From Chitinophaga pinensis (lineage in GTDB: Bacteria > Bacteroidota > Bacteroidia > Chitinophagales > CAMDFR01): a stretch of 64,000 nt of DNA. The notes beneath the pieces are model-generated. The model saw only the letters and a list, made by a program, of their open reading frames with translations, was not told the DNA's origin and searched no databases. A program made the position numbers and the translations under genes. Positions 1 through 64,000 of this stretch are shown piece after piece (the first letter of the stretch is position 1; the number at the start of each line of letters is the position of its first letter). The stretch lies in contig CAMART010000002.1 of assembly GCA_945860705.1 (NCBI GenBank), forward strand, positions 124,001-188,000, read 5' to 3'.

Positions 1-1318
1 CCACATCATGGCCGCTCTCTACTAGTCTTTTAGCTTTTTGTAAAGCTATTGAAGAAACTTTTACATGTTTTTCTGCAGGTTCGTCAAATGTAGATGCTAT
101 TACTTCTGCATTTACACTACGTTGCATATCTGTTACCTCTTCAGGTCTTTCATCTATTAGTAGTACTATTAAATATATTTCAGGATGATTTTCAGCTATC
201 GCATTCGCTATATCTTTAAGTATAGTTGTTTTACCTACTTTTGGCTGAGCAACTATCATACCTCTCTGTCCTTTTCCTAGTGGGGTAAATAAATCCATCA
301 ATCTTGTGGTATAGTTACTTGCTTTATTACTAAGATTTATTTTTTCATTAGGGAAAAGAGGAGTCAAATAATCAAAAGAAACTCTATCTCTCAAGTCTTG
401 AGGGTCTCTACCATTCAATGAATCTACTTTTAATAAAGCAAAATATTTTTCGCCTTCTTTAGGTGGTCTTATTGGACCAGTAACCGTATCACCAGTTTTT
501 AAACCAAATAGTTTTATTTGAGAAGGTGATACATATACATCATCTGGCGATGAAAGATAATTGTAATCTGCACTTCTCAAAAATCCGTATCCATCAGGCA
601 TCATTTCTAGTACGCCTTCACCAGATACCAAACCATCAAGTTCTGCTATATTAGATTCTTTACGTTTTTGATGTTGATGCTCAGGTCTGTTTTGATTTGG
701 ATTTCTATTTTCATTTTGAGAAATATCAGGCTGATTTTCTTGTGGAGTTTCTGTATTGCTATCAGCTGTGTTTTCTATTTTTGGCTCAATTGGTTGTCTA
801 TCATTATTGTTAGTATTATCAACAGGTGGTTTTCTATTTGGGTTATTATTTTCTATAGGTCTCCTGTTGGGATTGTTGTTTTCTTGTGGAGTTCTTTTTT
901 GTATGTTTTCGCTGATAACTGGTGCATCAGGTGCTGGTTTTTCTTGTTTTATAGGAGGTATTATTTTTGCTTTAGGTCTTTTATCTATAGTCTTATCTAG
1001 TACTATTTTTTCTTCTTTTGGAGCTATTTCTTCTTTTGTAATTATTGGTTCGATTGTTACTTCTACAGGTGCTGGAGTTGAAAATAATTCTGCAGTTTCA
1101 TCTTCTACTTTCTTTTTTCTTGGTCTTAGTACTCGCTCTTTTGCTGCAGGTTTTTCATCCACAATTTTTGAATTGCTGATAGCTTGTGCATCAAGTATAG
1201 CATGTATCAATGCTTGTTTTTCTAGTTTTTTTGGATTTTTAATTTGAAATGAAGTGGCAATTTCTAAAAGCTCTGCTGGAATCATATCATTGAGCTGCAA
1301 TACATCGTAGTTAGACAT
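1..1318 (-). CDS. rho: Transcription termination factor Rho (3' end outside window)
   Basis: Rho is the hexameric RNA-dependent ATPase that terminates transcription. Reading leftwards from ATG at 1318 the protein begins [12 protein letters not shown], an N-terminal helical Rho domain. An Asn/Pro/Arg-rich low-complexity insert follows (about residues 65-220), which is common in Bacteroidota Rho. Next come the cold-shock-type RNA-binding domain ([13 protein letters not shown]) and the RecA-like ATPase with Walker A AQPKVGKT and Walker B-like [10 protein letters not shown]. The gene runs off the left edge after about 439 codons, so the Q- and R-loops are not visible. Open plus-strand frames across 668-1247 are shadows of the low-complexity insert. 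Confidence 0.97.
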
Positions 1319-1545
1319 GTGTAGTGATAATTATTTTATTGATGAAATGTATAATATAAGTGTAATAAATCCTTATGATTTTTTGTTTTGATATTTTAAT
1401 TCTGAGAAAAAACTTAGGTAATTTTTTAATAGTTGAGGAGAATTTCCTCTTATTTGATACTGCAAGTATAGTCTGTTTTTCTCTAACCAACAAATTTTTT
1501 TTAAAATCATACCAAATACATGATGACTATATAGCTATCATCATT

Positions 1546-1553
1546 TATCTTTG
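1546..1553 (+). promoter_or_regulatory. -7 promoter box of serS
   Basis: TATCTTTG matches the Bacteroidota sigma-A -7 consensus TAnnTTTG and lies 33 bases before the serS ATG. No convincing TTG -33 box is visible at the usual distance. Confidence 0.6.
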
Positions 1554-1586
1554 CAACTGTCAATGTAATAGAATAAACAAAATCGT

Positions 1587-2858
1587 ATGATAGAAATAGC
1601 TTATTTAAGAGCCAACCCAGAAATAGTTAAAGAAAAACTAAAAGTAAAGAATTATAAAGATTTGCAATTGGTAGATCAGATTATATCTATAGATGCAGCA
1701 AGAAGAACGATTCAGAAACAATTAGATGATATACTTGCAAAAGGAAATGAGCTTGCTTCAAAAATTGGTGTATTATATAAAGAAGGCAAAAAAGAGGAAG
1801 CAGATATTTTAAAAGCTGAAAGTCTATCATACAAAGAAGAGACTGCTAAATTAAAAACGCAATTAGATGCTTTAGAAAAAGATCAGGAAGATGTGTTGGT
1901 ACAACTTCCAAACCTACCAAGTGAACTTGTACCTATAGGTAAGACACCAGAAGATAATGTAGTAACCAAACAAGTAGGAGAAATACCAAAATTACATGAT
2001 GGAGCAAAACCACATTGGGAAATTGCCAAAGAAAAAGATTTATTTGATTTAGAACTTGGTGTAAAAATTACTGGAGCTGGATTTCCCGTGTTCAAGGGCA
2101 AAGGAGCAAGACTGCAAAGAGCTTTAACAAATTTTTTCTTAGATGAAGCTATAAAAGCTGGATTTACAGAATATATACCTCCATTTATGGTCAATGAAGC
2201 TAGTGCTTATGCTACAGGTCAGCTTCCAGATAAAGAAGGACAAATGTACCATATGCAAGTAGATGATTTTTATATGATACCTACCGCAGAAGTTCCTGTG
2301 ACCAATATTTATAGAGATGTAATTTTAAAAGAAAGTGATTTTCCAGTGATGATGACAGCGCATTCACCTTGTTTTAGAAGAGAAGCAGGCTCATATGGAA
2401 AAGATGTTCGTGGACTGAATAGAGTGCATCAATTTGAGAAAATAGAAATTGTGTGCATAGAACATCCAGATAAATCGTATGAAAGACTGGATAAAATGAG
2501 CGCATATGTAGAAACACTTTTGCAAAAACTAGAACTACCATATAGAATATTAAAGTTGTGTGGAGGAGATATGAGTTTTGCTTCTGCACTTACTTATGAT
2601 TTTGAAGTATATTCTACTGCTCAAGAAAGATGGCTAGAAGTAAGTAGTGTCTCTAATTTTGAAACATTTCAAAGCAATAGAATGAAGCTCAGATTTAAAG
2701 ATGAGCAAACTGGAAAAACTCGTCTAGCACATACACTGAATGGAAGTGCTCTAGCATTGCCTAGGATTTATGCTTCTATTTTAGAAAATCATCAAACCCC
2801 TGAAGGAGTAAAAATACCTGCTGCATTGCAAGCATATACAGGGTTTAACATTATTTGA
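1587..2858 (+). CDS. serS: Seryl-tRNA synthetase
   Basis: Charges tRNA-Ser (and tRNA-Sec where present) with serine in the cytoplasm. The 423-residue protein has the normal family length. The N-terminal long antiparallel coiled-coil arm that grips the tRNA long variable arm covers about residues 25-115. The class II catalytic core follows: motif 2 is visible as FRREAGSYGKDVRGL with HQFEKIE after it, and motif 3 as NGSALALPR near the C-terminus. The ATG at 1587 sits 33 bases after a TATCTTTG box and is the only sensible start. It is monocistronic by appearance: rho diverges upstream and a 115-base gap follows. Confidence 0.98.
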   Translation: MIEIAYLRANPEIVKEKLKVKNYKDLQLVDQIISIDAARRTIQKQLDDILAKGNELASKIGVLYKEGKKEEADILKAESLSYKEETAKLKTQLDALEKDQEDVLVQLPNLPSELVPIGKTPEDNVVTKQVGEIPKLHDGAKPHWEIAKEKDLFDLELGVKITGAGFPVFKGKGARLQRALTNFFLDEAIKAGFTEYIPPFMVNEASAYATGQLPDKEGQMYHMQVDDFYMIPTAEVPVTNIYRDVILKESDFPVMMTAHSPCFRREAGSYGKDVRGLNRVHQFEKIEIVCIEHPDKSYERLDKMSAYVETLLQKLELPYRILKLCGGDMSFASALTYDFEVYSTAQERWLEVSSVSNFETFQSNRMKLRFKDEQTGKTRLAHTLNGSALALPRIYASILENHQTPEGVKIPAALQAYTGFNII

Positions 2859-2973
2859 CAATAATATGACATTCTGAATGTAACTTTTTTATAATATCTA
2901 CGTTTAAGTGTGTATATCTGTAGTATTAACTATAGATTAAATATTTCATATTTATATATTAAATAAAGAAGCA

Positions 2974-3132
2974 ATGAAAACAAGCACATTATTAAACGAA
3001 AAAAACATTAATGCAACACTGGTAGCTTTTTGTATCGTACTCGCATCATTTATGTGGTGGAGTTCTAGAGTATACAATCAGCATCAAGAAAAGCAAGCAA
3101 AACTAGAAAACGTGATAAATACGAATAAGTAA
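2974..3132 (+). CDS. Small single-pass membrane protein, unknown function
   Basis: A 52-residue frame beginning MKTSTLLNEKNINATLV. It has one hydrophobic segment (about residues 16-30, VAFCIVLASFMWW) followed by a charged amphipathic tail rich in Gln, Lys and Glu. I do not recognise the family. Support for its being real is the ATG start, a clear membrane topology, and a strong hairpin terminator beginning 19 bases after the stop. It could be an accessory subunit of a membrane complex or an uncharacterised small membrane protein; nothing nearby suggests a partner. Confidence 0.6.
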   Translation: MKTSTLLNEKNINATLVAFCIVLASFMWWSSRVYNQHQEKQAKLENVINTNK

Positions 3133-3150
3133 AAATCACTTTACTAAACT

Positions 3151-3184
3151 AAAAAGCCTGAAATGAAAATTTCAGGCTTTTTTT
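3151..3184. terminator. Bidirectional intrinsic terminator
   Basis: A 13-bp perfect stem (3151-3163 with 3170-3182) and a 6-base loop, with A-runs on the left and T-runs on the right. It can stop both the plus-strand small membrane protein gene and the minus-strand 65-residue gene that converges on it. Confidence 0.85.
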
Positions 3185-3202
3185 ATTTTGTATTTATAGG
3201 AA

Positions 3203-3400
3203 TTATCCTTGATTATATACATTAGCTTTAAAATATGCCCATAAAGAATCAGTAGCATAATTATATTTAATATAAATTTCTTTGATTTGCATATCTGATA
3301 AGCCTTTTACCCAGATATCAAATTCTTCTTCAAAAGCCATAACTAATCCACCTTTGATGAATTTAGTATTTAGTGTTTTAAATTGTGTTAGATTTTTCAT
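3203..3400 (-). CDS. Small protein with a double-glycine-like leader
   Basis: A 65-residue protein starting MKNLTQFKTLNTKFIKGG. A lysine-rich amphipathic N-terminus ending in Gly-Gly at residues 17-18 resembles the leaders of Bacteroidota peptides processed by C39-type transporters. The rest is acidic and aromatic (FEEEFDIWVKGL, ATDSLWAYFK). A TATATTTG -7 box lies 23 bases upstream and a bidirectional terminator downstream, so it looks like an independent transcription unit. No peptidase-transporter or modification enzyme is adjacent, and the body lacks the Cys/Ser/Thr richness of lanthipeptide cores. The Gly-Gly could be coincidental; an internal start at MAFEEEFDIW is also possible. Confidence 0.6.
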   Translation of the reverse strand: MKNLTQFKTLNTKFIKGGLVMAFEEEFDIWVKGLSDMQIKEIYIKYNYATDSLWAYFKANVYNQG

Positions 3401-3423
3401 TTATGTTTTATATTTTAAGTAAC

Positions 3424-3431
3424 CAAATATA
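3424..3431 (-). promoter_or_regulatory. -7 box of the 65-residue protein gene
   Basis: Read on the minus strand this is TATATTTG, an exact TAnnTTTG match 23 bases before the ATG at 3400. Confidence 0.5.
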
Positions 3432-3451
3432 CAAAAAAAATCAATATGCAA

Positions 3452-5224
3452 CTATTTTTGTATGTATACCTTAAATTGACTGCCTTCTCCAAGTTTTGAA
3501 CTTACCTCTATATATCCATTTATTTCAGTAATGATTTTTTTTACTATTGCTAGTCCTATACCTGTTCCTTGAAATTTATGATCTGGATGCAATCTTTCAA
3601 ACATATCAAAAATCTTATCAAAATAGATATTATCGATGCCTATACCATTATCCGATATAGTAAATATGTGGTATGCATTATTTTCTTGGTATTCAATATG
3701 TACATTTTTTTCAAAATTATTATTATATACTATTCCATTTTCAATCAATTGAAAAAATAATTGATTAAACTTAGACCTATTTATTTTTATATTTTTAGGA
3801 AGATTTGAATAGGAAATATTAAAATTAGACGTTTTAGTAGAGTTTCTTAAATGGTGTTTTATATCTATAAATTCATCTTCTACTATTACATTCTCAATTA
3901 TCTTTTGTTGCTCATTGATATTTGTATATGTATATAGTTCATTTACTTTATTATATAGATTTTCAGATGCTTGTTTTATATAATCCATTATATAAGAATC
4001 AGACTCTTCAATTTTCATAGCTTTTTTCTCTAAGATACCTACATACATTTTTATCAATCTAGCAGGTTCTTTTAGATCATGAGAAGCAATTTGAGCAAAT
4101 TGACGCAACTCAAAATTGGTGTTTTTAAGCTGAGTGGCATATCTTTCTATCTCCGCATTCTTTTGAATTAATAATTTGGATTCGTCTTCTTTTTTTTCTG
4201 CTTCATGTTTATATTTTAATTCAACTAATGCTTTAGACTTGTTTATGTCATGCATTGCTTCTTTAAGTATTTTATTTCTTTTCAGGTAATAATATGCTTG
4301 TTCAAAGTCTTTAGTTTTTTCAAACAATTCAGTGAGACCACTTAAAGCTTCACCTATTTCAAAGGTCAAGTTATGTGAATCTGCTATTTCTAAAGCATGT
4401 AAAAAACTTGTTTCACACTTATCAAATTCAAATTTTTTATCATATAAATTTCCTAATTGTAAGTAGAGCTTACAAATAGAATAGCTGTTTGAATTTTTTA
4501 ATTTTATCTCTTTAGATAATAATAAATACTGTTCTGCCTTATCAAGTTTATTACATTTGAGATAAATACTAGATATATTGCCATAGTTTACAGCAATACC
4601 TAATTCATCTTTTTCAATTTCTTTAATCTTTAAACTTCTAAATTGATATCCAAGAGCATAAGGGAAATTATTTAGAGAATAATAATAATTGGATAAACTA
4701 TTATAAATAATACCAAGTCCTTTTTTAGAGTCTATATCTATAAAAATAGCTTCAGCTAGTTTTATATACTCCAGCCTTTTTATTGCTTCATAATGTTCAG
4801 GATCTTCTTCGTTTTTATATAAAATCGATATATTATGGTAATTTAAGCCAAGTTCATAAAGTTGTTCTTTATTTTTATTGGCTATTTGGTTGAGTATTTT
4901 TACACTAGACATATATGCTTCCATAGCTTGTACATATTCGCCTGTATGATTGTATGCTACACCTAATAGTCTGTATACTTTACTTATGGAGTACAGTGTG
5001 ATATTGGATAATTTTATAAGATGTTTAGCTTGGTTTATAGCATCCATATAGCTGTTTTCTACATGGATTAAATATTTAAGATATTGAAGCTCAAACTCTA
5101 CACTGCTGTCTAAATCATTGCTATTTTCTATGATTTCCTTATGTGCATGATAATAAGCTTTATATTCCTTTATATTAGAATCTATTATGCTTTTGCCCTT
5201 ATTTAATATATCTTCCACTTTCAT
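3452..5224 (-). CDS. Soluble TPR-sensor histidine kinase
   Basis: A 590-residue kinase with no signal peptide and no membrane segment. Residues about 1-340 are tetratricopeptide-type helical repeats (for example LGVAYNHTGEYVQAMEAY, LSNYYYSLNNFPYALGYQ). A coiled-coil linker (about 340-370) leads to the HisKA dimerisation domain with phospho-accepting His382 in IASHDLKEPARL. The ATPase domain shows an N box (QLIENGIVYNNN), G1 box (DNGIGIDN) and G2 box (GTGIGLAIV). This is the Bacteroidota type of cytosolic TPR kinase, but most relatives carry a signal peptide and a TM helix between TPR and kinase; both are missing here. No response regulator is adjacent, so it is an orphan. The signal is probably a protein bound by the TPRs (inference). 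Confidence 0.9.
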   Translation of the reverse strand: MKVEDILNKGKSIIDSNIKEYKAYYHAHKEIIENSNDLDSSVEFELQYLKYLIHVENSYMDAINQAKHLIKLSNITLYSISKVYRLLGVAYNHTGEYVQAMEAYMSSVKILNQIANKNKEQLYELGLNYHNISILYKNEEDPEHYEAIKRLEYIKLAEAIFIDIDSKKGLGIIYNSLSNYYYSLNNFPYALGYQFRSLKIKEIEKDELGIAVNYGNISSIYLKCNKLDKAEQYLLLSKEIKLKNSNSYSICKLYLQLGNLYDKKFEFDKCETSFLHALEIADSHNLTFEIGEALSGLTELFEKTKDFEQAYYYLKRNKILKEAMHDINKSKALVELKYKHEAEKKEDESKLLIQKNAEIERYATQLKNTNFELRQFAQIASHDLKEPARLIKMYVGILEKKAMKIEESDSYIMDYIKQASENLYNKVNELYTYTNINEQQKIIENVIVEDEFIDIKHHLRNSTKTSNFNISYSNLPKNIKINRSKFNQLFFQLIENGIVYNNNFEKNVHIEYQENNAYHIFTISDNGIGIDNIYFDKIFDMFERLHPDHKFQGTGIGLAIVKKIITEINGYIEVSSKLGEGSQFKVYIQK

Positions 5225-5278
5225 AACTCACTTGAGGTATCACCTCTTAATTTAGTATATACGAAGTATAACAAAAAA

Positions 5279-5321
5279 TGTTCCATAAACTTCATATTTA
5301 GTTAACGAAGTTTATGGAACA
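5279..5321 (-). terminator. Intrinsic terminator of the T9SS protease gene
   Basis: A perfect 15-bp inverted repeat (5279-5293 with 5307-5321) and a 13-base loop, 22 bases after the protease stop codon. On the minus strand it is followed by six T residues (complement of 5273-5278). Confidence 0.85.
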
Positions 5322-5342
5322 AATATTTTAGAGATATATTAT

Positions 5343-8078
5343 CTATTGTTTTATTAGTTTGGACTTATAGGTGATTCCATTATCTTTAGCTATAAGATAG
5401 TAAACGCCAGTAGAAACAGCAGGAATGCTAATCTTTATTGTATTATTATCTACTATTTGTGTTTTAATATCTATATTTTCACCAAGAGAATTAAGCAATA
5501 TTATCTCTTTGATTTTTGATATGTTAAATAATGTTACTCGTATCTCATTAGTAAATGGATTTGGATAAACATTCAATCCATTAATGTTTTTTATGTCATC
5601 TATCCCTACACTATTCTGTACTATAGCACTATATATATTTATACATCCATTAGCATCAATAATAGTATCGTAATATGTACCTGGTGCAAGTCCATTTAAT
5701 GGATTTCCACTCATGCCATTGTTCCATCTATGAGATACGGGTGTAGCTCCACTTGTGATAGTAGCTGTAATGCTACCATTGCTAGGTGTAGTAGCGTTTA
5801 CTACAGTATAGGTTGCAGTAGGTAAATCATTAACAGTGATACTTAATATACTAGAATCTTGACCATAAGGATTAAATCCTCTTAATATTACTGAATATGT
5901 TCCAGGGTTATTTAGTGTTGGATTAATACTAAATGACGTGTCTAATAATGATAAACCAGGGCCATTTATTACCCATTGTCTAGAAGTATTATCGTCTTCA
6001 ATAGCTGTAAGGAGTACATTGTCCCCCGCACAGATAGATATGTCAGAAGCAGTAATGCTAATATCTGGCAATTGGTAATTACAAAAATTCTGTGTAAGAT
6101 TATTTGTAAATGGTACACTATTTAATAATGTATCTGGACCATTATAAACTGTATAATATCCGTTTCCAAAACTACAGCAGATACCATCATTTCCTCCATC
6201 ATATATTTTTAATCTATAACATACATCTGACATACAAAGTGAATAAGTATATGTCGTTCTAGTTCCGGTAAGGTCACCTGCATTGATTCTTAAAAAAGTA
6301 TCATTGGTTGTTGGGTTATAGATAGCTAAAGATGTTTCTAATGGATAATCATCTGTCATGATTTTGAATGTAACAGGACCACCTCTTCTTACTTTAAATG
6401 TATTTTTAAGAGTATCATTAGTATTGTCTTGATCAGAACGAGTATTTGGGTTAGAACTAGCTACAGTATATGTATGATTGCCACTAGTTGTATTTACAGT
6501 AGGTATATTTACATATACACTTGCTCCTGCTAATAGTGTACCAGTCCAGTTTGTAGTTGCCCATGTTCCTGCATCCATTCTAGATTTTAATGAAAAACTA
6601 TAAACAGTATTAGCACCTTGATTGCTAACTTTTACTCGTGGCGTGTAAGAACTATCATTACAATATGCTCCGATAGGTTCACTGATACTATCTACTTGTA
6701 AATCGAGTGAATCAACAATAGGAGTCGTACCAAAATAGTGGCCATCTGTAGTATTTGTACCAGTAGAAGCAGGGTCTAGCCAATCCATTAGTCTAGCAGC
6801 TGATGATGATGAACCATTGCCTGTCCATGACATAGAGAATTTTCCATAATCATCATTTCTATTTACTAAAGAAGCAGAACATGAAGAAGGGCCACCATGT
6901 AATTGTCCTACTATTCGTTGATTTTGGTCAAAAATAGGCGAACCAGATGAACCTGGCTCAGTAATTCCACTATCTGCTTGCCAGTTTACTTGCCAATGTG
7001 AGTTAGCAGGAGTTCCTGCCCATGCAGTACTTATAAATGGTGAAGCACTACTAGATATTTTTTTGATATCACCACTTGGATGATGTATACCCATTCCTCT
7101 AGTAGGTGTTGTTCCCGACCTATCCCATCCTGCATAGAATACGTTATATGAAGCAGGTGGTGTTGAGTTTAGTTGTAATAATGTAAAATCTGTAGATGCA
7201 TTATTTGCTCTTAAAACAGAGCCACTTGTAGTTTGAGCAGTAGATGGGGAAGTAGTGGGGTTTGGACATCCAGCTGCTTGCCAGTTCCATCTAAAAACCC
7301 AAGTACCTACACCCGTTGTTCCACAGTGATTTGCAGTTAGAAAATAAGGAGTATTGCTGTGAGGTACATCATCTACCATAGCACCTGTGCAAGCGCCACT
7401 GCCTCCTACTACTATTATGGCTACTGCATCTCTTTGTTTCGTCCATCCTGTTCCTATTGGTGTACAGTTTACGTTATAGTTACATGATCCAGCATCACCA
7501 AATGCTTTTGCCCAGCCAAATAAATCTTTATATCCATGAGTAACTCTGTATATAGATAATTCAGCAGTTGAAGAAACCCATGCAGGTTCGTAGTATTCTA
7601 CTATAGTTTTTGAACCTGGTACAATGTCTACACCAAGTTGTTTGTCTTCTTGATTATTTGCATCTGTAAATGCACCCAATACATAATCTTTAGTATCATT
7701 ATATATATATAAAGTTGCACCTTTTGGCAAAACGTATTTATCAAATGTTAGATTTATTGATAAAGCTTTTGGACATTCTATAGCCACTCTCCAAATTTTG
7801 TCTCCATTTAGAAGAGTCTCCCATTGACCAGAGTTAGATGGATTGATATTTGTATAATGATTGTATCCAAAAATCCAAGGACCAGAGCCTTTTGTATTGT
7901 TTATTGCATCTGCTGCTATCAAGCTATCTGCGTTTACTTCAGGCATCAATACAGTTTTTACTTTTGCACTGATGTATTTACCATTGAAACTAAAAGGTTT
8001 ACCGCCTATACTAACTTGTGCATGATTTTTTACTATGAAAATGAATGATAGAAAAAGAATTGTAAAAAGTTTTCTCAT
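5343..8078 (-). CDS. Secreted trypsin-like protease (lysyl endopeptidase type) with T9SS sorting domain
   Basis: A 911-residue exported serine protease. The signal peptide is MRKLFTILFLSFIFIVKNHAQ. After a propeptide of about 190 residues comes a chymotrypsin-fold domain with His251 (LTANHCG), Asp297 (STDFTLLQL) and Ser378 (PGSSGSPIF), spaced as in Achromobacter/Lysobacter lysyl endopeptidases; many cysteines fit an extracellular enzyme. Further domains are a CARDB-like module (about 460-560), an Ig-like domain, a SprB-type repeat (GLAPGTYYDTIIDANGC) and a type A T9SS sorting domain (LNVYPNPFTNEIRV, ending YKSKLIKQ). It should be moved across the outer membrane by T9SS and anchored or released. 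Cleavage after lysine is likely from family resemblance but not proven by sequence. It has its own terminator. Confidence 0.92.
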   Translation of the reverse strand: MRKLFTILFLSFIFIVKNHAQVSIGGKPFSFNGKYISAKVKTVLMPEVNADSLIAADAINNTKGSGPWIFGYNHYTNINPSNSGQWETLLNGDKIWRVAIECPKALSINLTFDKYVLPKGATLYIYNDTKDYVLGAFTDANNQEDKQLGVDIVPGSKTIVEYYEPAWVSSTAELSIYRVTHGYKDLFGWAKAFGDAGSCNYNVNCTPIGTGWTKQRDAVAIIVVGGSGACTGAMVDDVPHSNTPYFLTANHCGTTGVGTWVFRWNWQAAGCPNPTTSPSTAQTTSGSVLRANNASTDFTLLQLNSTPPASYNVFYAGWDRSGTTPTRGMGIHHPSGDIKKISSSASPFISTAWAGTPANSHWQVNWQADSGITEPGSSGSPIFDQNQRIVGQLHGGPSSCSASLVNRNDDYGKFSMSWTGNGSSSSAARLMDWLDPASTGTNTTDGHYFGTTPIVDSLDLQVDSISEPIGAYCNDSSYTPRVKVSNQGANTVYSFSLKSRMDAGTWATTNWTGTLLAGASVYVNIPTVNTTSGNHTYTVASSNPNTRSDQDNTNDTLKNTFKVRRGGPVTFKIMTDDYPLETSLAIYNPTTNDTFLRINAGDLTGTRTTYTYSLCMSDVCYRLKIYDGGNDGICCSFGNGYYTVYNGPDTLLNSVPFTNNLTQNFCNYQLPDISITASDISICAGDNVLLTAIEDDNTSRQWVINGPGLSLLDTSFSINPTLNNPGTYSVILRGFNPYGQDSSILSITVNDLPTATYTVVNATTPSNGSITATITSGATPVSHRWNNGMSGNPLNGLAPGTYYDTIIDANGCINIYSAIVQNSVGIDDIKNINGLNVYPNPFTNEIRVTLFNISKIKEIILLNSLGENIDIKTQIVDNNTIKISIPAVSTGVYYLIAKDNGITYKSKLIKQ

Positions 8079-8158
8079 TTGTTTGTCTTGTAATGTTTAA
8101 TAAACAATATGCTAAATTACAAGAATAAGATGAGAAAACAATATTTCTAGTTGTCTAA

Positions 8159-9487
8159 TTATTTATCAGTGCTATATAATTCTTCTTCTTTTTTGATGAT
8201 GATTTCATCACCATCTTTTAGTGTTTTAGAGATAGATTTGAATGGAGCGTATATAACTTGTTCATTTCCAGATAGTCCGCTGATTATCTCTATGTTAGTG
8301 TCATCTTGCAGTCCCGTTTTGACTTTCAGTGCTTTAGCTTTATTGCCTTCTACAACAAATACTATTTCTTCTAGTACTTTTTTCTTTGTACTTTCTTCTT
8401 TTTTGTCATCGAGTAATGAAGCTTTTGGGTCTCTCACTGTTACTGATTGAATAGGAACCGCTAGTACATTTTCTTTTACATTAGTTTGTATTTCTGCTGT
8501 AGCAGACATTCCTGGTCTGAATGGAAATTTATGTCCTTTTTCAGGTTGTATTAAGTCTTGATACGACTCTTTGAGTATTTTTATTTTTACAGTAAAATTA
8601 GTTACTTGGTCTGTAGTAATAGAGAAATCGCTTTTAGATGCATAAGCTATCTCACTTACTACACCTTTAAATTTTCTATTCAAATAGGCATCTACTTCTA
8701 TTTCTGCTGTATCACCTATACTTATTCGTAGTACATCGTTTTCGTTGATGTCTACACGAGTTTCCATATTGTTGAGGTCAGATATACGCATCAGTTCAGT
8801 ACCAGCCATTTGTGCAGTACCCAATACTCTTTCACCTTTTTCTACATTTAGTTTTGAAACTATACCTGTGATAGGGCTATAAATCACCGTTTTATTCAAG
8901 TTTTGTTTTGATTGTCCGTAAGAGGCTTCGGCACTCTTTACATTAAATCCTCCTGCATTGATATTTTGTATTGCCGCTTCATAGTTGGCACTTGCAGTTT
9001 TGTATGCAGCATAGGCTTGGTCATATTCTGCTTGAGATATTATCTGATCTTTCAGTAAGCTTTTATTTCTATCATAGTTGCTTTTAGCTTGGTCAAACTG
9101 TGCTTGTACCTGAGCTAGATTGGCTTTGGAGCTTGCTTCAGTTGCTTTCATTTGGTTTACGTATGCCTCGCTACGAGTCACTTCACTTTGATAGATACTA
9201 GGATTTATTTTTATAAGCAATTGACCTTTGGTCACAGAATCACCTTCCTTTACATATAGTTCTACTACTTCACCACTTACTTCAGCACTTATTTTTACCT
9301 CTGTTTGTGAGTATATTTTACCATTGGCAGGTACAGATTCTATGATAGTTTTTTTACTTACTTTTTCTACAGCTACCGCATTGCCTTTTTCATTATTTAT
9401 CCAGCCCATTTTTTTGCCTACCAATACAAGAATTATTAGTGCCACCACTACAGCTACAAGAATATAAATTAGTTTATTCGATTTCAT
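8159..9487 (-). CDS. HlyD/MacA-family periplasmic adaptor
   Basis: A 442-residue membrane-fusion protein that bridges an inner-membrane exporter to a TolC-type duct. A single N-terminal membrane anchor (LIYILVAVVVALIILVLVG) is followed by a biotinyl-lipoyl half-motif (VSGEVVELYVKEGD), an alpha-helical hairpin (about residues 110-190, Ala/Gln/Lys rich), the second lipoyl half (SPITGIVSKLNVEKGERV), and beta-barrel and membrane-proximal domains. A Lys/Glu-rich insert occurs near residue 365. It starts 24 bases after the tolC-like gene and is surely cotranscribed with it. Bacteroidota versions are usually followed by MacB-like ABC permease genes, but here the next gene is the T9SS protease, so the energising transporter must be encoded elsewhere. 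Confidence 0.93.
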   Translation of the reverse strand: MKSNKLIYILVAVVVALIILVLVGKKMGWINNEKGNAVAVEKVSKKTIIESVPANGKIYSQTEVKISAEVSGEVVELYVKEGDSVTKGQLLIKINPSIYQSEVTRSEAYVNQMKATEASSKANLAQVQAQFDQAKSNYDRNKSLLKDQIISQAEYDQAYAAYKTASANYEAAIQNINAGGFNVKSAEASYGQSKQNLNKTVIYSPITGIVSKLNVEKGERVLGTAQMAGTELMRISDLNNMETRVDINENDVLRISIGDTAEIEVDAYLNRKFKGVVSEIAYASKSDFSITTDQVTNFTVKIKILKESYQDLIQPEKGHKFPFRPGMSATAEIQTNVKENVLAVPIQSVTVRDPKASLLDDKKEESTKKKVLEEIVFVVEGNKAKALKVKTGLQDDTNIEIISGLSGNEQVIYAPFKSISKTLKDGDEIIIKKEEELYSTDK

Positions 9488-9511
9488 AATGATTTTGTTT
9501 TGGCTATATAC

Positions 9512-10930
9512 TTAATTTAGTTCTAAAGTTTTTCCTTGGTAAAACTCCAATATTTTTATTTTGAAAAGATAGTCATATTTGCTTCTAGAAAGGTCAGATT
9601 TTGCTGTGGCAAGGTTATTTTGTATCACTCCCAAATCAAACTGAGATAGTGCTCCTACATTAAATCGTTCCTTTGAAAATTCTAAAGTTTTCTCTAAAGA
9701 CAATACGTTTTTTTGAGAAGCTTCATAACTTTTTTTAGCTGATTGCATATTCGCATATGCTTGATAAATATCCTGTCTTAGTTGATTTTTGGCACTTTCT
9801 AGCGCTAATGAAGAGTTGTATACTTGTAGTTTTGCATTGTTCATATTAGTCACTCTATTCCATTTATTAAAAATAGGCACTGATAGACTTAATCCTACAC
9901 GTTCAGATAAGTTTTGATTTAATTGCTCACCGTAGGGTGTATTAGTTGCTTTAATCACGGGGCTAGGTTGTATTACTTTTTCCAGAGTATTTTCAGTAAA
10001 GCCTATTGGATTTAAATTAAATTCTCCAGTAGATGTATATGTTTTTTGTTGGTTGAAAAAATTGGTACCTATAGATGCATATGCAGAAAGGGTAGGAGAA
10101 AAAGCTCCTTTACTGATTAGTAAAGCTTTTTTTGTACTTAATAATCTATATTCTGCACTTTTTATAGAAGCTTGATTGGCTGTAGCATAGTCAAATATTC
10201 TAGCAGGAGTGACAGATTCATCAAATAGAAATTCATCATTTAGATTCGGAGTTTGTATATCAAAACTAGTTTCAGGGTTGAGTTGTAATAATAGTTTTAA
10301 TGATAAAAGACTAATGTCTACTGCATTTTGAGCATTAACTATTCGTAGTTCATCATTAGCAATTTGTGCTTCTACTTGATATCTATTGCCTGCAGGTACC
10401 GTACCACTTGCTATCTGTGCTTCTGTTTTTGTTTGTTGTTGTTTAGATTGTTCTAGTTGGGTTTTTGCTACTAGTAGTAGTTCTTTATTTTGGAGTATCT
10501 GTAAGTAAAACTGTGCTATACTGAGCGCAATAGTGTTTCTTGTGTTTTTACTGTCTTCTTCAGATGCTTTATTATTAAATTCTTGTTGTTTAATGTTGTT
10601 ATATTGTTGCAGACCTGTAAAAAGAGGCATATTACTACTTAGATTAAAAGCATTTGATGTAGTGGCATTTTGTGTAAACTCATAAGTAGTAGGATTTATA
10701 GAGTTACCAAAATTAAAATTAAGTGATGCATCACCTGATATATTAGGAAGTAGGTTGAGCTTAGATTGCAAATAGTTATTGGATGCTATCAATTTTGCTA
10801 TATCAGCTTGTTTGATGCTGATATTGTTTTCAAATGCATAATCTATACATTGTTTTAGTGACCATGAGTTTTGGCTAAAACTATAAGAAGAGAATAAAAA
10901 TGCAAAAGTGAAAAGTACTAATTTTTTCAT
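9512..10930 (-). CDS. TolC-family outer membrane efflux protein
   Basis: A 472-residue outer-membrane channel of the TolC/OEP family. A signal peptide (MKKLVLFTFAFLFSSYSFSQ) precedes WSLKQCIDYAFENNISIKQA, the typical Bacteroidota start of these proteins, then two repeated OEP domains with long helices rich in Gln, Asn and Ala (QQQTKTEAQIASG; ERFNVGALSQFDLGVIQNN). It forms the trimeric duct used with the downstream HlyD adaptor. A TAGCTTTG box lies 17 bases before the ATG, so this gene heads the two-gene unit. The substrate cannot be told from sequence. Confidence 0.93.
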   Translation of the reverse strand: MKKLVLFTFAFLFSSYSFSQNSWSLKQCIDYAFENNISIKQADIAKLIASNNYLQSKLNLLPNISGDASLNFNFGNSINPTTYEFTQNATTSNAFNLSSNMPLFTGLQQYNNIKQQEFNNKASEEDSKNTRNTIALSIAQFYLQILQNKELLLVAKTQLEQSKQQQTKTEAQIASGTVPAGNRYQVEAQIANDELRIVNAQNAVDISLLSLKLLLQLNPETSFDIQTPNLNDEFLFDESVTPARIFDYATANQASIKSAEYRLLSTKKALLISKGAFSPTLSAYASIGTNFFNQQKTYTSTGEFNLNPIGFTENTLEKVIQPSPVIKATNTPYGEQLNQNLSERVGLSLSVPIFNKWNRVTNMNNAKLQVYNSSLALESAKNQLRQDIYQAYANMQSAKKSYEASQKNVLSLEKTLEFSKERFNVGALSQFDLGVIQNNLATAKSDLSRSKYDYLFKIKILEFYQGKTLELN

Positions 10931-10947
10931 AGCCGTAAATTATACCA

Positions 10948-10955
10948 CAAAGCTA
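10948..10955 (-). promoter_or_regulatory. -7 box of the tolC-hlyD unit
   Basis: TAGCTTTG on the minus strand, matching TAnnTTTG, 17 bases before the start codon at 10930. Confidence 0.6.
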
Positions 10956-11004
10956 TGAAAATATTGTAGGATTGTATGTATGAATAAATGTTAAACTAGT
11001 AGAT

Positions 11005-11829
11005 TTATTTTTTTCTAGCTACTACTATCAGACTAGTGCCTGAAGAGAGGCTTTGTTTGTTTTTCACTTTATTAAGTTCTCTATTCATAAAAAAAGAAAG
11101 AATCTGATTGCTCAGTCCTTTTCTATTGGTATGTTCTTTTTTGAGTTTTTCTAGGTCTTCAGATTTTCGTTTGATGCCGAGCTTGCTAGGCAAAGAGCGA
11201 AATAGAAAAAGAGGTAATACTAAAAAAGAGAAAAAATAAGAAATATATTCCACTTCAAATCCAGTTTCATTCATCAGTTTATTTAGGCTCTCACGGGTAT
11301 ATCGTCTATAGTGCCCAGCATCTACATCTTCATCACTCCACAAAAATGGAATGGCCGGAACCGTGATATATACCTTACCACCTGGTACTAAATAATCTTG
11401 TATGCTTCGCATAAATGAATAATCATCTTCTATATGTTCTACCACATCAAACATACCTGCAGAGCCCAGCACATTGGATTTGAATTGTGCATCTATAGTA
11501 GTAGCTGCAATGATATGTTTGATACCATATTTTTGTGCTTGTAGATATCCGTCTGCTTGAGGTTCTACCAATACTGCATCACCTATTTTTTCTTGTATAT
11601 GTTTGCTAACAAATCCGGTGCCTCCACCTATATCAAAAAATGGTAATTGTGGTGCGAAGTTTTGCATCACTTCATAGAGGAAATTATTTCTATGTTGAAA
11701 CCAAAAACTATTTTGTTGTAAAATATTTAAGGTATGATTTCCATCAGCAGGATAAGATATTGGACTTGTATCATTGGAGTACCATATACCATCAGAAGCT
11801 TTGTATATATTGTTTGCTATTTCATTCAT
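11005..11829 (-). CDS. Class I SAM-dependent methyltransferase
   Basis: A 274-residue cytoplasmic protein. The SAM-binding glycine motif is FFDIGGGTGFVSKHI (about residue 75), followed by motif II VLVEPQ and post-motif MFDVVEHIEDDYSFM, then PGGKVYITVPAIPFLWSDEDV, typical of Methyltransf_11/23 proteins found in polysaccharide and lipid clusters. Near residues 200-216 is a hydrophobic patch (ISYFFSFLVLPLFLF) that may touch the membrane. The substrate is unknown. It lies 83 bases downstream of argS in the same direction, separated by AT-rich tandem repeats, so cotranscription is possible but not certain. Confidence 0.88.
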   Translation of the reverse strand: MNEIANNIYKASDGIWYSNDTSPISYPADGNHTLNILQQNSFWFQHRNNFLYEVMQNFAPQLPFFDIGGGTGFVSKHIQEKIGDAVLVEPQADGYLQAQKYGIKHIIAATTIDAQFKSNVLGSAGMFDVVEHIEDDYSFMRSIQDYLVPGGKVYITVPAIPFLWSDEDVDAGHYRRYTRESLNKLMNETGFEVEYISYFFSFLVLPLFLFRSLPSKLGIKRKSEDLEKLKKEHTNRKGLSNQILSFFMNRELNKVKNKQSLSSGTSLIVVARKK

Positions 11830-11841
11830 TTTTTTAGTATC

Positions 11842-11902
11842 AAGTATTTAGTATCAAGAATCAAGTATTTATTATTCAAAATTCAATCACGCCAAGGCGT
11901 GA
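11842..11902. repeat. Degenerate short tandem repeat and small hairpin
   Basis: Three degenerate copies of a TAGTATCAAGTATT-like unit fill the gap between argS and the methyltransferase gene, followed by a perfect 7-bp hairpin TCACGCC-AA-GGCGTGA (11887-11902). A similar TAGTATCAAG motif recurs near 24090. I see no function beyond possible transcript-end formation after argS; there is no T-run. Confidence 0.5.
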
Positions 11903-11912
11903 CAACATTAAA

Positions 11913-13667
11913 TTACATTCTCTCAGGTGCATCGATTCCTAATATATTCAAACAAAAACGAATAGCATTGGCTACTGTATAAGAAATATTTACTCGAGTT
12001 TGAATAGTGTCTTCTGTTTCTGCATTGAGTATTTTATACGCACTATAATATTTGCTGTAGTTTTTAGCTAGATTATATACATAGTTGGCTATTTCTGCAG
12101 GGTCCATAGCTTCTGCCGCACCTTTTATAGTATGAGGTAGATGATACAAAGTAGAGAGCAATTCTTTTTCAAGTTCGTTGAGTTCGTAGCTATTTTCACT
12201 TATGTTTTGATAACTTTTTTTACGAAGTATAGAGCAAATACGTGCATGAGTATATTGAATAAATGGACCAGTATTTCCTTGAAAATCTATGGACTCTTCA
12301 GGATTGAAAAGAATGCGTTTTACAGCACCAACTTTTAATATAAAATACTTTAATGCTCCAAGACCAATAGTTCTGTAGAGTTGATGAAGTTCCTCGGTAG
12401 GAAGCATATCTACTTTGCCTTGTTCTTTGGTTCGTTCTGCAGCTATTTCTATTACGCCATTTATGAGGTCATCAGCTTCTACTATATTTCCTTCGCGTGA
12501 TTTGAGTCTACCACTAGGTAAATCTACTAAGCCATAAGACATATGTTCTATTCCATCTGCATAAGGTGCGCCAAGTTTTTGTAAGCAAAGTTTCAATACT
12601 TTGAAGTGATAATCTTGTTCGTTGCCTACTATGTATAACGAGCGGTCAGGATGATAATCTTCGTATCGTTGTTGTGCTATACCCAAATCTTGAGTCAAAT
12701 AGATAGAAGTACCATCAGGTCGGAGAAGTACTTTTTCATCCAATCCATTTTCTGTCAAATCTACACAGATTGCACCATCGGCTCTTTTGTAATAGATTCC
12801 TTTTTCTAGACCTTCTAAAACTAGTTTTTTTCCAAGTAGATAATGTTCAGATTCGTAATATACTTTATCAAATGAGATACCTATGTTTTTAAAAGTTTCT
12901 TCATGAGCTTCGTATACCCAATTGTTCATTTCTTCCCAAAGTGCATGCAATTCTTTATTGCCAGCTTCCCATTCTAAAAGCATTTTTTTGCAGGCTTGAG
13001 CTATTTCGGTATCGTCTGCTTTTATCCCTTTAGCTTCGCTTTCAGCTTTCTCTAATGTGGAATACATCGCATAATATTTGCCTACAAAGTGATCACCTTT
13101 TACATTGGCAAGTTTTGGAGTGAGTCCATTTGCTTGAGTTTTCCAAGTATACATAGATTTGCAAATAGCAATACCTCTATCATTATATATATTTACTCGA
13201 GTCACGTCATTACCTGCAGCTTTTAGCAGATTTGATAATGAATATCCAAGTAACATATTTCTTACATGACCGAGGTGTAAAGGTTTGTTAGAGTTGGGGC
13301 CAGTATATTCGAGTACTATTTTTTTACCATTAGAAGCTAGCTGTCCATAGTTTTCTTTTGCAACTATGTTGCAAAGAAATTCGTTCCAAAAAGAATTATG
13401 TAAGGTAAGATTTAAAAACCCTTTGATTACATTAAATTTGTTTACTTGTGTATCTTGTTGTAGCAGATAGTTTCCTATATCTTCACCAGTTTGTTCTGGA
13501 GATTTTTTAGAAAATTTTACAAATGGAAAAATAGTAATAGTAAAGTCACCTTCAAATTCTTTTTTAGTAGCGGATATATTTATATGAGATTCTTGTATAT
13601 CGGTATCATAGATTTTTTTTACTGCATCTATGGTATGTTTTATTAATATAGGTTCTATCAAGTTCAT
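11913..13667 (-). CDS. argS: Arginyl-tRNA synthetase
   Basis: Class I synthetase that charges tRNA-Arg; 584 residues, normal length. The N-terminal Add-1 domain (residues 1-110) is followed by the catalytic HIGH motif as H131-L-G-H134 in PLHLGHVRNML, the conserved IYNDRGIAICKSM segment, and the KMSK-equivalent loop GRLKSREGN, altered as in many ArgRS. The C-terminal anticodon-binding DALR domain ends NILGIDAPERM, a conserved ArgRS terminus. It starts 3 bases after the stop of the upstream glycosyltransferase gene, so the two are translated from one transcript. Confidence 0.98.
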   Translation of the reverse strand: MNLIEPILIKHTIDAVKKIYDTDIQESHINISATKKEFEGDFTITIFPFVKFSKKSPEQTGEDIGNYLLQQDTQVNKFNVIKGFLNLTLHNSFWNEFLCNIVAKENYGQLASNGKKIVLEYTGPNSNKPLHLGHVRNMLLGYSLSNLLKAAGNDVTRVNIYNDRGIAICKSMYTWKTQANGLTPKLANVKGDHFVGKYYAMYSTLEKAESEAKGIKADDTEIAQACKKMLLEWEAGNKELHALWEEMNNWVYEAHEETFKNIGISFDKVYYESEHYLLGKKLVLEGLEKGIYYKRADGAICVDLTENGLDEKVLLRPDGTSIYLTQDLGIAQQRYEDYHPDRSLYIVGNEQDYHFKVLKLCLQKLGAPYADGIEHMSYGLVDLPSGRLKSREGNIVEADDLINGVIEIAAERTKEQGKVDMLPTEELHQLYRTIGLGALKYFILKVGAVKRILFNPEESIDFQGNTGPFIQYTHARICSILRKKSYQNISENSYELNELEKELLSTLYHLPHTIKGAAEAMDPAEIANYVYNLAKNYSKYYSAYKILNAETEDTIQTRVNISYTVANAIRFCLNILGIDAPERM

Positions 13668-13670
13668 CGT

Positions 13671-15806
13671 TTATTTTTTTGTTTGTTGCTCTTGTTTCTC
13701 TTGCATGATTTGTACTGCATTATTATATTCATTAGAATAGTAATTTACTTTGTTAGCATCACCTGTACTTTTAAAAATATTTACCAATAAACTATATACT
13801 TGTATATCGGCATCGGGTTTGTTATCAATAAGTGATAATAGATAGTTTTCGGCATCTTGTATTTTGCCAGTAGTAGCCAAAGCAATAGCTAAATTAAAAT
13901 AACCATTAGTTCCACTTGGAGATATTTCTACAGCTTTTTGATAGCATGGAATTGCTTTATCGTATTGATTGAGCATTTCATAATTTTTCCCATATGCATT
14001 CCAGATTTCATCATCGAATGGATTGTATGCTACCGCTTTTGCAAAATAAGATAAGGCACCTTGAGGTCTATTTTTAATCATAGAATCTATAGCTATATAG
14101 TCATTTTTTTCTGGGTCTCTTTTTATCACTATACCTATGGGAGCACCATTGGCTTCTATGATATGTATAGTGCCTTTTGGTGGCCAGTAGTTGGTATTTC
14201 GTAGTAAGTCGCCTTCAAGAAATGCGGCGTAATAAATTCCATAATCCCACTTGAGAGCTTGTACATTGTTTTGTCTATTGAAATAATATTTTTCATAAAA
14301 CTTTGTAGGATTATATTTGACTTTTCCTTTGAGTACATCCTCTTTTAAATAAGGCTCTAAACAAAACTGCATATTTGAAGAAACAATAATGGTGTCTTTG
14401 CCGGTATGTTTATCTATCACATTTTCTTTGAGCCATTTTCCACCCTCAGTCACTCCTAGTGACCAATAGTCTTGTTCGTAGTTTCCAAACGCTCCTTTAT
14501 TGCCACCTACTAATTCATTGAAATAACAATATAAATGTCCTATGTTATTTACTGTCCAAAGCAAAGGAGAAACAAACCCAAGTGCAATAATTGCAATGAC
14601 AATATATTTATACATAGGTTTTTGAAGTAGCGCCATGATCTGAAATAAACCCCACGAAACAAAAGCCATCAAAGGAAGATACGTAAATAAAATATGTCTC
14701 CAACCAGTATATACATTTGATTTTTGATAAATGATAATGGCTACAGGAAGCACGGATGTAATCAATACTAGTGCTACAGACCAAATATTTTCTATGCTTC
14801 TATTTTTGATAAATAAAGCTATACTTATGAAAATTAATACAAGAATAATAATCGGTGTAGTGACATATGCAAACTTCAATAAATAATATTGAGGAAACTC
14901 ATTACTCATCATCATTTTGCCTTCAAAAAGCTGACGAATATTGACAGGGAAGCTAGAAGATGATGCGATGATTTCGCCAATAGCAGTACTCATATTGTCT
15001 ATGCCATAAGGCCAAAAAGGGAAAATACCTACAAAAACTATAGCCGCTACTATTAATGAATGTTTGAATAGTTGATTTAATTCAAAATTTATTTTTTTGC
15101 CAAAAAACATACTTCTAATAAATAAAATACCAAGTGTAATCAAATACATAAAAATCAATACGGCACCACCTGCCGTACCTCTCGTACCCATAGCGCCTAC
15201 AATTGCAAGTGCAAAAAAGATAAGTGTTTTGAGTTTGTAGCTAGGGTAGCTTTCTAAAAAACAAACTAAAAAATAAACTCCCATTGCATAAAATGCTGCA
15301 TAAGGAATATCTCTACCATTTACTACTGAATGACCAAAAAAGTGAGGCGATAAAAACAATAGTAGCATAGCAAATATACCGTAGTACCAATTTTTGGTAA
15401 GTTTGTATGCGATGAGTCCAACGAATATCATACCCATCAATCCAAATAGAGCTAAAGATACGTGACGTATAAAATAAAAACCAGCTGTAGTTTCATCTCC
15501 ATTGCCAGTGATAGTTGCGAGTGTAAAAGTAAGTACCTCAGGTAGTATTACAGCTTTTGCATATATCTCATTGAGTGTACCTTTAAATATTTGTGTATAT
15601 GAAGTGTCTTTACCCATGCTAGAATAATACTTAAAAAAAGTTTTTGCATGTGGAATATAAAAACGTTCATCGGCACCGATACCTGTTTTGCTACTGATAA
15701 AAATTTGAACTATAAATATGAGTATGGCCACACCAATAAATAAAAACTTGGGATTTATTTTAGATGTTGATGTGGTACTTTCTGAATTTGAAATTTTTTC
15801 GCTCAT
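13671..15806 (-). CDS. Polytopic glycosyltransferase-like membrane protein with TPR tail
   Basis: A 711-residue inner-membrane protein with about 11 predicted membrane helices (residues 20-430). The first loop contains GADERFYIPHAKTFF, where an Asp-Glu pair sits as in GT39/GT-C glycosyltransferases, and a later loop has HSVVNGRDIPYAAFYAMG. A periplasmic domain (430-590) and TPR repeats (about 590-690, ALSYFAKAVAYNPFDDEIWNA) follow. It probably transfers a sugar from a polyprenyl carrier to a protein or lipid (family-level inference). Its promoter box (15830-15837) is back to back with that of the CPBP gene, and argS follows after 3 bases. Confidence 0.8.
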   Translation of the reverse strand: MSEKISNSESTTSTSKINPKFLFIGVAILIFIVQIFISSKTGIGADERFYIPHAKTFFKYYSSMGKDTSYTQIFKGTLNEIYAKAVILPEVLTFTLATITGNGDETTAGFYFIRHVSLALFGLMGMIFVGLIAYKLTKNWYYGIFAMLLLFLSPHFFGHSVVNGRDIPYAAFYAMGVYFLVCFLESYPSYKLKTLIFFALAIVGAMGTRGTAGGAVLIFMYLITLGILFIRSMFFGKKINFELNQLFKHSLIVAAIVFVGIFPFWPYGIDNMSTAIGEIIASSSSFPVNIRQLFEGKMMMSNEFPQYYLLKFAYVTTPIIILVLIFISIALFIKNRSIENIWSVALVLITSVLPVAIIIYQKSNVYTGWRHILFTYLPLMAFVSWGLFQIMALLQKPMYKYIVIAIIALGFVSPLLWTVNNIGHLYCYFNELVGGNKGAFGNYEQDYWSLGVTEGGKWLKENVIDKHTGKDTIIVSSNMQFCLEPYLKEDVLKGKVKYNPTKFYEKYYFNRQNNVQALKWDYGIYYAAFLEGDLLRNTNYWPPKGTIHIIEANGAPIGIVIKRDPEKNDYIAIDSMIKNRPQGALSYFAKAVAYNPFDDEIWNAYGKNYEMLNQYDKAIPCYQKAVEISPSGTNGYFNLAIALATTGKIQDAENYLLSLIDNKPDADIQVYSLLVNIFKSTGDANKVNYYSNEYNNAVQIMQEKQEQQTKK

Positions 15807-15829
15807 TTTCGAATCTTGATTTTCTACTT

Positions 15830-15837
15830 CAAAGATA
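15830..15837 (-). promoter_or_regulatory. -7 box of the glycosyltransferase-argS operon
   Basis: TATCTTTG on the minus strand, 23 bases before the ATG at 15806. The divergent box for the CPBP gene is only 31 bases away, so the two upstream promoter halves interleave. Confidence 0.6.
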
Positions 15838-15868
15838 AGATAAAAAGACTATTGATTAAAGTAGGGAT

Positions 15869-15876
15869 TATCTTTG
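15869..15876 (+). promoter_or_regulatory. -7 box of the CPBP protease gene
   Basis: TATCTTTG on the plus strand. It lies inside the longest possible reading frame (ATG at 15816), which argues that translation really starts at the ATG at 15894, 17 bases downstream of the box. Confidence 0.6.
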
Positions 15877-15893
15877 TATTTCAAATATTCAAT

Positions 15894-16787
15894 ATGAATC
15901 GTATAGAATCTTATAAAGGTGCACTTGGCAAACAACATCCTATCATGCATGTATTGGTTGGTGCATCGCTTGCAACAGTGGGATTAATTATTACTGGTAT
16001 CATTGGAGTATTAATTTTAAAACTTTTGGACAATAGTATTGAGTCAATGGTGTTGTTACAAATTTCTTCACAAATTGTAGTTTTCATTTTACCTGCATTA
16101 TGCTTGAGTTATTTAGTAGATAAAAATATGTTTTCTTATTTTGATACTTTCGACAAAAAAAACATAGTAAAATATTTGATAGGAATAGTAGCAGTAATTA
16201 GTGCCGCTTATTTCATACAAATCATGGTGATAGATAAAGCGACATTTGTTTTTCCTGAATCATTAAAGTTTTTTGAGAGTATAGCTAAACTTGCACAAAA
16301 TGAATATGATAAATTTATAGCTCAACTACTAACTATCACTAATCCAATCATGTTATTGATTGTATTTGTGATGGTGGCTGTGATGCCAGCAATAGGTGAG
16401 GAGTTGCTTTTTAGAGGCGTATTACAAAAAGGATTTGAGCAAGCATTTAAAAATAAATGGATGGCTATTTTTATATCTGGAACTATATTTGGGATTATAC
16501 ATTTTGAGTTTTACAATTTTTTTGCATTGTGTTTTATGGGTTTTGTATTGGGTTATATTTATGCTATTACTAAAAATATTTATATCACCATGCTACTACA
16601 TTTTATAAATAATGGCACAGCAATAGTATCGATGTATCTTTACAAAAAAAATATGATTAGCATGAATCCTGAAGATATAGTACCTATGTATGTGATGCTT
16701 ATTGCAGGAGTTGTATTGGTGATTTCTTTAGTAGGATTATGGAAGTATAGCGAGCAGAAAGAGATAGCTAATGCACCTATTTCATAA
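15894..16787 (+). CDS. CPBP-family intramembrane glutamic protease (Abi/Rce1-like)
   Basis: A 297-residue membrane protein starting MNRIESYKGALG. About eight membrane helices carry the CPBP motifs: Glu169-Glu170 and Arg174 in GEELLFRGVLQ (motif 1), His203 in GIIHFEFYNFF (motif 2) and His236 in LLHFINN (motif 3/4), all expected for an Rce1-type glutamic protease. Substrates in bacteria are mostly unknown; relatives mature peptides or confer immunity to them. The start at 15894 rather than 15816 is chosen because the -7 box lies between them. A terminal KEIANAPIS tail is cytosolic. No bacteriocin gene is adjacent. Confidence 0.92.
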   Translation: MNRIESYKGALGKQHPIMHVLVGASLATVGLIITGIIGVLILKLLDNSIESMVLLQISSQIVVFILPALCLSYLVDKNMFSYFDTFDKKNIVKYLIGIVAVISAAYFIQIMVIDKATFVFPESLKFFESIAKLAQNEYDKFIAQLLTITNPIMLLIVFVMVAVMPAIGEELLFRGVLQKGFEQAFKNKWMAIFISGTIFGIIHFEFYNFFALCFMGFVLGYIYAITKNIYITMLLHFINNGTAIVSMYLYKKNMISMNPEDIVPMYVMLIAGVVLVISLVGLWKYSEQKEIANAPIS

Positions 16788-16815
16788 ATATAATACATAC
16801 TTAAATAATAAGTCG

Positions 16816-16823
16816 TATCTTTG
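16816..16823 (+). promoter_or_regulatory. -7 box upstream of the DEAD-box helicase
   Basis: TATCTTTG, followed by a run of about 175 bases before the helicase ATG at 17002. This implies an unusually long 5' leader if it is the only promoter. Confidence 0.55.
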
Positions 16824-17001
16824 CAATGTCTTTGTGACAAAACAGAGATAATAACGGTAAACATATTAGCACGTTATTTAACAGAAAACTGAAAGGCAGT
16901 TTATGGAACTCTAAAGAGTATCGGCATTCAATCTAGCCCCGAGATTGAAAACTTCTACAACTAAAAAAGTTTTTGCAGGCCATTTCGCAAACAAACATAT
17001 A
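16824..17001 (+). promoter_or_regulatory. Long structured 5' leader of the DEAD-box helicase mRNA
   Basis: Three hairpins occur in quick succession: AAACTG-AAAGG-CAGTTT (16886-16902), ACTC-TAAA-GAGT (16908-16919), and TTCAATCT-AGCCCCG-AGATTGAA (16927-16949), the last with a perfect 8-bp stem and a C-rich loop. They are followed by a U- and A-rich stretch before the ATG at 17002. Such leaders regulate some cold-induced RNA helicase genes in other bacteria; a regulatory role here is inference from length and structure. I do not recognise a named RNA family. Confidence 0.5.
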
Positions 17002-18321
17002 ATGACATTTAAAGAACTACAGGTAGTAGCTCCAATTTTGGACGCACTACAAGATGAAGGCTATACAACGCCTACACCCATTCAAGCACAAGCTATTCCG
17101 CTGATACTTGATCAAAAAGACGTATTGGGTTGCGCACAAACAGGTACAGGAAAAACAGCAGCATTTGCGATTCCTATTTTACAATTACATACCGCTACAT
17201 CCAATCCAGATGCTCGCAAAAATATTCGTACGTTGATTCTCACTCCAACTAGAGAGTTAGCAATTCAAATCGGTGAAAGTTTTGCAACTTATGGAAAAAA
17301 CTTAGACATCAATCATACAGTGGTTTTTGGTGGTGTAAATCAATTTAGCCAAGTAAATGCTATAAGAAAAGGTGTGGATGTATTGATAGCTACGCCAGGA
17401 AGATTACTCGATTTAGTCAATCAACGTGTAATCAATTTACAACATGTAGAAATATTTGTACTAGATGAAGCAGATAGAATGTTGGATATGGGTTTCATAG
17501 TAGATGTGAAAAAAATCATACAACGTATACCTCGTGAAAGACAAACTTTATTCTTCTCTGCTACTATGCCAAGAGAAATTCAAGGACTTGCAGATTCTAT
17601 TTTAAATAATCCAAAGAAGATATCAGTAACTCCTGTTTCTTCTACAGTAGAGATCATCAATCAATCAATCTATCATGTAGGCAAAAAAGAAAAGAAACAA
17701 TTACTACAAGCTATACTTGAAGACAAGAGTATTGAAAGATTACTTGTATTTACTCAAATGAAACATATGGCTAATAGAATTTGTCAGGATTTGAGCAAAG
17801 CAGGTATTAGAGCAGAAGCTATACATGGCAATAAATCTCAGAATGCACGTCAACAAGCTTTACAAAATTTTAAATCGGCACATACAAGAGTGTTGGTAGC
17901 TACAGATATAGCGGCAAGAGGAATAGATATAGATAATCTTACGCATGTAATCAATTACGATTTGCCTACTACTCCAGAAACTTATGTACACCGTATAGGA
18001 AGAACAGGTAGAGCAGGAGCAAGTGGTATTGCTATTTCTTTTTGCGATCCAGATGAGGTAGATATGCTTATGTCAATAGAGCGAACTATAGGGAAATCTA
18101 TTCCAATAGACTCGACTATCAAATTGAGTGATTTGAAACCAGACTTGTCGCCACCAACAAATGATAGACCACCGAGAAGATTTGGAAATAATAATTCTAG
18201 AAACTCAAATGCTCCTTCATCCAATAGAAGAAATGATGCACCAAGAGGCTATAGCAATAGTAATGGTTCTAGATCTAGTGCTGCACCAAGAAAAAGAACT
18301 TATACAAATAATAACGATTAG
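17002..18321 (+). CDS. rhlE: DEAD-box RNA helicase, RhlE-like
   Basis: A 439-residue ATP-dependent RNA helicase for remodelling structured RNA and ribosome precursors. All motifs are visible: Q motif (GYTTPTPIQAQAIP), I (AQTGTGKT), Ia (PTRELAIQ), II (VLDEADRMLDMGF), III (FSATMP), V (ATDIAARGIDI) and VI (HRIGRTGRAG). The C-terminal 75 residues are basic and low-complexity, rich in Asn, Ser, Arg and Pro, as in RhlE proteins. A TTG at 16945 would extend the frame by 19 residues, but that region forms the leader hairpin, so the ATG at 17002 is preferred. A GC-rich hairpin follows the stop codon. Confidence 0.95.
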   Translation: MTFKELQVVAPILDALQDEGYTTPTPIQAQAIPLILDQKDVLGCAQTGTGKTAAFAIPILQLHTATSNPDARKNIRTLILTPTRELAIQIGESFATYGKNLDINHTVVFGGVNQFSQVNAIRKGVDVLIATPGRLLDLVNQRVINLQHVEIFVLDEADRMLDMGFIVDVKKIIQRIPRERQTLFFSATMPREIQGLADSILNNPKKISVTPVSSTVEIINQSIYHVGKKEKKQLLQAILEDKSIERLLVFTQMKHMANRICQDLSKAGIRAEAIHGNKSQNARQQALQNFKSAHTRVLVATDIAARGIDIDNLTHVINYDLPTTPETYVHRIGRTGRAGASGIAISFCDPDEVDMLMSIERTIGKSIPIDSTIKLSDLKPDLSPPTNDRPPRRFGNNNSRNSNAPSSNRRNDAPRGYSNSNGSRSSAAPRKRTYTNNND

Positions 18322-18340
18322 TATAAATTATTTTTGATAA

Positions 18341-18377
18341 TAACGAGCGATCCCGCCAAAGGCGGGGTCGCTCGTTA
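18341..18377. terminator. GC-rich hairpin between convergent genes
   Basis: A 17-bp stem with one G-T wobble (18341-18357 with 18361-18377) and a 3-base AAA loop, lying between the convergent helicase and TonB-receptor genes. Its base composition stands out sharply from the surrounding AT-rich DNA. It probably works as a bidirectional terminator, though the T-runs are short. Confidence 0.6.
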
Positions 18378-18396
18378 TATAATATTATTTTTTTTA

Positions 18397-20310
18397 TTAA
18401 AATCTATATGCAAGGCTAATATATGCCCATCTTCCTGGCTGTTGAGCTCCAAGCACTTCAGTATACTGTCTATTAAATAAATTATCTATATGCAGATTGA
18501 GTGCTAATTTATCTTTTGCTAAATTTAGTCCTGCATTTATATTTAATAATGCATATTCGTTTGTAGTAATAGGTAAAGATGGCAGTGCATCTGGCAATCT
18601 GTATTTATATAATCCACTTATACCTATATTAAACATAGAAATTTTTGCTTGAATATTATATGTCAATAAATGTCTTGCATGGTTGGAGATATATTTAGTC
18701 AATGCGCCTTCAGTTGTTTTTGAAAAAGCATAAATGTATCCTGTATTCAAAATTAGAAAACTGTTTTTTGCAAAATCTTTTTTGTAATTGTATCCTATCT
18801 CAAAACCTCTAGTTTTTACTGCTTTAATATTTTTTGCAAAATAATAATTGGTGTTTGGTTTTGTATTTGTAAATTGGGTAAGTTCATCCGAATTAGTAAT
18901 CACATAATCAATTTGATTTCTTCCCCATCTGCTAAAAGCAGTTACTGAAAATACCATTCCTTTGATTGGTTTTATATCTATTCCTCCATCTATATTCCAA
19001 AATGTTTCGGTTTTCAAATCTGGATTTCCTAAATTACGTCCAGCACTTAATGGACCTGTAAGATTGCTAGAGATATATCTTTCAGTAAAGTCTGCAGCTC
19101 TTACAGCTTTACCACCATTTGCTCTTATTGTGTAATATTTTTTATTGAATGCAAGTGATAAGTGAGGAGAATATTGTAGTTTGTAGTTTTTATCGTAGTC
19201 TAGTCTATGATTAAAATTAATAATAAATGAATTGATTGGTTTTATCATGACCCCTGCAAATATTCCAATATGATAGTTTTGATGATTGCCTCTATCATTA
19301 CTTCTTATTGTTTTTACATCTGCTTGTATACCTGTAGTAAATTTAAATATTTTATTAATAGTGTGATTTTGGTAAGCTTGTAAATTGTAAAAATTTGTAT
19401 AATGAACATTTGCTTTCAAACTAGGATTGAACTGATAACTATCATAATTATATCTCCATACAAAATCTATTTGTGTATTAGATTTTTTTGCGGTTTTTTT
19501 AAATCCAACTTGATTCCATGCGTTTTGAGTATTTTCTTTTGCATTGTCTGCTGGACTTTTAGTATAAAAATATTTTGCATTAAAATCTCTAAAGTCGTAA
19601 GCAGTTCTATAAAATAAAGTTGAGTTTTTTCCTAAGTTAATGCTCAGTCCTGCACTAAGTGTAACTATAGCAAATTTGTTATTGATTCCTTGAGGTTTTG
19701 GTCCTTTGCTGTAAGCACCATCCGCACCTATTTCAAAAGAGATTTTATTTTTTCTAGTAAAACTATTTGCTCTTTCAAAAAATAAATTGTAATCACCAGT
19801 ACCTAATTCTATAGTTGAAGTTGATTTTGATGTATTTGATCTAGATTTTGTAATAATATTGATGATACCACCTACTGCATCTGCACCATATTGAGCACTT
19901 GCTGCACCTCTCAATATTTCTATTTTCTCTATTTGATTGATAGGTATAGGAATATTGCAATTAAAATGACCAGTGAGTGGATCATTGAGTTTCATACCAT
20001 CTATTAAAATTATTACTTGTGAAAAAGTAGTAGCTCGCATACTAATATCGGATTGAACACCAAAAGCACCACGAGGTTGAACTTCTACCCCTTGAACATA
20101 TCTTAGAAGTTGGTCAATAGAAGTAGCTCCAATTTGTGCTATTTGTTTTGCATCAATTACAGTGATGTCTTTGCCCGATTCATATTGATCTGCTTCTATT
20201 CTGTTTGATAAAATTAGTATTTCTTCAATAGTGGATGTTTTTGTTTCTTGTGCAGTTGCATAGAATACACCACATAAAAAAGTAAGTGTAAAGAATAATA
20301 ATCTTTGCAT
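18397..20310 (-). CDS. TonB-dependent outer membrane receptor, BtuB-like
   Basis: A 637-residue TonB-dependent receptor. The signal peptide is MQRLLFFTLTFLCGVFYATAQ. The plug domain shows DITVIDAKQIAQIGATSIDQLL, QVIILIDGMKLNDP and IEKIEILRGAASAQYGADAVGG, and the beta-barrel ends in the TonB-receptor terminus NLFNRQYTEVLGAQQPGRWAYISLAYRF-type segment with C-terminal Phe. Size and lack of a carboxypeptidase-like N-domain suggest a small-molecule receptor (cobalamin, haem or siderophore type); the ligand is unknown. A TTG at 20337 would add nine residues but overlaps the TATCTTTG box, so the ATG at 20310 is taken. No transport partners are adjacent. Confidence 0.92.
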   Translation of the reverse strand: MQRLLFFTLTFLCGVFYATAQETKTSTIEEILILSNRIEADQYESGKDITVIDAKQIAQIGATSIDQLLRYVQGVEVQPRGAFGVQSDISMRATTFSQVIILIDGMKLNDPLTGHFNCNIPIPINQIEKIEILRGAASAQYGADAVGGIINIITKSRSNTSKSTSTIELGTGDYNLFFERANSFTRKNKISFEIGADGAYSKGPKPQGINNKFAIVTLSAGLSINLGKNSTLFYRTAYDFRDFNAKYFYTKSPADNAKENTQNAWNQVGFKKTAKKSNTQIDFVWRYNYDSYQFNPSLKANVHYTNFYNLQAYQNHTINKIFKFTTGIQADVKTIRSNDRGNHQNYHIGIFAGVMIKPINSFIINFNHRLDYDKNYKLQYSPHLSLAFNKKYYTIRANGGKAVRAADFTERYISSNLTGPLSAGRNLGNPDLKTETFWNIDGGIDIKPIKGMVFSVTAFSRWGRNQIDYVITNSDELTQFTNTKPNTNYYFAKNIKAVKTRGFEIGYNYKKDFAKNSFLILNTGYIYAFSKTTEGALTKYISNHARHLLTYNIQAKISMFNIGISGLYKYRLPDALPSLPITTNEYALLNINAGLNLAKDKLALNLHIDNLFNRQYTEVLGAQQPGRWAYISLAYRF

Positions 20311-20334
20311 AAATGAGTTTTTGGTTTTGAGCTG

Positions 20335-20342
20335 CAAAGATA
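20335..20342 (-). promoter_or_regulatory. -7 box of the TonB receptor gene
   Basis: TATCTTTG on the minus strand, 24 bases before the ATG at 20310. It rules out the TTG start inside it. Confidence 0.6.
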
Positions 20343-20357
20343 GTAAAATAGTAAATT

Positions 20358-20777
20358 TTAAATTGTAGGATTTACTATTTTTTCTTTAGCTACTACTTCC
20401 ACTTTGATTCTATCAGGATCTTCAAAAAATACTGCATAATAATTTTCTCCGCCTGCAAAAGGATGTTTGTTTTTATATAGAATGGAAATGTTTTTTTCTT
20501 CTAATTCTTGAGTCAATTCATCTACAAATGCTCTAGTATCACAATGAAATGCTAGATGATTGAGTCCAGTATTTTTTCTATGATAGGTATTTTCTATAAA
20601 TTCAGTTTCGGTCTGTACAAATACAATATATGTTTCGCCCAATTTATAACTAATTCCACTTGGCCATTTTTGATAAATCTCATAATTTAATTTATCAAAG
20701 AGTAGCCAAGTCCAAAACAATTTAGTTTTTTCTAAATCGCTCACATAAATTTCTACATGATGTAATATACCTTGCAT
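20358..20777 (-). CDS. VOC-family (glyoxalase/bleomycin-resistance fold) protein
   Basis: A 139-residue protein of the vicinal-oxygen-chelate superfamily. It starts MQGILHHVEIYVSDLEKTK, with His7/His8 in the usual metal-ligand position, and has a second module with GLNHLAFHCDTR and AVFFEDPDRIKVEVV, where His and the terminal Glu can act as metal ligands. Substrate unknown; such proteins include glyoxalases, dioxygenases and antibiotic-binding proteins. It starts 3 bases after the helicase-nuclease stop codon and is thus cotranscribed with that gene. Confidence 0.88.
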   Translation of the reverse strand: MQGILHHVEIYVSDLEKTKLFWTWLLFDKLNYEIYQKWPSGISYKLGETYIVFVQTETEFIENTYHRKNTGLNHLAFHCDTRAFVDELTQELEEKNISILYKNKHPFAGGENYYAVFFEDPDRIKVEVVAKEKIVNPTI

Positions 20778-20780
20778 ATG

Positions 20781-23700
20781 TTATAGTTTTTCTGTTGCTT
20801 CTACTTCTGCATCCTCCATCACCACGAGTTCTTTATAATTGGTTTTCACAAACTGACACCAGTGACAATCTTCTTCATTGCATGCTCTATCAAACTCTAG
20901 ATTTTTTATTTTTTGATAGGTATCTGTTATTTGAGTTTGTACAAATTTAATATCTTCATCTTCTATCACTACATTTTGTTTTTTGAAAGAATTATCTTTT
21001 CTATCTGGCTCTACAAAATCAAAAGTAGTACTGAGCACTTTCCAGTTTTTATCCTTATAGTTATCTATCAATATTCTATAAAATAGTGCTTGCCTCCAAT
21101 AATCGCCACCATATTTTTCTTCGTATGTAGGATTGTCTGGATTTTTAAATTCATTGCTTGGCTTATTAAATTTCTTACGAGCGTTTTCGTACTTGCCAGT
21201 TTTATAGTCTATCACATGTGCATTACTTCCATCAAATTCTATTTTATCTAAAACCCCTTTGATAGGAACACCATTGTATACTGCGCCTACTCTTCTTTCT
21301 AGAGCTACTATTTTGCTCCAGCTGTCTATGTGCGATGCGTAGTATTTTGGTAAAAACATCATTCCATAATCCAGTTTTTGTTTGTATTCATCTTCAGTAA
21401 ATCCTTCTCTACGCTTATACATTTCTTTTTGAAAAAAGGTCAATAACTCATCTAATGGTGGAAACTCGTTAATTTCTTGCATTAATAAAAAGTACTTATA
21501 CAATGAATCATGTACTACACTACCAAACTCCATAGCAGCAAATTTTGCACTTGGTATTTTCAGTACATTATTGAAATAAAATCCGAGAGGACATTTCAAA
21601 TAGTTGTTTAAGTTCGTTACACTTAATTCGTATTTTTCTAATGCTTTACTCGCAAGTTCTTTATCTATAAGTGGCGATGCATCTTTTATACTTAGTGTCA
21701 TACTATGTTTCATAAAGTCTGCAATGAGCTCTTCGCTCAATTCTTCTTTTACATTTATTATTGTTCCACTCTGCTCTAGCTCGCTTACAAATTGTGCTTT
21801 TTCTTTTAATTTTCCATTCTCTTTAGAAAGGCTATAACTGATATTCAGTTCATTTTTTGCTCGTGTCATAGCTACATAGAAAAGCCTACGCTCTTCTTCT
21901 GATGCATCTGAACCATGTTTTTTTCTTACTATATTTTCTGGATATTTAAAAGAGTTTCTATCAGCTGATTCGCTCCATACTTCTGTATCACACCCGATGA
22001 TATATACTTTGTCAAACTCTAGTCCTTTTGATGAATGAGCTGTTATAAATTGTACGCCATCTTTTTGGCCAATTACTTTATTCACAGCAAGCTCTACATT
22101 ATTCTCCAGCATTAGTTTTATGGTTTGTAGTATATCTTTTAAGCTTGCTTTTGGATTGTTATGAGTTTCTTGTTTTACAAAATCAAAAAATGTATTAATC
22201 TCTTCTAATAATAAATTTCTATCTGGATGTGCCATGATGAACTGAAGTATACCACCACGAGTGAGTATATATTCTATCAAGCCTTGAGTCGTATAGTTTG
22301 CATTATTTTTTATACACTCTTCTAATAGCTCTAATACTTTTTTTATTTTTAGTATCTCCTCATCACTCGTGTTTTGTGTAAACAAATCTTTTTGTCCATT
22401 TATTTTAATAGTATTTAAATAATGCCTCCACGACCTATTTTCTGTATAACTTAAGTTTCTGAGATGAAAGGCTATTTTTGCAATATCAAATGGGTTATTA
22501 TTAAAAAAATCGAAATGTAATATTTCATACAATAAGTCATCTCTAGTAAAAGCTTGTCGCATTTCTTCATCAATATATTGAAGTATAGTAATGATTTTTT
22601 CTATAAATATACTTTTTAGAATATCATATTTTCGTTTGATGAGATAAGGAATTTTCTTTGCATCTAAATATTGAATAATAGAAGTACATTGTTTGTGATT
22701 TCTGTATAGAATTGCTATTTCGCTTAGCTTTTCCTTATTTTCAATTGATTTTGCAACTTCGTTGCATATAAATGCATACTCTTTTATATCATTCTCAAAA
22801 GAAAGTATTTTAGGTACTATTGCTTTAGATTTATCGTAGTCTTTCCTTGCAATAATATTTTTATTGAGTGAACTATCTGTATTGATAAGTCTTTCTTCGT
22901 TTATTTCTATCAAGGCTTTAGATGCATCTAGTATTTCTTGTGTAGAGCGATAATTATCGGTGAGTACTATTTTTTTTATTTCAGGATAGCTGGATGCAAA
23001 CTGCATGATATTTTCAATATTGGCTCCTTGAAAACGATAGATTGATTGGTCATCATCGCCTACTACAAATACATTGGGCGAATCCCAATAATTTATCAAT
23101 TGAGTCAATACCTCGTTTTGTGTACCATTGGTATCTTGGTATTCGTCTACTAGTATGTACAAAAACTTTTCTTGATAGCGCTGCAATAATGATTCATTTG
23201 TTTTAAATTTTTCTATCACCCATTTGATCATATCATGATAGTCATATCGTCCTTTTTCTTTTAGTAGATTTTCATAATTTACAAATTCATTTGCTGCAGC
23301 TTTTAACAAATACAAGGGTTCTGCTACTTTGTTTATAGCATTTTCATTTACATCCCCAGCTTTTATACCTTGTTTGCTATTCGCTCTTTTATATAAAAAA
23401 CGTTCATCCGTCTTTATATCTTCTATATACTCATCTACTTTTTGACAGATAAATTCAGCAGTGAAATTTTCTGCTTTCATCACATCAAATAGATTGGCGA
23501 GTCGCCTTGTGTCATAATATATTTCGCCAGTCCATCGTTTGAGCACATGGTCTTTTCCAAAAGAATCTATAAGTGTATGTAGCAGTTCTATTTTTTCTAA
23601 ATCGCTAATTGGCTCTATATCTTTAGTGCTAAAAACTTCTGCATTTTCTTTTATTATCTGATTGCAAAAACTATGAAAAGTATGAATAGGAATTCGGTAA

Positions 23701-23963
23701 GCCTCTGGCCCAATAAATTTAATCAATCGCTCACGCATAGCGATTGTACCTGCATCTGTATAGGTAAGACACAAGATATTCTCTGGATTAGTATCAGTGT
23801 TTTGAAGTATATATCCTACACGCGAAGCAAGAATTTGAGTCTTGCCTGTTCCTGGTCCTGCTATTACTAATACGGGGCCTTCGGTGGTAGTCACTGCTTC
23901 TAGTTGTTTGCTGTTGAGGGTTTCAAGAGCTTTCTTAAAATCGTTATTATAGTCTATGGCCAT
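20781..23963 (-). CDS. UvrD/Rep-like helicase fused to a PD-(D/E)XK nuclease with Fe-S cysteines
   Basis: A 1060-residue superfamily 1A helicase-nuclease. The N-terminal helicase has motif I (VIAGPGTGKTQILASRV), Ia (LCLTYTDAGTIAMRERL), II (LVDEYQDTNGTQ), III (VVGDDDQSIYRFQGA), IV (LTDNYRSTQEILDAS), V (FITAHSSKGLEFDKVYIIG) and VI (VAMTRAKNELNI). The C-terminal RecB-like nuclease has GVLDKIEFDG and VIDYKTGKY. Four cysteines, one in NYLKCPLGFYF and C1028, C1033, C1036 in RACNEEDCHWCQF, match the iron-sulphur staple of AddB and Cas4. It is expected to act in DNA break processing or repair as one polypeptide. The start at 23963 (MAIDYNNDF) is chosen over a longer hydrophobic extension that is AT-rich intergenic DNA. 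Confidence 0.92.
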   Translation of the reverse strand: MAIDYNNDFKKALETLNSKQLEAVTTTEGPVLVIAGPGTGKTQILASRVGYILQNTDTNPENILCLTYTDAGTIAMRERLIKFIGPEAYRIPIHTFHSFCNQIIKENAEVFSTKDIEPISDLEKIELLHTLIDSFGKDHVLKRWTGEIYYDTRRLANLFDVMKAENFTAEFICQKVDEYIEDIKTDERFLYKRANSKQGIKAGDVNENAINKVAEPLYLLKAAANEFVNYENLLKEKGRYDYHDMIKWVIEKFKTNESLLQRYQEKFLYILVDEYQDTNGTQNEVLTQLINYWDSPNVFVVGDDDQSIYRFQGANIENIMQFASSYPEIKKIVLTDNYRSTQEILDASKALIEINEERLINTDSSLNKNIIARKDYDKSKAIVPKILSFENDIKEYAFICNEVAKSIENKEKLSEIAILYRNHKQCTSIIQYLDAKKIPYLIKRKYDILKSIFIEKIITILQYIDEEMRQAFTRDDLLYEILHFDFFNNNPFDIAKIAFHLRNLSYTENRSWRHYLNTIKINGQKDLFTQNTSDEEILKIKKVLELLEECIKNNANYTTQGLIEYILTRGGILQFIMAHPDRNLLLEEINTFFDFVKQETHNNPKASLKDILQTIKLMLENNVELAVNKVIGQKDGVQFITAHSSKGLEFDKVYIIGCDTEVWSESADRNSFKYPENIVRKKHGSDASEEERRLFYVAMTRAKNELNISYSLSKENGKLKEKAQFVSELEQSGTIINVKEELSEELIADFMKHSMTLSIKDASPLIDKELASKALEKYELSVTNLNNYLKCPLGFYFNNVLKIPSAKFAAMEFGSVVHDSLYKYFLLMQEINEFPPLDELLTFFQKEMYKRREGFTEDEYKQKLDYGMMFLPKYYASHIDSWSKIVALERRVGAVYNGVPIKGVLDKIEFDGSNAHVIDYKTGKYENARKKFNKPSNEFKNPDNPTYEEKYGGDYWRQALFYRILIDNYKDKNWKVLSTTFDFVEPDRKDNSFKKQNVVIEDEDIKFVQTQITDTYQKIKNLEFDRACNEEDCHWCQFVKTNYKELVVMEDAEVEATEKL

Positions 23964-24035
23964 TCGTAATAGTATAAAGTATGAAGATAAAAGTATTAAG
24001 ATAAAATACAAAATAATAAGATATTTTATCTATTT

Positions 24036-24043
24036 CAAAGATA
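24036..24043 (-). promoter_or_regulatory. -7 box of the helicase-nuclease gene
   Basis: TATCTTTG on the minus strand, 72 bases before the chosen start at 23963. The intervening DNA is AT-rich and repetitive, again suggesting that the longer frame is not translated. Confidence 0.5.
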
Positions 24044-24161
24044 CACTAGCAAAAGGCAATGTATTTGCGTTCTGAAAAAGAATTTAGTATCAAGTACAAA
24101 GTATCAAGATGATATAAAATACATATAATTAAAAACTTAAATCTTATATCTAGATACTTCT

Positions 24162-25682
24162 TTAGTGTTTAAAATGTCTCACACCGGTCACTACCATAGC
24201 CATGTCTACAGAGTTGCAATAGTCTATGGAATCTTGGTCTTTGATAGATCCTCCCGGCTGTACTACAGCTGTGATGCCTGCATCATGCGCTATCTCTACA
24301 CAATCTGGAAAAGGGAAAAATGCATCGCTCGCCATCACTGAACCTTTTGTGTCAAACCCAAAACTATGTGCTTTAGCAATAGCTTGTTTGAGAGCATCTA
24401 CACGGCTAGTCTGACCACAGCCCATTCCTATGAGTTGTTTGTCTTTCACTAGTGCTATAGTGTTTGATTTTAAGTGTTTGGCACAAATCAATGCAAATTC
24501 TAAATCTATATATTCTTTTTCAGATGGAATTTTATTTGTTACCGTTTTCATATTAACTGTTTTCTCCATTGCCTGATCTATATCTTGAAGCAATACTCCA
24601 TTGAGTAAAGATTTATACATCTTATTTGGAAAACTAACTGCATTCATTTTTAAAAGCACTCTATTTTTTTTGCTTTTGAGTATATCTAGACTTGCTTCAT
24701 CAAAATCAGGAGCTATCAATACTTCACAAAATAAACTGTTTATTTCTTGAGCAGTGGCTTCATCTATTTTTCTATTGGCAATAAGAATGCCACCAAAAGC
24801 AGAGGTGCTATCACAAGCCAAAGCTTTGATGTATGCCTCTCTAATAGTAGGTGCTGAAGCTATACCACAGGCATTAGTATGTTTGATTATTACAAAACTC
24901 GGCTCTGTAAATTCTTGAATATATTGTACAGCGGCATCTATATCTACAAGGTTATTGTACGATAATTCTTTGCCATGTAGTTTAGTAAAAACTTCCTCTA
25001 AGTTGCCATAAAATATTCCTTTTTGATGTGGATTTTCACCATAGCGAAGTACTTGAGCCGTTTCTATACTTTGTTTGAAATATGAATCATCTGTAGCATT
25101 TGCAAAATAATTGAATATCATAGTATCATAGTGCGATGAACGATGAAAAGCTTCCTTTGCAAATTTTTTTCTATCTTCTATATCTGTATTACCTTTTTTA
25201 TCTTCAAGTATTTTATAAAAACTTGCATACTGTTCGCGTGAAGAAATAATCACCGTATCATTATAGTTTTTTGCAGTAGCTCTTATTAATGATATTCCAC
25301 CAATATCTATTTTTTCGATGATATCTTCTTCAGAAGCACCAGATTTCACCGTCTCTTCAAAAGGATATAAATCTACAATGACTAGGTCAATAGCAGGAAT
25401 ATTGTGCTGATTCATCTGTGCAATATCCATTTCATTATCTCTTCTTGCTAGAATGCCACCAAATATTTGAGGTTGTAGGGTTTTTACTCTTCCTCCCAAT
25501 ATCTCTGGAAAACCTGTAAGGCTCTCTACACTAGTCACGGGAATATTCAATTCTTCTATAAATTTTTGAGTGCCACCTGTAGAATAGATTTTCACTCCAT
25601 ACTCATGTAGTTTTTTTACAATACTGTCTAAACCATCTTTGTAGAATACTGAAATTAATGCACTATTAATTTTTTTTGTCAT
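24162..25682 (-). CDS. purH: Bifunctional AICAR transformylase / IMP cyclohydrolase
   Basis: Catalyses the last two steps of purine synthesis: formylation of AICAR with 10-formyl-THF and ring closure to IMP. The 506-residue protein has the N-terminal MGS-like cyclohydrolase domain (LISVFYKDGLDSIVKKL, YSTGGTQKFIEE, TLQPQIFGGILARRD) and the transformylase domain (LRYGENPHQKGIFYG, IIKHTNACGIASA with the catalytic Lys-His, and SVMASDAFFPFPD). The frame can be read back to TTG at 25715, but a TAGCTTTG promoter box overlaps that codon, so ATG at 25682 (MTKKINSALISV) is correct. It stands alone, far from other pur genes in this window. Confidence 0.98.
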   Translation of the reverse strand: MTKKINSALISVFYKDGLDSIVKKLHEYGVKIYSTGGTQKFIEELNIPVTSVESLTGFPEILGGRVKTLQPQIFGGILARRDNEMDIAQMNQHNIPAIDLVIVDLYPFEETVKSGASEEDIIEKIDIGGISLIRATAKNYNDTVIISSREQYASFYKILEDKKGNTDIEDRKKFAKEAFHRSSHYDTMIFNYFANATDDSYFKQSIETAQVLRYGENPHQKGIFYGNLEEVFTKLHGKELSYNNLVDIDAAVQYIQEFTEPSFVIIKHTNACGIASAPTIREAYIKALACDSTSAFGGILIANRKIDEATAQEINSLFCEVLIAPDFDEASLDILKSKKNRVLLKMNAVSFPNKMYKSLLNGVLLQDIDQAMEKTVNMKTVTNKIPSEKEYIDLEFALICAKHLKSNTIALVKDKQLIGMGCGQTSRVDALKQAIAKAHSFGFDTKGSVMASDAFFPFPDCVEIAHDAGITAVVQPGGSIKDQDSIDYCNSVDMAMVVTGVRHFKH

Positions 25683-25712
25683 AGCAGAATAAATTTTGGG
25701 AAAATGATCCTG

Positions 25713-25720
25713 CAAAGCTA
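25713..25720 (-). promoter_or_regulatory. -7 box of purH
   Basis: TAGCTTTG on the minus strand, 30 bases before the ATG at 25682. It decides the start of purH. Confidence 0.6.
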
Positions 25721-25859
25721 TATATAAGTGCCTAGCGAATTGATACTATTTTTTCACTAAGTACTAACATAAAAATTAATTATGAATTATGAGTTTTGAA
25801 TGCTGAATTATAAAACTAATATTTTATTCAAAATATAAAACGCAAGTAAATTTAAATTT

Positions 25860-26837
25860 CTACCAGCCTAAAATATAAGCAAATATCAATGGAGCAACTA
25901 TAGTTGCGTCACTTTCTACTATAAATTTTGGTGTATTTATATCTAGTTTGCCCCAAGTGATTTTTTCGTTTGGCACTGCACCAGAATATGAGCCATACGA
26001 TGTTGTAGAGTCAGATATTTGACAGAAATAAGACCAAAATGGTACATCATGCCATTCCAAATCTTGATACATCATAGGTACTACACAGATAGGAAAATCT
26101 CCCGCTATACCACCGCCTATTTGAAAGAAGCCAACACCTTTGCCTTCGCTATTATGTCTATACCAGTCTGCTAGCCATACCATATATTCGATTCCACTTT
26201 TCATAGTTGTAGCTTTCATCTCATTTTTGATGATATATGACGCAAAAATATTCCCCATAGTGCTATCTTCCCATCCTGGGCACACTATTGGAATATTCTT
26301 TTTAGCAGCTGCCAACATCCAACTATTTTTAGGATCTATTTCATAGTATTGTTCTAATACACCACTGAGCAACATTTGGTACATGTATTCGTGAGGGAAA
26401 TATCTTTCTCCTTTATCATCAGCAGTTTTCCATAGTGCATGAATATGTTTTTGAAGTCTTCTAAAAGCCTCTTCTTCAGGTATACATGTGTCGGTAACTC
26501 TATTGTAGTGATTTTCCAATAAATCCCACTCGTCTTGTGGACTTAGGTCTCTATAGTTGGGCACTCTTTTGTAGTGTGAGTGGGCTACTAAGTTCATGAT
26601 ATCTTCTTCTAGATTGGCTCCTGTGCAAGAGATGATTTGTACTTTGTCTTGACGAATCATTTCAGCAAGCGACAAACCAAGTTCGGCTGTACTCATAGCG
26701 CCTGCAAGTGTGATCATCATTTTGCCACCTTCTAGCAAATGTGTCTCGTATCCTTTAGCGGCATCTACTAATGCAGCGCTATTGAAGTGTCTGTAGTGGT
26801 GTTGTATAAAATTAGAGATAGGTCCTTTAGTGCTCAT
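25860..26837 (-). CDS. Deoxyhypusine synthase family protein
   Basis: A 325-residue homologue of eukaryotic and archaeal deoxyhypusine synthase, an NAD-dependent enzyme that transfers the aminobutyl group of spermidine. Visible family features are LAGAMSTAELGLSLAEMIR, SCTGANLEEDIMN, the NAD-site segment VCPGWEDSTMGNIFASY, FFQIGGGIAGDF, and Lys297 in KITWGKLD, which aligns with the catalytic lysine that forms the enzyme intermediate. Bacteria lack hypusinated eIF5A; some bacterial homologues make homospermidine from putrescine, so a polyamine role is more likely than hypusination (inference). It has its own TATCTTTG promoter next to dispersed repeat copy A. Confidence 0.93.
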   Translation of the reverse strand: MSTKGPISNFIQHHYRHFNSAALVDAAKGYETHLLEGGKMMITLAGAMSTAELGLSLAEMIRQDKVQIISCTGANLEEDIMNLVAHSHYKRVPNYRDLSPQDEWDLLENHYNRVTDTCIPEEEAFRRLQKHIHALWKTADDKGERYFPHEYMYQMLLSGVLEQYYEIDPKNSWMLAAAKKNIPIVCPGWEDSTMGNIFASYIIKNEMKATTMKSGIEYMVWLADWYRHNSEGKGVGFFQIGGGIAGDFPICVVPMMYQDLEWHDVPFWSYFCQISDSTTSYGSYSGAVPNEKITWGKLDINTPKFIVESDATIVAPLIFAYILGW

Positions 26838-26863
26838 ATATTGTATAATTTTTATTGATGCTA

Positions 26864-26871
26864 CAAAGATA
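26864..26871 (-). promoter_or_regulatory. -7 box of the deoxyhypusine synthase homologue
   Basis: TATCTTTG on the minus strand, 26 bases before the ATG at 26837. The left end of repeat A begins 11 bases further upstream, so the repeat occupies the whole upstream promoter region. Confidence 0.6.
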
Positions 26872-26881
26872 AAGCAATGAA

Positions 26882-27142
26882 CCCAAATTAGGTGATAGGA
26901 TTTGAGTCCCGAAACTTCGGGACGAAAATTCTAGCAAGTTAGTTGGGTTTATCCCGTATTAGTGTTTGTTTCAATAAATTAATATTTATTGAAATACAAA
27001 AACTTTGACGATTCAGCATTTCTAATACCAATCTTATTTTGGTTTAGACCAAAATCTAGAGTGGTATATACCGTTATACATCTGTTCAGAACATTTTATT
27101 GGGCTGTTATAGATTTATAAACGGTATAATGCTGAATTTGGG
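26882..27142 (+). repeat. Dispersed structured repeat, copy A (261 bp, with terminal inverted repeats)
   Basis: The ends are perfect 8-bp inverted repeats, CCCAAATT (26882-26889) and AATTTGGG (27135-27142). Module a (26882-26960) carries a GTCCCGAA-AC-TTCGGGAC palindrome (26906-26923) and is shared with copies B and C. Module b (27028-27126) holds two imperfect hairpins shared with copy B. A perfect TTTCAATAAAT/ATTTATTGAAA hairpin (26969-26995 region) and a TTCAGCATT/AATGCTGAA pair that encloses module b are also present. There is no coding potential. It occupies the gap of 378 bases between the deoxyhypusine synthase and lipoprotein genes. Confidence 0.75.
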
Positions 27143-27168
27143 ATGATAGCAGTTTATAAGCAATAAAA

Positions 27169-27195
27169 AAGCCATCATTTATTCAATGATGGCTT
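27169..27195 (-). terminator. Intrinsic terminator of the small lipoprotein gene
   Basis: An 11-bp perfect stem AAGCCATCATT / AATGATGGCTT (27169-27179 with 27185-27195) with a 5-base loop, 20 bases after the lipoprotein stop, followed on the minus strand by six T residues. Confidence 0.85.
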
Positions 27196-27215
27196 CATAC
27201 GATTTTTTGTTCAGG

Positions 27216-27419
27216 TTAATTACAGCTCCAAAATGGATTAGCTGTTCTGTTGTCTTCTTTGTATTGTTCAAACTCAGCATCAGAGTTGAAATCATCTCTA
27301 CAAGTTTCAAGCATAGTTACACCTAAATATCTACATTTAAAACAATCACTTTTTTTGCAAGATACTGCTGTAACTACTGTAGTAGCTAATAACAATGAGA
27401 ATAGTACTAATTTTTTCAT
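27216..27419 (-). CDS. Small cysteine-rich lipoprotein
   Basis: A 67-residue protein. The lipoprotein signal MKKLVLFSLLLATTVVTAVSC places the acylated cysteine at residue 21. The mature part is only 47 residues, with further cysteines in KSDCFKCRYL, METCRDD and the C-terminal WSCN, suggesting disulphides in the periplasm or on the surface. No known family recognised. It lies between dispersed repeat copies A and B, with its own terminator, so it is an isolated transcription unit. Confidence 0.8.
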   Translation of the reverse strand: MKKLVLFSLLLATTVVTAVSCKKSDCFKCRYLGVTMLETCRDDFNSDAEFEQYKEDNRTANPFWSCN

Positions 27420-27532
27420 TTTTTTCGTTTTTAAAGATTAATAAATAATTATAACACAATATTAATACAAATGTTTTAAAGCACAAATACGTAAATTGGT
27501 TTATTTGTGATAAGTACTAGTACGTATATTAT

Positions 27533-27716
27533 CCCAAATTACGCCTTTCGATTTGAGTCTCAAATCTTTAGGATGAGAATTCTAGCTTGTTTTCAGGTTT
27601 ATCCCGTATTATGCCAATCTTATTTTGGTTTATACCACAATTTAGAGTGGAAAACACCGTTGTTACAGCTGTTCAGACCATTTATTGGTCGGTTATAGAT
27701 GTACAAACGGTATTAT
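27533..27716 (+). repeat. Dispersed structured repeat, copy B
   Basis: It starts with the same CCCAAATT end as copy A. Module a is degenerate: the flanks GATTTGAGTC, GAGAATTCTAGC and GTTTATCCCGTATTA are conserved but the central palindrome is lost. Module b (27614-27712) is well conserved with copy A, and its stems are kept although several bases differ. The right end runs into the stop codon of the acetyltransferase gene (27713-27715) and lacks the AATTTGGG terminus. Same orientation as copy A, so the two copies bracket the lipoprotein gene as direct repeats. Confidence 0.7.
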
Positions 27717-28294
27717 AATTCTAATATATTCTTCATTTCATCTGTTGGGAGCTTAGTGCCTACTCTGTATTCATACATATTCATTCGCAGTTCATTAAAA
27801 AAATAAATAAGAGTCAGCATCATGCCACATTTATCATTTACTTCAAATCCATTGATCACAAAACCAGCTTTTAGTTTAGCTATTATTACTGGATTATTGG
27901 TGGCAGCGTGTTGTGAAGTTATTTTTTGAAATCCTAGTTCTTTAGCTTTTTCAATAGCAAATTTTAATATCTCTTTATAGATACCTTTTCGTCTATGTTC
28001 TGGAAGAATAGCCGTGATCCACATATCAAAATCTTCGCTATTGATGCCTTTGCAAACAAAAGCTCCTACTGTCACTTCTTCTTTTTTAATAAAATAAGCA
28101 AAACAAAGTTGATTAGGAAAGAAAGATTGGAGTTGTTCTTTTTTTTCTTTTTCTATTGTAGTATAATAATTGTCTGGTAAATAAAATACATCATCATCAA
28201 ATAGCAGCGCACCATTTGCATGAATAAAATCAAATACTTCTTTTTCAGGAGTAGCTTCTAAATGGTATCCATTGGTTAAATTTATTTTATTCAT
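27713..28294 (-). CDS. GNAT-family N-acetyltransferase (second of tandem pair)
   Basis: A 193-residue protein starting MNKINLTNGYHLEATPEK. The GNAT core is ITAILPEHRRKGIYKEILKFAIEKAKELG, where RRKGIY is the acetyl-CoA pyrophosphate loop, followed by ATNNPVIIAKLKAGFVINGFE. Its C-terminal half aligns with the preceding gene (GIYK, ATNN-VI--KL-AGF, YFFNE), so the two are tandem duplicates. The chosen ATG at 28294 follows the upstream stop codon by one base (TAA-A-ATG), giving translational coupling; the longer frame would overlap the neighbour by 119 bases. Substrate unknown. Its stop codon lies in the end of repeat copy B. Confidence 0.85.
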   Translation of the reverse strand: MNKINLTNGYHLEATPEKEVFDFIHANGALLFDDDVFYLPDNYYTTIEKEKKEQLQSFFPNQLCFAYFIKKEEVTVGAFVCKGINSEDFDMWITAILPEHRRKGIYKEILKFAIEKAKELGFQKITSQHAATNNPVIIAKLKAGFVINGFEVNDKCGMMLTLIYFFNELRMNMYEYRVGTKLPTDEMKNILEL

Positions 28295-28295
28295 T

Positions 28296-28874
28296 TTATA
28301 ATCCATTGATATATTTTTTAAAATCTTCATTAGGTCGGTATTGCCCTGTCCAGAACTGTAGCGCTTTTCTATTCTTCTCATTAAAGAAATAGGAGAGATG
28401 AGCCAGAATCCCAAACGAAATAGAAATTTCCATTTTGGTGATGTAAAATCCTGCTTGAAGCTTCGGCACTATTACTTTATTATTGGTGGCTTTATGTCTG
28501 CTATATACTTCTTGAAATCCTTTCTCTTGAAGTATATTTAATATCTCAGGCAAAAGTTTTTTATAGATACCTTTATTTTGATGGGCTTTCAATATTCCTG
28601 TATTGCACATATAAAACTTTTGTCTGTTTTCTTGCCATCCAAATGACCAGCCTATTTGTTCATTTTTATAATAGAGACCAATATATAAATAATAAGGCTT
28701 ACCCAAGTTTTGAGCAAGGTCTTTCATTTTTTCTAAATCTAGTTCAGAATAAAAATCTTCATCATTTATGTCTAAGTCATCTGTAAAAACATGATTTCTA
28801 TTTTCTCTAAAGAAAGGAGAAAATTCTTGAACAGTTAAAATTTTATAGGAGTAATAGTCGAAGAGTGCTTTCAT
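28296..28874 (-). CDS. GNAT-family N-acetyltransferase (first of tandem pair)
   Basis: A 192-residue acetyltransferase-like protein. The core is CNTGILKAHQNKGIYKKLLPEILNILQEKG with the cofactor loop HQNKGIYK, then SRHKATNNKVIVPKLQAGFYITKME. The N-terminus (MKALFDYYSYKILTVQEF) differs from its paralogue. Substrate cannot be inferred. The two paralogues form a two-gene operon beginning just after the bidirectional hairpin that ends the large T9SS gene; no TAnnTTTG box is evident upstream, so some readthrough is possible. Confidence 0.83.
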   Translation of the reverse strand: MKALFDYYSYKILTVQEFSPFFRENRNHVFTDDLDINDEDFYSELDLEKMKDLAQNLGKPYYLYIGLYYKNEQIGWSFGWQENRQKFYMCNTGILKAHQNKGIYKKLLPEILNILQEKGFQEVYSRHKATNNKVIVPKLQAGFYITKMEISISFGILAHLSYFFNEKNRKALQFWTGQYRPNEDFKKYINGL

Positions 28875-28894
28875 TATTTTTGCTAATATAAAAT

Positions 28895-28931
28895 AAAAAT
28901 CCCGATTGAAAAAAGTTCAATCGGGATTTTT
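28895..28931 (-). terminator. Strong hairpin terminator after the 1406-residue T9SS gene
   Basis: A perfect 16-bp stem (28895-28910 with 28916-28931) with a 5-base loop. The outer pairs form the A/T-tracts that give T-runs on either strand. Confidence 0.85.
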
Positions 28932-28953
28932 ATATTTTAAGAAATCATTTAGT

Positions 28954-31900
28954 TTATTTATTTACTACAATTGTTTTTTGTGTAAATTCATTGCCTATTT
29001 GTATATAAGCTATATACATACCAGCACTGAGTGATGAAGTATTTAGTGTCATTTTGTTTAAGCCTATAGTTAAGTCATTATTTACTTTCATAACTTCTTG
29101 ACCTAGTGCATCAATCAATCTGATAGTACCACTTGTATTTTTTGTTACCGATACTTCTATTGTAGTATTTTGTAAAGTAGGATTTGGATAAAACTCACCA
29201 ACCGAAGTAGAGCTATTTCTATTTATATAAGCAGATACGATAGAAGATTTTTCAGACTTACCATCATTATCTATTTGATTGAGTCTATAATAATACTCTC
29301 GACCTGCTACTACATTATGATCATCATAAGCATATGCTCGTGATATAGACGAGTTGTTATGTCCATTTACAAATCCGATTTTTTCAAAATTAATACCATC
29401 AGTACTTCTTGTTACTTCAAATCCTTTATTATTAATTTCTGAAGCGGTAGTCCAACTTACTTGAATATATTCATTATTGATAGGTTTTGCTTGTATAGAT
29501 GTATATGTCACTGGCAATGGAGTAGAAGTGTGAGGCGAGATACCTACGCCACCACTTCCACCAGAGAAGCTAGTGATACCATTAAATTCAACATAAGTTA
29601 CACCATTTTCTGTACCAGTTGTTCCTGTAAGGGTAATAAAGTTGAAGTTGAAATTGTTTCCGTCATTAATAAGTCCTGCACTAAAAGGTGCTCCTACAGT
29701 TTTGAACCATTGGAAAGCTACAGGGAAATGTGTTCCTGGGTTTGCAGTATTCAATGCAGTAAGTTTTGCATCTCTTTGTGAAGTAATAGAAGTAATCTCA
29801 GCTGGATCGTAGTAGAAACGTATATTCACTGGATCTACTAAAGTACTAGTACTCACATTCCAAAATCTACTCATTACATAAAAAGCATCAGTTCTAGTTA
29901 CATAAAAGGTTCTTGATTTTTCATCAAATATATTGGAAGCTAGTTTAACTATAGTTACCACAGCGGCATTTTTTGGAGTAGCATTTGTAGTTCCCCATTC
30001 TATAGCAAACAACCATTTATCTGGGTCTGTAGGATCTGCATAGTATGTCCATCCTCCGTTTTCACATTCTACAGGAAGTGTAGAACCATTGGTAGAATTT
30101 GATGCCAATACAACATGTGCCGAACCTGAACGTATAGGCCAAGTAGCTATCACATTAGTAGCTGTAGCATTACATCCTATGCCTGTACCAGCAGTTCTGC
30201 TTACTCTTACTTGTACAGATGTAGCAGCAGCAGTAGTTGTAATATTTGCACCAGAAGTATATGAAGCCCATGAAGAACCTCCATTTGTAGAAAACTCGTA
30301 TACATCACTTGCACCTGTACCACCTGTACCAGCATTGATGGTTACATTCACATTATCGCCTTGACATATTTCTGTACCACTAGCAGGGGTAGCTGTATTG
30401 ATAGTAGGTAAAGTTGGTTGTATAGTCACAGGCCAAGTAGCTACTACTGCAGGACTAGTAGCATTACATCCAGTAGCTGAGCCAGCAGTTCTGCTTACAC
30501 GCACTTGTACAGATGTAGTAGCCGATGCAGTACTAATTGGATCACTAGGTGAATAAGCAGACCAAGAAGATCCTCCATTAGTAGAAAACTCATATACATC
30601 GCTTGCTCCTGTTCCTCCAGAACCAGCGTTAATCGTAGCACTTACGTTTTGTCCTTGACAGATAGTACCAACAGAAGGAGTAGCTATATTTAAAGTTGGA
30701 GCGATAGGTTGAATAGTCACAGGCCAAGTAGCAATTATATTAGTGCTCGTAGCATTACATCCCGTACCTGTTCCAGCAGTTCTGCTCACTCTTATTTGTA
30801 CAGAAGTAGTAGCTGATGCTGTAGTAATAGTAGCACCAGAAGTATAAGCCGACCATGAAGAACCACCATTAGTAGAAAACTCATATACATCGCTCGCACC
30901 AGTACCACCAGTACCAGCTGTAATCGTAGCACTTACATCTTGTCCTTGACAGATGGTTGTACCAGATGTTGGAGTAGCTACATTTAAAGTTGGAGCTATT
31001 GGTTGTATAGTTACAGGCCAAGTAGCAATTACATTAGGACCAGCAATATTACATCCAGTACCAGTACCTGCAGTTCTGCTTACTCTTATTTGTACAGAAG
31101 TAGTTGCAGATGCTGTAGTAATAGCAGTACCAGAAGTATAAGCTGCCCATGAAGAACCACCATTAGTAGAAAAGTCATATACATCGCTCGCACCTGTTCC
31201 ACCTGAACCAGCGGTGATTGTAGCACTCACGTTTTGTCCTTGGCAGATAGCCGTACCACTTACTAAACTTGGAGTATTGAGTGTTGGTGCAACAATCTGA
31301 GGAGTTACAGTCCATGAAAATACATTGGTAGGTGAATTATTACATCCTGATCCACTGCATTCTTTTCTCAATTCTATGGTATTTGTACCTACTACAGCAG
31401 CAAAACTAGGTAATGTAGTACTCCATGCACTAAATCCGCTTCCATTATCAAATCTATACATAAGATTGCAGGTACCAGTTCCACCACCAGCATCTGTTGC
31501 TCCACTTACTGTTAGGGTTTGTCCAGCGCATACATTTGCATTATTAGGTGATTTTGTAGCTGTAGGCATTATAGGGTCTAATACTACTATTGCAGTTGCA
31601 TTACCTGAAGTGGCAGTATTACAATCTGTACCAGATGCAGATACTAAACATCTATAAAGGTATGTGTCTGCAGGTGTAGTTACATTTGTAGTTGACGCGG
31701 TCATGCTGTTTGAAGTAGCTCCCGCATAAGTAATGCCTGCAGGAGTTCCATCTACCACATTATTCCATGTACCACTATTATATTGCCACTGATAGGTAAG
31801 TGACGGAGTACCTCCTGAAGCACTTACACTTACTGTAAAATTAGAACCTTGACAAACAGGGTTTGGTGGCGAAGTAACACTAGAAATAGAAGGATCTGCA

Positions 31901-33174
31901 ACTACATTTACTTGAATGATATTGCTATAAGCTACGGTACCACATGCATCTGTTATTTTTCTTCTGAAAAAATAAGTGCCTACTGCTAATGTCGCATCAG
32001 GGTCGAAAGTTGTTGAGTTTATTCCTACATTGGTGATAGTAGCAAAAGTATTTGTAGGTGCTCGTTCCCATTGATAAGTGGAACTTCCATATGCATACGC
32101 ACCCACAGTTAATGCCCCAGTAGCATCTGCTGTACTTGTAAATGCTCCAGGATCATCGCCTACACAGATAGAAGTAGGATTTGTTATGCCTGCTATTGTG
32201 CCTCCATTGATAGCAGCTAAATTATTAGCAACAACACTTAAGTTGAAATCACCAGTATTAGTGTTAAATCCTTCTACTACTATGACATATGTACCTGCAC
32301 AAAGTGCTCTTGTTATTGCAGATGTAGTGCCTAATCCACCTCCATCATCATCAAATGCAATCTCTGTTCCACATCCTGAGTTGTATAATCTTAAATACGA
32401 ATCATAGTTTGTACCTGCATTATTAGTGCCGATGGTTACAACTTGAGGAGAAGAAATGGTAAATTGATAAAATACATCTGGAGAGCCATTGCCCAATACG
32501 TTTGTATATCCTTTATCAGATGAAGCACCGCCTGGCGCACCTCTATTAGTATTGATATGACTTTTAGCAGTACCTGTTGTGAGTGTACCAAAATTTAATG
32601 CAGAAGCGCATGAATTTCCATTTGTATATCTCCATACAGATTTCATATACAATATGCTATTACCGATTGACCAACCATCTTCAACACCTGCTGCTCCAGC
32701 AAATCCCCACCAACTACAGGCAGTTTTTGTAACGCTTTTAAATGTGTAATTAGTGGCATCATTGGCTGTACAAGCATCACCAGAAGAACTACAATCTGGC
32801 GCACCATCTTCTTCCCATGACTCTTTTTGTATATTAAAAAAATCAGCATTATTAGTTCTATTAGTACAATTATACATTAAAACACTATGAACAGTAGTAG
32901 AAGGAGCATCAGCTTGCCACCTACGTACATAATTATTTCCTCCACAAGAAGCGCCAGATCCTCCACTAGTCCATGTTGCAGTTCCACCTGTATTTCCATC
33001 TGAGTTTAGCCCAATACGTACTTCATTATCATCGGCAGAAAATGCGTCATTATCACATGTTTGTCTCCATTGTTCTACACGCATTTCATAGTTGACATTA
33101 CCGTTGGATATTTGTGCATTTATATTTGCATTTATAGCAAATAGGAGTGTTAAAGCTATTAAGTAAGATTTCAT
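28954..33174 (-). CDS. Giant repetitive T9SS-exported surface protein
   Basis: A 1406-residue secreted protein. The signal peptide is MKSYLIALTLLFAINANINAQ. A unique N-terminal domain (about 25-190) rich in Asn, Trp and Cys is followed by a pre-peptidase-like beta domain (PQVVTIGTNNAGTNYDSYLRLYN), Ig-like modules, then four nearly identical modules of about 98 residues, each with ICQGQ-VSATI-AG, GASDVYEFSTNGGSSW and VSRTAG-GCN. A further domain, a FnIII-like module and a type A T9SS sorting domain (VGEFYPNPTLQNTTIEV, ending FTQKTIVVNK) complete it. It is probably an adhesin or matrix protein (inference). The start at 33174 is chosen because the longer form would bury the signal peptide and overlap the upstream gene. 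Confidence 0.88.
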   Translation of the reverse strand: MKSYLIALTLLFAINANINAQISNGNVNYEMRVEQWRQTCDNDAFSADDNEVRIGLNSDGNTGGTATWTSGGSGASCGGNNYVRRWQADAPSTTVHSVLMYNCTNRTNNADFFNIQKESWEEDGAPDCSSSGDACTANDATNYTFKSVTKTACSWWGFAGAAGVEDGWSIGNSILYMKSVWRYTNGNSCASALNFGTLTTGTAKSHINTNRGAPGGASSDKGYTNVLGNGSPDVFYQFTISSPQVVTIGTNNAGTNYDSYLRLYNSGCGTEIAFDDDGGGLGTTSAITRALCAGTYVIVVEGFNTNTGDFNLSVVANNLAAINGGTIAGITNPTSICVGDDPGAFTSTADATGALTVGAYAYGSSTYQWERAPTNTFATITNVGINSTTFDPDATLAVGTYFFRRKITDACGTVAYSNIIQVNVVADPSISSVTSPPNPVCQGSNFTVSVSASGGTPSLTYQWQYNSGTWNNVVDGTPAGITYAGATSNSMTASTTNVTTPADTYLYRCLVSASGTDCNTATSGNATAIVVLDPIMPTATKSPNNANVCAGQTLTVSGATDAGGGTGTCNLMYRFDNGSGFSAWSTTLPSFAAVVGTNTIELRKECSGSGCNNSPTNVFSWTVTPQIVAPTLNTPSLVSGTAICQGQNVSATITAGSGGTGASDVYDFSTNGGSSWAAYTSGTAITTASATTSVQIRVSRTAGTGTGCNIAGPNVIATWPVTIQPIAPTLNVATPTSGTTICQGQDVSATITAGTGGTGASDVYEFSTNGGSSWSAYTSGATITTASATTSVQIRVSRTAGTGTGCNATSTNIIATWPVTIQPIAPTLNIATPSVGTICQGQNVSATINAGSGGTGASDVYEFSTNGGSSWSAYSPSDPISTASATTSVQVRVSRTAGSATGCNATSPAVVATWPVTIQPTLPTINTATPASGTEICQGDNVNVTINAGTGGTGASDVYEFSTNGGSSWASYTSGANITTTAAATSVQVRVSRTAGTGIGCNATATNVIATWPIRSGSAHVVLASNSTNGSTLPVECENGGWTYYADPTDPDKWLFAIEWGTTNATPKNAAVVTIVKLASNIFDEKSRTFYVTRTDAFYVMSRFWNVSTSTLVDPVNIRFYYDPAEITSITSQRDAKLTALNTANPGTHFPVAFQWFKTVGAPFSAGLINDGNNFNFNFITLTGTTGTENGVTYVEFNGITSFSGGSGGVGISPHTSTPLPVTYTSIQAKPINNEYIQVSWTTASEINNKGFEVTRSTDGINFEKIGFVNGHNNSSISRAYAYDDHNVVAGREYYYRLNQIDNDGKSEKSSIVSAYINRNSSTSVGEFYPNPTLQNTTIEVSVTKNTSGTIRLIDALGQEVMKVNNDLTIGLNKMTLNTSSLSAGMYIAYIQIGNEFTQKTIVVNK
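30100..31290 (-). repeat. Four in-frame tandem repeats of about 294 bp inside the giant T9SS gene
   Basis: The same GCAGTTCTGC anchor recurs near 30191, 30485, 30776 and 31070, a spacing of 291-294 bases, i.e. 97-98 codons. The copies are highly alike at DNA level as well as protein level, so recent duplication or gene conversion is likely. These are coding repeats, not a CRISPR array. Confidence 0.9.
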
Positions 33175-33190
33175 TTCAAGCAAGTTTAAT

Positions 33191-34441
33191 TTAATAGTTG
33201 ATAAAATTATTTTTTTTATAAAAGTAATATGGCTCATTTGCTATATTAACGTTTGGTTTAATTAATGCTCTAGCTTTATGTTGGTTAAGTGTAATATTTG
33301 ATAAACAATATACGAAAACTTTTTCAGTTTTATATTTTTTTTGTGCATCTTTTTTTAATTTTTGTGCTAATTGCCATATAAAGTAAGAATCATTGTATGT
33401 ATTCATTAGTTGTCTATAAGTGATTAACTGACTAAAATCTACAAAATACTTGTCTTTTAAATCGGGTAATTCTACTAAAAATTGAAAATATTCAGGTTCG
33501 TGATTATGTAGCATCATTCTCCATGCAAAGTAGTGGCCTTGTCTGTGCCATGCCAATCCGTCTAGCATAAATAAAAACCTCAAAGGAAATAACATTTGTA
33601 CAATAAAAAATAAAATTAAGATATATCGATTTATTTTATTTTGAAATATTATACCAAAATCTTTAAAAATAGATTTTATATTGTATTTATATATAGTTAA
33701 ATAAATTGCCCAAGCGACTATCATCACAAGTGGGAACTCACCAATATTGAATATAAAATAGTTTGATAAATGAAATGTAAAATATGGAATAACTACGAAT
33801 ATAGATTTGGGTTTATACCATAAAATAAAGGGGATTAATAAATCAAAAAACAATCCAAAATAGCTCATAAATATACCTAATATATCAGGGAAAGGATACG
33901 CTCTATTTGTAGTAAGCAAACGCATTGGATATCCTTGTAGCCAATCTGAATTTATTTTTGCGATACCACCATAGAAATATACAATAGAAAATAGTAAGCC
34001 AAAAACAAGATAGTTGCCTATACTAATAGTTTTGTTTGTGTTTTTTTTGATTAAGTCGATTATGGATATTGATTTATTAGTATCAATAATTATATATAAA
34101 AAAGATATTAAACACCATAAATAATAATGGTTATTATAAAAGGACATATCTATCAAAAACAAATAACCAAAAGATATGAAAAAAAGGAATGCACCAATTT
34201 TTGGGAATACACCACTTGCTAATAAAATCGCTCCAAATGCTGCTAAATAAGTTAATGTATAAATCAACTCATGAGAGTATGCTTCTATAAAAGCAAGATT
34301 GGGATAGTGAAATACAAAAGTAGATTCAGAAAGATCATGAACATGAGGTGCTAAATTAAAAACTTGAGGAAGCATTAATAAACCAAAAAAGCATCTAAAT
34401 ATTGAGAAGTTTATTGCAGATACTTCAATACTTTGTTTCAA
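33191..34441 (-). CDS. HTTM-domain (vitamin K-dependent gamma-carboxylase-like) membrane protein
   Basis: A 416-residue polytopic inner-membrane protein with about nine hydrophobic helices. Features matching the HTTM/VKGC family are the early SIFRCFFGLLMLPQV helix, SFYNNHYYLWCLISFLYI, and YFYGGIAKINSDWLQGYPM, the signature segment before WL. A soluble C-terminal tail (about 340-416) follows. Catalytic function in bacteria is unclear; human VKGC carboxylates glutamate. It is sandwiched in an apparent operon: 18 bases after a small exported protein and 16 bases before the giant T9SS gene. Confidence 0.8.
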   Translation of the reverse strand: MKQSIEVSAINFSIFRCFFGLLMLPQVFNLAPHVHDLSESTFVFHYPNLAFIEAYSHELIYTLTYLAAFGAILLASGVFPKIGAFLFFISFGYLFLIDMSFYNNHYYLWCLISFLYIIIDTNKSISIIDLIKKNTNKTISIGNYLVFGLLFSIVYFYGGIAKINSDWLQGYPMRLLTTNRAYPFPDILGIFMSYFGLFFDLLIPFILWYKPKSIFVVIPYFTFHLSNYFIFNIGEFPLVMIVAWAIYLTIYKYNIKSIFKDFGIIFQNKINRYILILFFIVQMLFPLRFLFMLDGLAWHRQGHYFAWRMMLHNHEPEYFQFLVELPDLKDKYFVDFSQLITYRQLMNTYNDSYFIWQLAQKLKKDAQKKYKTEKVFVYCLSNITLNQHKARALIKPNVNIANEPYYFYKKNNFINY

Positions 34442-34459
34442 TTTTTTTAATTTTTCAAA

Positions 34460-34849
34460 TTAAAATAATATCATATATGAAAAACAATCGTCTGAATGGT
34501 CTTTAAATTTTAAAATAGGTGAGCCATCTTTATATATAATAGACATATCAGATTTGTTACATGATTCGCAATTTGTAAAAATTATTTTACCATTTTCAAT
34601 TTTGAAAGTATAGCTTTTTAAATTGCCATTTATATTTCTAATTAGTTCATTCTTCTCTAAATCAATAGTAAAATGAGTATTAGAAAACTCTTTTTCAATG
34701 ATTTCATTTTCATTAATTGGACTAGTACAAGTTATATCGGTTATTGTTATAGATTTAGATGTAAATGTTGTTTTGTTGATTTCATTTGCATTAATATTAT
34801 TAAAACCGAATATTGATAATAAAGTAAGAAGAACGAATTTAATTAGCAT
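34460..34849 (-). CDS. Small exported protein of unknown function
   Basis: A 129-residue protein with a signal peptide (MLIKFVLLTLLSIFGFNNINA). The mature part contains beta-rich segments (NTHFTIDLEKNELIRNI, LKSYTFKIENGKIIFTN) and a CESC pair and two other cysteines. I do not recognise a family. It is the first gene of an apparent three-gene operon with the HTTM protein and the giant T9SS protein. Upstream is a TAATTTCG near-match to the -7 consensus. Confidence 0.7.
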   Translation of the reverse strand: MLIKFVLLTLLSIFGFNNINANEINKTTFTSKSITITDITCTSPINENEIIEKEFSNTHFTIDLEKNELIRNINGNLKSYTFKIENGKIIFTNCESCNKSDMSIIYKDGSPILKFKDHSDDCFSYMILF

Positions 34850-35015
34850 GATATATTTAATTATATTACGAAATTAGGTAATTTTTTTGAAATATTATCA
34901 CAGTATTTTATTTTAATATTTAATTAAATTAATTATAATATTCCTATAACATGGTTTGTGCCAGATAAACAACGAAGAGAAAGATGTGAAAGTATTATAA
35001 TAAGCTAATACTTTG

Positions 35016-35219
35016 GCTTAGTTGGGGGGTGGTTAGTAGTTCGGCTTTGGTTGAGCGAGTCGGCAGGTAGGCTTCGTGGGAGGAAACTAAGTCAAAGTTG
35101 TATGCGAGTCGGCTAGAAACTTTGACTTAGTTAGGCTTCGGCTAGGCTAATCGGCTAGAAACTTCGACTTAGTTATATGCTTCGGCTAGGCAAGTCGGTC
35201 TTGCAGGTCGGTAAGGTTT
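35016..35219. repeat. Upstream REP-like palindromic array next to the RAYT gene
   Basis: A GC-richer block within AT-rich DNA. It has arm AACTAAGTCAAAGTT (35085-35099), its exact reverse complement AACTTTGACTTAGTT (35118-35132), and a third arm with one change (35160-35174). The arms alternate with GTCGGCTAGAA and GGCTTCGGCTAGGC cores. Units repeat in tandem with a period of about 42 bases. It fills much of the 407-base gap between the small exported protein and the transposase gene; the part left of 35016 is AT-rich and featureless. Confidence 0.85.
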
Positions 35220-35223
35220 TTAA

Positions 35224-35231
35224 TATCTTTG
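35224..35231 (+). promoter_or_regulatory. -7 box of the RAYT gene
   Basis: TATCTTTG, 25 bases before the ATG. A TTG at 35201-35203 gives a -33 box with a 20-base spacer, the best full promoter in the window. That -33 box lies inside the end of the upstream repeat array. Confidence 0.65.
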
Positions 35232-35256
35232 AAATAAAAAGTATTTATTTTTTAAA

Positions 35257-35868
35257 ATGGATATACGTAACGAAAAGATAGAATCTGAATGTTTTTATCA
35301 CATTTATAATAGAGGAATAAATGGATGTCTTATTTTCAAAAATGAAGAAAACTATTCTTTTTTTCTTAAAAAATTTGAATTGTATTTAGATAAGTATTGT
35401 GATATATATTCTTATTGTCTCATGCCCAATCATTTTCATTTTTTGATAAAAGCAAAATCGGAGGACGAACTTAAAAAACTAATATTAAGCAATAATAACT
35501 TAAAGTCAATATCCAATATGGGATTGCATTCTCCTATAAATATTGTAAGTAAACAATTAGGAAAATTTATAAGTAGTTATAGCCAAGCATATAATAAAGT
35601 GCATAAAAGACATGGTCCACTTTTGGAGTCACCTTTCAAAAGAATAAAAGTAGACACACTTGATTATTTAAAAAATTTGATTTTATATATCCATTTAAAT
35701 CCTGTAGATATAGGAATTGATTATGACATATATAAGTTTTCGTCATATAATTCTGTCGTTTCAAAAAACAAGACTAAAATAAAAAGAGAAGAGATATTAG
35801 AATTATTTGATAATGAAGAAAATTTTATGAATTGTCATAGGATATACCACCAAAAAAATAGAAAATAA
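35257..35868 (+). CDS. REP-associated tyrosine transposase (RAYT, Y1 HUH family)
   Basis: A 203-residue single-strand DNA transposase of the IS200/IS605-related TnpA-REP group. The HUH metal-binding motif is H59-F60-H61 in LMPNHFHFLIKAK. The N-terminus (CFYHIYNRGINGCLIF) is typical of RAYTs. The nucleophile is a tyrosine in the helix SSYSQAYNKVHKRHG (Y108 or Y112), followed by PLLESPFKRIKVD and LILYIHLNPV, the family signature. There is no tnpB and no classical IS ends; instead the gene is flanked by palindromic arrays, the standard REPtron arrangement. The frame is intact, so it may be active. Confidence 0.92.
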   Translation: MDIRNEKIESECFYHIYNRGINGCLIFKNEENYSFFLKKFELYLDKYCDIYSYCLMPNHFHFLIKAKSEDELKKLILSNNNLKSISNMGLHSPINIVSKQLGKFISSYSQAYNKVHKRHGPLLESPFKRIKVDTLDYLKNLILYIHLNPVDIGIDYDIYKFSSYNSVVSKNKTKIKREEILELFDNEENFMNCHRIYHQKNRK

Positions 35869-35901
35869 ACTTTAAATAAATTAAAAACATTTAAGTTTTA
35901 A

Positions 35902-36037
35902 GCGATTCGGCAGGTAGGCTTCGTAGGAAACTAAGTCGAAGTTGTCTGCGAATCGGCTAGAAACTTTGACTTAGTTAGGCTTCGGCTGAGCAATTAGATT
36001 AGTCGGCATCGGCTAGACGAGTCGGGTAGTAAGTAAC
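35902..36037. repeat. Downstream REP-like palindromic array next to the RAYT gene
   Basis: It repeats the upstream block almost exactly in the same order: CGGCAGGTAGGCTTCGT, arm AACTAAGTCGAAGTT (35929-35943), ATCGGCTAGAA, arm AACTTTGACTTAGTT (35962-35976), AGGCTTCGGCT. A degenerate tail with CGGCATCGGCTAGACGAGTCGG follows. With the upstream copy it forms a direct repeat of about 85 bases bracketing the transposase gene. Confidence 0.85.
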
Positions 36038-36060
36038 TTAGATTTTTTACCTAAAAAAAA

Positions 36061-39000
36061 TTAATAAGCTCCTCCTTTCTTCACCGCAGGTTTGAGTTCT
36101 TCTTTAGTTTTGTCTTGAAATTGTGCTTTTGTCTTTTTATATTTTTTATCCGCTTCATCTATATCATATTGTACTGCCCCTATTTTTTCTAGTTGAGAAT
36201 CGGTAGGCCTACCTTCATAAAAAGACAATCCAAAATATAATTCACTCAATCTATCTCTAAGTGCATCCTCATCTACAAAAGCTACGTTTCCTCCTTCTTT
36301 TACAGGAACTAAGAGTTTTCTGATGACTTCTAAGCTATCATTATATGCTTTGAGTGTTTCGCTAGCTTTACCTTCTTTTATAAGTGCTTGTATTGGTTTT
36401 TGGATAGACAATACTGAATCCATAAGTGATGCAAGATTTTCTTGAAGTTTAAATACTTTGTCTACAGCTTCATAGTTTTTATTTCTATCATCTAGAGATA
36501 TCGTTGAGTTTTTATCTTGAGTGAGCGTTAGTGTCCCATCATAAGAAGCAACTCCTACTAATAATTTTATTTTATATGTACCCGGTTTTACAAATGGGCC
36601 AACAGTACCACTCCAGTCTGCACGTCCACCACCTTCGGCTACTCGTGGTGGTTTGCTGCGCATATTCCAAGTGATCATATTGATACCTTTACGTTTTGTA
36701 CCAGGAAGTTCTGTAATCAATTTACCAGAATTGTCAAGAATTTGAACTTTTACATCACCACTATTTACTCTATCTTTTAAGTAATATTTGATAATAGCCT
36801 CTTCAGTAGAGTTGGGTGCAGTAAATCCTCCAGCATCAGGCCATGAGCCACCATAGTGTCCAGTACTTATTGCAGTAGGTTTTGTATTTAATACTTTTGC
36901 TGGGCTATTGAGTACTTCTGTATTCATTTCGCGTAGTGTAGAGATATCATCTATAATCAAAACGCCTCTACCATGTGTTCCAAGAACTAAATCATTTGTT
37001 TTCGGGTCTATTTGAATATCTCTCACCGGCACATAATCTGGCACTTTTGCTTTCATTTGCAACCAAGTTGCACCACCATCTGTAGTAGTATACAAACCCC
37101 ATTCAGTACCTACAAATAATATGTTTTTATTTACTAAGTCTTCTTTTACTTTATGTGCAAAGCCTTTTAATACAGCGCTTTTGAAAAGTGTCCAAGTATT
37201 TCCACCATCAGTACTTTTAGCTATATACGGATTCATATCTCCATACATATGATTATCAAATGTAGCGTAGATAGTGTTTTTATCAAACTTAGACGGTTCA
37301 ATACTACTCACCCAAGTCTGTGAAGGTATTCCAGCATTTTTATAATTGTAAGCATAGTTTTTCCATGTTGTACCATTGTCTTTGCTTATTTGAAGATTAC
37401 CATCATCAGTACCTACAAATATCATATTAGCATCTAAAGGCGACTCAGCTATGGTGAAAATAGTACAATGATTTTCTGCACTAGTATTATCATTGGTGAG
37501 TCCACCACTTTCTTCTTGCTTCTTTTTAGCAGGATCGTTCGTGGTTAGATCTCCACCTAATATTGTCCAAGAAAGTCCTTTGTTTTCGCTTCTATATAGA
37601 AATTGTGCAGCCATATAGAGTCGAGTTGGTTGAGTAGGTGATATATAAATAGGGGTGTTCCAGTTCCAACGCAATTTTTCTTCGCCTGCTTTTGGTTGTG
37701 GTTGTATGTCTTGTCCTTGATTGGTTTTAAGATTGAGCATTTGAGCATGACCACCTTGGTATTCACTGTATACTATATTGTTGTCAAGCGGATCTGGCTG
37801 TACCCAAAATCCATCTCCTCCGCCTACATTTCTCCAGTCGCCATTGTCTATTCCATTTACAGATTGCGAAGGAGCTTTCCACGAGCCATTGTCTTGAAAA
37901 CCTGCATAAACATTATACGGTTCTTGATTGTCTATTTGTGTATGATATGCTTGAGATATAGGCATATTGTTTAGGTATATCCAATTGTTGCCTCTATCTA
38001 CACTCATGTATACACCACCATCTGTACCTACATACATATGTGATGGATTTTGAGGATTGATCCAAAGCGCATGCATATCTGAGTGTACCCAACCACTGCT
38101 ATTCTGAGCACGTATCCATGAGTAACCACCATCTATACTATATGAAAAATTGAATGCAGGACGATATACTCTTTTTGGGTCAACAATATCATAAGCAATA
38201 CAAGAAAAATAAAATGGACGTGCAGTAACATTATCATCAGCACTTTGAGCTTTCCAGTTTTCACCAGCGTCACTAGAAATATATAAACCTGTTTTCTTTG
38301 CTTCACAAACGATTACGATATTATCAGGATTGACAGGTGATACAGCAATAGCTATTCTACCTAAATCGCCTTCTACTAATCCGTTTTGAATTTTTTTCCA
38401 AGTCTTGCCAGCATCAATACTTTTATACAATCCACTTCCTTTGCCACCACTATTGAATGCAAAAGGTTTTCTTCTAAACTCCCACATACTTGCATACATG
38501 ATGTCTGGATTTTTTGGATTAATAGCTATATCAGCACAACCAGTTTTGTCATCTACAAATAATATTTTATTCCACGTTTTACCTCCATCTGTAGTCTTAT
38601 ACAATCCTCTATCGGGTGAGTCGTTCCAAAGGTGACCTGGTGCTGAAGCATAAACTATATCTGAGTTTCTTGGGTCAATAATTACTTTGCTGATATGTTC
38701 TGTATTTTCCAATCCCATACATACCCAGTTATCGCCAGCATCAGTAGATTTATAGATACCTTTACCAATAGATACGGAGTTGCGCATATTGCTTTCGCCT
38801 GTGCCACACCATACTACATCGGGCTTTTTCTGGTCAATAGTAATATCTCCAATACTTTGAGGATGCTTATCGAAAATTGGTTTAAACTGCGAACCACCAT
38901 TGGTAGTTTTCCATATACCGCCACCTGCAGTGCCTACATACATGATTCTTGGGTCAGAGTTTACACCTATGATAGAAGTGATACGTCCTCCTGTAACAGC

Positions 39001-39126
39001 AGGGCCAATACTTCTAGCTTCTAGTTTACCAATAGATGCGGAAGTTAGTGAAGTAGTTTGCGCTTGAGAAATAATCGAACAAAGTGTAATAACTATACTT
39101 GTAATAATTTTTATTGATTTCATCAT
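36061..39126 (-). CDS. Secreted BNR/sortilin-type beta-propeller protein
   Basis: A 1021-residue exported protein with signal peptide MMKSIKIITSIVITLCSIISQAQ. Repeated blades carry Asp-box/BNR motifs such as STDAGDNWVCMG, TTDGGKTWNKI, SIDAGKTWKKI, SKDNGTTWKNY, STDGGNTWTLF and TTDGGATWLQM, as in VPS10/sortilin-like propellers annotated as glycosyl hydrolases in Bacteroidota. Catalytic residues for hydrolysis cannot be assigned. The C-terminal 250 residues form a beta domain and a helical Lys/Glu-rich end; there is no T9SS sorting domain, so it is likely periplasmic or exported otherwise. It starts 6 bases after the LolA-like gene. Confidence 0.88.
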   Translation of the reverse strand: MMKSIKIITSIVITLCSIISQAQTTSLTSASIGKLEARSIGPAVTGGRITSIIGVNSDPRIMYVGTAGGGIWKTTNGGSQFKPIFDKHPQSIGDITIDQKKPDVVWCGTGESNMRNSVSIGKGIYKSTDAGDNWVCMGLENTEHISKVIIDPRNSDIVYASAPGHLWNDSPDRGLYKTTDGGKTWNKILFVDDKTGCADIAINPKNPDIMYASMWEFRRKPFAFNSGGKGSGLYKSIDAGKTWKKIQNGLVEGDLGRIAIAVSPVNPDNIVIVCEAKKTGLYISSDAGENWKAQSADDNVTARPFYFSCIAYDIVDPKRVYRPAFNFSYSIDGGYSWIRAQNSSGWVHSDMHALWINPQNPSHMYVGTDGGVYMSVDRGNNWIYLNNMPISQAYHTQIDNQEPYNVYAGFQDNGSWKAPSQSVNGIDNGDWRNVGGGDGFWVQPDPLDNNIVYSEYQGGHAQMLNLKTNQGQDIQPQPKAGEEKLRWNWNTPIYISPTQPTRLYMAAQFLYRSENKGLSWTILGGDLTTNDPAKKKQEESGGLTNDNTSAENHCTIFTIAESPLDANMIFVGTDDGNLQISKDNGTTWKNYAYNYKNAGIPSQTWVSSIEPSKFDKNTIYATFDNHMYGDMNPYIAKSTDGGNTWTLFKSAVLKGFAHKVKEDLVNKNILFVGTEWGLYTTTDGGATWLQMKAKVPDYVPVRDIQIDPKTNDLVLGTHGRGVLIIDDISTLREMNTEVLNSPAKVLNTKPTAISTGHYGGSWPDAGGFTAPNSTEEAIIKYYLKDRVNSGDVKVQILDNSGKLITELPGTKRKGINMITWNMRSKPPRVAEGGGRADWSGTVGPFVKPGTYKIKLLVGVASYDGTLTLTQDKNSTISLDDRNKNYEAVDKVFKLQENLASLMDSVLSIQKPIQALIKEGKASETLKAYNDSLEVIRKLLVPVKEGGNVAFVDEDALRDRLSELYFGLSFYEGRPTDSQLEKIGAVQYDIDEADKKYKKTKAQFQDKTKEELKPAVKKGGAY

Positions 39127-39132
39127 TCTATT

Positions 39133-39870
39133 TTATTTTTTTGTAGGGATATCAAATTGAGAAAGGTCGACAGTTGAGTTAACTTCAATTTTGCTCAATT
39201 GAACTGGACCACCATCTTCATTACCATCTTCGTTTAAAGTTTGACTGGTATATGGATACATGATACCATAACTAGTTTTTCTAAAATCTGAATATACCGT
39301 AATGTTTTTTTCTTCTTTTTCAGCTAAACGTACTTTTTCTTCTGTTTTGAGTATATAAAATGATGTAGCATCTATATAATAATAAATCATATCACCAATG
39401 TTATTTGTTACTCTAATTTTATGTACTTCTACTCCATCAAAATCTTCAAGACCCAAATATTCGGCAGTACATTTTTTCTCTTTATAATTAAATAATAAAC
39501 CTTGTGGATCTGCACTTAATTTTATGCTTCTCAATCTATCTGCACTTAATGGATCAGTTTCACGCTTTCCTCCAAAAGGATTGTACGACCATCCATTGCT
39601 ATCTTTTAGAGCTGTTTTGCTAGTCATACCTTGCCAAGAAAAATCTGAATAAGCACCTAAAAAAGGTTTATTAGTATTGATATAATTTACGGGTGCTTGC
39701 ATGCCTGGTCCCATCACGTATACACCTGTAGATTTTATAGAAGTTACTTTTGACCAGAGCGCTCTACCTCCAGTTGCTTCAATATTTTTATTGATGATTT
39801 CGTCTACGCTTTGAGCATTCAAACCCATCCAAAAAGAGATTAAAAAAACAGTTAGAATATTTTTTATCAT
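39133..39870 (-). CDS. LolA/LolB-like periplasmic protein
   Basis: A 245-residue exported protein. The signal peptide is MIKNILTVFLISFWMGLNAQ; then SVDEIINKNIEATGG, the typical opening of Bacteroidota outer-membrane lipoprotein-sorting-like proteins. Half-barrel strands include VEVHKIRVTNNIGDMIYYYID and ILKTEEKVRLAEKEEKNITVYSDFRKT-type segments. This superfamily binds lipids or hydrophobic ligands; a true LolA function is not implied. It is the first gene of a two-gene unit with the BNR propeller gene 6 bases downstream, so the two may act together. Confidence 0.82.
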   Translation of the reverse strand: MIKNILTVFLISFWMGLNAQSVDEIINKNIEATGGRALWSKVTSIKSTGVYVMGPGMQAPVNYINTNKPFLGAYSDFSWQGMTSKTALKDSNGWSYNPFGGKRETDPLSADRLRSIKLSADPQGLLFNYKEKKCTAEYLGLEDFDGVEVHKIRVTNNIGDMIYYYIDATSFYILKTEEKVRLAEKEEKNITVYSDFRKTSYGIMYPYTSQTLNEDGNEDGGPVQLSKIEVNSTVDLSQFDIPTKK

Positions 39871-39924
39871 ATGATTACATATTATTTAAAATTAAAATTA
39901 GTTGATTATTTCTTAAAAACAAAA

Positions 39925-39954
39925 AAGCAGCCTTGTAATGATACAAGACTGCTT
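39925..39954 (-). terminator. Terminator of the T9SS beta-helix gene
   Basis: A 13-bp stem with one mismatch (39925-39937 with 39942-39954) and an ATGA loop, 24 bases after the stop codon, followed on the minus strand by T residues. Confidence 0.8.
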
Positions 39955-39978
39955 ATGATGAGAAAACTATTTACTAAA

Positions 39979-41589
39979 TTATTCTACTACTAATTTGTAT
40001 GTAGCTGTATTATTATCAGACAATACATTTACGATGTATAATCCTCTTTGAAGATTTGCAGTATTGATAGCTACTGAGTTAGAACCAGCATTCATAGTGC
40101 CATCAAATAAATTTGTAATCACTCTACCATTGATATCTAATAAATTGATATTCATATTTACATTTTTATCATTATTGATATTCAAAGAAGTTAAACCATT
40201 TGAAGGATTTGGGTAGATAGAAATCGAAGCTACATTTGGTATATTTACAACTGAAGTGTATGGAGAGTTTTGAGGATCAAAGTTTGTCCAACAATCCATC
40301 CAGTTAGTAGTACCAAAAGCACCTCTGTAAGTTCCTGTTTTGTCAAAGAAAGTACTACTTAAGTTTGAAGCTGTATAGCTAGCACCAGTCAAAAGTGGAG
40401 AACCAGAAGCAGGCATTGCGTTCACATTACTTAAGTTGAAAGGATCTGTAAGCATAGCACCAGTAGCTGCAGCATAGAATGTATTAGCGTTTGGAGTAGA
40501 AGGAACAAAAGTAGAATCAAAAGCAGCTGCATGATTTACATTACATCCTGCCCATACATTATTTTTTATTTCTGCAGTACCAGATGTAAAGTTTGCTTGA
40601 GTAGTAGAACTTTCAATAAATTCACCTATTGGCCATCCCATTACTACTGAATTGTATACTGAAAGATTTGATCTTTTTCTGATATGCATACCTCTTTTGA
40701 AGTAAGATGCTACAGGAGTTGTCAATGTAGCTTTAGGTCCTATTAAAGTAACATTACTAAATACTGGGCTAGTTAATGGTGTATTTGCAGTACCAGAACC
40801 GTCATTATCAGATTCAAAACCATTAGATGCACCAGCTACGTCATAGTAAGAAGAATCTCTTACCGCTAATAAAAATTGACATTTTCCAGAATATCCAAAA
40901 TCAGTGTCAAAATCATCATCTGTAGTACCAATTGCTACTAAGTATTTTGCATTTACAGTACCACCGAAAAACTCATAACTATCGTCGCCACTATATGATA
41001 CTTGTATGTGATCTACTACTGTACCAGAACCTACTCCACCAAAAGTAATACCATTGATTTCGTTATTGGTTACAAAAGCAATACCAGGGTATTCAATTCT
41101 AATGTATTGTAAAGTTCCAGAACTTTCTGTTGCATTAGTTCCACCATACTTTCCATCACCTGCAGAATTATCTACACCACCTTCTATTACTCCACGGATA
41201 GAATTACCCAATGAATCTTTTAAATTGATAGGCGCATTTCCTAATATAATTACCCCACCCCAATCACCTGGTTCTCTGTTATCTACTGGTTGGTTAGATG
41301 TAAAAACGATTGGATTACAGTTAGTACCTACAGCATTTATTTTACCTGTAGAAGTAATAATCAAAGTACCTTTAGTTGTTTTATCACCTTTAATAAGTGT
41401 ACCTTCATTGATAGTAAGAGTAGCACCACTTTTTACATATACAAATCCTGAAAGGATATAGACGTTGTCACTTGTCCATGTAGTGTTAGTAGTAATATCA
41501 CCACTTACAGTGATAGTAGATGCAAATAAGCTAGAACTTAGTAATAATATACTAAGAGCAAAAATTAGTTTTTGTACTGGTTTTTTCAT
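39979..41589 (-). CDS. Secreted parallel beta-helix protein with T9SS sorting domain
   Basis: A 536-residue exported protein. The signal peptide is MKKPVQKLIFALSILLLSSSLFA. The start of the mature chain (TVSGDITTNTTWTSDNVYILSGFVYV, GATLTINEGTLIKGD) and later segments with GGVIILGNAPIN, LQYIRIEYPG and VDHIQVSYSGDDSYEFFGG are typical of a right-handed beta-helix. The C-terminus is a type A T9SS domain (VASISIYPNPSNGL, ending NTATYKLVVE). It is divergent from the TonB receptor/two-component operon, and such proteins are often found beside receptors of this type in Bacteroidota. A joint role in capturing a nutrient is inferred. No enzymatic motif seen. Confidence 0.87.
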   Translation of the reverse strand: MKKPVQKLIFALSILLLSSSLFASTITVSGDITTNTTWTSDNVYILSGFVYVKSGATLTINEGTLIKGDKTTKGTLIITSTGKINAVGTNCNPIVFTSNQPVDNREPGDWGGVIILGNAPINLKDSLGNSIRGVIEGGVDNSAGDGKYGGTNATESSGTLQYIRIEYPGIAFVTNNEINGITFGGVGSGTVVDHIQVSYSGDDSYEFFGGTVNAKYLVAIGTTDDDFDTDFGYSGKCQFLLAVRDSSYYDVAGASNGFESDNDGSGTANTPLTSPVFSNVTLIGPKATLTTPVASYFKRGMHIRKRSNLSVYNSVVMGWPIGEFIESSTTQANFTSGTAEIKNNVWAGCNVNHAAAFDSTFVPSTPNANTFYAAATGAMLTDPFNLSNVNAMPASGSPLLTGASYTASNLSSTFFDKTGTYRGAFGTTNWMDCWTNFDPQNSPYTSVVNIPNVASISIYPNPSNGLTSLNINNDKNVNMNINLLDINGRVITNLFDGTMNAGSNSVAINTANLQRGLYIVNVLSDNNTATYKLVVE

Positions 41590-41711
41590 ATTTTTTTTAT
41601 TTAAAATTTGTACTGCAAAAGAATAACTACTATATTAGTTTAGATTTACTTTAATGTTAAGATTATATTAAATAATATAAAAGCACATTGTATACCAGAA
41701 TTAAATTAATA

Positions 41712-41740
41712 CTTAACAATAAGTTAACATTGGCTTAAGT
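41712..41740 (+). promoter_or_regulatory. Triple heptamer operator, PhoB/OmpR-type
   Basis: Three direct heptamers CTTAACA (41712-41718), GTTAACA (41723-41729) and CTTAAGT (41734-41740) recur with an exact 11-bp period, the spacing used by tandem PhoB/OmpR-family regulators. The third heptamer ends 20 bases before the TAGTTTTG box, exactly where a -33 box should lie, and no TTG is found there. A reverse-oriented single half-site TGTTAAG lies at 41655-41661 nearer the divergent beta-helix gene. Binding by the regulator encoded at 44595 is inferred. Confidence 0.6.
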
Positions 41741-41760
41741 AATAGTTTTTATTTGACATA

Positions 41761-41768
41761 TAGTTTTG
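41761..41768 (+). promoter_or_regulatory. -7 box of the TonB receptor/two-component operon
   Basis: TAGTTTTG matches TAnnTTTG, 18 bases before the ATG at 41787. There is no -33 TTG at the normal distance, which fits an activator-dependent promoter. Confidence 0.6.
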
Positions 41769-41786
41769 TACTTAATATAAACCATT

Positions 41787-44588
41787 ATGAAGAGAATATT
41801 AATATTATTAGTTTTAATTACAAGTTTATTTATAGTAAAAGCTGGTACAGGAACTATTTCAGGAAAAATAATAGATGCTAAAAATAGTGAAACTTTGATA
41901 GGCGCTACAGTAATCATAGAGGGAACTACTACAGGTGCTGCATCAGACATAGAAGGAAACTTCGTATTGAAAAATTTAGAGGAGAAGACTTATACCTTAG
42001 TAGTAAGATATGTAGGATATGAGGAAAAAAAGGAAGCAAATATAATTGTTAAAAATGGTGAAGTAACAAACGTAACTATACTTATGAATAGTATAGAGAA
42101 TACTCTAGGGCCAGTGACAGTAACAGCAAAAGTAAGCAAAGACAATACTTCTGCAATTATCACTATGCAAAAAAATAGTTCTACTATATCTAGTGGTATC
42201 AGTGGCGAAGAAATAAAAAGATCACCAGATAGAAATTCGAGTGAAGTAATAAAAAGAGTAAGTGGTGCTACTATTCAAGACAATAAATATGCTATCATCA
42301 GAGGATTGAGTGATAGATACAATTATGCCATGGTGAATGGAGCAGTACTCCCAAGTACAGAGCCAGATAGAAAAACATTTTCATTTGATATTTTTCCTTC
42401 CAATTTGTTAGATAATATTATTATTACTAAAACTGCTCAGGCAGATTTGCCGGCAGAATTTGCCGGCGGTATAATACAATTAAATACTAGAGATGTACCA
42501 GAACAAAGTTTTTTTAATTTCACAATAGCACAAAATTTTATTGAGAACTCAAGTTTTAAACCATACTATAGTTACAAAGGAAGCAAAACGGACTTTCTAG
42601 GTGTAGACAGAAACTTTAGAGCACTTCCAAGTTCTTTCCCATCGGCAGATACAGTGGTAGCAGGTAGTAGAGACCAACGATTTGCCTATGCAAAAACATT
42701 GAAAAATGATTGGGGTTTACAAAAAAAGAAAATGGCCTACCCTGGTCAGAGTTTTCAACTAAGTGGAGGTTATACAAAAGAATTTAAAAAATTGAAATTT
42801 GGTGCGGTTGCATCATTTAGTTATTCAAATACTATAAGAATAGTAGAACAAGAGAGATATGATTTTTTAGATGATGGTACGCCATTATTTGCTTTTACAG
42901 ATCAGGTATATAGCAATCCAGTATCGATAGGTTCTTTATTAAATTTGAGCGCGATTATTAATAATAATCATAAGTTATTTTTTAAGAATACATTTAATAT
43001 AAATTCAAATGATGTTACAACATTAAGAACTGGGAAAAATTTTGATGCACTTAGAGATTTTCAAAAAAACTCTATGGAGTTTTTTAGTACCATGTTATAC
43101 AATGGACAGCTTGGTGGTGAACATGTATTTGGAGAAAGAAAAATAAAACTAAAATGGATGGGAGGCTACTCTTATGTAAATAGAGATCAACCAAACACTA
43201 GAAGAATGTCTTACTCTAAAGATTATAATGATGCTACAGATACTACATATACTGCAGATATTGCAAACCAAGTAAATATAGGATTAGGAGGTATGTTCTT
43301 TTCGCAACTAAAAGAAAACATATATAATGGAGGTGCAGATTTGACGGTGCCATTTAAAATACAAGAACAAAAACAAAGTATCAAAGCGGGTGTATATATT
43401 CAAGAAAAAAGAAGAGATTTTGAAGCAAGAGTATTGGGTTATACAATAGCAAGATCAAGCAGATTTGATAGAAGCTTATTGGATTTGCCACAAGATCAGA
43501 TTTTTGATACTTCAAACATCAATCAAAGTGGATTTAATATAGCAGAAATAACAAATAAAAGCGATAAATATAAAGCTTCATCTAGTTTGTATGCAGGTTA
43601 TTTAATGGCAGAGAGTAATATTAAAAATAAATTAAAACTTGTATACGGAGTAAGGTTAGAATATTTTAGACAAAAATTAAATTCATTTAATTATAGTGGT
43701 GACTCTGTAAATATAGATAGAAAAGAATTGTCTATACTTCCATCTATCAACGCTATATATTCATTGAGTGAAAAATCAAATCTAAGATTGTCATACTCTA
43801 TGACTGTTGCTAGACCTGAGTTTAGAGAGATTTCTCCTTTTTCGTTCTATGATTTTGCTACTACATTTACAGTAGTTGGTTTTGATTCAATTAAACAAAC
43901 ATCCATACATAATGTGGATTTGAGATATGAGTATTTTTTTGGCAAAGGTCAGATGATAGCAGGTACGGTATACTATAAATATTTTAAAAATCCTATTGAA
44001 CAAATCGTAACAGCAAAAGCAGGAGATTATACTATATTTTCGTATGACAATGCTCCACTTGCGCACAATGTTGGTGCAGAAATAGAATTTAGAAAGAATT
44101 TAGATTTTTTAAATAACCTAAAAAATTGGGGACATTGGGATGACTTTACATTTAGTGCAAATTTTGCATATATTTATTCTAGAATAGACTTAACAGGCTC
44201 AAATACTGCGGGTGCACTCAAAAGAAGCTTACAAGGTCAGTCACCATATGTGTTGAATTTAGGTTTTACATACAGACAACCAAAATTAGATTTGAGTTTT
44301 ACGGTTTTGTATAATCAAATAGGAAAAAGACTAAGTGTTGTAGGTACATCAGTTTACGCAGATTTAATGGAAAATTCAAGACCATTATTAGATTTGCAAA
44401 TAAGCAAAAAAGTATTTAAAAATGGAGTTGTTAAATTTACCATGTCAGATTTAATAGCAAAACCAAGTTATCTTTATCAAAATAATGATGGAAAACAAAA
44501 ATTTGATAAAAATAGGGATACGATAATAAACAAAAACATGAATTATAGAAGTTATAATATTTCATTTACATATACCTTTAAAAAATAA
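41787..44588 (+). CDS. TonB-dependent receptor with carboxypeptidase-like N-domain
   Basis: A 933-residue outer-membrane receptor. The signal peptide is MKRILILLVLITSLFIVKA. A CarboxypepD_reg-like domain follows (GTISGKIIDAKNSETLIGATV), then a plug with SSTISSGISGEEIKRSPDRNSSEV, YAIIRGLSDRYNYAMVNGAVLP, SFDIFPSNLLDNIIITKTAQADLPAEFAGG, and a large beta-barrel ending YRSYNISFTYTFKK. It imports an unknown ligand with TonB energy. The response regulator gene starts 6 bases after its stop codon, so receptor and regulators share one transcript. The PhoB/PhoR-like pair suggests a phosphate- or other nutrient-limitation signal (inference). Confidence 0.92.
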   Translation: MKRILILLVLITSLFIVKAGTGTISGKIIDAKNSETLIGATVIIEGTTTGAASDIEGNFVLKNLEEKTYTLVVRYVGYEEKKEANIIVKNGEVTNVTILMNSIENTLGPVTVTAKVSKDNTSAIITMQKNSSTISSGISGEEIKRSPDRNSSEVIKRVSGATIQDNKYAIIRGLSDRYNYAMVNGAVLPSTEPDRKTFSFDIFPSNLLDNIIITKTAQADLPAEFAGGIIQLNTRDVPEQSFFNFTIAQNFIENSSFKPYYSYKGSKTDFLGVDRNFRALPSSFPSADTVVAGSRDQRFAYAKTLKNDWGLQKKKMAYPGQSFQLSGGYTKEFKKLKFGAVASFSYSNTIRIVEQERYDFLDDGTPLFAFTDQVYSNPVSIGSLLNLSAIINNNHKLFFKNTFNINSNDVTTLRTGKNFDALRDFQKNSMEFFSTMLYNGQLGGEHVFGERKIKLKWMGGYSYVNRDQPNTRRMSYSKDYNDATDTTYTADIANQVNIGLGGMFFSQLKENIYNGGADLTVPFKIQEQKQSIKAGVYIQEKRRDFEARVLGYTIARSSRFDRSLLDLPQDQIFDTSNINQSGFNIAEITNKSDKYKASSSLYAGYLMAESNIKNKLKLVYGVRLEYFRQKLNSFNYSGDSVNIDRKELSILPSINAIYSLSEKSNLRLSYSMTVARPEFREISPFSFYDFATTFTVVGFDSIKQTSIHNVDLRYEYFFGKGQMIAGTVYYKYFKNPIEQIVTAKAGDYTIFSYDNAPLAHNVGAEIEFRKNLDFLNNLKNWGHWDDFTFSANFAYIYSRIDLTGSNTAGALKRSLQGQSPYVLNLGFTYRQPKLDLSFTVLYNQIGKRLSVVGTSVYADLMENSRPLLDLQISKKVFKNGVVKFTMSDLIAKPSYLYQNNDGKQKFDKNRDTIINKNMNYRSYNISFTYTFKK

Positions 44589-44594
44589 AAAATT

Positions 44595-45272
44595 ATGAGT
44601 AGAAGTGTTATAAAAATACTGTTAGTGGATGATGAACCAGATGTAATTGAATTTATGAGTTATAACCTTAAAAAAGAAGGATACTCAATATTTAGTGCAT
44701 CAAATGGTAAAGATGGGATAGAGTTAGCAAAAAAAATTAATCCAGATCTTATTGTACTAGATGTGATGATGCCAGAAATGGATGGAATGGCTACCTGTAG
44801 AGCTCTAAGAAGCTTAGAACAATTTAAAAGTACCTTGATTATTTTTCTAACTGCAAGAGATGAGGAGTATTCACAAATAAGTGGTTTTGATGCAGGAGCT
44901 GATGATTATGTAACTAAACCAGTAAAACCGAGAATATTTTTGAGTAGATTGCAAGCATTGCTTAGAAGGAGTGATACATCAAAAAAACAACTCAACGTAA
45001 AAATTGGCGATATTGAAATAGATCCTGAAAAATATCTTGTATACAAAGGTACTGAGACTATAGAGCTTCCTAAAAAAGAATTTTTATTATTACAACTCTT
45101 GATGTCAAAACCTGGAAGAGTATTTAATAGAGAAGAAATAATGAGTAGAGTATGGGGCAACGAAAGTATAGTAGGAGATAGAACTATAGATGTACATATA
45201 AGAAAACTAAGAGAAAAACTCGGTGATGAGATAATAAAAACAATGAAAGGAGTTGGTTATAAATTTGACTAG
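44595..45272 (+). CDS. OmpR/PhoB-family response regulator
   Basis: A 225-residue regulator. The receiver domain has acidic residues in LLVDDEPDVIEF, phospho-accepting Asp56 in LIVLDVMMPEMDG, and the conserved Lys in YVTKPVKPRIF. The C-terminal winged-helix DNA-binding domain has LLQLLMSKPGRVFNREEIM and VGDRTIDVHIRKLREKLGD, typical of PhoB/OmpR. It is cotranscribed between the TonB receptor and the sensor kinase. It is the natural candidate for binding the 11-bp-spaced heptamers at 41712-41740, giving autoregulation of the operon (inference). Confidence 0.95.
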   Translation: MSRSVIKILLVDDEPDVIEFMSYNLKKEGYSIFSASNGKDGIELAKKINPDLIVLDVMMPEMDGMATCRALRSLEQFKSTLIIFLTARDEEYSQISGFDAGADDYVTKPVKPRIFLSRLQALLRRSDTSKKQLNVKIGDIEIDPEKYLVYKGTETIELPKKEFLLLQLLMSKPGRVFNREEIMSRVWGNESIVGDRTIDVHIRKLREKLGDEIIKTMKGVGYKFD

Positions 45273-45299
45273 ACTTAAATGTTGTTGTAGTTTTATAGT

Positions 45300-46346
45300 A
45301 TGAATAATTGGTCGGTTAGAAAAATAGCATTAGTAATTGCATTAGTAATTTTTGTACTCTTGTTTGCAATGTTGTTTTCATTTGAATTGTTTTATAAATT
45401 TAAAGTCAATTTTTTAGTATATCTATCCATTTCTCTTATAGTTGCTCTTACAGTTTATATAGGTATAGATTACTATATTGGAAATGTGGTTTTTGAACGT
45501 ATAAAACTTATTTATAAAATGATTAGTTCAAATAAGTCTGAAAAAAATATGCTCAGAGATGCACTCGATACAGATAAGAATTTTTTAGATAGAGTACAAC
45601 AAGAAGTAGATGAATATGAGAACAAACAGCTAGTACAAATAGAACAAATGTATGCAATGGAAAAATATAGAAAAGATTTTTTAGGAAATGTATCTCATGA
45701 GTTGAAAACTCCTATTTTCAATATTCAAGGATATATTGAAACATTACTAGATGGTGCTGTAGACGACCCTACAATCAATAAGCAATATTTATTAAAAGCT
45801 GCTTCAAATGTAGAAAGACTAAATTTTATTGTGCAAGATTTACTTGAGCTCTCTCAATATGAAACTGGTGAAATGCTGCTCGAAATGACCAGATTTGATA
45901 TTAATTTTTTAGTTAAAGAAATATATGATTCTTTTGAAATAAAAGCCAAAGAAAAAAATGTAAAACTTGGTTTCAAAAAAGGAAGTGATAGAGAAGTTTT
46001 TATTCATGCAGATAAAGATAAAATCACTCAAGTATTTAATAATTTAATTGTCAATGCAATTAATTATGGAAATAGAGATGGAGAAGTTAATATTGGATTT
46101 TTTGATATAGAAGATAATATACTAATAGAAGTAAGTGACGATGGATATGGTATAGCAGAGGAGCACTTACCAAGACTATTTGAGCGATTCTATAGAGTAG
46201 ATGCACATAGGTCTAGAAGTGAAGGAGGTACTGGTTTAGGGTTGGCTATAGTGAAGCACATACTAGAAGCACATGGTCAGACAATAAGTGTGCGAAGTAC
46301 TATAGGTAAAGGTTCTACCTTTTGGTTCTTGCTTAAGAAAGCATAA
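45300..46346 (+). CDS. PhoR-like sensor histidine kinase
   Basis: A 348-residue inner-membrane kinase. Two membrane helices occur at about 7-29 and 36-58 with only a very short loop between them, then a linker coiled coil (about 65-120). HisKA has His133 in GNVSHELKTPIFNIQGY; HATPase has N box QVFNNLIVNAINYG, G1 DDGYGI, F box LFERFYRVDAHRS and G2 GGTGLGLAIVKHI. The lack of a periplasmic sensor domain resembles PhoR and implies sensing within the membrane or through partners. It starts 27 bases after the regulator stop codon. Confidence 0.95.
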   Translation: MNNWSVRKIALVIALVIFVLLFAMLFSFELFYKFKVNFLVYLSISLIVALTVYIGIDYYIGNVVFERIKLIYKMISSNKSEKNMLRDALDTDKNFLDRVQQEVDEYENKQLVQIEQMYAMEKYRKDFLGNVSHELKTPIFNIQGYIETLLDGAVDDPTINKQYLLKAASNVERLNFIVQDLLELSQYETGEMLLEMTRFDINFLVKEIYDSFEIKAKEKNVKLGFKKGSDREVFIHADKDKITQVFNNLIVNAINYGNRDGEVNIGFFDIEDNILIEVSDDGYGIAEEHLPRLFERFYRVDAHRSRSEGGTGLGLAIVKHILEAHGQTISVRSTIGKGSTFWFLLKKA

Positions 46347-46470
46347 AGAGTAATCTAAAAAACACAACACAAAAATAACATAAGAATAATAATTACATTT
46401 CATAGATACTTCATCTTTGTATCGGTTTAGTAATTAATAGTTCTTATTTGGTTTGTAATAGTTAATAAAA

Positions 46471-46499
46471 AAAGAGTTGCCATTTATTGGCAACTCTTT
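46471..46499. terminator. Terminator of the two-component operon
   Basis: A perfect 12-bp stem AAAGAGTTGCCA/TGGCAACTCTTT (46471-46482 with 46488-46499) with a 5-base loop and flanking A- and T-runs, about 125 bases after the kinase gene. Confidence 0.85.
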
Positions 46500-46511
46500 T
46501 TATTTATAAAA

Positions 46512-46667
46512 CCCAATTCAGCATTAAAAAATGCTAAACGATTAAGAAGTTATAAATCACTATTTTTCAAATATTGATAACAACTTCTAAATCGGGGTAA
46601 ACTCAACTAACACGCTAGAATTCTCGTCCCGAAGTTTCGGGACTCAAATCCTATCGCGTAATTTGAG
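46512..46667 (-). repeat. Dispersed structured repeat, copy C (inverted, without module b)
   Basis: Read on the minus strand, 46667 to about 46592 matches module a of copy A over nearly 80 bases, including the perfect GTCCCGAA/TTCGGGAC palindrome (46626-46643). A different hairpin follows (AGAAGTTGTTATCA / TGATTTATAACTTCT). The end has the AGCATT...AATGCTGAATTGGG pair that also ends copy A, but with only a short loop where copy A has module b. It lies between the two-component operon terminator and the Lys-rich small protein gene, reaching within a few bases of the stop codon of the latter. Confidence 0.75.
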
Positions 46668-46673
46668 TTAAAA

Positions 46674-46937
46674 TTATTTTTTAGATTTTTCTATTGGTTT
46701 ATTAGCAACTTTATTTTGAGCAGCTTTTTTTGTGTTTGCTTTTTTTGCTACTGGCTTAATGATTGGAGTTTTTACAGCAACTATTTTTTTAAGCGTTTCT
46801 TTCTTTTTTTCTTTCTCTAGTTTAGCTGTTTCTTTTTCTTTCTTTTTCAGCTTCTTTTTGATTTCATTCCATTCGTCTATCAGCACAATTACACCTAATT
46901 TTTTACCTTTATTGTCGTAGATAAATTGCTTTTTCAT
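46674..46937 (-). CDS. Small lysine-rich protein with antitoxin-like N-terminus
   Basis: An 87-residue protein. The first 30 residues (YDNKGKKLGVIVLIDEWNEIKKKL) look like the small beta-strand plus helix segment at the start of many Bacteroidota antitoxin-like or prevent-host-death-like proteins. The rest is a Lys/Ala/Glu-rich low-complexity tail (about 45% Lys in stretches), which could bind nucleic acid or be disordered. No toxin gene is adjacent, so an antitoxin role is speculative. It ends just beside repeat copy C. Confidence 0.6.
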   Translation of the reverse strand: MKKQFIYDNKGKKLGVIVLIDEWNEIKKKLKKKEKETAKLEKEKKKETLKKIVAVKTPIIKPVAKKANTKKAAQNKVANKPIEKSKK

Positions 46938-47024
46938 ATTTATATTTTTAGTATGTTGCTAAATAAGTACATTTATATTAAATAAACATTACATAATTAT
47001 TAAAAAATTATGCATAATAAATAT

Positions 47025-48026
47025 TTATTGAATGTATGCTAATATTGATTTTACTAATCTATTAGTTTCATCTTTTATTATTATACTATTGCTTGGGTGA
47101 AATTCTATCCAATTTTTAATGTGATTAGCTTTTAGCTTTTTAATAAATTGAATATTATACTCTCTGAGCATGAGTGCATTTGCTTTTTGTTCGGGTTGCC
47201 CTTTTATAGGGATAAGCAAAATGTCTTTATGTAAATACACCGCTTCAGCTATAGTTTGAAACCCTGCAGTAGTTATTATGTTTTTGCAATTGCTGATATC
47301 TTTTGTAAATGAAGTTTTAGAAATCGGTTTTGCTACAATGTTTTTATAAACAACAGGTGCCTGTACTTCTTTGGTATATATCACAAATTTGTTATCACAT
47401 AATATAGGACTACTAAAAATATTAATCAATTCTTCAAGACTATATGACAATACATATACTAAAGTAAATTCATGTGTTTTTATTCTAAGCTTTTTTAATT
47501 CGCTATTGATAACTGGATAAAAATTGGTGCTCTTTTTTTTGGTGAAATCAAGAATTATTTTATTTGTTACAGGACAATAACATTTTTGAAAAAGTTTAGT
47601 AAGCATTTTATTTACCCAAAGCCTTTTCAACGTGCATGTTTCTAGAGAGTATACATTTCCAATCCCTATTGATTCGACATTATTTTTCTTTGCATACCAA
47701 GCTGTGATTGGTTCTTGGTCTGTTATTACCAAATCATAGGATTGACTTCGCATTGATTTTATTTCTTTTCTAAAGTTGTTTAACTTTAGTTGTCTTATGC
47801 TTTTAAAAATAGATAGCTTTCCACTTTTACCATATACAAATGAAACTCCAATAAAATTATATTTTACAAAATAAGGGATTTTTAAAGAATAATTATTTCC
47901 ACTGATAAGTATATCTATATTTTCTATACCTACATGTTTGGCTAGTTCTTCAATGATAATTAATGATCTAGAAATATGACCATTACCTGTTCCTTGTATG
48001 CCGTATAATATTTTTGTAGTGTTTAT
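47025..48026 (-). CDS. Glycosyltransferase-like protein (MJ1255/TIGR00661 type) with non-AUG start
   Basis: The first in-frame ATG is at 47753, but the frame stays open and clearly coding upstream: TKILYGIQGTGNGHISRSLI is the expected N-terminus of this glycosyltransferase group, with the glycine loop of a GT-B donor domain. Near the C-terminus NIITTAGFQTIAEAVYLHK and PIKGQPEQKANALML match the nucleotide-sugar site. The whole protein would be about 333 residues. No ATG, GTG or TTG occurs near the expected start. The best candidate is ATA at 48026-48024, overlapping the upstream TAA stop as ATAA, as if a normal ATGA overlap had mutated. It follows the LpxH-like gene, a common pair in Bacteroidota. 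Confidence 0.75.
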   Translation of the reverse strand: MNTTKILYGIQGTGNGHISRSLIIIEELAKHVGIENIDILISGNNYSLKIPYFVKYNFIGVSFVYGKSGKLSIFKSIRQLKLNNFRKEIKSMRSQSYDLVITDQEPITAWYAKKNNVESIGIGNVYSLETCTLKRLWVNKMLTKLFQKCYCPVTNKIILDFTKKKSTNFYPVINSELKKLRIKTHEFTLVYVLSYSLEELINIFSSPILCDNKFVIYTKEVQAPVVYKNIVAKPISKTSFTKDISNCKNIITTAGFQTIAEAVYLHKDILLIPIKGQPEQKANALMLREYNIQFIKKLKANHIKNWIEFHPSNSIIIKDETNRLVKSILAYIQ

Positions 48027-48847
48027 GATGCTAGTTTATTTAATATGCTTTGTATATTGAAGTCTGAGTATTCTAAATCTTCTTCTATATCGTCATGTGC
48101 TTCATTATCTAGTTGATGTTTGTATAAAGTCCATTTGCTTAAATTGTATTCGAGAGAGGTAAGATTTTCTACCCAATCACCAGAGTTTAAATAGTTAATA
48201 GTTTTATCATTATGATTTAGTTTTTTTATCACAGGCTCATGTATATGACCACATACCACATATTGATAGTTGTTTTTTAGTGCAAAATCACCAACTTGAT
48301 TTTCAAAATTACTGATATGCATACTTGCTTTTTTTACTCTGTTTTTCACTTTTTGTGAGATAGATACTTTTTCTCTACCTATTGTTTTTAAAAATTTATT
48401 AATCCATCTATTCACTACTATCAAATAATCATATCCTTTACCTCCTAGTTTAGCTAGCCATTTAGCATGATTGATAGATGCATCAAATACATCTCCATGT
48501 ATAAACCAAATATTTTCATTATTGATTCTCAATGTTAGCTGATTCAAAATTCTAAAATTTCCTAGATGTAAATCATTAAATTTTCTTAAAAATTCATCAT
48601 GATTGCCAGTGATGTAATATACTTGAGTGCCGGAAGCCATTAGTTTCAGTATTCGCCTGATTACTTTGAAGTGATCTGCAGGAAAATAATTTTTTGATAG
48701 TTGCCATATATCTATGATATCGCCATTCAATATTAATATTCTTGGGTTAATGCTTTTTAAATATTGGTTTAATTCTTTTGCATGACATCCATACGTACCC
48801 AAATGCACATCAGAGATTACAGCTACTTCTACATATCTTTTTTCCAT
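48023..48847 (-). CDS. UDP-2,3-diacylglucosamine diphosphatase-like metallophosphoesterase
   Basis: A 274-residue calcineurin-fold phosphoesterase of the LpxH-related group. The metal-site motifs are visible in order: VISDVHLGTYGC, LNGDIIDIWQ, YITGNHDEFL, WFIHGDVFD and VVCGHIHEP. LpxH hydrolyses UDP-diacylglucosamine to lipid X in lipid A synthesis at the inner membrane face. Bacteroidota carry several paralogues, so the exact substrate is uncertain. It is the first gene of a pair with the glycosyltransferase whose start overlaps its stop codon by four bases. Confidence 0.85.
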   Translation of the reverse strand: MEKRYVEVAVISDVHLGTYGCHAKELNQYLKSINPRILILNGDIIDIWQLSKNYFPADHFKVIRRILKLMASGTQVYYITGNHDEFLRKFNDLHLGNFRILNQLTLRINNENIWFIHGDVFDASINHAKWLAKLGGKGYDYLIVVNRWINKFLKTIGREKVSISQKVKNRVKKASMHISNFENQVGDFALKNNYQYVVCGHIHEPVIKKLNHNDKTINYLNSGDWVENLTSLEYNLSKWTLYKHQLDNEAHDDIEEDLEYSDFNIQSILNKLAS

Positions 48848-48921
48848 ATTACAAAACTTACTTTATTATATCAACTAATTATTAATAAAGAATTAATTTT
48901 ACATTACCATAAACAATATAT

Positions 48922-49344
48922 ATGTACAAACCAATGTTAAAATCTATTAAATTATACAATCAGCTATTTGTAATTTTTTTGATTATTTTATTTTCACAAT
49001 CATACATGATTGCTTCACCATGGATGGGTGCATTGACTCAAGTGTACTATCATAAAACGGTGAAAAAAGATAAAATGAAAATCGCTTTCAAAGAAATCAT
49101 TAGTGATAATAGATGTCCAGTAGGTGCTCAGTGTATCACAGCAGGCACTGTGAAAGTATTATTGAAAATAGGAAATACGAAAACAGAAATACAGTTAGGA
49201 GCTACTACTAAAATTATATATAAAAATCATAACTACCAAGTACAATTTGTAGATATGCGACCATACAGAGAGAAAGAGAAAGAATACAATAAAGAAGAAG
49301 CGTATCTATTTTTAAAAATAGTAGAAATCAAATCTACTCCTTAA
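48922..49344 (+). CDS. Exported small protein of unknown function
   Basis: A 140-residue protein with a long hydrophobic N-terminal segment (QLFVIFLIILFSQSYMIA) that is a signal peptide or anchor. The mature part includes FKEIISDNRCPVGAQCITAGTVKV, a two-cysteine pattern that recurs in many small Bacteroidota exported proteins, followed by beta-strand segments and a charged PYREKEKEYNKEEAYLFLKI end. Function unknown. Its last 11 bases overlap the end of the convergent CotH gene. Confidence 0.75.
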   Translation: MYKPMLKSIKLYNQLFVIFLIILFSQSYMIASPWMGALTQVYYHKTVKKDKMKIAFKEIISDNRCPVGAQCITAGTVKVLLKIGNTKTEIQLGATTKIIYKNHNYQVQFVDMRPYREKEKEYNKEEAYLFLKIVEIKSTP

Positions 49345-51403
49345 ATATTTTTTTGATAAATTTATTTCCTTTCAAATCTTCTATTTGTATAATATAACTT
49401 CCAGTTGCGTATTCGCTCATATCCAATTTATAGAAGTTTGAATATAAATTAATCATTTCTTCATATACTTGTTTTCCTATAAGGTTCAATACAGTAACTT
49501 TATGTATAGCGTATCTATTATCAAGTTTTATATAAGCAATATTGTTGGTAGGATTTGGATAAATATTTAATAATCTATTATCAGATTCGTTATATGTAAT
49601 ACTTAGTGTATCCTCTGGCTGTGTTGTATCTACTGGTGCTAGATAACAATGTCCAGTAAGATTGCTATCTATCCATTGTATTCTCTTGTCGAAAAAATAT
49701 TTATATCTATTGAGTTCTTCGTCATAAGATGTAGGTATTGGATACACCTCCGGAGAGCCACTATCTAAGCCTAGTATTCGCCATTTATTGTAATGTCTAT
49801 TTTGTGCTTCATCTAAATAAATTCTATTTGTATCAATAGTATTAAAAAACGTATTTTGATCTATAATACGAGCATTTCTAAGCTCCTGCCATCTACAATA
49901 AGTTGCATTTTCAAAAGTAGTATCTTGTAGCAATCTTTTGTACCAAGGAATAAAAAGTACATCTTCCCCACATGGGTCAAGAGAATATTTCCATCCACTC
50001 ATAAGACTATCTTCCCACGGTGCAAATTTCAATGCCCAATCAAAATCCCATATTGGTCCGGCTTTCAATTTCCCGTTTTTATCTTTATGCATAAACAAAC
50101 TTTTTTTGAAGCCATCATTATTTAATGCCAGTTCATTTATTAAAAAATAATCAATAAAAGATTTTTGAGAAATATATCTATCGTAGCCCCAAGTAGTATC
50201 AGTAAAATTATTTCCGAATAGTGCTACCTCAAAACTATCTACATACTCTTTGATATAGGTAGCTTGTGGAATAGTGATATTAGTTGAAGAAGGATAATAA
50301 TAATTATAATCCAGTGTTCTTGTATCACAGTTGCTATCTCTCCAAAAAGAAGTCCATCCAGCTTCTAGATAATCATGTTTTATGATATATCCACCAGTGA
50401 GCGAATCGCCTGCATTGTCATCTAAGTCTAGTTTTGCTATATCTACTCTATTTGCATCACGCTTTATTTTTTCACAAATAAAATAGATGCCTTTATATTG
50501 ATTATTGATCACAACTTCGCAGTACTTTGTTCGAGTAGCATAATGTCCCATATCTCTAGCCAAATCAAACATCATAGGATTTCTCAAAAATGTTTTGTCA
50601 TTATAGGTAGATTGGAGTACCCAATCATGTTCAGCTGGCATGCCTACCAACGCTACATTGCTATCGTTGTGTGAAATATCTTGCGTAGTGAAAGCATAAG
50701 GTTTTTGAGGCAATGATGACGAGTAATTCCCTCTGATTTCAATACCAATTTCTGCATCATATTCTGGTGTATCACTTATATTGTTTCTGGCTCCACCAGG
50801 ATTATTGATGATTTTCATATTGCAATTAATCTTTGGATCATCTGCAATAGATTGTCCAAAAGTATTGATAATAACTATAGGCAAATTGGAAGACGTAAGT
50901 AAAAATGGCGCAGTAGCTCCCGTATCAAATTCTAGACTCCAATTAAATAAAATACCTGTATCTGCTGCCGCATCATCTCTTATACTTAGAGTCCATATTC
51001 CATTTCCACTAGTTCCATCATTTATATTGCCCAAATCCTCTGTTGGTTTATATATACCAGTGAACGGAGCGGTTCCGGCTCCTATCAAATCAGAGCTTGC
51101 ATCCACCAAACAAGTGCTTGTGAAATTCTGTGCACCGCCACCTATATTACCTATAAGTACAATTACATTTCCACTTGGGCTGATGAGTGAAATATTCAAA
51201 TCGCTCACATACGTATGATTGATATCCAAGCATACTTTTTTAAGTCCATGACTTGCATTTAATGTGCTTGGACTCAGTGTGCTGATATTAAGATTGAAAT
51301 CTGATGTGCTGACATCTGGCAATCCACCACCTGTTCCATTATATACCTGTGCTTGTATACATGTACTTACAATTAGTAAAAGAAAGAATATATTTTTTTT
51401 CAT
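49334..51403 (-). CDS. CotH-family protein kinase-like secreted protein with P-domain and T9SS sorting domain
   Basis: A 689-residue exported protein. The signal peptide is MKKNIFFLLLIVSTCIQAQ. A subtilisin-type P/proprotein-convertase domain follows (VCLDINHTYVSDLNISLISPSGN, NGIWTLSIRDDAAADTG). The CotH kinase domain spans about 170-600: EIRGNYSSSLPQKPYAF, MPAEHDWVLQSTYNDKTFLRN, GIYFICEKIKRDANRVDI and GPIWDFDWALKF with the catalytic-type acidic residues. The type A T9SS domain closes it (LLNIYPNPTNNIAYIKL). CotH kinases phosphorylate spore-coat proteins in Bacillus; the substrate here is unknown. It is cotranscribed with the DUF4293 gene 3 bases upstream. Confidence 0.9.
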   Translation of the reverse strand: MKKNIFFLLLIVSTCIQAQVYNGTGGGLPDVSTSDFNLNISTLSPSTLNASHGLKKVCLDINHTYVSDLNISLISPSGNVIVLIGNIGGGAQNFTSTCLVDASSDLIGAGTAPFTGIYKPTEDLGNINDGTSGNGIWTLSIRDDAAADTGILFNWSLEFDTGATAPFLLTSSNLPIVIINTFGQSIADDPKINCNMKIINNPGGARNNISDTPEYDAEIGIEIRGNYSSSLPQKPYAFTTQDISHNDSNVALVGMPAEHDWVLQSTYNDKTFLRNPMMFDLARDMGHYATRTKYCEVVINNQYKGIYFICEKIKRDANRVDIAKLDLDDNAGDSLTGGYIIKHDYLEAGWTSFWRDSNCDTRTLDYNYYYPSSTNITIPQATYIKEYVDSFEVALFGNNFTDTTWGYDRYISQKSFIDYFLINELALNNDGFKKSLFMHKDKNGKLKAGPIWDFDWALKFAPWEDSLMSGWKYSLDPCGEDVLFIPWYKRLLQDTTFENATYCRWQELRNARIIDQNTFFNTIDTNRIYLDEAQNRHYNKWRILGLDSGSPEVYPIPTSYDEELNRYKYFFDKRIQWIDSNLTGHCYLAPVDTTQPEDTLSITYNESDNRLLNIYPNPTNNIAYIKLDNRYAIHKVTVLNLIGKQVYEEMINLYSNFYKLDMSEYATGSYIIQIEDLKGNKFIKKIFKE

Positions 51404-51406
51404 ATT

Positions 51407-51814
51407 TTATCTTAATCTATCCATGCTTTTAACTAATTTCTCATCCTTATTGATTCCATTCCAAGCCAATAAAAAAAGTACGATCATCAATATAGGGAAA
51501 ATAAGTCCATAAGATATACTTTTTGATAATCCTTCTTTTGGAGTTGCAGATATATAATCTGCTATTGCTATTGCTATACTGCTTGTTGCTAATAAAACAC
51601 CTACCCAGCAGATTTTCATTTGAAGTTTTCTATTTTTATATAAAAAAATAGCTACTAATGCAGTGATAGCACACAAGCCAATGGTAATGGATAGAAAAAT
51701 ATTTAAGAAAGGAAGTACTGCTATACCATCTAAATAATAAATTGGTAAATTGATAAATGCGCCTGTCATAATACAGACCATACCTAAGTAGATGCTTTGA
51801 ATTCTTTGAATCAT
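51407..51814 (-). CDS. DUF4293-family small membrane protein
   Basis: A 135-residue protein with four membrane helices, starting MIQRIQSIYLGMVCIMTGAF, the family opening. The C-terminus is LLAWNGINKDEKLVKSMDRLR. DUF4293 is nearly confined to Bacteroidota and has no known function. It heads a unit with the CotH-like gene and has a TATCTTTG box 21 bases upstream. Confidence 0.85.
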   Translation of the reverse strand: MIQRIQSIYLGMVCIMTGAFINLPIYYLDGIAVLPFLNIFLSITIGLCAITALVAIFLYKNRKLQMKICWVGVLLATSSIAIAIADYISATPKEGLSKSISYGLIFPILMIVLFLLAWNGINKDEKLVKSMDRLR

Positions 51815-51835
51815 ATTTTAAACAAAATTATATAC

Positions 51836-51843
51836 CAAAGATA
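51836..51843 (-). promoter_or_regulatory. -7 box of the DUF4293-cotH unit
   Basis: TATCTTTG on the minus strand, 21 bases before the ATG at 51814. It lies back to back with the thiolase box 31 bases away. Confidence 0.6.
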
Positions 51844-51873
51844 CATATCTAGAATAAAAAATGTATTTATTAT

Positions 51874-51881
51874 TAGATTTG
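51874..51881 (+). promoter_or_regulatory. -7 box of the thiolase gene
   Basis: TAGATTTG, a TAnnTTTG match 18 bases before the ATG at 51900. Confidence 0.55.
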
Positions 51882-51899
51882 TATTTATAAAAATACAAA

Positions 51900-53096
51900 A
51901 TGCAAGAAGTATATATAGTAGATATAGTAAGAACAGCAGTAGGTAAATATGCAGGGGCACTTTCAGGTACTAGACCAGATGATTTAATGGCCGATACTAT
52001 GAAAGCTTTACTAGCGAGAAATTCTGGTTTTGATGTAAATGAATTAGAAGAAGTAGTGCTAGGTGCTGCTAACCAAAGTGGTGAAGATAATAGAAATGTA
52101 GCTCGTATGTCCTTACTTTTAGCAGGTCTACCAAATCATATCAGTGCCTATACTGTCAATAGACTTTGTGCTTCAGGACTTCAATCTATTATGGATGCTA
52201 GTAGAGGGATTATGTGTGGGCAAGGTAATGCCTACATTGCAGGTGGAGTAGAAAGTATGAGTAGAGCGCCATTTGTGATGGCAAAAAGCACTGATGCATT
52301 TCAGCGAACTACTGAAATATACGATACTACTATCGGTTGGAGATTTACGAATAAAAAACTACAGGAAATATGTGGCACAGACTCTATGGGTGAGACCGCA
52401 GAAAATGTAGCGAAACAATGGCAGATAAGCCGTGAAGCTCAAGATCAGTTTGCTTTTGAATCACAGTCTAAATACGCTCAAGCATTAGCCTCCAATAAAT
52501 TTGCAGATGAAATAATAGGCATAGAAGTAAGAAATGGAAAAGATGTATCTATATTTAATCAAGACGAACATCCACGATTATCTGCTATAGATAAATTAGC
52601 TACATTGAAACCTGCATTTACAAAAGATGGTTCTGTGACTGCTGGCAACTCATCTGGTATCAATGATGGTGCCTCATGTTTATTATTGGTAAATGAAGAG
52701 ATGCTTAAAAAATACAATCTTACACCTATAGCAAAAATAAAATCAATGGCTACAGCAGGAGTAGAGCCTCGTATCATGGGAATAGGTCCAGTGCCTGCCA
52801 CTAAAAAAGCATTGAAAAAAGCTGGATTGACAATAAATGATTTAGATTTAATAGAATTAAATGAAGCATTTGCATCTCAAGCATTGGCATGTATGCAAGA
52901 TTTGCATATAGACCCAAGTAAAGTAAATGTAAACGGAGGAAGCATAGCGATAGGTCATCCACTTGGTGCAAGTGGTAGTAGAATATCTGCAACCTTGTTG
53001 CATGAAATGAAAAAAAGATCTAATGCAAAATACGGACTGGCTACTATGTGCATTGGTGTAGGTCAAGGAGCTGCTATTATTTATGAAAAAATATAA
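51900..53096 (+). CDS. Thiolase (acetyl-CoA C-acyltransferase)
   Basis: A 398-residue thiolase. The three catalytic residues are present: Cys90 in VNRLCASGLQ, His353 in SIAIGHPLGASG and Cys384 in ATMCIGVGQG. GGVESMSRAPFVMAK and NAAFASQ-like LIELNEAFASQALA are family signatures. It either thiolytically cleaves 3-ketoacyl-CoA in fatty acid oxidation (FadA) or condenses acetyl-CoA; no other beta-oxidation gene is nearby to decide. truA follows after 8 bases. Confidence 0.95.
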   Translation: MQEVYIVDIVRTAVGKYAGALSGTRPDDLMADTMKALLARNSGFDVNELEEVVLGAANQSGEDNRNVARMSLLLAGLPNHISAYTVNRLCASGLQSIMDASRGIMCGQGNAYIAGGVESMSRAPFVMAKSTDAFQRTTEIYDTTIGWRFTNKKLQEICGTDSMGETAENVAKQWQISREAQDQFAFESQSKYAQALASNKFADEIIGIEVRNGKDVSIFNQDEHPRLSAIDKLATLKPAFTKDGSVTAGNSSGINDGASCLLLVNEEMLKKYNLTPIAKIKSMATAGVEPRIMGIGPVPATKKALKKAGLTINDLDLIELNEAFASQALACMQDLHIDPSKVNVNGGSIAIGHPLGASGSRISATLLHEMKKRSNAKYGLATMCIGVGQGAAIIYEKI

Positions 53097-53104
53097 TTAT
53101 CTTA

Positions 53105-53905
53105 TTGGATTTAGTAGAAAAACATATTGAAAACATCGAAAATCAACAAAGCGATATTGAATATAAAAGATATTTTATTCATCTAGCGTATGATGGAAGT
53201 AACTATGCAGGCTGGCAATATCAAGGCAATGTACCCACCATACAACAAACAATTGAAGAAGCGATTTCTAAAATTCTTAATACGTCTACTTCTATTTTAG
53301 GTTGTGGTAGAACAGATGCAGGAGTTCATGCTACCAATTATTATGCACATTTCGATACTTCTAAAATTCTACCAGATAGTTTTGTTTTTAAGTTGAATAA
53401 CGTGTTGCCCAATGCTATATCTATTTATGATGTTTTTGAAGTATATAATGAAATGCATGCTCGATATAGTGCTACAGAAAGAGAATATGATTATTTTCTT
53501 CACACACGCAAAGATCCATTTAAGATAAGGTTTAGTTCAGAGTTTCGATTTTATAAATATGATTTTGAAAAACTACAAGACATAACTCAACTCTTACTTA
53601 ACTATACAGATTTCAAATCGCTCAGTAAATACAATCCAGATAATAAAACTACGATTTGTCATTTATCAAAAATATCTTGGACACAAATAGATGATCATTC
53701 CTATAAATTTAATATCGCTGCAAATCGCTTTTTGTATAATATGGTGCGAAGGATAGTAGCTACTACTATGGCGGTCAGCAGAGATAGAATCTCTATTGCA
53801 GATTTCAAAAATGCAATGGATACACAAACAGAAATGCCTTTTATACTCACAGCTCCTCCGCAAGGCTTGCATTTAGTCAATGTGAAGTATCCGTTCTTGA
53901 AATAA
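53105..53905 (+). CDS. truA: tRNA pseudouridine synthase A
   Basis: Makes pseudouridine at positions 38-40 of the tRNA anticodon arm. The 266-residue protein has the catalytic aspartate (Asp71) in LGCGRTDAGVHATNY, the preceding YDGSNYAGWQYQGN and the later NRFLYNMVRRIVAT, all diagnostic. The start is a TTG 8 bases after the thiolase stop; no in-frame ATG exists before the conserved fold begins, so a non-AUG start with translational coupling to the thiolase gene is likely. The N-terminal 20 residues are acidic and not conserved. Confidence 0.96.
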   Translation: MDLVEKHIENIENQQSDIEYKRYFIHLAYDGSNYAGWQYQGNVPTIQQTIEEAISKILNTSTSILGCGRTDAGVHATNYYAHFDTSKILPDSFVFKLNNVLPNAISIYDVFEVYNEMHARYSATEREYDYFLHTRKDPFKIRFSSEFRFYKYDFEKLQDITQLLLNYTDFKSLSKYNPDNKTTICHLSKISWTQIDDHSYKFNIAANRFLYNMVRRIVATTMAVSRDRISIADFKNAMDTQTEMPFILTAPPQGLHLVNVKYPFLK

Positions 53906-54306
53906 AATAATAGGATTACCCATTTGACCACAATTTACCTGTAAATAAAAAAATTCAAGAGGCTATGCATATTTTTTGCCTTCGGCGATTTCTTTTGTCT
54001 TGAAACAAAAGATACAATCTCGTCAACTATAGACGAGACAAGTCTTTGAATCCTTTTATCACAAAACTACGCTTACTTATGCCCATTAAAATAAGGTGTG
54101 GCATTTTTATTTATCTTTTTAGTTAATTTATCTGCCACACCATTTTAATGATGCATTATTCCTAGCATATAAGTAAACTTGTTTTGTAGATAAAACTATT
54201 CAATGACGATAAGCTTATACAAATAGGCATTTGTGACTTACATGGTTTGTTCTATAAAAGAATATCAAAATCCTTTATTTTTAAGATTTAAGATAGAAAT
54301 TATTTT
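53906..54306. other. Intergenic region with three inverted repeats
   Basis: No gene is seen in this 400-base stretch. It holds three hairpins: TCTTTTGT/ACAAAAGA (53991-53998 with 54005-54012), TCTCGTC/GACGAGA (54018-54024 with 54032-54038), and a longer-range GGTGTGGCA/TGCCACACC (54095-54103 with 54133-54141) flanked by TTAAAAT and ATTTTAA. A GCCTTCGGC hairpin precedes the first. This looks like decayed palindromic repeat material, possibly with truA termination inside it. Confidence 0.5.
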
Positions 54307-54314
54307 TAACTTTG
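54307..54314 (+). promoter_or_regulatory. -7 box of the ABC exporter gene
   Basis: TAACTTTG, matching TAnnTTTG, only 10 bases before the ATG at 54325, implying a very short 5' leader. Confidence 0.55.
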
Positions 54315-54324
54315 TTTATCATCT

Positions 54325-56100
54325 ATGAGTCAAGAGAAAACAAAAGCTAAAGTATTAGACATATCCTTATTTTCAAGAGTACTTTCTCTTACAAAACCTT
54401 ATAAAAGTACTTTTTATTTTTGTATTGCACTTTCTATTATTCTTGCACCTATTACTATGTTGCGTCCTATTCTTACAGGTAAAGCCATTAATAGTTTTAT
54501 ATATTATAAAAATTTTGAAGGATTACTGATTATATCTTTGATAATAGTAGGTCTTCTGATTATTGAATTTATACTCAGGTATTTTTTTACATACAGAACG
54601 GAATGGCTAGGCTTAAGTATCATCAAAGATATGCGTGTAAATATTTTTAGACATATCTCTCATTTACGTTTAAGTTTTTTTGATAAAACACCAATAGGTA
54701 CAGCTACTACCCGAACCATAAACGATTTGGAAAGTATCAACGAAGTATTTGGTCAAGGTTCTATTTCTATTCTTGCAGATTTGATTTTGATAGTAAGCGT
54801 AATGGCATATATGCTTATCTACAATTGGAAACTTGGTTTGGCTAGTATGACTACTTTGCCCTTTTTTGTATATGCTACCTATAGATTTAAAGAAGGCATT
54901 AAAGTTTCTTTTCAAAAGGTAAGAGCAGAAGTAGCTCGAATTAATGCATTTCTTCAAGAGCATATCACAGGAGTAAAGATTATTCAGTTGTTCAATGCAT
55001 ATGATAGAGAATACAAAAAATTTGATACTATCAATCAATCTCATTTAAAAGCAAATATTGATTCTATTTGGCATTATGCTGTTTTTTTTCCTATAGTCGA
55101 AATCCTTTCTACAATATCGGTTTCTTTTATGATAGGTACTGGTGCATTTTTATTGCTATATGGAAAAATTGATTTGGCCCATGCTGGCGATTTAGCCACT
55201 TATATCATGCTTATCAATATGCTTTATAGACCACTGAGAATGTTGGCTGATAAATTTAATACGCTTCAGATGGGTATGGTAGCTAGTGAACGAGTATTTC
55301 ACATTATGGATACTCAAGAATTTATTAAAGATAATGGAAAAATTATTGCAACTAAGTTGCAAGGTAAAGTTAGTTTTAAAAATGTATCTTTTGAATATAT
55401 AGAAAATGTATCCGTTTTAAAAAATATATCCTTTGAAATTGAAGCTGGTAAAACATTAGCAATAGTTGGTGCTACAGGCTCTGGTAAAACTTCTACAATT
55501 GGAATAATATCTAGATTTTATGAATATAATTCTGGTGAGGTATTGATAGATGATAAAAACATAAGAGATTATACACTTGCTAGTTTGAGAGGAAATATGG
55601 CTGTAGTGCTACAAGATGTATTTTTATTTAAAGGAAGTATTTATGAGAATATCACTTTAGGCGATACGAGTATTTCACTTGAAAAAGTGAAAGAAGTTTC
55701 ACAGCTTTTAGGTTTGCATGATTTTATAATGACACTTCCGGGCAATTATATGTATGAAGTGAAAGAAAGAGGAGTGACGCTCTCAGTAGGTCAACGTCAA
55801 TTGATTTCATTTGTACGAGCGCTAGTGAGTGATCCATCCATTCTTATTTTAGATGAAGCGACATCTTCTGTAGATACACATTCAGAAATACTCATACAAT
55901 CTGCTATTGAGAAAATGATCAAAGGAAGAACTGCCATCATCATAGCTCATAGACTCTCTACCATAAAGCATGCAGATAAAATTTTAGTATTTGAACAGGG
56001 CAATATTATAGAACAAGGTTCCCATCAAGACCTCATGCTACATTCGGGTAATTATAAAAACCTATATGAGATGCAATTTGGCAGTTTAGAAAATGTTTGA
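54325..56100 (+). CDS. ABC exporter, fused permease and ATPase (MsbA-like)
   Basis: A 591-residue half-transporter. The type IV (ABCB) membrane domain has six helices (about residues 20-310). The ATPase domain has Walker A VGATGSGKTST, Q-loop VVLQDVFLFKG, signature LSVGQRQL (S-x-G-Q type), Walker B ILILDEATSSVD and H-loop IIIAHRLSTI. It would act as a homodimer exporting lipid, peptide or drug. The family is often called MsbA or YheI-like in Bacteroidota; the true substrate is unknown. The membrane protein gene follows after 30 bases. Confidence 0.94.
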   Translation: MSQEKTKAKVLDISLFSRVLSLTKPYKSTFYFCIALSIILAPITMLRPILTGKAINSFIYYKNFEGLLIISLIIVGLLIIEFILRYFFTYRTEWLGLSIIKDMRVNIFRHISHLRLSFFDKTPIGTATTRTINDLESINEVFGQGSISILADLILIVSVMAYMLIYNWKLGLASMTTLPFFVYATYRFKEGIKVSFQKVRAEVARINAFLQEHITGVKIIQLFNAYDREYKKFDTINQSHLKANIDSIWHYAVFFPIVEILSTISVSFMIGTGAFLLLYGKIDLAHAGDLATYIMLINMLYRPLRMLADKFNTLQMGMVASERVFHIMDTQEFIKDNGKIIATKLQGKVSFKNVSFEYIENVSVLKNISFEIEAGKTLAIVGATGSGKTSTIGIISRFYEYNSGEVLIDDKNIRDYTLASLRGNMAVVLQDVFLFKGSIYENITLGDTSISLEKVKEVSQLLGLHDFIMTLPGNYMYEVKERGVTLSVGQRQLISFVRALVSDPSILILDEATSSVDTHSEILIQSAIEKMIKGRTAIIIAHRLSTIKHADKILVFEQGNIIEQGSHQDLMLHSGNYKNLYEMQFGSLENV

Positions 56101-56130
56101 TAAATATTTTTTTTCATATAAATTTACTAA

Positions 56131-57798
56131 GTGAAAAAACAAATTTATATAGCCTTTGCACTTTGTGGTTTAATCATCATAGCTTTTGCATGCAAAACTC
56201 TTATAGAACCAGATATATGGTGGCAAATTACCACAGGCGAGTGGATTTTACAACATCATCAAGTTCCTAAAACTGATATATTATCCTATACATATGCTGG
56301 TGAGCCATGGGTCAATATAAAATGGCTGTCTGAAGTCTTTATGTATTCTGTAGCCAAGTATTCAAGCCCTGAAATGATTTATCTAGTTTTAGGTGCATTA
56401 TTCATCCCTATTATTTATTTTCTATATCAAAACAACAAAGCGCTTTTTACATCAGATAAATCCGTGTTTAGTTATAGTGTATTTTATGCCTTACTTTTTT
56501 TTATAGTCATAGTTTCACATCGTATAAATGGCAGACCTGAAGCATTTTCTTATTTTTTTACAGCATTATACTTATATATTTTTATTCGAGCTATAGATAA
56601 AAAATATCTATTATTTTTTTTAGTTCCATTACAGATTGTCTGGTGCAATACACATGAGGCTTATGGTGTGGGTATTGTATTAATTATCATTTATTCAATA
56701 TTTGAATTTATCTGGTCAGATACTAAAACAAAAATTTATATTGGAAGTACCTTGTTACTTTCCATAGCTGGCTTAGCCTTAAATCCTATAGGCACTAAAA
56801 TATATGCATATACATTAAACATATTTACTCAATTAGATAAAAATAAATTTACTAGCGAATTGCTAGATTTTACAGTATCTGGATATTGGGATTTCTTTTC
56901 TGTTTTGAATTTGCTTTCGTTTATTATCGTTATTATTTATCTATTTCATATCGCAAAAAAAGCGAATTGGAATCTAAAACTACTTAATGCTACTTTGCCC
57001 TTGTTTTATTTTATAATTACACTAGCTTTTTTTTATTTGAGTTTAAAATCTAATAGGAATATTCCATTCTTTCAAATAGTTGCATTTCCTATATATGCTA
57101 AAGCTATTTCAAATATTAAAGCAACTTGGTTGCACGAGTCAAAAATGGCATTTTATATTTTTGCAGTAGTAATGTATTTCTCAATCGTAAGCAACACTTT
57201 TTATAAGGCTTTTGATACACATAATGAGTTTGGATTAGGGGTGTCTCCAGTCTACAACCCAATAGGTGCTATAAATTATCTAAAATCTAAAGAAGTAAAA
57301 GGTAAAGTTTTTTCAGATTTTTTAATTAGTAACTATGCCCTTTATCATTTAAGACCAAACTATAAATCATATATTGATTTGAGAGATTTAGATGTTTTCC
57401 CTGCAAAGTTTTTTGAAAATTGTATGGTATTGTATCAAGCACCTGAGTCTATGGTTTCACCTACACAAACTATATGGCAAATGGCGGATAGTTTGGATCA
57501 GTTCTCCTATGTATTGTTACTCAACAGTCCAGATTTTGCACCACTTCACCAAACTTTGCACAGAAGTAAAGATTATCAAATTGTATATGCAGATGCAAAT
57601 TCTTCTGTATATAAAAAACTTATGAGTAATGAGTCAAAAAATAATCAGGTAGATTTTTATAAGTCCTATACTTATTACCCATCAAATATATTCAGTAATA
57701 TTTTAAACAAAATACTCAACCCTTTTTATAGAAATCCAAAAGATACAGAATATGATTTTGACGAGTTTAAAAATACTTACGAAAGAGAATATATGTAA
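56131..57798 (+). CDS. Polytopic membrane protein, probable GT-C glycosyltransferase-like
   Basis: A 555-residue protein with about 11 membrane helices. The first periplasmic loop reads LIEPDIWWQITTGEWILQHHQVPKTD, then SYTYAGEPWVNIKWLSEV, a pattern seen in a wide family of GT39-like membrane proteins of unknown specificity, with Asp-x-Trp-Trp in the catalytic position. A C-terminal soluble domain (about 400-555) follows. It begins with GTG at 56131, 30 bases after the ABC exporter gene, and likely shares its transcript. Function assigned only at superfamily level. Confidence 0.75.
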   Translation: MKKQIYIAFALCGLIIIAFACKTLIEPDIWWQITTGEWILQHHQVPKTDILSYTYAGEPWVNIKWLSEVFMYSVAKYSSPEMIYLVLGALFIPIIYFLYQNNKALFTSDKSVFSYSVFYALLFFIVIVSHRINGRPEAFSYFFTALYLYIFIRAIDKKYLLFFLVPLQIVWCNTHEAYGVGIVLIIIYSIFEFIWSDTKTKIYIGSTLLLSIAGLALNPIGTKIYAYTLNIFTQLDKNKFTSELLDFTVSGYWDFFSVLNLLSFIIVIIYLFHIAKKANWNLKLLNATLPLFYFIITLAFFYLSLKSNRNIPFFQIVAFPIYAKAISNIKATWLHESKMAFYIFAVVMYFSIVSNTFYKAFDTHNEFGLGVSPVYNPIGAINYLKSKEVKGKVFSDFLISNYALYHLRPNYKSYIDLRDLDVFPAKFFENCMVLYQAPESMVSPTQTIWQMADSLDQFSYVLLLNSPDFAPLHQTLHRSKDYQIVYADANSSVYKKLMSNESKNNQVDFYKSYTYYPSNIFSNILNKILNPFYRNPKDTEYDFDEFKNTYEREYM

Positions 57799-57803
57799 AA
57801 ATG

Positions 57804-59723
57804 CTATTGAATTGGGATTCTTAAAGTAGTACCTACTTTTACTTCTGTACTATTCATATTATTAAACTGCTTGATACCATCTACAGAGGCATCATTGTAT
57901 TGTTTCGCAATAGTATATATTGTTTCGCCGGGCAATACTGTATGTAGTGCATATTTTACACCTGTATTTGGTAAGCTTTCACTACTACTGATTGTAGGTA
58001 TATTATTCTCTATCTCTCTTACATTTATAGGAGTATTAATATTTGATGGTATTACTTGTTTTGAAGTACTAGATGCACTAGTGATTGGTACTATTTTAGT
58101 TACTTTTTTCTGAGTTGTAGTCTTGATTGCAAGTTTTTGACCTTTCATTATTTTGGTACTACTCAATTTGTTCCAAGATTTTATTTGACTAAGAGATACA
58201 TTGTATTTATCTGCTATAGTAGAAAGATTCTCTCCACTTTTTACAATGTGATATTTAGTGGTAGGAACAGTTTCCCATACTTCAATAGTTTTTGTAGTAG
58301 GTGTAGAAGTTGTAGAGTTGAAAGTGCCCGGTATACTTGCCGTATTAATATTTACTGACGTAGATACTGGTTTTGTAGTGGGAGGTGTAGTAGTTACAGT
58401 AGGTGATGTATATGTTACTTTTGGTGCACTAGCTACTTTTTGTTTCTCAGTAGTTTTGATACTTAGTTTTTGTCCTTTCTGCAAAGACGAACTCTTTAGG
58501 TGATTCCATTTTTTCAAATCTGTTAGATTCACAGCATATTTTTGAGCAATACCAGATAAGCTTTCACCAGAACGAACCACATGAGTGATAGTTTTGGTGA
58601 CTGTAGTCCAAACCGGTTCAGATACTTCTTCTACTACAATAGGCTCAGGCAAAAACATACTTGGGTCATTATTGATAGTAGTTCTATTTGTTTCAAATCT
58701 TGCTATATATCCGATAGGCAGTCTTAGAGCAAAACCTTCAGCAGATGGAGGAATAATTCCTAATTTAAGCGAAGGATTTAGAAAAGAAAGCTCCTCTTTA
58801 TCAATACCGATTGTGTTTGATATATGTTGTAAGGATACTTTTTCATTAATCATAACAGTATCAATCATATTAGGATTGAACAATGGCTTGGTTGCAGGTA
58901 TTTTGTACTCTTGAGCATAAGTCATAGCATATACCATACCTATAAATGATGGTACATAGTTTTGTGTTTCTTGAGGCAAAAATCGTTTGATAGCCCAAAA
59001 GTTTTTTACACCACCAGCATTTGCTATAGCTTTATTTACATTTCCAGGACCAGCATTATATGCAGCTAGAGCCAATTGCCAATCGCCGTATATTTTATAG
59101 AGTTGCTCTAGATAGTTGATGCCTGCTTCTGTACTTCTTCTAGGATCCATACGCTCATCTATATACGAGTTCATATTTAGTCCTAGCATTCTACCAGTTT
59201 TGTACATAATCTGCCACATACCTGTAGCGCCTACTCTACTTTGTGCTTTAGGGTTAAATGCAGATTCTATGATAGGTAAATATTTAAGTTCTGTAGGAAG
59301 TTTTTTATTGTCTAAGTATTCCTCAAACATAGGGAAATATATCTCACAAAGTCCAAGCATACGAGAAGTGTAGCCTCTTTTTACTTGTGTAAAATAGTTC
59401 ACATAAGTTTTTACATCACTATTATAAGTCATAGGAAATACTGCAGGTATTTGTTCAAGCTTTTTCTTAATAACTGCATCTGAATATCCGGGGTCATAAG
59501 CAGGAATATTTGTAGTTAGCCCTCCAAAATATTCATTTTTACTGCTAAATGCATCGTGCGTAAGACTATCTAGATGTACTAAGATAGGGTCTACTCGTGG
59601 AAATGGACTGGTGATGGTTAGTTGGCCATAAGCAGTACTGTCTTTTACTGTTTCAGTATTCGCTTTTATGGTAAATACATAGCAACAAAACAATATATAT
59701 ATAATTAATATTCTCTTAGTCAT
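57804..59723 (-). CDS. LysM-containing lytic transglycosylase (MltD-like)
   Basis: A 639-residue peptidoglycan lytic enzyme. After the signal peptide (MTKRILIIYILFCCYVFTIKA) comes an SLT domain with catalytic Glu in LPIIESAFNPKAQS, then VGATGMWQIMYKTGRMLGL and ALAAYNAGPGNVNKAI. Three LysM domains bind glycan: HVVRSGESLSGIAQKY, YHIVKSGENLSTIADKY and HTVLPGETIYTIAKQY, separated by Thr/Ser/Pro-rich linkers. It cleaves glycan strands in the periplasm to give anhydro-muropeptides. It converges with the membrane protein gene, with only 5 bases between stop codons. Confidence 0.95.
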   Translation of the reverse strand: MTKRILIIYILFCCYVFTIKANTETVKDSTAYGQLTITSPFPRVDPILVHLDSLTHDAFSSKNEYFGGLTTNIPAYDPGYSDAVIKKKLEQIPAVFPMTYNSDVKTYVNYFTQVKRGYTSRMLGLCEIYFPMFEEYLDNKKLPTELKYLPIIESAFNPKAQSRVGATGMWQIMYKTGRMLGLNMNSYIDERMDPRRSTEAGINYLEQLYKIYGDWQLALAAYNAGPGNVNKAIANAGGVKNFWAIKRFLPQETQNYVPSFIGMVYAMTYAQEYKIPATKPLFNPNMIDTVMINEKVSLQHISNTIGIDKEELSFLNPSLKLGIIPPSAEGFALRLPIGYIARFETNRTTINNDPSMFLPEPIVVEEVSEPVWTTVTKTITHVVRSGESLSGIAQKYAVNLTDLKKWNHLKSSSLQKGQKLSIKTTEKQKVASAPKVTYTSPTVTTTPPTTKPVSTSVNINTASIPGTFNSTTSTPTTKTIEVWETVPTTKYHIVKSGENLSTIADKYNVSLSQIKSWNKLSSTKIMKGQKLAIKTTTQKKVTKIVPITSASSTSKQVIPSNINTPINVREIENNIPTISSSESLPNTGVKYALHTVLPGETIYTIAKQYNDASVDGIKQFNNMNSTEVKVGTTLRIPIQ

Positions 59724-59771
59724 TCTAAGGTTTTTGAAATGGTTTAGTTAAAGCTTTTTTGAGTTCCTATA

Positions 59772-59779
59772 CAAAAATA
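59772..59779 (-). promoter_or_regulatory. -7 box of the lytic transglycosylase gene
   Basis: TATTTTTG on the minus strand, 48 bases before the ATG at 59723. Confidence 0.5.
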
Positions 59780-59974
59780 TACCATTTTTTTTGGATTATT
59801 ATAATCCAAGCCTTCCAAATTTTAAACATCTGTATATTTTAGTGGGCATCAGGTATATGCTTCTATAGCTATTTATATAACGTATTTCATCGTTTTTTTA
59901 GTATTAAACCAACTTCAATTATGCATTATTTTTAATATTATTTAATCATTTAAAAAAATCTATTCAAAAGCATC

Positions 59975-59982
59975 TATTTTTG
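59975..59982 (+). promoter_or_regulatory. -7 box of the amidohydrolase-like gene
   Basis: TATTTTTG, 17 bases before the ATG at 60000. Confidence 0.5.
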
Positions 59983-59999
59983 TATACAAAGTCTATAAT

Positions 60000-61292
60000 A
60001 TGAAATATGTTTTTATTTTTCTGAGCATCTATTTTTTATCAATAAATATTACTAATGCACAAGATGTTCCCACGCCTGCAAAAAAGCAAGAAAAAGCAAT
60101 AGCAATAGTTGGTGCGAGGTTGCATGTAGGCAATGGTCAAGTGATAGAAAATAGTGTATTAGTTTTTGACAAAGGGAAAATAATAGAAATCACAACTGTT
60201 GATAAATTTACAAATTCATTGCAAGCTACAATCATCGATGCGAAAAATAAAGATGTCTATCCTGGCGCTATTGCACCAATTACCTCTATCGGTTTGCAAG
60301 AAGTTGAAGCAGTAAGAGCTACAAATGATGTGAGAGAAGTAGGTTTGATGAATTCAAATGTTCGCAGTGCAATTGCATATAATACAGATTCTAGAGTGAC
60401 ACCAACTATACGAACCAATGGAATACTTACTGCACAGATAGTTCCAGAGGGAGGCCGCATAAGCGGTACATCTAGTATTGCTCAGCTAGATGCATGGAAT
60501 TGGCAAGATGCAATGATGAAAGATGATGGAGTGTGGTTGAATTTTCCAAATATGTATTCATATTCAGGATGGTGGGCAGAACCAGGTAGCTACGAAAAAA
60601 ATAAAGAGTATGACAATCAAGTGATGGAAATCAATGATTTTTTAGAAGAAGCAAAAGCGTATACTTTCAAATCAAGTCCACTACCTAGTAATCTTAAATA
60701 CGAGGCAATGAAAGGAATATTTGAGGGTACTAAAAACTTGTATGTACGTGCAAATGGTGTGAAAGAAATAGAAAGTGCAGTATCACTTTGTGAAAAATTT
60801 AATATAAAACCAGTGATAGTAGGAGGCTATGATTCTTATTTAATAGCAAATTATCTGGCAGAAAAAAATATAGCAGTGATATTGGATAAATGTCATGCAT
60901 TGCCTAGTAGAACAGATGATGATATACAACAAAATTATAAAACTCCTGCTATCCTTCAAAAAGCTGGAGTGCTCTATTGTATAGCTATTGATGGAAGTTG
61001 GCAGACTAGAAATTTATTTTTTGAAGCAGGTACAGCTAGTGCATTTGGATTGAGTAAGGAGGAAGCACTCGCTTCTATTACAAATAATACAGCTAAAATA
61101 TTGAAAATAGACAATCAAATAGGTACAGTAGAAGTAGGTAAAAATGCAACCATCATTATCTCTGAAGGTGATGTGTTAGATATGGCTACTAGTAAAATTT
61201 CTTATGCTTTTATAGAAGGAAGACAAATAGACTTAGGAAATAAACAAATAGACTTATTTAAAAAATTTGCTGAAAAATACGGTATCAATTAA
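60000..61292 (+). CDS. Exported amidohydrolase-family protein without visible metal ligands
   Basis: A 430-residue protein with signal peptide MKYVFIFLSIYFLSINITNAQ. It has the urease-type amidohydrolase beta-sandwich (IVGARLHVGNGQVIENSVLVFDKGKI) and barrel with the C-terminal GLSKEEALASITNNTAKIL and IGTVEVGKNATIII, typical of imidazolonepropionase-like members. The HxH that should follow DVYPG is replaced by AIAPITSIGLQEV, and later His ligands are also absent (for example VIVGGYDSY), so catalysis by the usual mechanism is doubtful. In other Bacteroidota such proteins sit next to a normal paralogue; here none is adjacent, and two lipoprotein genes follow. Confidence 0.85.
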   Translation: MKYVFIFLSIYFLSINITNAQDVPTPAKKQEKAIAIVGARLHVGNGQVIENSVLVFDKGKIIEITTVDKFTNSLQATIIDAKNKDVYPGAIAPITSIGLQEVEAVRATNDVREVGLMNSNVRSAIAYNTDSRVTPTIRTNGILTAQIVPEGGRISGTSSIAQLDAWNWQDAMMKDDGVWLNFPNMYSYSGWWAEPGSYEKNKEYDNQVMEINDFLEEAKAYTFKSSPLPSNLKYEAMKGIFEGTKNLYVRANGVKEIESAVSLCEKFNIKPVIVGGYDSYLIANYLAEKNIAVILDKCHALPSRTDDDIQQNYKTPAILQKAGVLYCIAIDGSWQTRNLFFEAGTASAFGLSKEEALASITNNTAKILKIDNQIGTVEVGKNATIIISEGDVLDMATSKISYAFIEGRQIDLGNKQIDLFKKFAEKYGIN

Positions 61293-61302
61293 ACGAATAA
61301 AT

Positions 61303-61821
61303 ATGAATAAAATAATTTACACAATACTCACATTAGCTTGCATTTTTTTATACTCTTGTAAACCTACTGCTGATGAGGCAGGAGACTATAATGACAAATT
61401 AGCAAGTATTCAAATACCCATAATCACCGCTACAGATGAAGTAGAAGAAGCAGTGTATTCTTATGATAAAGAAGAGATGTACGCTTCCCTTTCTAAAATA
61501 GAGAAACAAGTAGATAGCTCAATAGAAATAGTAAGTAAAATGGGTGACTTAGGTGGCAAAACTTCTTTTAAGGACGCAGCACTGACGCTACTAAAACAAA
61601 CTAAAGAAGGACTTGAAAAAGAAATAAAACCAGCAATGAAAATTAATAGCAAACCTATTGATGATATCACAGAAGAGGATGATATGCAAGTAGATAAGTT
61701 TATTGAAAATTTTGAGAATAGAATCATCAAATACAATGAACTATTTTTAAAAGAACAGGAAGCACAAGCAAAAGAATATGGCTACGAAACTGAAGAAGTA
61801 AAAACAGATACCGAAAAATAA
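61303..61821 (+). CDS. Lipoprotein, paralogue 1 of tandem pair
   Basis: A 172-residue lipoprotein starting MNKIIYTILTLACIFLYSC, with the acylated Cys at 19. The mature helical protein is acidic, with DEVEEAVYSYDKEEMYASLSK, KMGDLGGKTSFKDAALTLLKQTK and a C-terminal EAQAKEYGYETEE. About half of its residues match the following gene in order (KPT...YND, VDxSIE, K--LGGKT-FKDA, QEAQAKEYGY), so they are tandem duplicates. Proteins like this have been called LIC11966-type surface proteins, but I hold that name lightly. It starts 10 bases after the amidohydrolase-like stop and should be cotranscribed. Confidence 0.83.
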   Translation: MNKIIYTILTLACIFLYSCKPTADEAGDYNDKLASIQIPIITATDEVEEAVYSYDKEEMYASLSKIEKQVDSSIEIVSKMGDLGGKTSFKDAALTLLKQTKEGLEKEIKPAMKINSKPIDDITEEDDMQVDKFIENFENRIIKYNELFLKEQEAQAKEYGYETEEVKTDTEK

Positions 61822-61846
61822 ATTTTTTCTTAAAAATAAACTCATA

Positions 61847-61854
61847 TACCTTTG
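61847..61854 (+). promoter_or_regulatory. -7 box of lipoprotein paralogue 2
   Basis: TACCTTTG, 39 bases before the ATG at 61894. It overlaps the longest possible start (61852), which is therefore not used, and it gives the second lipoprotein gene an extra promoter of its own. Confidence 0.55.
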
Positions 61855-61893
61855 TATTTCAAATATTTTACCAATAAACCAAAATTTAAAAAA

Positions 61894-62403
61894 ATGAAAA
61901 AAACAATTTTTGCACTTTCAACTTTAGTTGTACTTTTTTTAGCGTCATGTAAACCAACAAAAGAAGATGCTATAAAATATAATGATGCTATCATCAAAGA
62001 ACAAGTAGCTGTAATGGGCGAAGTAAATAATCTAGATAAAGCTATCTATACATATGATGGTATAAAAATGGAAGCAGCTTACAAAAAACTAAATGAACAA
62101 GTAGATAAATCAATCGAAGCTGTAAATAAAATGAGTGCGTTAGGTGGCAAAACAGAATTTAAAGATGCTACATTGGGATACTTCAAAGCTATAAAAGAAG
62201 GAATGGTAGCAGAGATGAGACCTATCATGACTCACTATGCAAAACCAGTGACAGAAACTACTGAAGCAGATGATGAAAGAGCAGAAAAATTAATGGATGC
62301 AAATATAGATAGAGTATCAAAAGCAGATGAAGCTTTCTACAAAGCTCAAGAGGCACAAGCAAAAGAGTATGGCTACACTATAGAAAGCAAACCTAAATTC
62401 TAA
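61894..62403 (+). CDS. Lipoprotein, paralogue 2 of tandem pair
   Basis: A 169-residue lipoprotein starting MKKTIFALSTLVVLFLASC, acylated Cys at 19. The mature part is predicted helical throughout (EDAIKYNDAIIKEQVAVMGEV, EQVDKSIEAVNKMSALGGKTEFK, KADEAFYKAQEAQAKEYGY). Function unknown. The gene has its own -7 box in addition to any readthrough from the amidohydrolase-like operon and is closed by a 14-bp GC-rich hairpin, so it may be expressed at a higher level than paralogue 1. Confidence 0.83.
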   Translation: MKKTIFALSTLVVLFLASCKPTKEDAIKYNDAIIKEQVAVMGEVNNLDKAIYTYDGIKMEAAYKKLNEQVDKSIEAVNKMSALGGKTEFKDATLGYFKAIKEGMVAEMRPIMTHYAKPVTETTEADDERAEKLMDANIDRVSKADEAFYKAQEAQAKEYGYTIESKPKF

Positions 62404-62427
62404 GTAAGTTTATTTAAGATTTATAAC

Positions 62428-62458
62428 AATGGTCGGCACGCGTAGCGTGCCGACCATT
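62428..62458. terminator. GC-rich palindromic terminator-like hairpin
   Basis: A perfect 14-bp stem AATGGTCGGCACGC / GCGTGCCGACCATT (62428-62441 with 62445-62458) and a GTA loop between convergent genes. It is strikingly GC-rich for this region, like the hairpin at 18341-18377. Confidence 0.65.
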
Positions 62459-62482
62459 ATGTTTTTGATACTTTTTGTATAT

Positions 62483-63598
62483 CTACCACTCATATTTAAA
62501 ATTTGCGGATTTATATTTTCTTAGTTTTTCAAATGGAATTAAAAAAGCTTCTTCGCAATTGCGACTTGCTCTAGGAAAATAAGGTGTAAATTCTATACCG
62601 CTTTCTGTCATACACCAACTTACAAAATCCCAATTTTCTTCATCTGTATAGTCGCAGTCGTTTTCATCTGTTGGTTTTTCAAAATGATGTTCTTCTTTCA
62701 TCAACTTGACAATAGTAGGAGCAAAATATATCAATTTATAATCACTATATGCATCAAAACCACCTTTCTCTCTTGTAGTTGCGCTCTTATCAAAAATGAC
62801 TACATCTTCTAGCTCATAAGATTGGGCATTATTTAAATCTAATAAATATCCTTGAGTACCAAAATCTGGATGTGCACCACCACAAAACCAAGATGAAAAT
62901 ATTTGAAAGCCCAATAAATTTTCAGTGAGATAGGAAATGTCTACGGAGTATTCGATACTTTCTCCTTTATTGTTGTATTCCCATTGAGAACTGCAAGAAA
63001 GTTGTGCAAGTATTTCATTGATATGTATTTCATCCAATTTTGGATTGATCAGTGCAAGTGTTTGTTTTGAAAATCCATTCGCTAATCTAAAAAAACTCAT
63101 TTTACAATGTGACTCATTCAACCAAACAAAAGATTTGTTTTTATATACTTGTGTGCTATCTCTATTCAGTTTTATGAAGCTAGTTTTGATATAATCATAA
63201 GGCAATTCTTCTTTCATTTTTTTCACCATTGCCAAATTATCAAATGGATTTTTTATAGTATCTATATTTACATTTTTTAGTGAAATAGGCAATGATTTTG
63301 TACTTATTAAGTTGGTCCATTTTCCTTCAAATGAGGAAGCACTTGTTTTTGTAAGTTCTATTTTTTCTTTATCAAAAGTGAATATATAATTTTTATTTTT
63401 TCGATTGCCAGACAATACGATATCTTTCAAAGATGAAGTATAAAAATATCTCACATCAGTGATTTCATCATCTGTATCATACTCTTCAAAGCTCATATAA
63501 ATAGGATACTTCCCTATAGTGCCCTGCAAACAATAACTAGTAGCATATATCGCTACTTGAATAAAAACCAATACTAAAATAGAAAGTGTCTTTTTCAT
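62483..63598 (-). CDS. Exported DUF3298-like protein
   Basis: A 371-residue protein with signal peptide MKKTLSILVLVFIQVAIYATSY. The N-terminal 110 residues describe a beta-rich domain (LQGTIGKYPIYMSFEEY, SASSFEGKWTN). The C-terminal part contains FSSWFCGGAHPDFGTQGYLLDLNNAQ and LEDVVIFDK, matching the GGAHP signature of DUF3298/RsiV-type domains. Three further Cys lie near the end (DENDCDYTDE, VSWCMTE, SRNCEEAF). Function unknown; it may sense or bind a cell-wall or protein ligand. Confidence 0.8.
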   Translation of the reverse strand: MKKTLSILVLVFIQVAIYATSYCLQGTIGKYPIYMSFEEYDTDDEITDVRYFYTSSLKDIVLSGNRKNKNYIFTFDKEKIELTKTSASSFEGKWTNLISTKSLPISLKNVNIDTIKNPFDNLAMVKKMKEELPYDYIKTSFIKLNRDSTQVYKNKSFVWLNESHCKMSFFRLANGFSKQTLALINPKLDEIHINEILAQLSCSSQWEYNNKGESIEYSVDISYLTENLLGFQIFSSWFCGGAHPDFGTQGYLLDLNNAQSYELEDVVIFDKSATTREKGGFDAYSDYKLIYFAPTIVKLMKEEHHFEKPTDENDCDYTDEENWDFVSWCMTESGIEFTPYFPRASRNCEEAFLIPFEKLRKYKSANFKYEW

Positions 63599-63666
63599 AT
63601 TATAAATATATGGAATTAAGATTTGGAATTAAGATTTAACAAATTAGAAAAAAAATAAAAATGTTT

Positions 63667-64000
63667 TTATCCAAACTTATCTTCCATCAATTTTTGAAGT
63701 GCAAACATTTCATCTCTAAGTTGAGCGGCAGTCATGAAGTCAGTGTCTTTGGCTGCACGAAGCATTTTGCTTTTGGTACTATCTATAGATTTTTGCAGTT
63801 GTTCTTTGGTCATATAGGCTACTACAGGGTCGGCTGCAAGATTGGCTTCATCTTGCTGTGTATAGTCTATAGCTTGGCTTTGTTTCACATCTAGTATAGA
63901 CGATTGTTTCATGATCTCTTCTCTAGATTTGAAAACTGTGAGTGGTGTGATACCCCTTTCGCTATTGTATCTGATTTGTTTTTCTCGACGACGGCTGGTT
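63667..64000 (-). CDS. uvrB: Excinuclease ABC subunit B, C-terminal part (5' end outside window)
   Basis: The last 110 codons of UvrB. On the minus strand from the window edge the reading is ...IRYNSERGITPLTVFKSREEI, the conserved end of the helicase core, then a linker and the C-terminal UVR domain (YMTKEQLQKSIDSTKSKML, DTDFMTAAQLRDEMFALQKLMED), which binds UvrC. UvrB loads onto DNA lesions with UvrA in nucleotide excision repair. The bulk of the gene, including the ATPase motifs, lies to the right of the window. Confidence 0.95.
   Translation of the reverse strand, partial: TSRRREKQIRYNSERGITPLTVFKSREEIMKQSSILDVKQSQAIDYTQQDEANLAADPVVAYMTKEQLQKSIDSTKSKMLRAAKDTDFMTAAQLRDEMFALQKLMEDKFG

Follow-up and report, generated by a model that had tools for sequence, protein, structure and literature searches.

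A two-hairpin repeat nested in a second structured repeat of Chitinophaga pinensis: probable non-autonomous transposable elements

Module b, a repeat of about 100-135 bases in which two hairpins stand side by side, is probably a non-autonomous transposable element that inserts at TWA with a 3-base duplication, and its copy A probably entered a second structured family at its terminal hairpin loop. This second family, the outer repeat, is unrelated to module b. The reading as two non-autonomous element families is drawn from their ends, their target-site duplications, their dispersal, the recent amplification in several genomes, the nesting and the compensatory base pairs. The window referred to below is the whole stretch of DNA that was analyzed, 64,000 nucleotides of a Chitinophaga pinensis contig.

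Module b and the outer repeat in the window

The features of both elements are listed in Table 1. In copy A, an insert of about 103 bases separates TTCAGCATT from AATGCTGAA (27012-27136), and the uninterrupted copy C has AGCATTTTTTAATGCT as its terminal end; the earlier note had thus correctly described a simple terminal hairpin in copy C and module b enclosed by its two halves in copy A. Its proposal that one element is nested in the other is borne out by the target-site duplications, since each element has its own, ATGA for the outer element and TAA for module b. We conclude from these duplications that the outer element landed first and module b second. In the MFE fold of copy A, the outer arms stay paired, with both module b hairpins inside. 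Copies A and B of module b match at 84%, and the fold z-scores (-3.7 for the left hairpin, hp1, and -5.6 for the right hairpin, hp2, of copy A; -2.2 and -4.3, respectively, for those of copy B) indicate that pairing exceeds chance in both. The stems are not preserved at every pair: some A/B differences in the left hairpin disrupt a pair, with no compensating change. The inner hairpin GACCA/TGGTC is indeed perfect in copy B only.

Just downstream of copy A, at 27168-27199, lies a perfect hairpin (GCCATCATT/AATGATGGC) beside an A-run, which has a terminator-like look.

Table 1. Positions of module b, the outer repeat and their parts in the window
Feature	Position	Strand	Basis
Outer element copy A, left 4-base duplication ATGA	26877..26880		
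Outer element copy A ([A]CCCAAATT ... TTTGGG), split by module b	26881..27142	+	
Outer element copy A, right duplication ATGA	27143..27146		
Outer copy A terminal hairpin, 5' arm TTCAGCATT	27012..27020	+	sequence, pairing
Outer copy A terminal hairpin, 3' arm AATGCTGAA	27128..27136	+	sequence, pairing
Module b copy A, left 3-base duplication TAA	27023..27025		
Module b copy A, TACC ... GGTA	27026..27126	+	
Module b copy A, left hairpin hp1	27026..27066	+	folding
Module b copy A, right hairpin hp2, conserved, covarying	27069..27126	+	folding, covariation
Module b copy A, right 3-base duplication TAA	27127..27129		
Outer element copy B, left half only, right half missing	27532..27611	+	
Module b copy B, left 3-base duplication TTA	27609..27611		
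Module b copy B, at outer linker CCCGTA^TTA	27612..27712	+	
Module b copy B, right duplication TTA = stop codon (TAA) of minus-strand gene 27713-28414	27713..27715		
Outer element copy C, without module b	46512..46683	-	

Ends and target-site duplications

The ends of module b are precise, TWA-[TACC...GGTA]-TWA, and its layout is TACC-hp1-GGTA-(TWA or TA)-TRCC-hp2-GGTA. The terminal repeat is perfect over TACC/GGTA (about 4 bases) and imperfect over a further 25-30 or so bases, as read by eye. Both ends could be placed in 69 copies, those with no recognizable left end being excluded, and 67 copies remained after removal of identical flanks. Of these 67 unique copies, 56 have identical 3-base flanks; the shuffles averaged 35.8 and peaked at 48, and none of 10,000 reached the observed count. 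The duplicated triplet is TTA in 42 copies, TAA in 13 and TTC in one. Genomes that were searched later and had not been used before gave identical flanks in 14 of 18 copies; one of the 19 copies of this set has no left end and was not counted. The flanking sequence varies among module b copies. Module b has also inserted into itself, once in the loop of hp2 (genome G041, L230) and once in one of the hp2 arms (G026, L107), and each of these insertions is flanked by TTA at either end. Like a MITE, module b is short (about 101-135 bases), dispersed, without a transposase gene and accompanied by a target-site duplication.

Three module b copies of G026 (L175, L176 and L178) have common flanking sequence with TTC on both sides; thus, module b was copied there along with a larger repeated segment. 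In G266, tandem right-hairpin units (L157, L160, L163 and L164) are spaced by 77 bases, with TAA or TTA after each unit, which indicates that the right hairpin can be multiplied independently of the left.

The outer family has the terminal ends CCCAAAT/ATTTGGG. Its 4-base flanks are identical in 29 of 35 cases (shuffled mean 7.3, 0 of 5000 shuffles as high), with two offsets allowed in the count and likewise in the shuffles. The left duplications seen, TTTA, ATAA, ATTA, TTAA, GTTA, ATGA and TTCA, are WTWA-like. About 22 places of about 160 bases each belong to this family in the window's genome, and it is present in 4 of 30 relatives, the own genome included. The pattern of its terminal hairpin was found in 23 stretches of named MAGs, mostly Bacteroidia/Bacteroidota.

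At about 26907-26924 and in other outer copies, we observed a 14-base palindromic insert, TCCCGAAACTTCGG, which is absent from yet other copies. Similar CCCG...CGGG palindromes occur in loops and junctions of both families (G006, G026, G038, G041 and G266). Palindromes of the TCCCGAAACTTCGG type are possibly a third, very small mobile palindrome.

Distribution and nesting

In the window's genome (G000), a DNA search revealed six module b places and two weak partial matches. The right-hairpin model R2 gave seven matches, and both searches combined yielded seven module b copies. R2 matched 22 of 395 genomes of the class, the own genome included, and 19 of 197 genera. R1 matched 13 of 396 genomes of the order, 12 of them credibly; the match L104 in G253, an AT-rich terminator-like hairpin, is probably false and was excluded from later alignments. 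A 36-base match in G058, inside or near a coding stretch, was judged to be due to chance. Ten genomes scanned with R2 had 4 to 92 matches each (92 in G266, 31 in G288 and 10 in G006), counts that include some opposite-strand shadows of one copy or tandem units. Dozens of near-identical module b copies occupy different sites in G266, G026, G038 and G041, which suggests that the system was active recently. Viral contigs gave no match to two module b patterns and one outer pattern, nor did plasmids and phages to one G041 module b copy used as query.

Four of the seven copies in the window's genome lie within outer elements, all in the orientation of their host element. Copy A interrupts the terminal hairpin at its loop, and the linker that joins the first and second outer hairpins contains, near CCCGTATTAG, copy B, L003 and L004. 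The other three, L002, the truncated L006 and C35 (flanked by TAA/TAA), are outside outer repeats. The terminal hairpin, which the earlier note had taken for the seat of module b, thus applies to copy A and not to copy B; copies at unrelated positions, which that note had named as evidence against its view, do exist. As module b occurs elsewhere in the outer repeat and outside it, the terminal hairpin was a place of insertion and does not form a joint structure with module b.

The outer family makes up about 0.1% of 2.94 Mb, so that four nested copies out of seven far exceed what random insertion would give. This enrichment may in part come from descent or from a taste for AT-rich intergenic DNA. 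It could well be, though we lean against it, that the three linker copies represent one old insertion that multiplied as a composite, in which case a targeting of outer elements by module b would be unsupported. Copy B and L004 have the same target position and the same orientation, as such a composite would, but L003 lies about 2 bases upstream with different junctions, and copy A sits at another place. A preference of module b for unpaired outer sites is not supported: the folds of seven outer copies leave 43 of their 69 TWA sites mostly unpaired anyway, and finding four of four is unsurprising.

Covariation and the folded strand

Covariation was judged against shuffles and against slid controls, in which the pairing partner was shifted by 1-3 columns. 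The hp2 alignment comprised 31 copies, obtained from 38 rows by dropping the truncated L006 and six rows that were spurious or came from the opposite strand. In this alignment, 91.3% of the cells were paired, and 15 of 23 pairs had changes on both sides. On every measure, 0 or 1 of 500 shuffles were as high, and pairing in the slid controls was 26-42% of cells. The later set from other genera (19 of 28 rows, nine opposite-strand shadows being left out) had 386 of 435 cells paired and changes on both sides in 13 of 23 pairs, values that lean towards the model because the copies were found by it. For the right half of the outer element, 27 of 31 copies were aligned, the four cut short by the search pattern being left out; 542 of 564 cells were paired, with changes on both sides in 10 of 21 pairs. 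The covariation test that the earlier note had suggested is thus positive for the right hairpin of module b and for the outer repeat. The six module b copies of the window's genome showed thin covariation (3 of 39 pairs), with a number of pair types not above that of shuffles; with so weak a signal, the earlier note could not have settled the question of structure. The left hairpin changes in sequence between lineages. It folds well in copies of G000, G026, G266 and G006, but in G041 its fold does not surpass that of shuffled sequences (z +0.8), and in one G288 copy it is weak (z -1.1).

G-T mismatches outnumbered A-C mismatches in the 31 hp2 copies (41:10), in the later hp2 copies (29:12) and in the outer right half (17:4). 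The cells behind these counts are not independent, and a single column accounts for 15 of the 41 G-T cells and for 17 of the 29. Much of the excess comes from a G-T pair close to the hp2 foot, which is present in 15 of 31 rows and in 17 of 19 new rows. The earlier note had proposed selection on an RNA or cruciform structure; among folded RNA, folded single-stranded DNA and a symmetric cruciform, the predominance of G-T over A-C favors one folded strand.

The correction of quasi-palindromes is a known process, and mutational repair of imperfect palindromes by template switching, with one arm copied to the other, might produce covariation without structural selection. The palindromic inserts in loops and junctions of both families would suit this explanation. 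We nevertheless consider it unlikely, as unpaired and G-T positions are conserved across genera of the class; correction would remove a G-T pair such as that at the hp2 foot, which persists in nearly all new copies.

Candidate mobilizing enzymes

Searches with PF01609, PF13586, PF13701 and PF01797 in 8-9 genomes revealed, among the loci examined, no transposase gene with module b ends. PF01609 had no match in G000, G006 and G348, PF13586 matched one of eight genomes (not G000), and PF13701 matched one of nine. The PF01609 and Y1 loci examined had no TACC/GGTA ends in TWA; in this check, L191 was read by eye (as L250), and L190, L216, L259 and L260 were left out. Y1 and DDE loci were therefore rejected as parent elements among the loci examined. 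The IS1031 group of the IS5 family produces 3-base TNA duplications, and those of module b are alike in length and type. An origin of module b as an IS1031/IS5-derived MITE is, however, at odds with the distribution of IS5-type transposases, PF13586 being absent from seven and PF01609 from three of the eight genomes.

Module b and the outer element might alternatively be "atypical secondary structures" of the REP/RAYT type, processed as folded single-stranded DNA by a Y1 (HUH) transposase of the Bacteroidetes class. Y1_Tnp (PF01797) genes are present in six of eight genomes, with six genes in the window's genome, and the one-strand G-T bias is compatible with folded single-stranded DNA. Moreover, in G266 (L210) only about 5 bases separate module b from the likely ATG of the RAYT-like gene that follows it, and in G038 (L220) an outer element immediately precedes another such gene. 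These are, however, the 2 of 16 RAYT-like loci with module b (R2 scan) or the outer element (blastn) beside them, and at least nine of the 16, the window locus included, have repeated units of their own on the flanks of the gene. No Y1 match was found in G006 and G288, both of which have R2 matches. Furthermore, module b and the outer element duplicate target bases; we know of no such duplication in Y1 transposition, and to our knowledge the REP elements of RAYTs have no target-site duplication. Taken with these differences, the REP/RAYT explanation appears improbable.

The RAYT-like (Y1_Tnp) gene of the window (35257-35868, plus strand) encodes 203 aa and has repeats at 35051-35175 and 35898-36002. 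These are its own, G+C-richer hairpins (GAAACTTTGACTTAGTTAGG...), a separate REP-like system.

Genomic context and possible mechanism

Neighbors on both sides were available for 49 of the 51 module b copies listed. None of the 49 lies inside a long ORF, and relative to tandem neighbor genes 14 copies are sense and 16 antisense. This even orientation makes a role in host mRNA unlikely and led us to discard a host mRNA element as the main reading. That the repeats derive from a host regulatory or terminator RNA, whose fold is kept for its effect on neighboring transcripts, is very improbable: the strong compensatory changes, the one-strand G-T bias and the location of module b between genes would fit, but copies with even orientation and differing flanks that arose by insertion with target duplications would not. 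Rfam had no matches above the gathering score in the window and none at the elements in 15 loci, and a permissive scan gave sub-threshold matches only.

We infer that selection on the fold acts in the element's own movement. As a non-autonomous transposable element, module b would be recognized at its TACC/GGTA ends by an enzyme supplied in trans, which would make staggered cuts, 3 bases apart, in the target DNA. The moving form would require one strand, the written one, to be folded, either as single-stranded DNA or as a structured transcript of the element. A bolder version, which we regard as unlikely, is that two class-wide Bacteroidota families combine a fixed, DDE-type-like duplication with a folded single-strand substrate and are moved in trans by an enzyme outside the searched families, the G-T pair at the hp2 foot marking an internal end. 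If so, this pair at the internal foot (TGCC, not TACC) would keep hp2 from being cut out alone.

Relation to described repeats

Bacterial MITEs such as Correia/NEMIS, ERIC, RUP and others are described in passages of PMC2229807 and PMC10969869 as elements of about 100-200 bp that are AT-rich, mostly intergenic and contain stem-loops. Compared with these descriptions, module b is alike in size, AT-richness, intergenic place, stem-loops, target duplications, dispersal and the lack of a transposase gene. It differs in its short perfect terminal repeat, in having two separate covarying hairpins instead of one 5'-3' stem, and in its occurrence in genomes of a whole class, with no parent insertion sequence found. 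The CIR elements of Caulobacter and Brucella consist of two long inverted repeats that form two linker-joined arms of conserved structure (CIR passage of PMC2229807). They are a precedent for the two-armed architecture, but belong to another phylum and are described with a GANTC motif; the TWA target and the nesting of module b are unreported in that passage.

IS elements of Porphyromonas gingivalis may nest into other mobile elements, and BrickBuilt and other MITEs of this species resemble module b as MITEs of Bacteroidota (PMC4596501). These MITEs differ by IS5-like terminal repeats, internal 23-nt tandem repeats and variable duplications. A precedent for nesting is provided by REP dimers inserted in palindromes (PMC3733652, section 7), and a Bacteroidetes subclass of RAYTs is flanked by "atypical secondary structures" (passage in PMC6006769). 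As far as these sections go, REP/RAYT systems share with module b and the outer element the hairpin repeats, at times inside other palindromes, and the structured single strand; the target duplication and the presence of module b or the outer element beside only 2 of 16 RAYT-like genes set our families apart.

The literature passages covered on MITEs, palindromes, REP/RAYT and structured repeats in Bacteroidetes/Bacteroidota contain no description of either family. The best reading of module b and the outer repeat is that each represents a new family of non-autonomous transposable elements with a conserved structure. The case for a bacterial MITE commonly rests on one hairpin and a few copies, whereas compensatory changes are seen here across many genomes of the class. 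As fold support and target duplications come from the same copies, it can be asked whether a transposase reads a folded strand yet leaves a duplication, and which enzyme does so. The recent-looking amplification makes the system testable, and the models R1 and R2 would enable the annotation of elements that have no Rfam family.

Elsewhere in the window, four direct repeats of about 294 bases (30136-31314) lie within an ORF of 1427 aa (28954-33237), as a repeated domain of a large protein.

Follow-up and report, generated by a model that had tools for sequence, protein, structure and literature searches.

The window, that is, the whole stretch of 64,000 nt that was analysed, carries a gene for a RAYT-type transposase with a GC-rich palindromic array on either side, and the question raised by this locus is whether the arrays are the cognate repeats of the enzyme. 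We consider it probable that the locus is of the REPtron type, i.e. that it represents a Bacteroidota RAYT family related to subclass 2.1/TIRYT and flanked by cognate hairpin repeats. The finding extends a known kind of system, the REPtron, and is not a new kind. The gene is located as follows:

35257..35868, + strand: RAYT-type Y1 HUH transposase, 203 aa, with H59-F60-H61, the catalytic Y144 in YIHLNP, and SS at 162-163

The open reading frame is intact and its 203-aa product matches Pfam Y1_Tnp just above the cut-off (26.3 bits, cut-off 23; E 8.6e-6), in agreement with an earlier note on this DNA, which had described a 203-residue Y1 HUH transposase with His59-Phe60-His61. Its identification as a RAYT, also made there, is borne out by fold and profile, which both match TnpA_REP: an AlphaFold2 model of the protein (pLDDT 96) has E. 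coli TnpA_REP with a REP hairpin (4er8) as its top PDB fold (E 4.3e-6, TM 0.57/0.69), and 4er8 was also recovered by sequence with the family profile (E 1.1e-6); a PDB sequence search with the single window protein and a search of PHROGs gave no match. With NCBIfam REP_Tyr_transpos the protein scores 35.1 bits (E 1.1e-8), far under the curated cut-off of 80 bits; the proteins that passed this cut-off in the present analysis are mostly W-type RAYTs. In an alignment of 107 family sequences, the HUH histidines are present in all 107 and Y144 in 106. Position 123 is F in 91 of the 107 and L in the window RAYT (motifs NHFH / LE / YIHLNP); L123 is a departure from the family, of which the other conserved residues are kept. 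The GTAG-reading residues of E. coli TnpA_REP (W94, Q95, E100, H101 and R104; PMC6006769) align, in the family-profile alignment, with L123, E124, R129, I130 and D133 of the window RAYT.

The arrays that bracket the gene are composed of the following elements, to none of which a strand is assigned:

35009..35209: upstream array, rich in GC, of four 15-nt arms joined by GC-rich linkers; part of it (35109-35198) is a tandem repeat of a 42-nt unit
35009..35023: degenerate arm TACTTTGGCTTAGTT, 2 mismatches
35085..35132: upstream hairpin, AACTAAGTCAAAGTT - 18-nt loop - AACTTTGACTTAGTT; arms 35085-35099/35118-35132, 15/15 paired
35160..35174: third arm AACTTCGACTTAGTT, 15/15 complementary to arm 35929-35943, across the gene
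35898..36025: downstream array, also rich in GC, which repeats the upstream array in direct orientation
35929..35976: downstream hairpin, AACTAAGTCGAAGTT - 18-nt loop - AACTTTGACTTAGTT; arms 35929-35943/35962-35976, 14/15 (93%) paired

The two blocks lie where the earlier note had placed them and share a direct repeat of 78 nt at 87% and 31 nt at 90% identity (35051-35158 and 35898-36002); exact 15-bp arms, which it had given for both, were found in the upstream block, whereas the downstream pair has one mismatch. The GC content of the arrays is 45-48%, against 16-27% in the adjoining sequence, and the z-scores for single-strand folding are -2.8 and -2.7 for the upstream and -2.2 for the downstream array. 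The hairpin arms are only partly self-symmetric (5/7 pairs). GTAG abuts none of the 15-nt arms; its nearest occurrences in the window are at 35067-35070 and 35914-35917 (14 and 11 nt off), and a canonical GTAG REP was rejected for this locus because the hairpins have no adjoining guide. No T-tract follows the window hairpins; one terminator-like site was found, at 35194-35212. The locus is adjoined by a gene for an HTTM/vitamin K-dependent gamma-carboxylase-like membrane protein (window 33191-34441), and within the gene for a 1427-aa protein (28954-33237) a 294-nt unit is repeated about 3.8 times (30136-31248).

A promoter candidate overlaps the end of the upstream array:

35201..35231, + strand: candidate Bacteroidota promoter, TTG (35201) - 20 nt - TATCTTTG (35224-35231), the putative -33 part lying in the array end

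TTG-N20-TATCTTTG matches the Bacteroidota promoter consensus. TAnnTTTG was found upstream of 19 of 110 family genes (5.9 expected), and together with TTG at the right spacing in five cases (0.6 expected). The proposal that the array supplies the -33 box agrees with the array end carrying the TTG and with the fit to the consensus, but the box comprises only three bases, and the predicted overlap of array and promoter is plausible but weak.

In the 2.94-Mb genome to which the window belongs, no second copy of the array was found (the sole other match is 26 nt at 88%), and the arm-loop-arm pattern was found nowhere else. GTCGGCTAGAA, which had been put forward as the core of the REP, was rejected in that role, since it has a single exact copy in the genome and sits in loop and linker, private to the window locus. 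The RAYT subfamily of the window is represented by one copy in the genome; that the window RAYT is the only RAYT of the genome holds for this subfamily alone, as a search with the family recovered four further intact RAYTs as well as remnants. Judged from these sequence searches, the restriction of the repeats to their home locus would be compatible with decay or with a purely local role.

The association of hairpin and gene was followed across the phylum with a set of loci that comprised 80 from a genome collection, further ones from genomes related to that of the window, and the window locus itself; 300 nt were scanned on each side of the gene, and a hairpin was counted when two 15-nt arms paired in at least 13 of 15 positions. 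Such hairpins were present in 68 of 105 upstream and 68 of 108 downstream flanks, against 12 of 342 control segments (300 nt each, farther out at the same RAYT loci), and at least one lay within 300 nt at 87 of 103 loci. Among 29 RAYTs of the other type of the phylum (including four from the window genome), which served as a specificity control, hairpins were found at none upstream and at two downstream. Upstream and downstream arms of the same locus are identical in at least 13 of 15 positions at 41 of the 46 loci that have both, compared with 182 of 2070 cross-locus pairs, and arm identity correlates with RAYT identity (Mantel r 0.36, a value reached in none of 2000 permutations). The arms are themselves near-palindromic (mean 5.0/7 pairs; 2.3 in shuffled arms), and the loops measure 2-6 nt in 117 of 137 elements and 3 nt in 88; the 18-nt loop of the window is one of few long ones, with similar loops at locus L053 and at Pedobacter loci. 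The usual plan in the family is a 15-3-15 hairpin with near-palindromic arms and no GTAG guide. A search of the literature with the palindrome sequences returned only an unrelated mitochondrial paper. At one locus (L025:325-954), the RAYT frame appears to continue into the palindrome downstream, part of the C terminus then being encoded by the hairpin; at another (L030), a Bacteroidota RAYT and a Flavobacterium-type palindrome are found on a contig that is labelled as a Bifidobacterium breve MAG and is probably misbinned or contaminated.

Dispersed copies are present in the genomes of several relatives. The pattern TTGNCAANGTT-N2-5-AACNTTGNCAA occurs in 40 copies in F. notoginsengisoli and in 14-19 copies in the genomes of six other relatives (0-1 for the reversed-pattern control), and was absent from the window genome and three congeners; in the genome of the closest relative (Fluviicola), no strict hairpin copies were found. 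Each inspected copy in F. notoginsengisoli is a 33-bp unit that reads AACTTTGTCAAAGTTnnnAACTTTGACAAAGTT or differs little from it; the flanking sequences are unrelated, none of the copies is spanned by a long open frame, and no GTAG guide was seen at the inspected Flavobacterium copies. In Flavobacterium and Chryseobacterium the RAYT is located at orthologous sites between species, which points to vertical inheritance, and the hairpins vary in number or are absent. With flanking palindromes at most loci and dispersed copies in relatives, the candidate Bacteroidota REPtron family proposed by the earlier note is supported. Of the two findings that it had said would speak against this family, arrays confined to this place in the genome and related RAYTs devoid of flanking repeats, the former was obtained, so that one half of the counter-case holds, but the relatives do have flanking repeats.

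In a quick tree, the family and the W-type RAYTs of the phylum fall into separate groups (99*), and the family joins long RAYTs on plasmids of Legionella, Sporomusa and Rhodospirillum; two of these three plasmid proteins have Bac_DnaA_C-like C termini, as weak matches below the cut-off. A C-terminal HTH or Bac_DnaA_C-like domain is the hallmark of subclass 2.1 (PMC6006769), and a C-terminal HTH was found in 0 of 68 family members. The HUH and Y boxes of the window RAYT fit the 2.1 motifs (NH[YF]H / FQ / Y[IV]HLNP), with L at position 123, and the protein does not fit the 2.6 motifs (NH[LIV]H / WQ / YIH[QN]NP). From quick tree and motifs, the family is provisionally placed on the subclass 2.1/TIRYT side. 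For subclass 2.1, automatic and manual searches had found no REP-like sequences near the genes, and 20 of the 26 TIRYTs of PMC3733652 fall into it (PMC6006769); self-complementary and double palindromic TIRs are mentioned for some TIRtrons (PMC3733652).

The locus was compared with four known systems. With the E. coli REPtron (TnpA_REP, 4er8; Quentin subclass 2.2, Bertels group 2) it shares the Y1 HUH fold and a lone enzyme gene between cognate palindromes, with dispersed intergenic copies in relatives of the window RAYT; the hairpin of the family differs in that it has no GTAG guide, with the guide-reading residues not conserved, and its 15-bp arms lack the required bulge. Subclass 2.6 (Bertels group 5; PMC6006769) is found in the same phylum, and atypical structures without GT[AG]G flank its genes, with copies elsewhere; the window family has, in contrast, NHFH / F (L in the window) / YIHLNP, the flanking structures of 2.6 being compared by description. 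The TIRYT/TIRtron systems (PMC6006769, PMC3733652) have nearly fitting motifs, and the identical palindromes found at either end resemble the self-complementary TIRs of some TIRtrons, but the family has no C-terminal HTH and carries a 15-3-15 hairpin rather than GGGGWSAS-type TIRs. IS200/IS605 (subclass 1.1) has HUH/Y1 chemistry and subterminal hairpins in common with the locus; the window RAYT has, however, Y...NP and not Y...Q, a single-copy gene and no tnpB, and the RAYT is orthologously placed in congeners of relatives instead of multicopy and near-identical.

The four other intact RAYTs of the window genome (C6:124009-124485, C44:3128-3604, C14:10673-11125 and C18:38808-39257; loci L201-L204) are of another type and have palindromic or inverted-repeat sequences alongside. 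Those on contigs C6 and C44 are close paralogues; those on C14 and C18 carry the 2.6 motifs NHIH / WQ / YIHNNP and form a separate clade in the quick tree. A frameshifted RAYT (C14:53291-53736; L197) lies amid GGTTTGTG-nnn-CACAAACC palindromes, and the palindrome GGTTTGTGNNNCACAAACC occurs at 11 genomic places with at most 2 mismatches, five of them at this dead RAYT. A Y1 protein of about 143-147 aa (C21:20338-20559; L198) with the subclass-1.2 motifs DHIH, WQ and YIKNQKQHH is flanked by palindromes such as ATAGCCCAAGGTTTAAACCTTGGGCTAT; subclass 1.2 is described as generally without such flanking structures. With several sets of RAYT and palindromes in the genome, the system of the window is one of several.

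If the REPtron reading is right, each hairpin with 15-bp arms would fold when the DNA is single-stranded, e.g. on the lagging-strand template, and the RAYT, as a domesticated Y1 single-strand endonuclease/ligase, would bind the hairpin, cut beside it via Tyr144, and could rejoin the ends; in relatives, such cutting and rejoining may have turned the hairpin into a dispersed short repeat that is non-autonomous. Binding, cleavage, mobilisation and autoregulation by the window RAYT family are in this sense what we infer from computed observations, namely the anatomy of the locus, the family-wide association, the coupling of arm and enzyme, the dispersal in relatives, and the orthologous placement in some congeners. 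Counted against the REPtron reading were the missing dispersal here and in Fluviicola, the long loop, the partly self-symmetric arms and L123. Since the hairpins occur at the home locus only, with a loop of 18 nt instead of the usual 3 nt, the arrays may serve only locally, perhaps now as no more than sites at which their own enzyme binds or is regulated.

Several of these features would also be accounted for by a decaying REPtron relic, in which the RAYT has ceased to act on the repeats and what is left of them, the arrays, has expanded by replication slippage: no dispersed copies are present, the loop is long, the array contains a 42-nt tandem unit and a degenerate arm, and L123 replaces the F of the family. 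We regard this as unlikely, as the open reading frame is intact, the residues otherwise conserved in the family are kept, and the arms of the upstream hairpin pair without a mismatch along all 15 bp. That the arrays are regulatory or terminator hairpins, duplicated by chance as a direct repeat of about 105 nt and unrelated to the substrate of the enzyme, is less likely still: the hairpins directly flank the gene on both sides, and the terminator-like site and the possible overlap of a -33 box with the array would suit such a role, but the hairpins are not followed by a T-tract, hairpins of the same type with matching arms are found on both sides of the gene in the family, relatives have copies far from any RAYT, and the arm sequence tracks the enzyme, with no such hairpin at the other RAYT type of the phylum. 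An autonomous insertion sequence (IS200/IS605-like or a TIR element) that moves as a unit with the arrays as its ends is highly improbable in spite of the compact layout of gene and palindromes and of the missing array and RAYT beside the orthologous BNR gene of the sister species, because the RAYT subfamily is single-copy, the gene is orthologously placed in Flavobacterium and Chryseobacterium, no tnpB adjoins it, and the dispersed units in relatives are 33-bp hairpins and not the gene. The empty site was rejected as proof of insertion: the sister contig ends after the 472 nt that it covers and the HTTM neighbour gene was not found in three congeners, so that gain and loss are indistinguishable.

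Within the preferred REPtron reading, a more specific proposal, which we are slightly inclined to doubt, is that this large Bacteroidota RAYT branch on the 2.1 side possesses a REP class of its own, namely hairpins that lack a guide, are typically 33 bp long and show four-fold symmetry (15-3-15, near-palindromic arms), and whose two strands would be near-equivalent substrates, with the aromatic W of the guide region replaced by F; the window would then be a home-confined, long-loop variant. Subclass 2.1 is the second largest RAYT subclass and was published as REP-free, a statement that would need amending if the branch belongs there. The branch would provide a way to recognise REPs without GTAG, and, since the arms differ by species but plan and enzyme coupling are retained, it offers matched enzyme-hairpin pairs for specificity swap tests. 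For the organism itself, several distinct RAYT-palindrome systems coexist in one genome.
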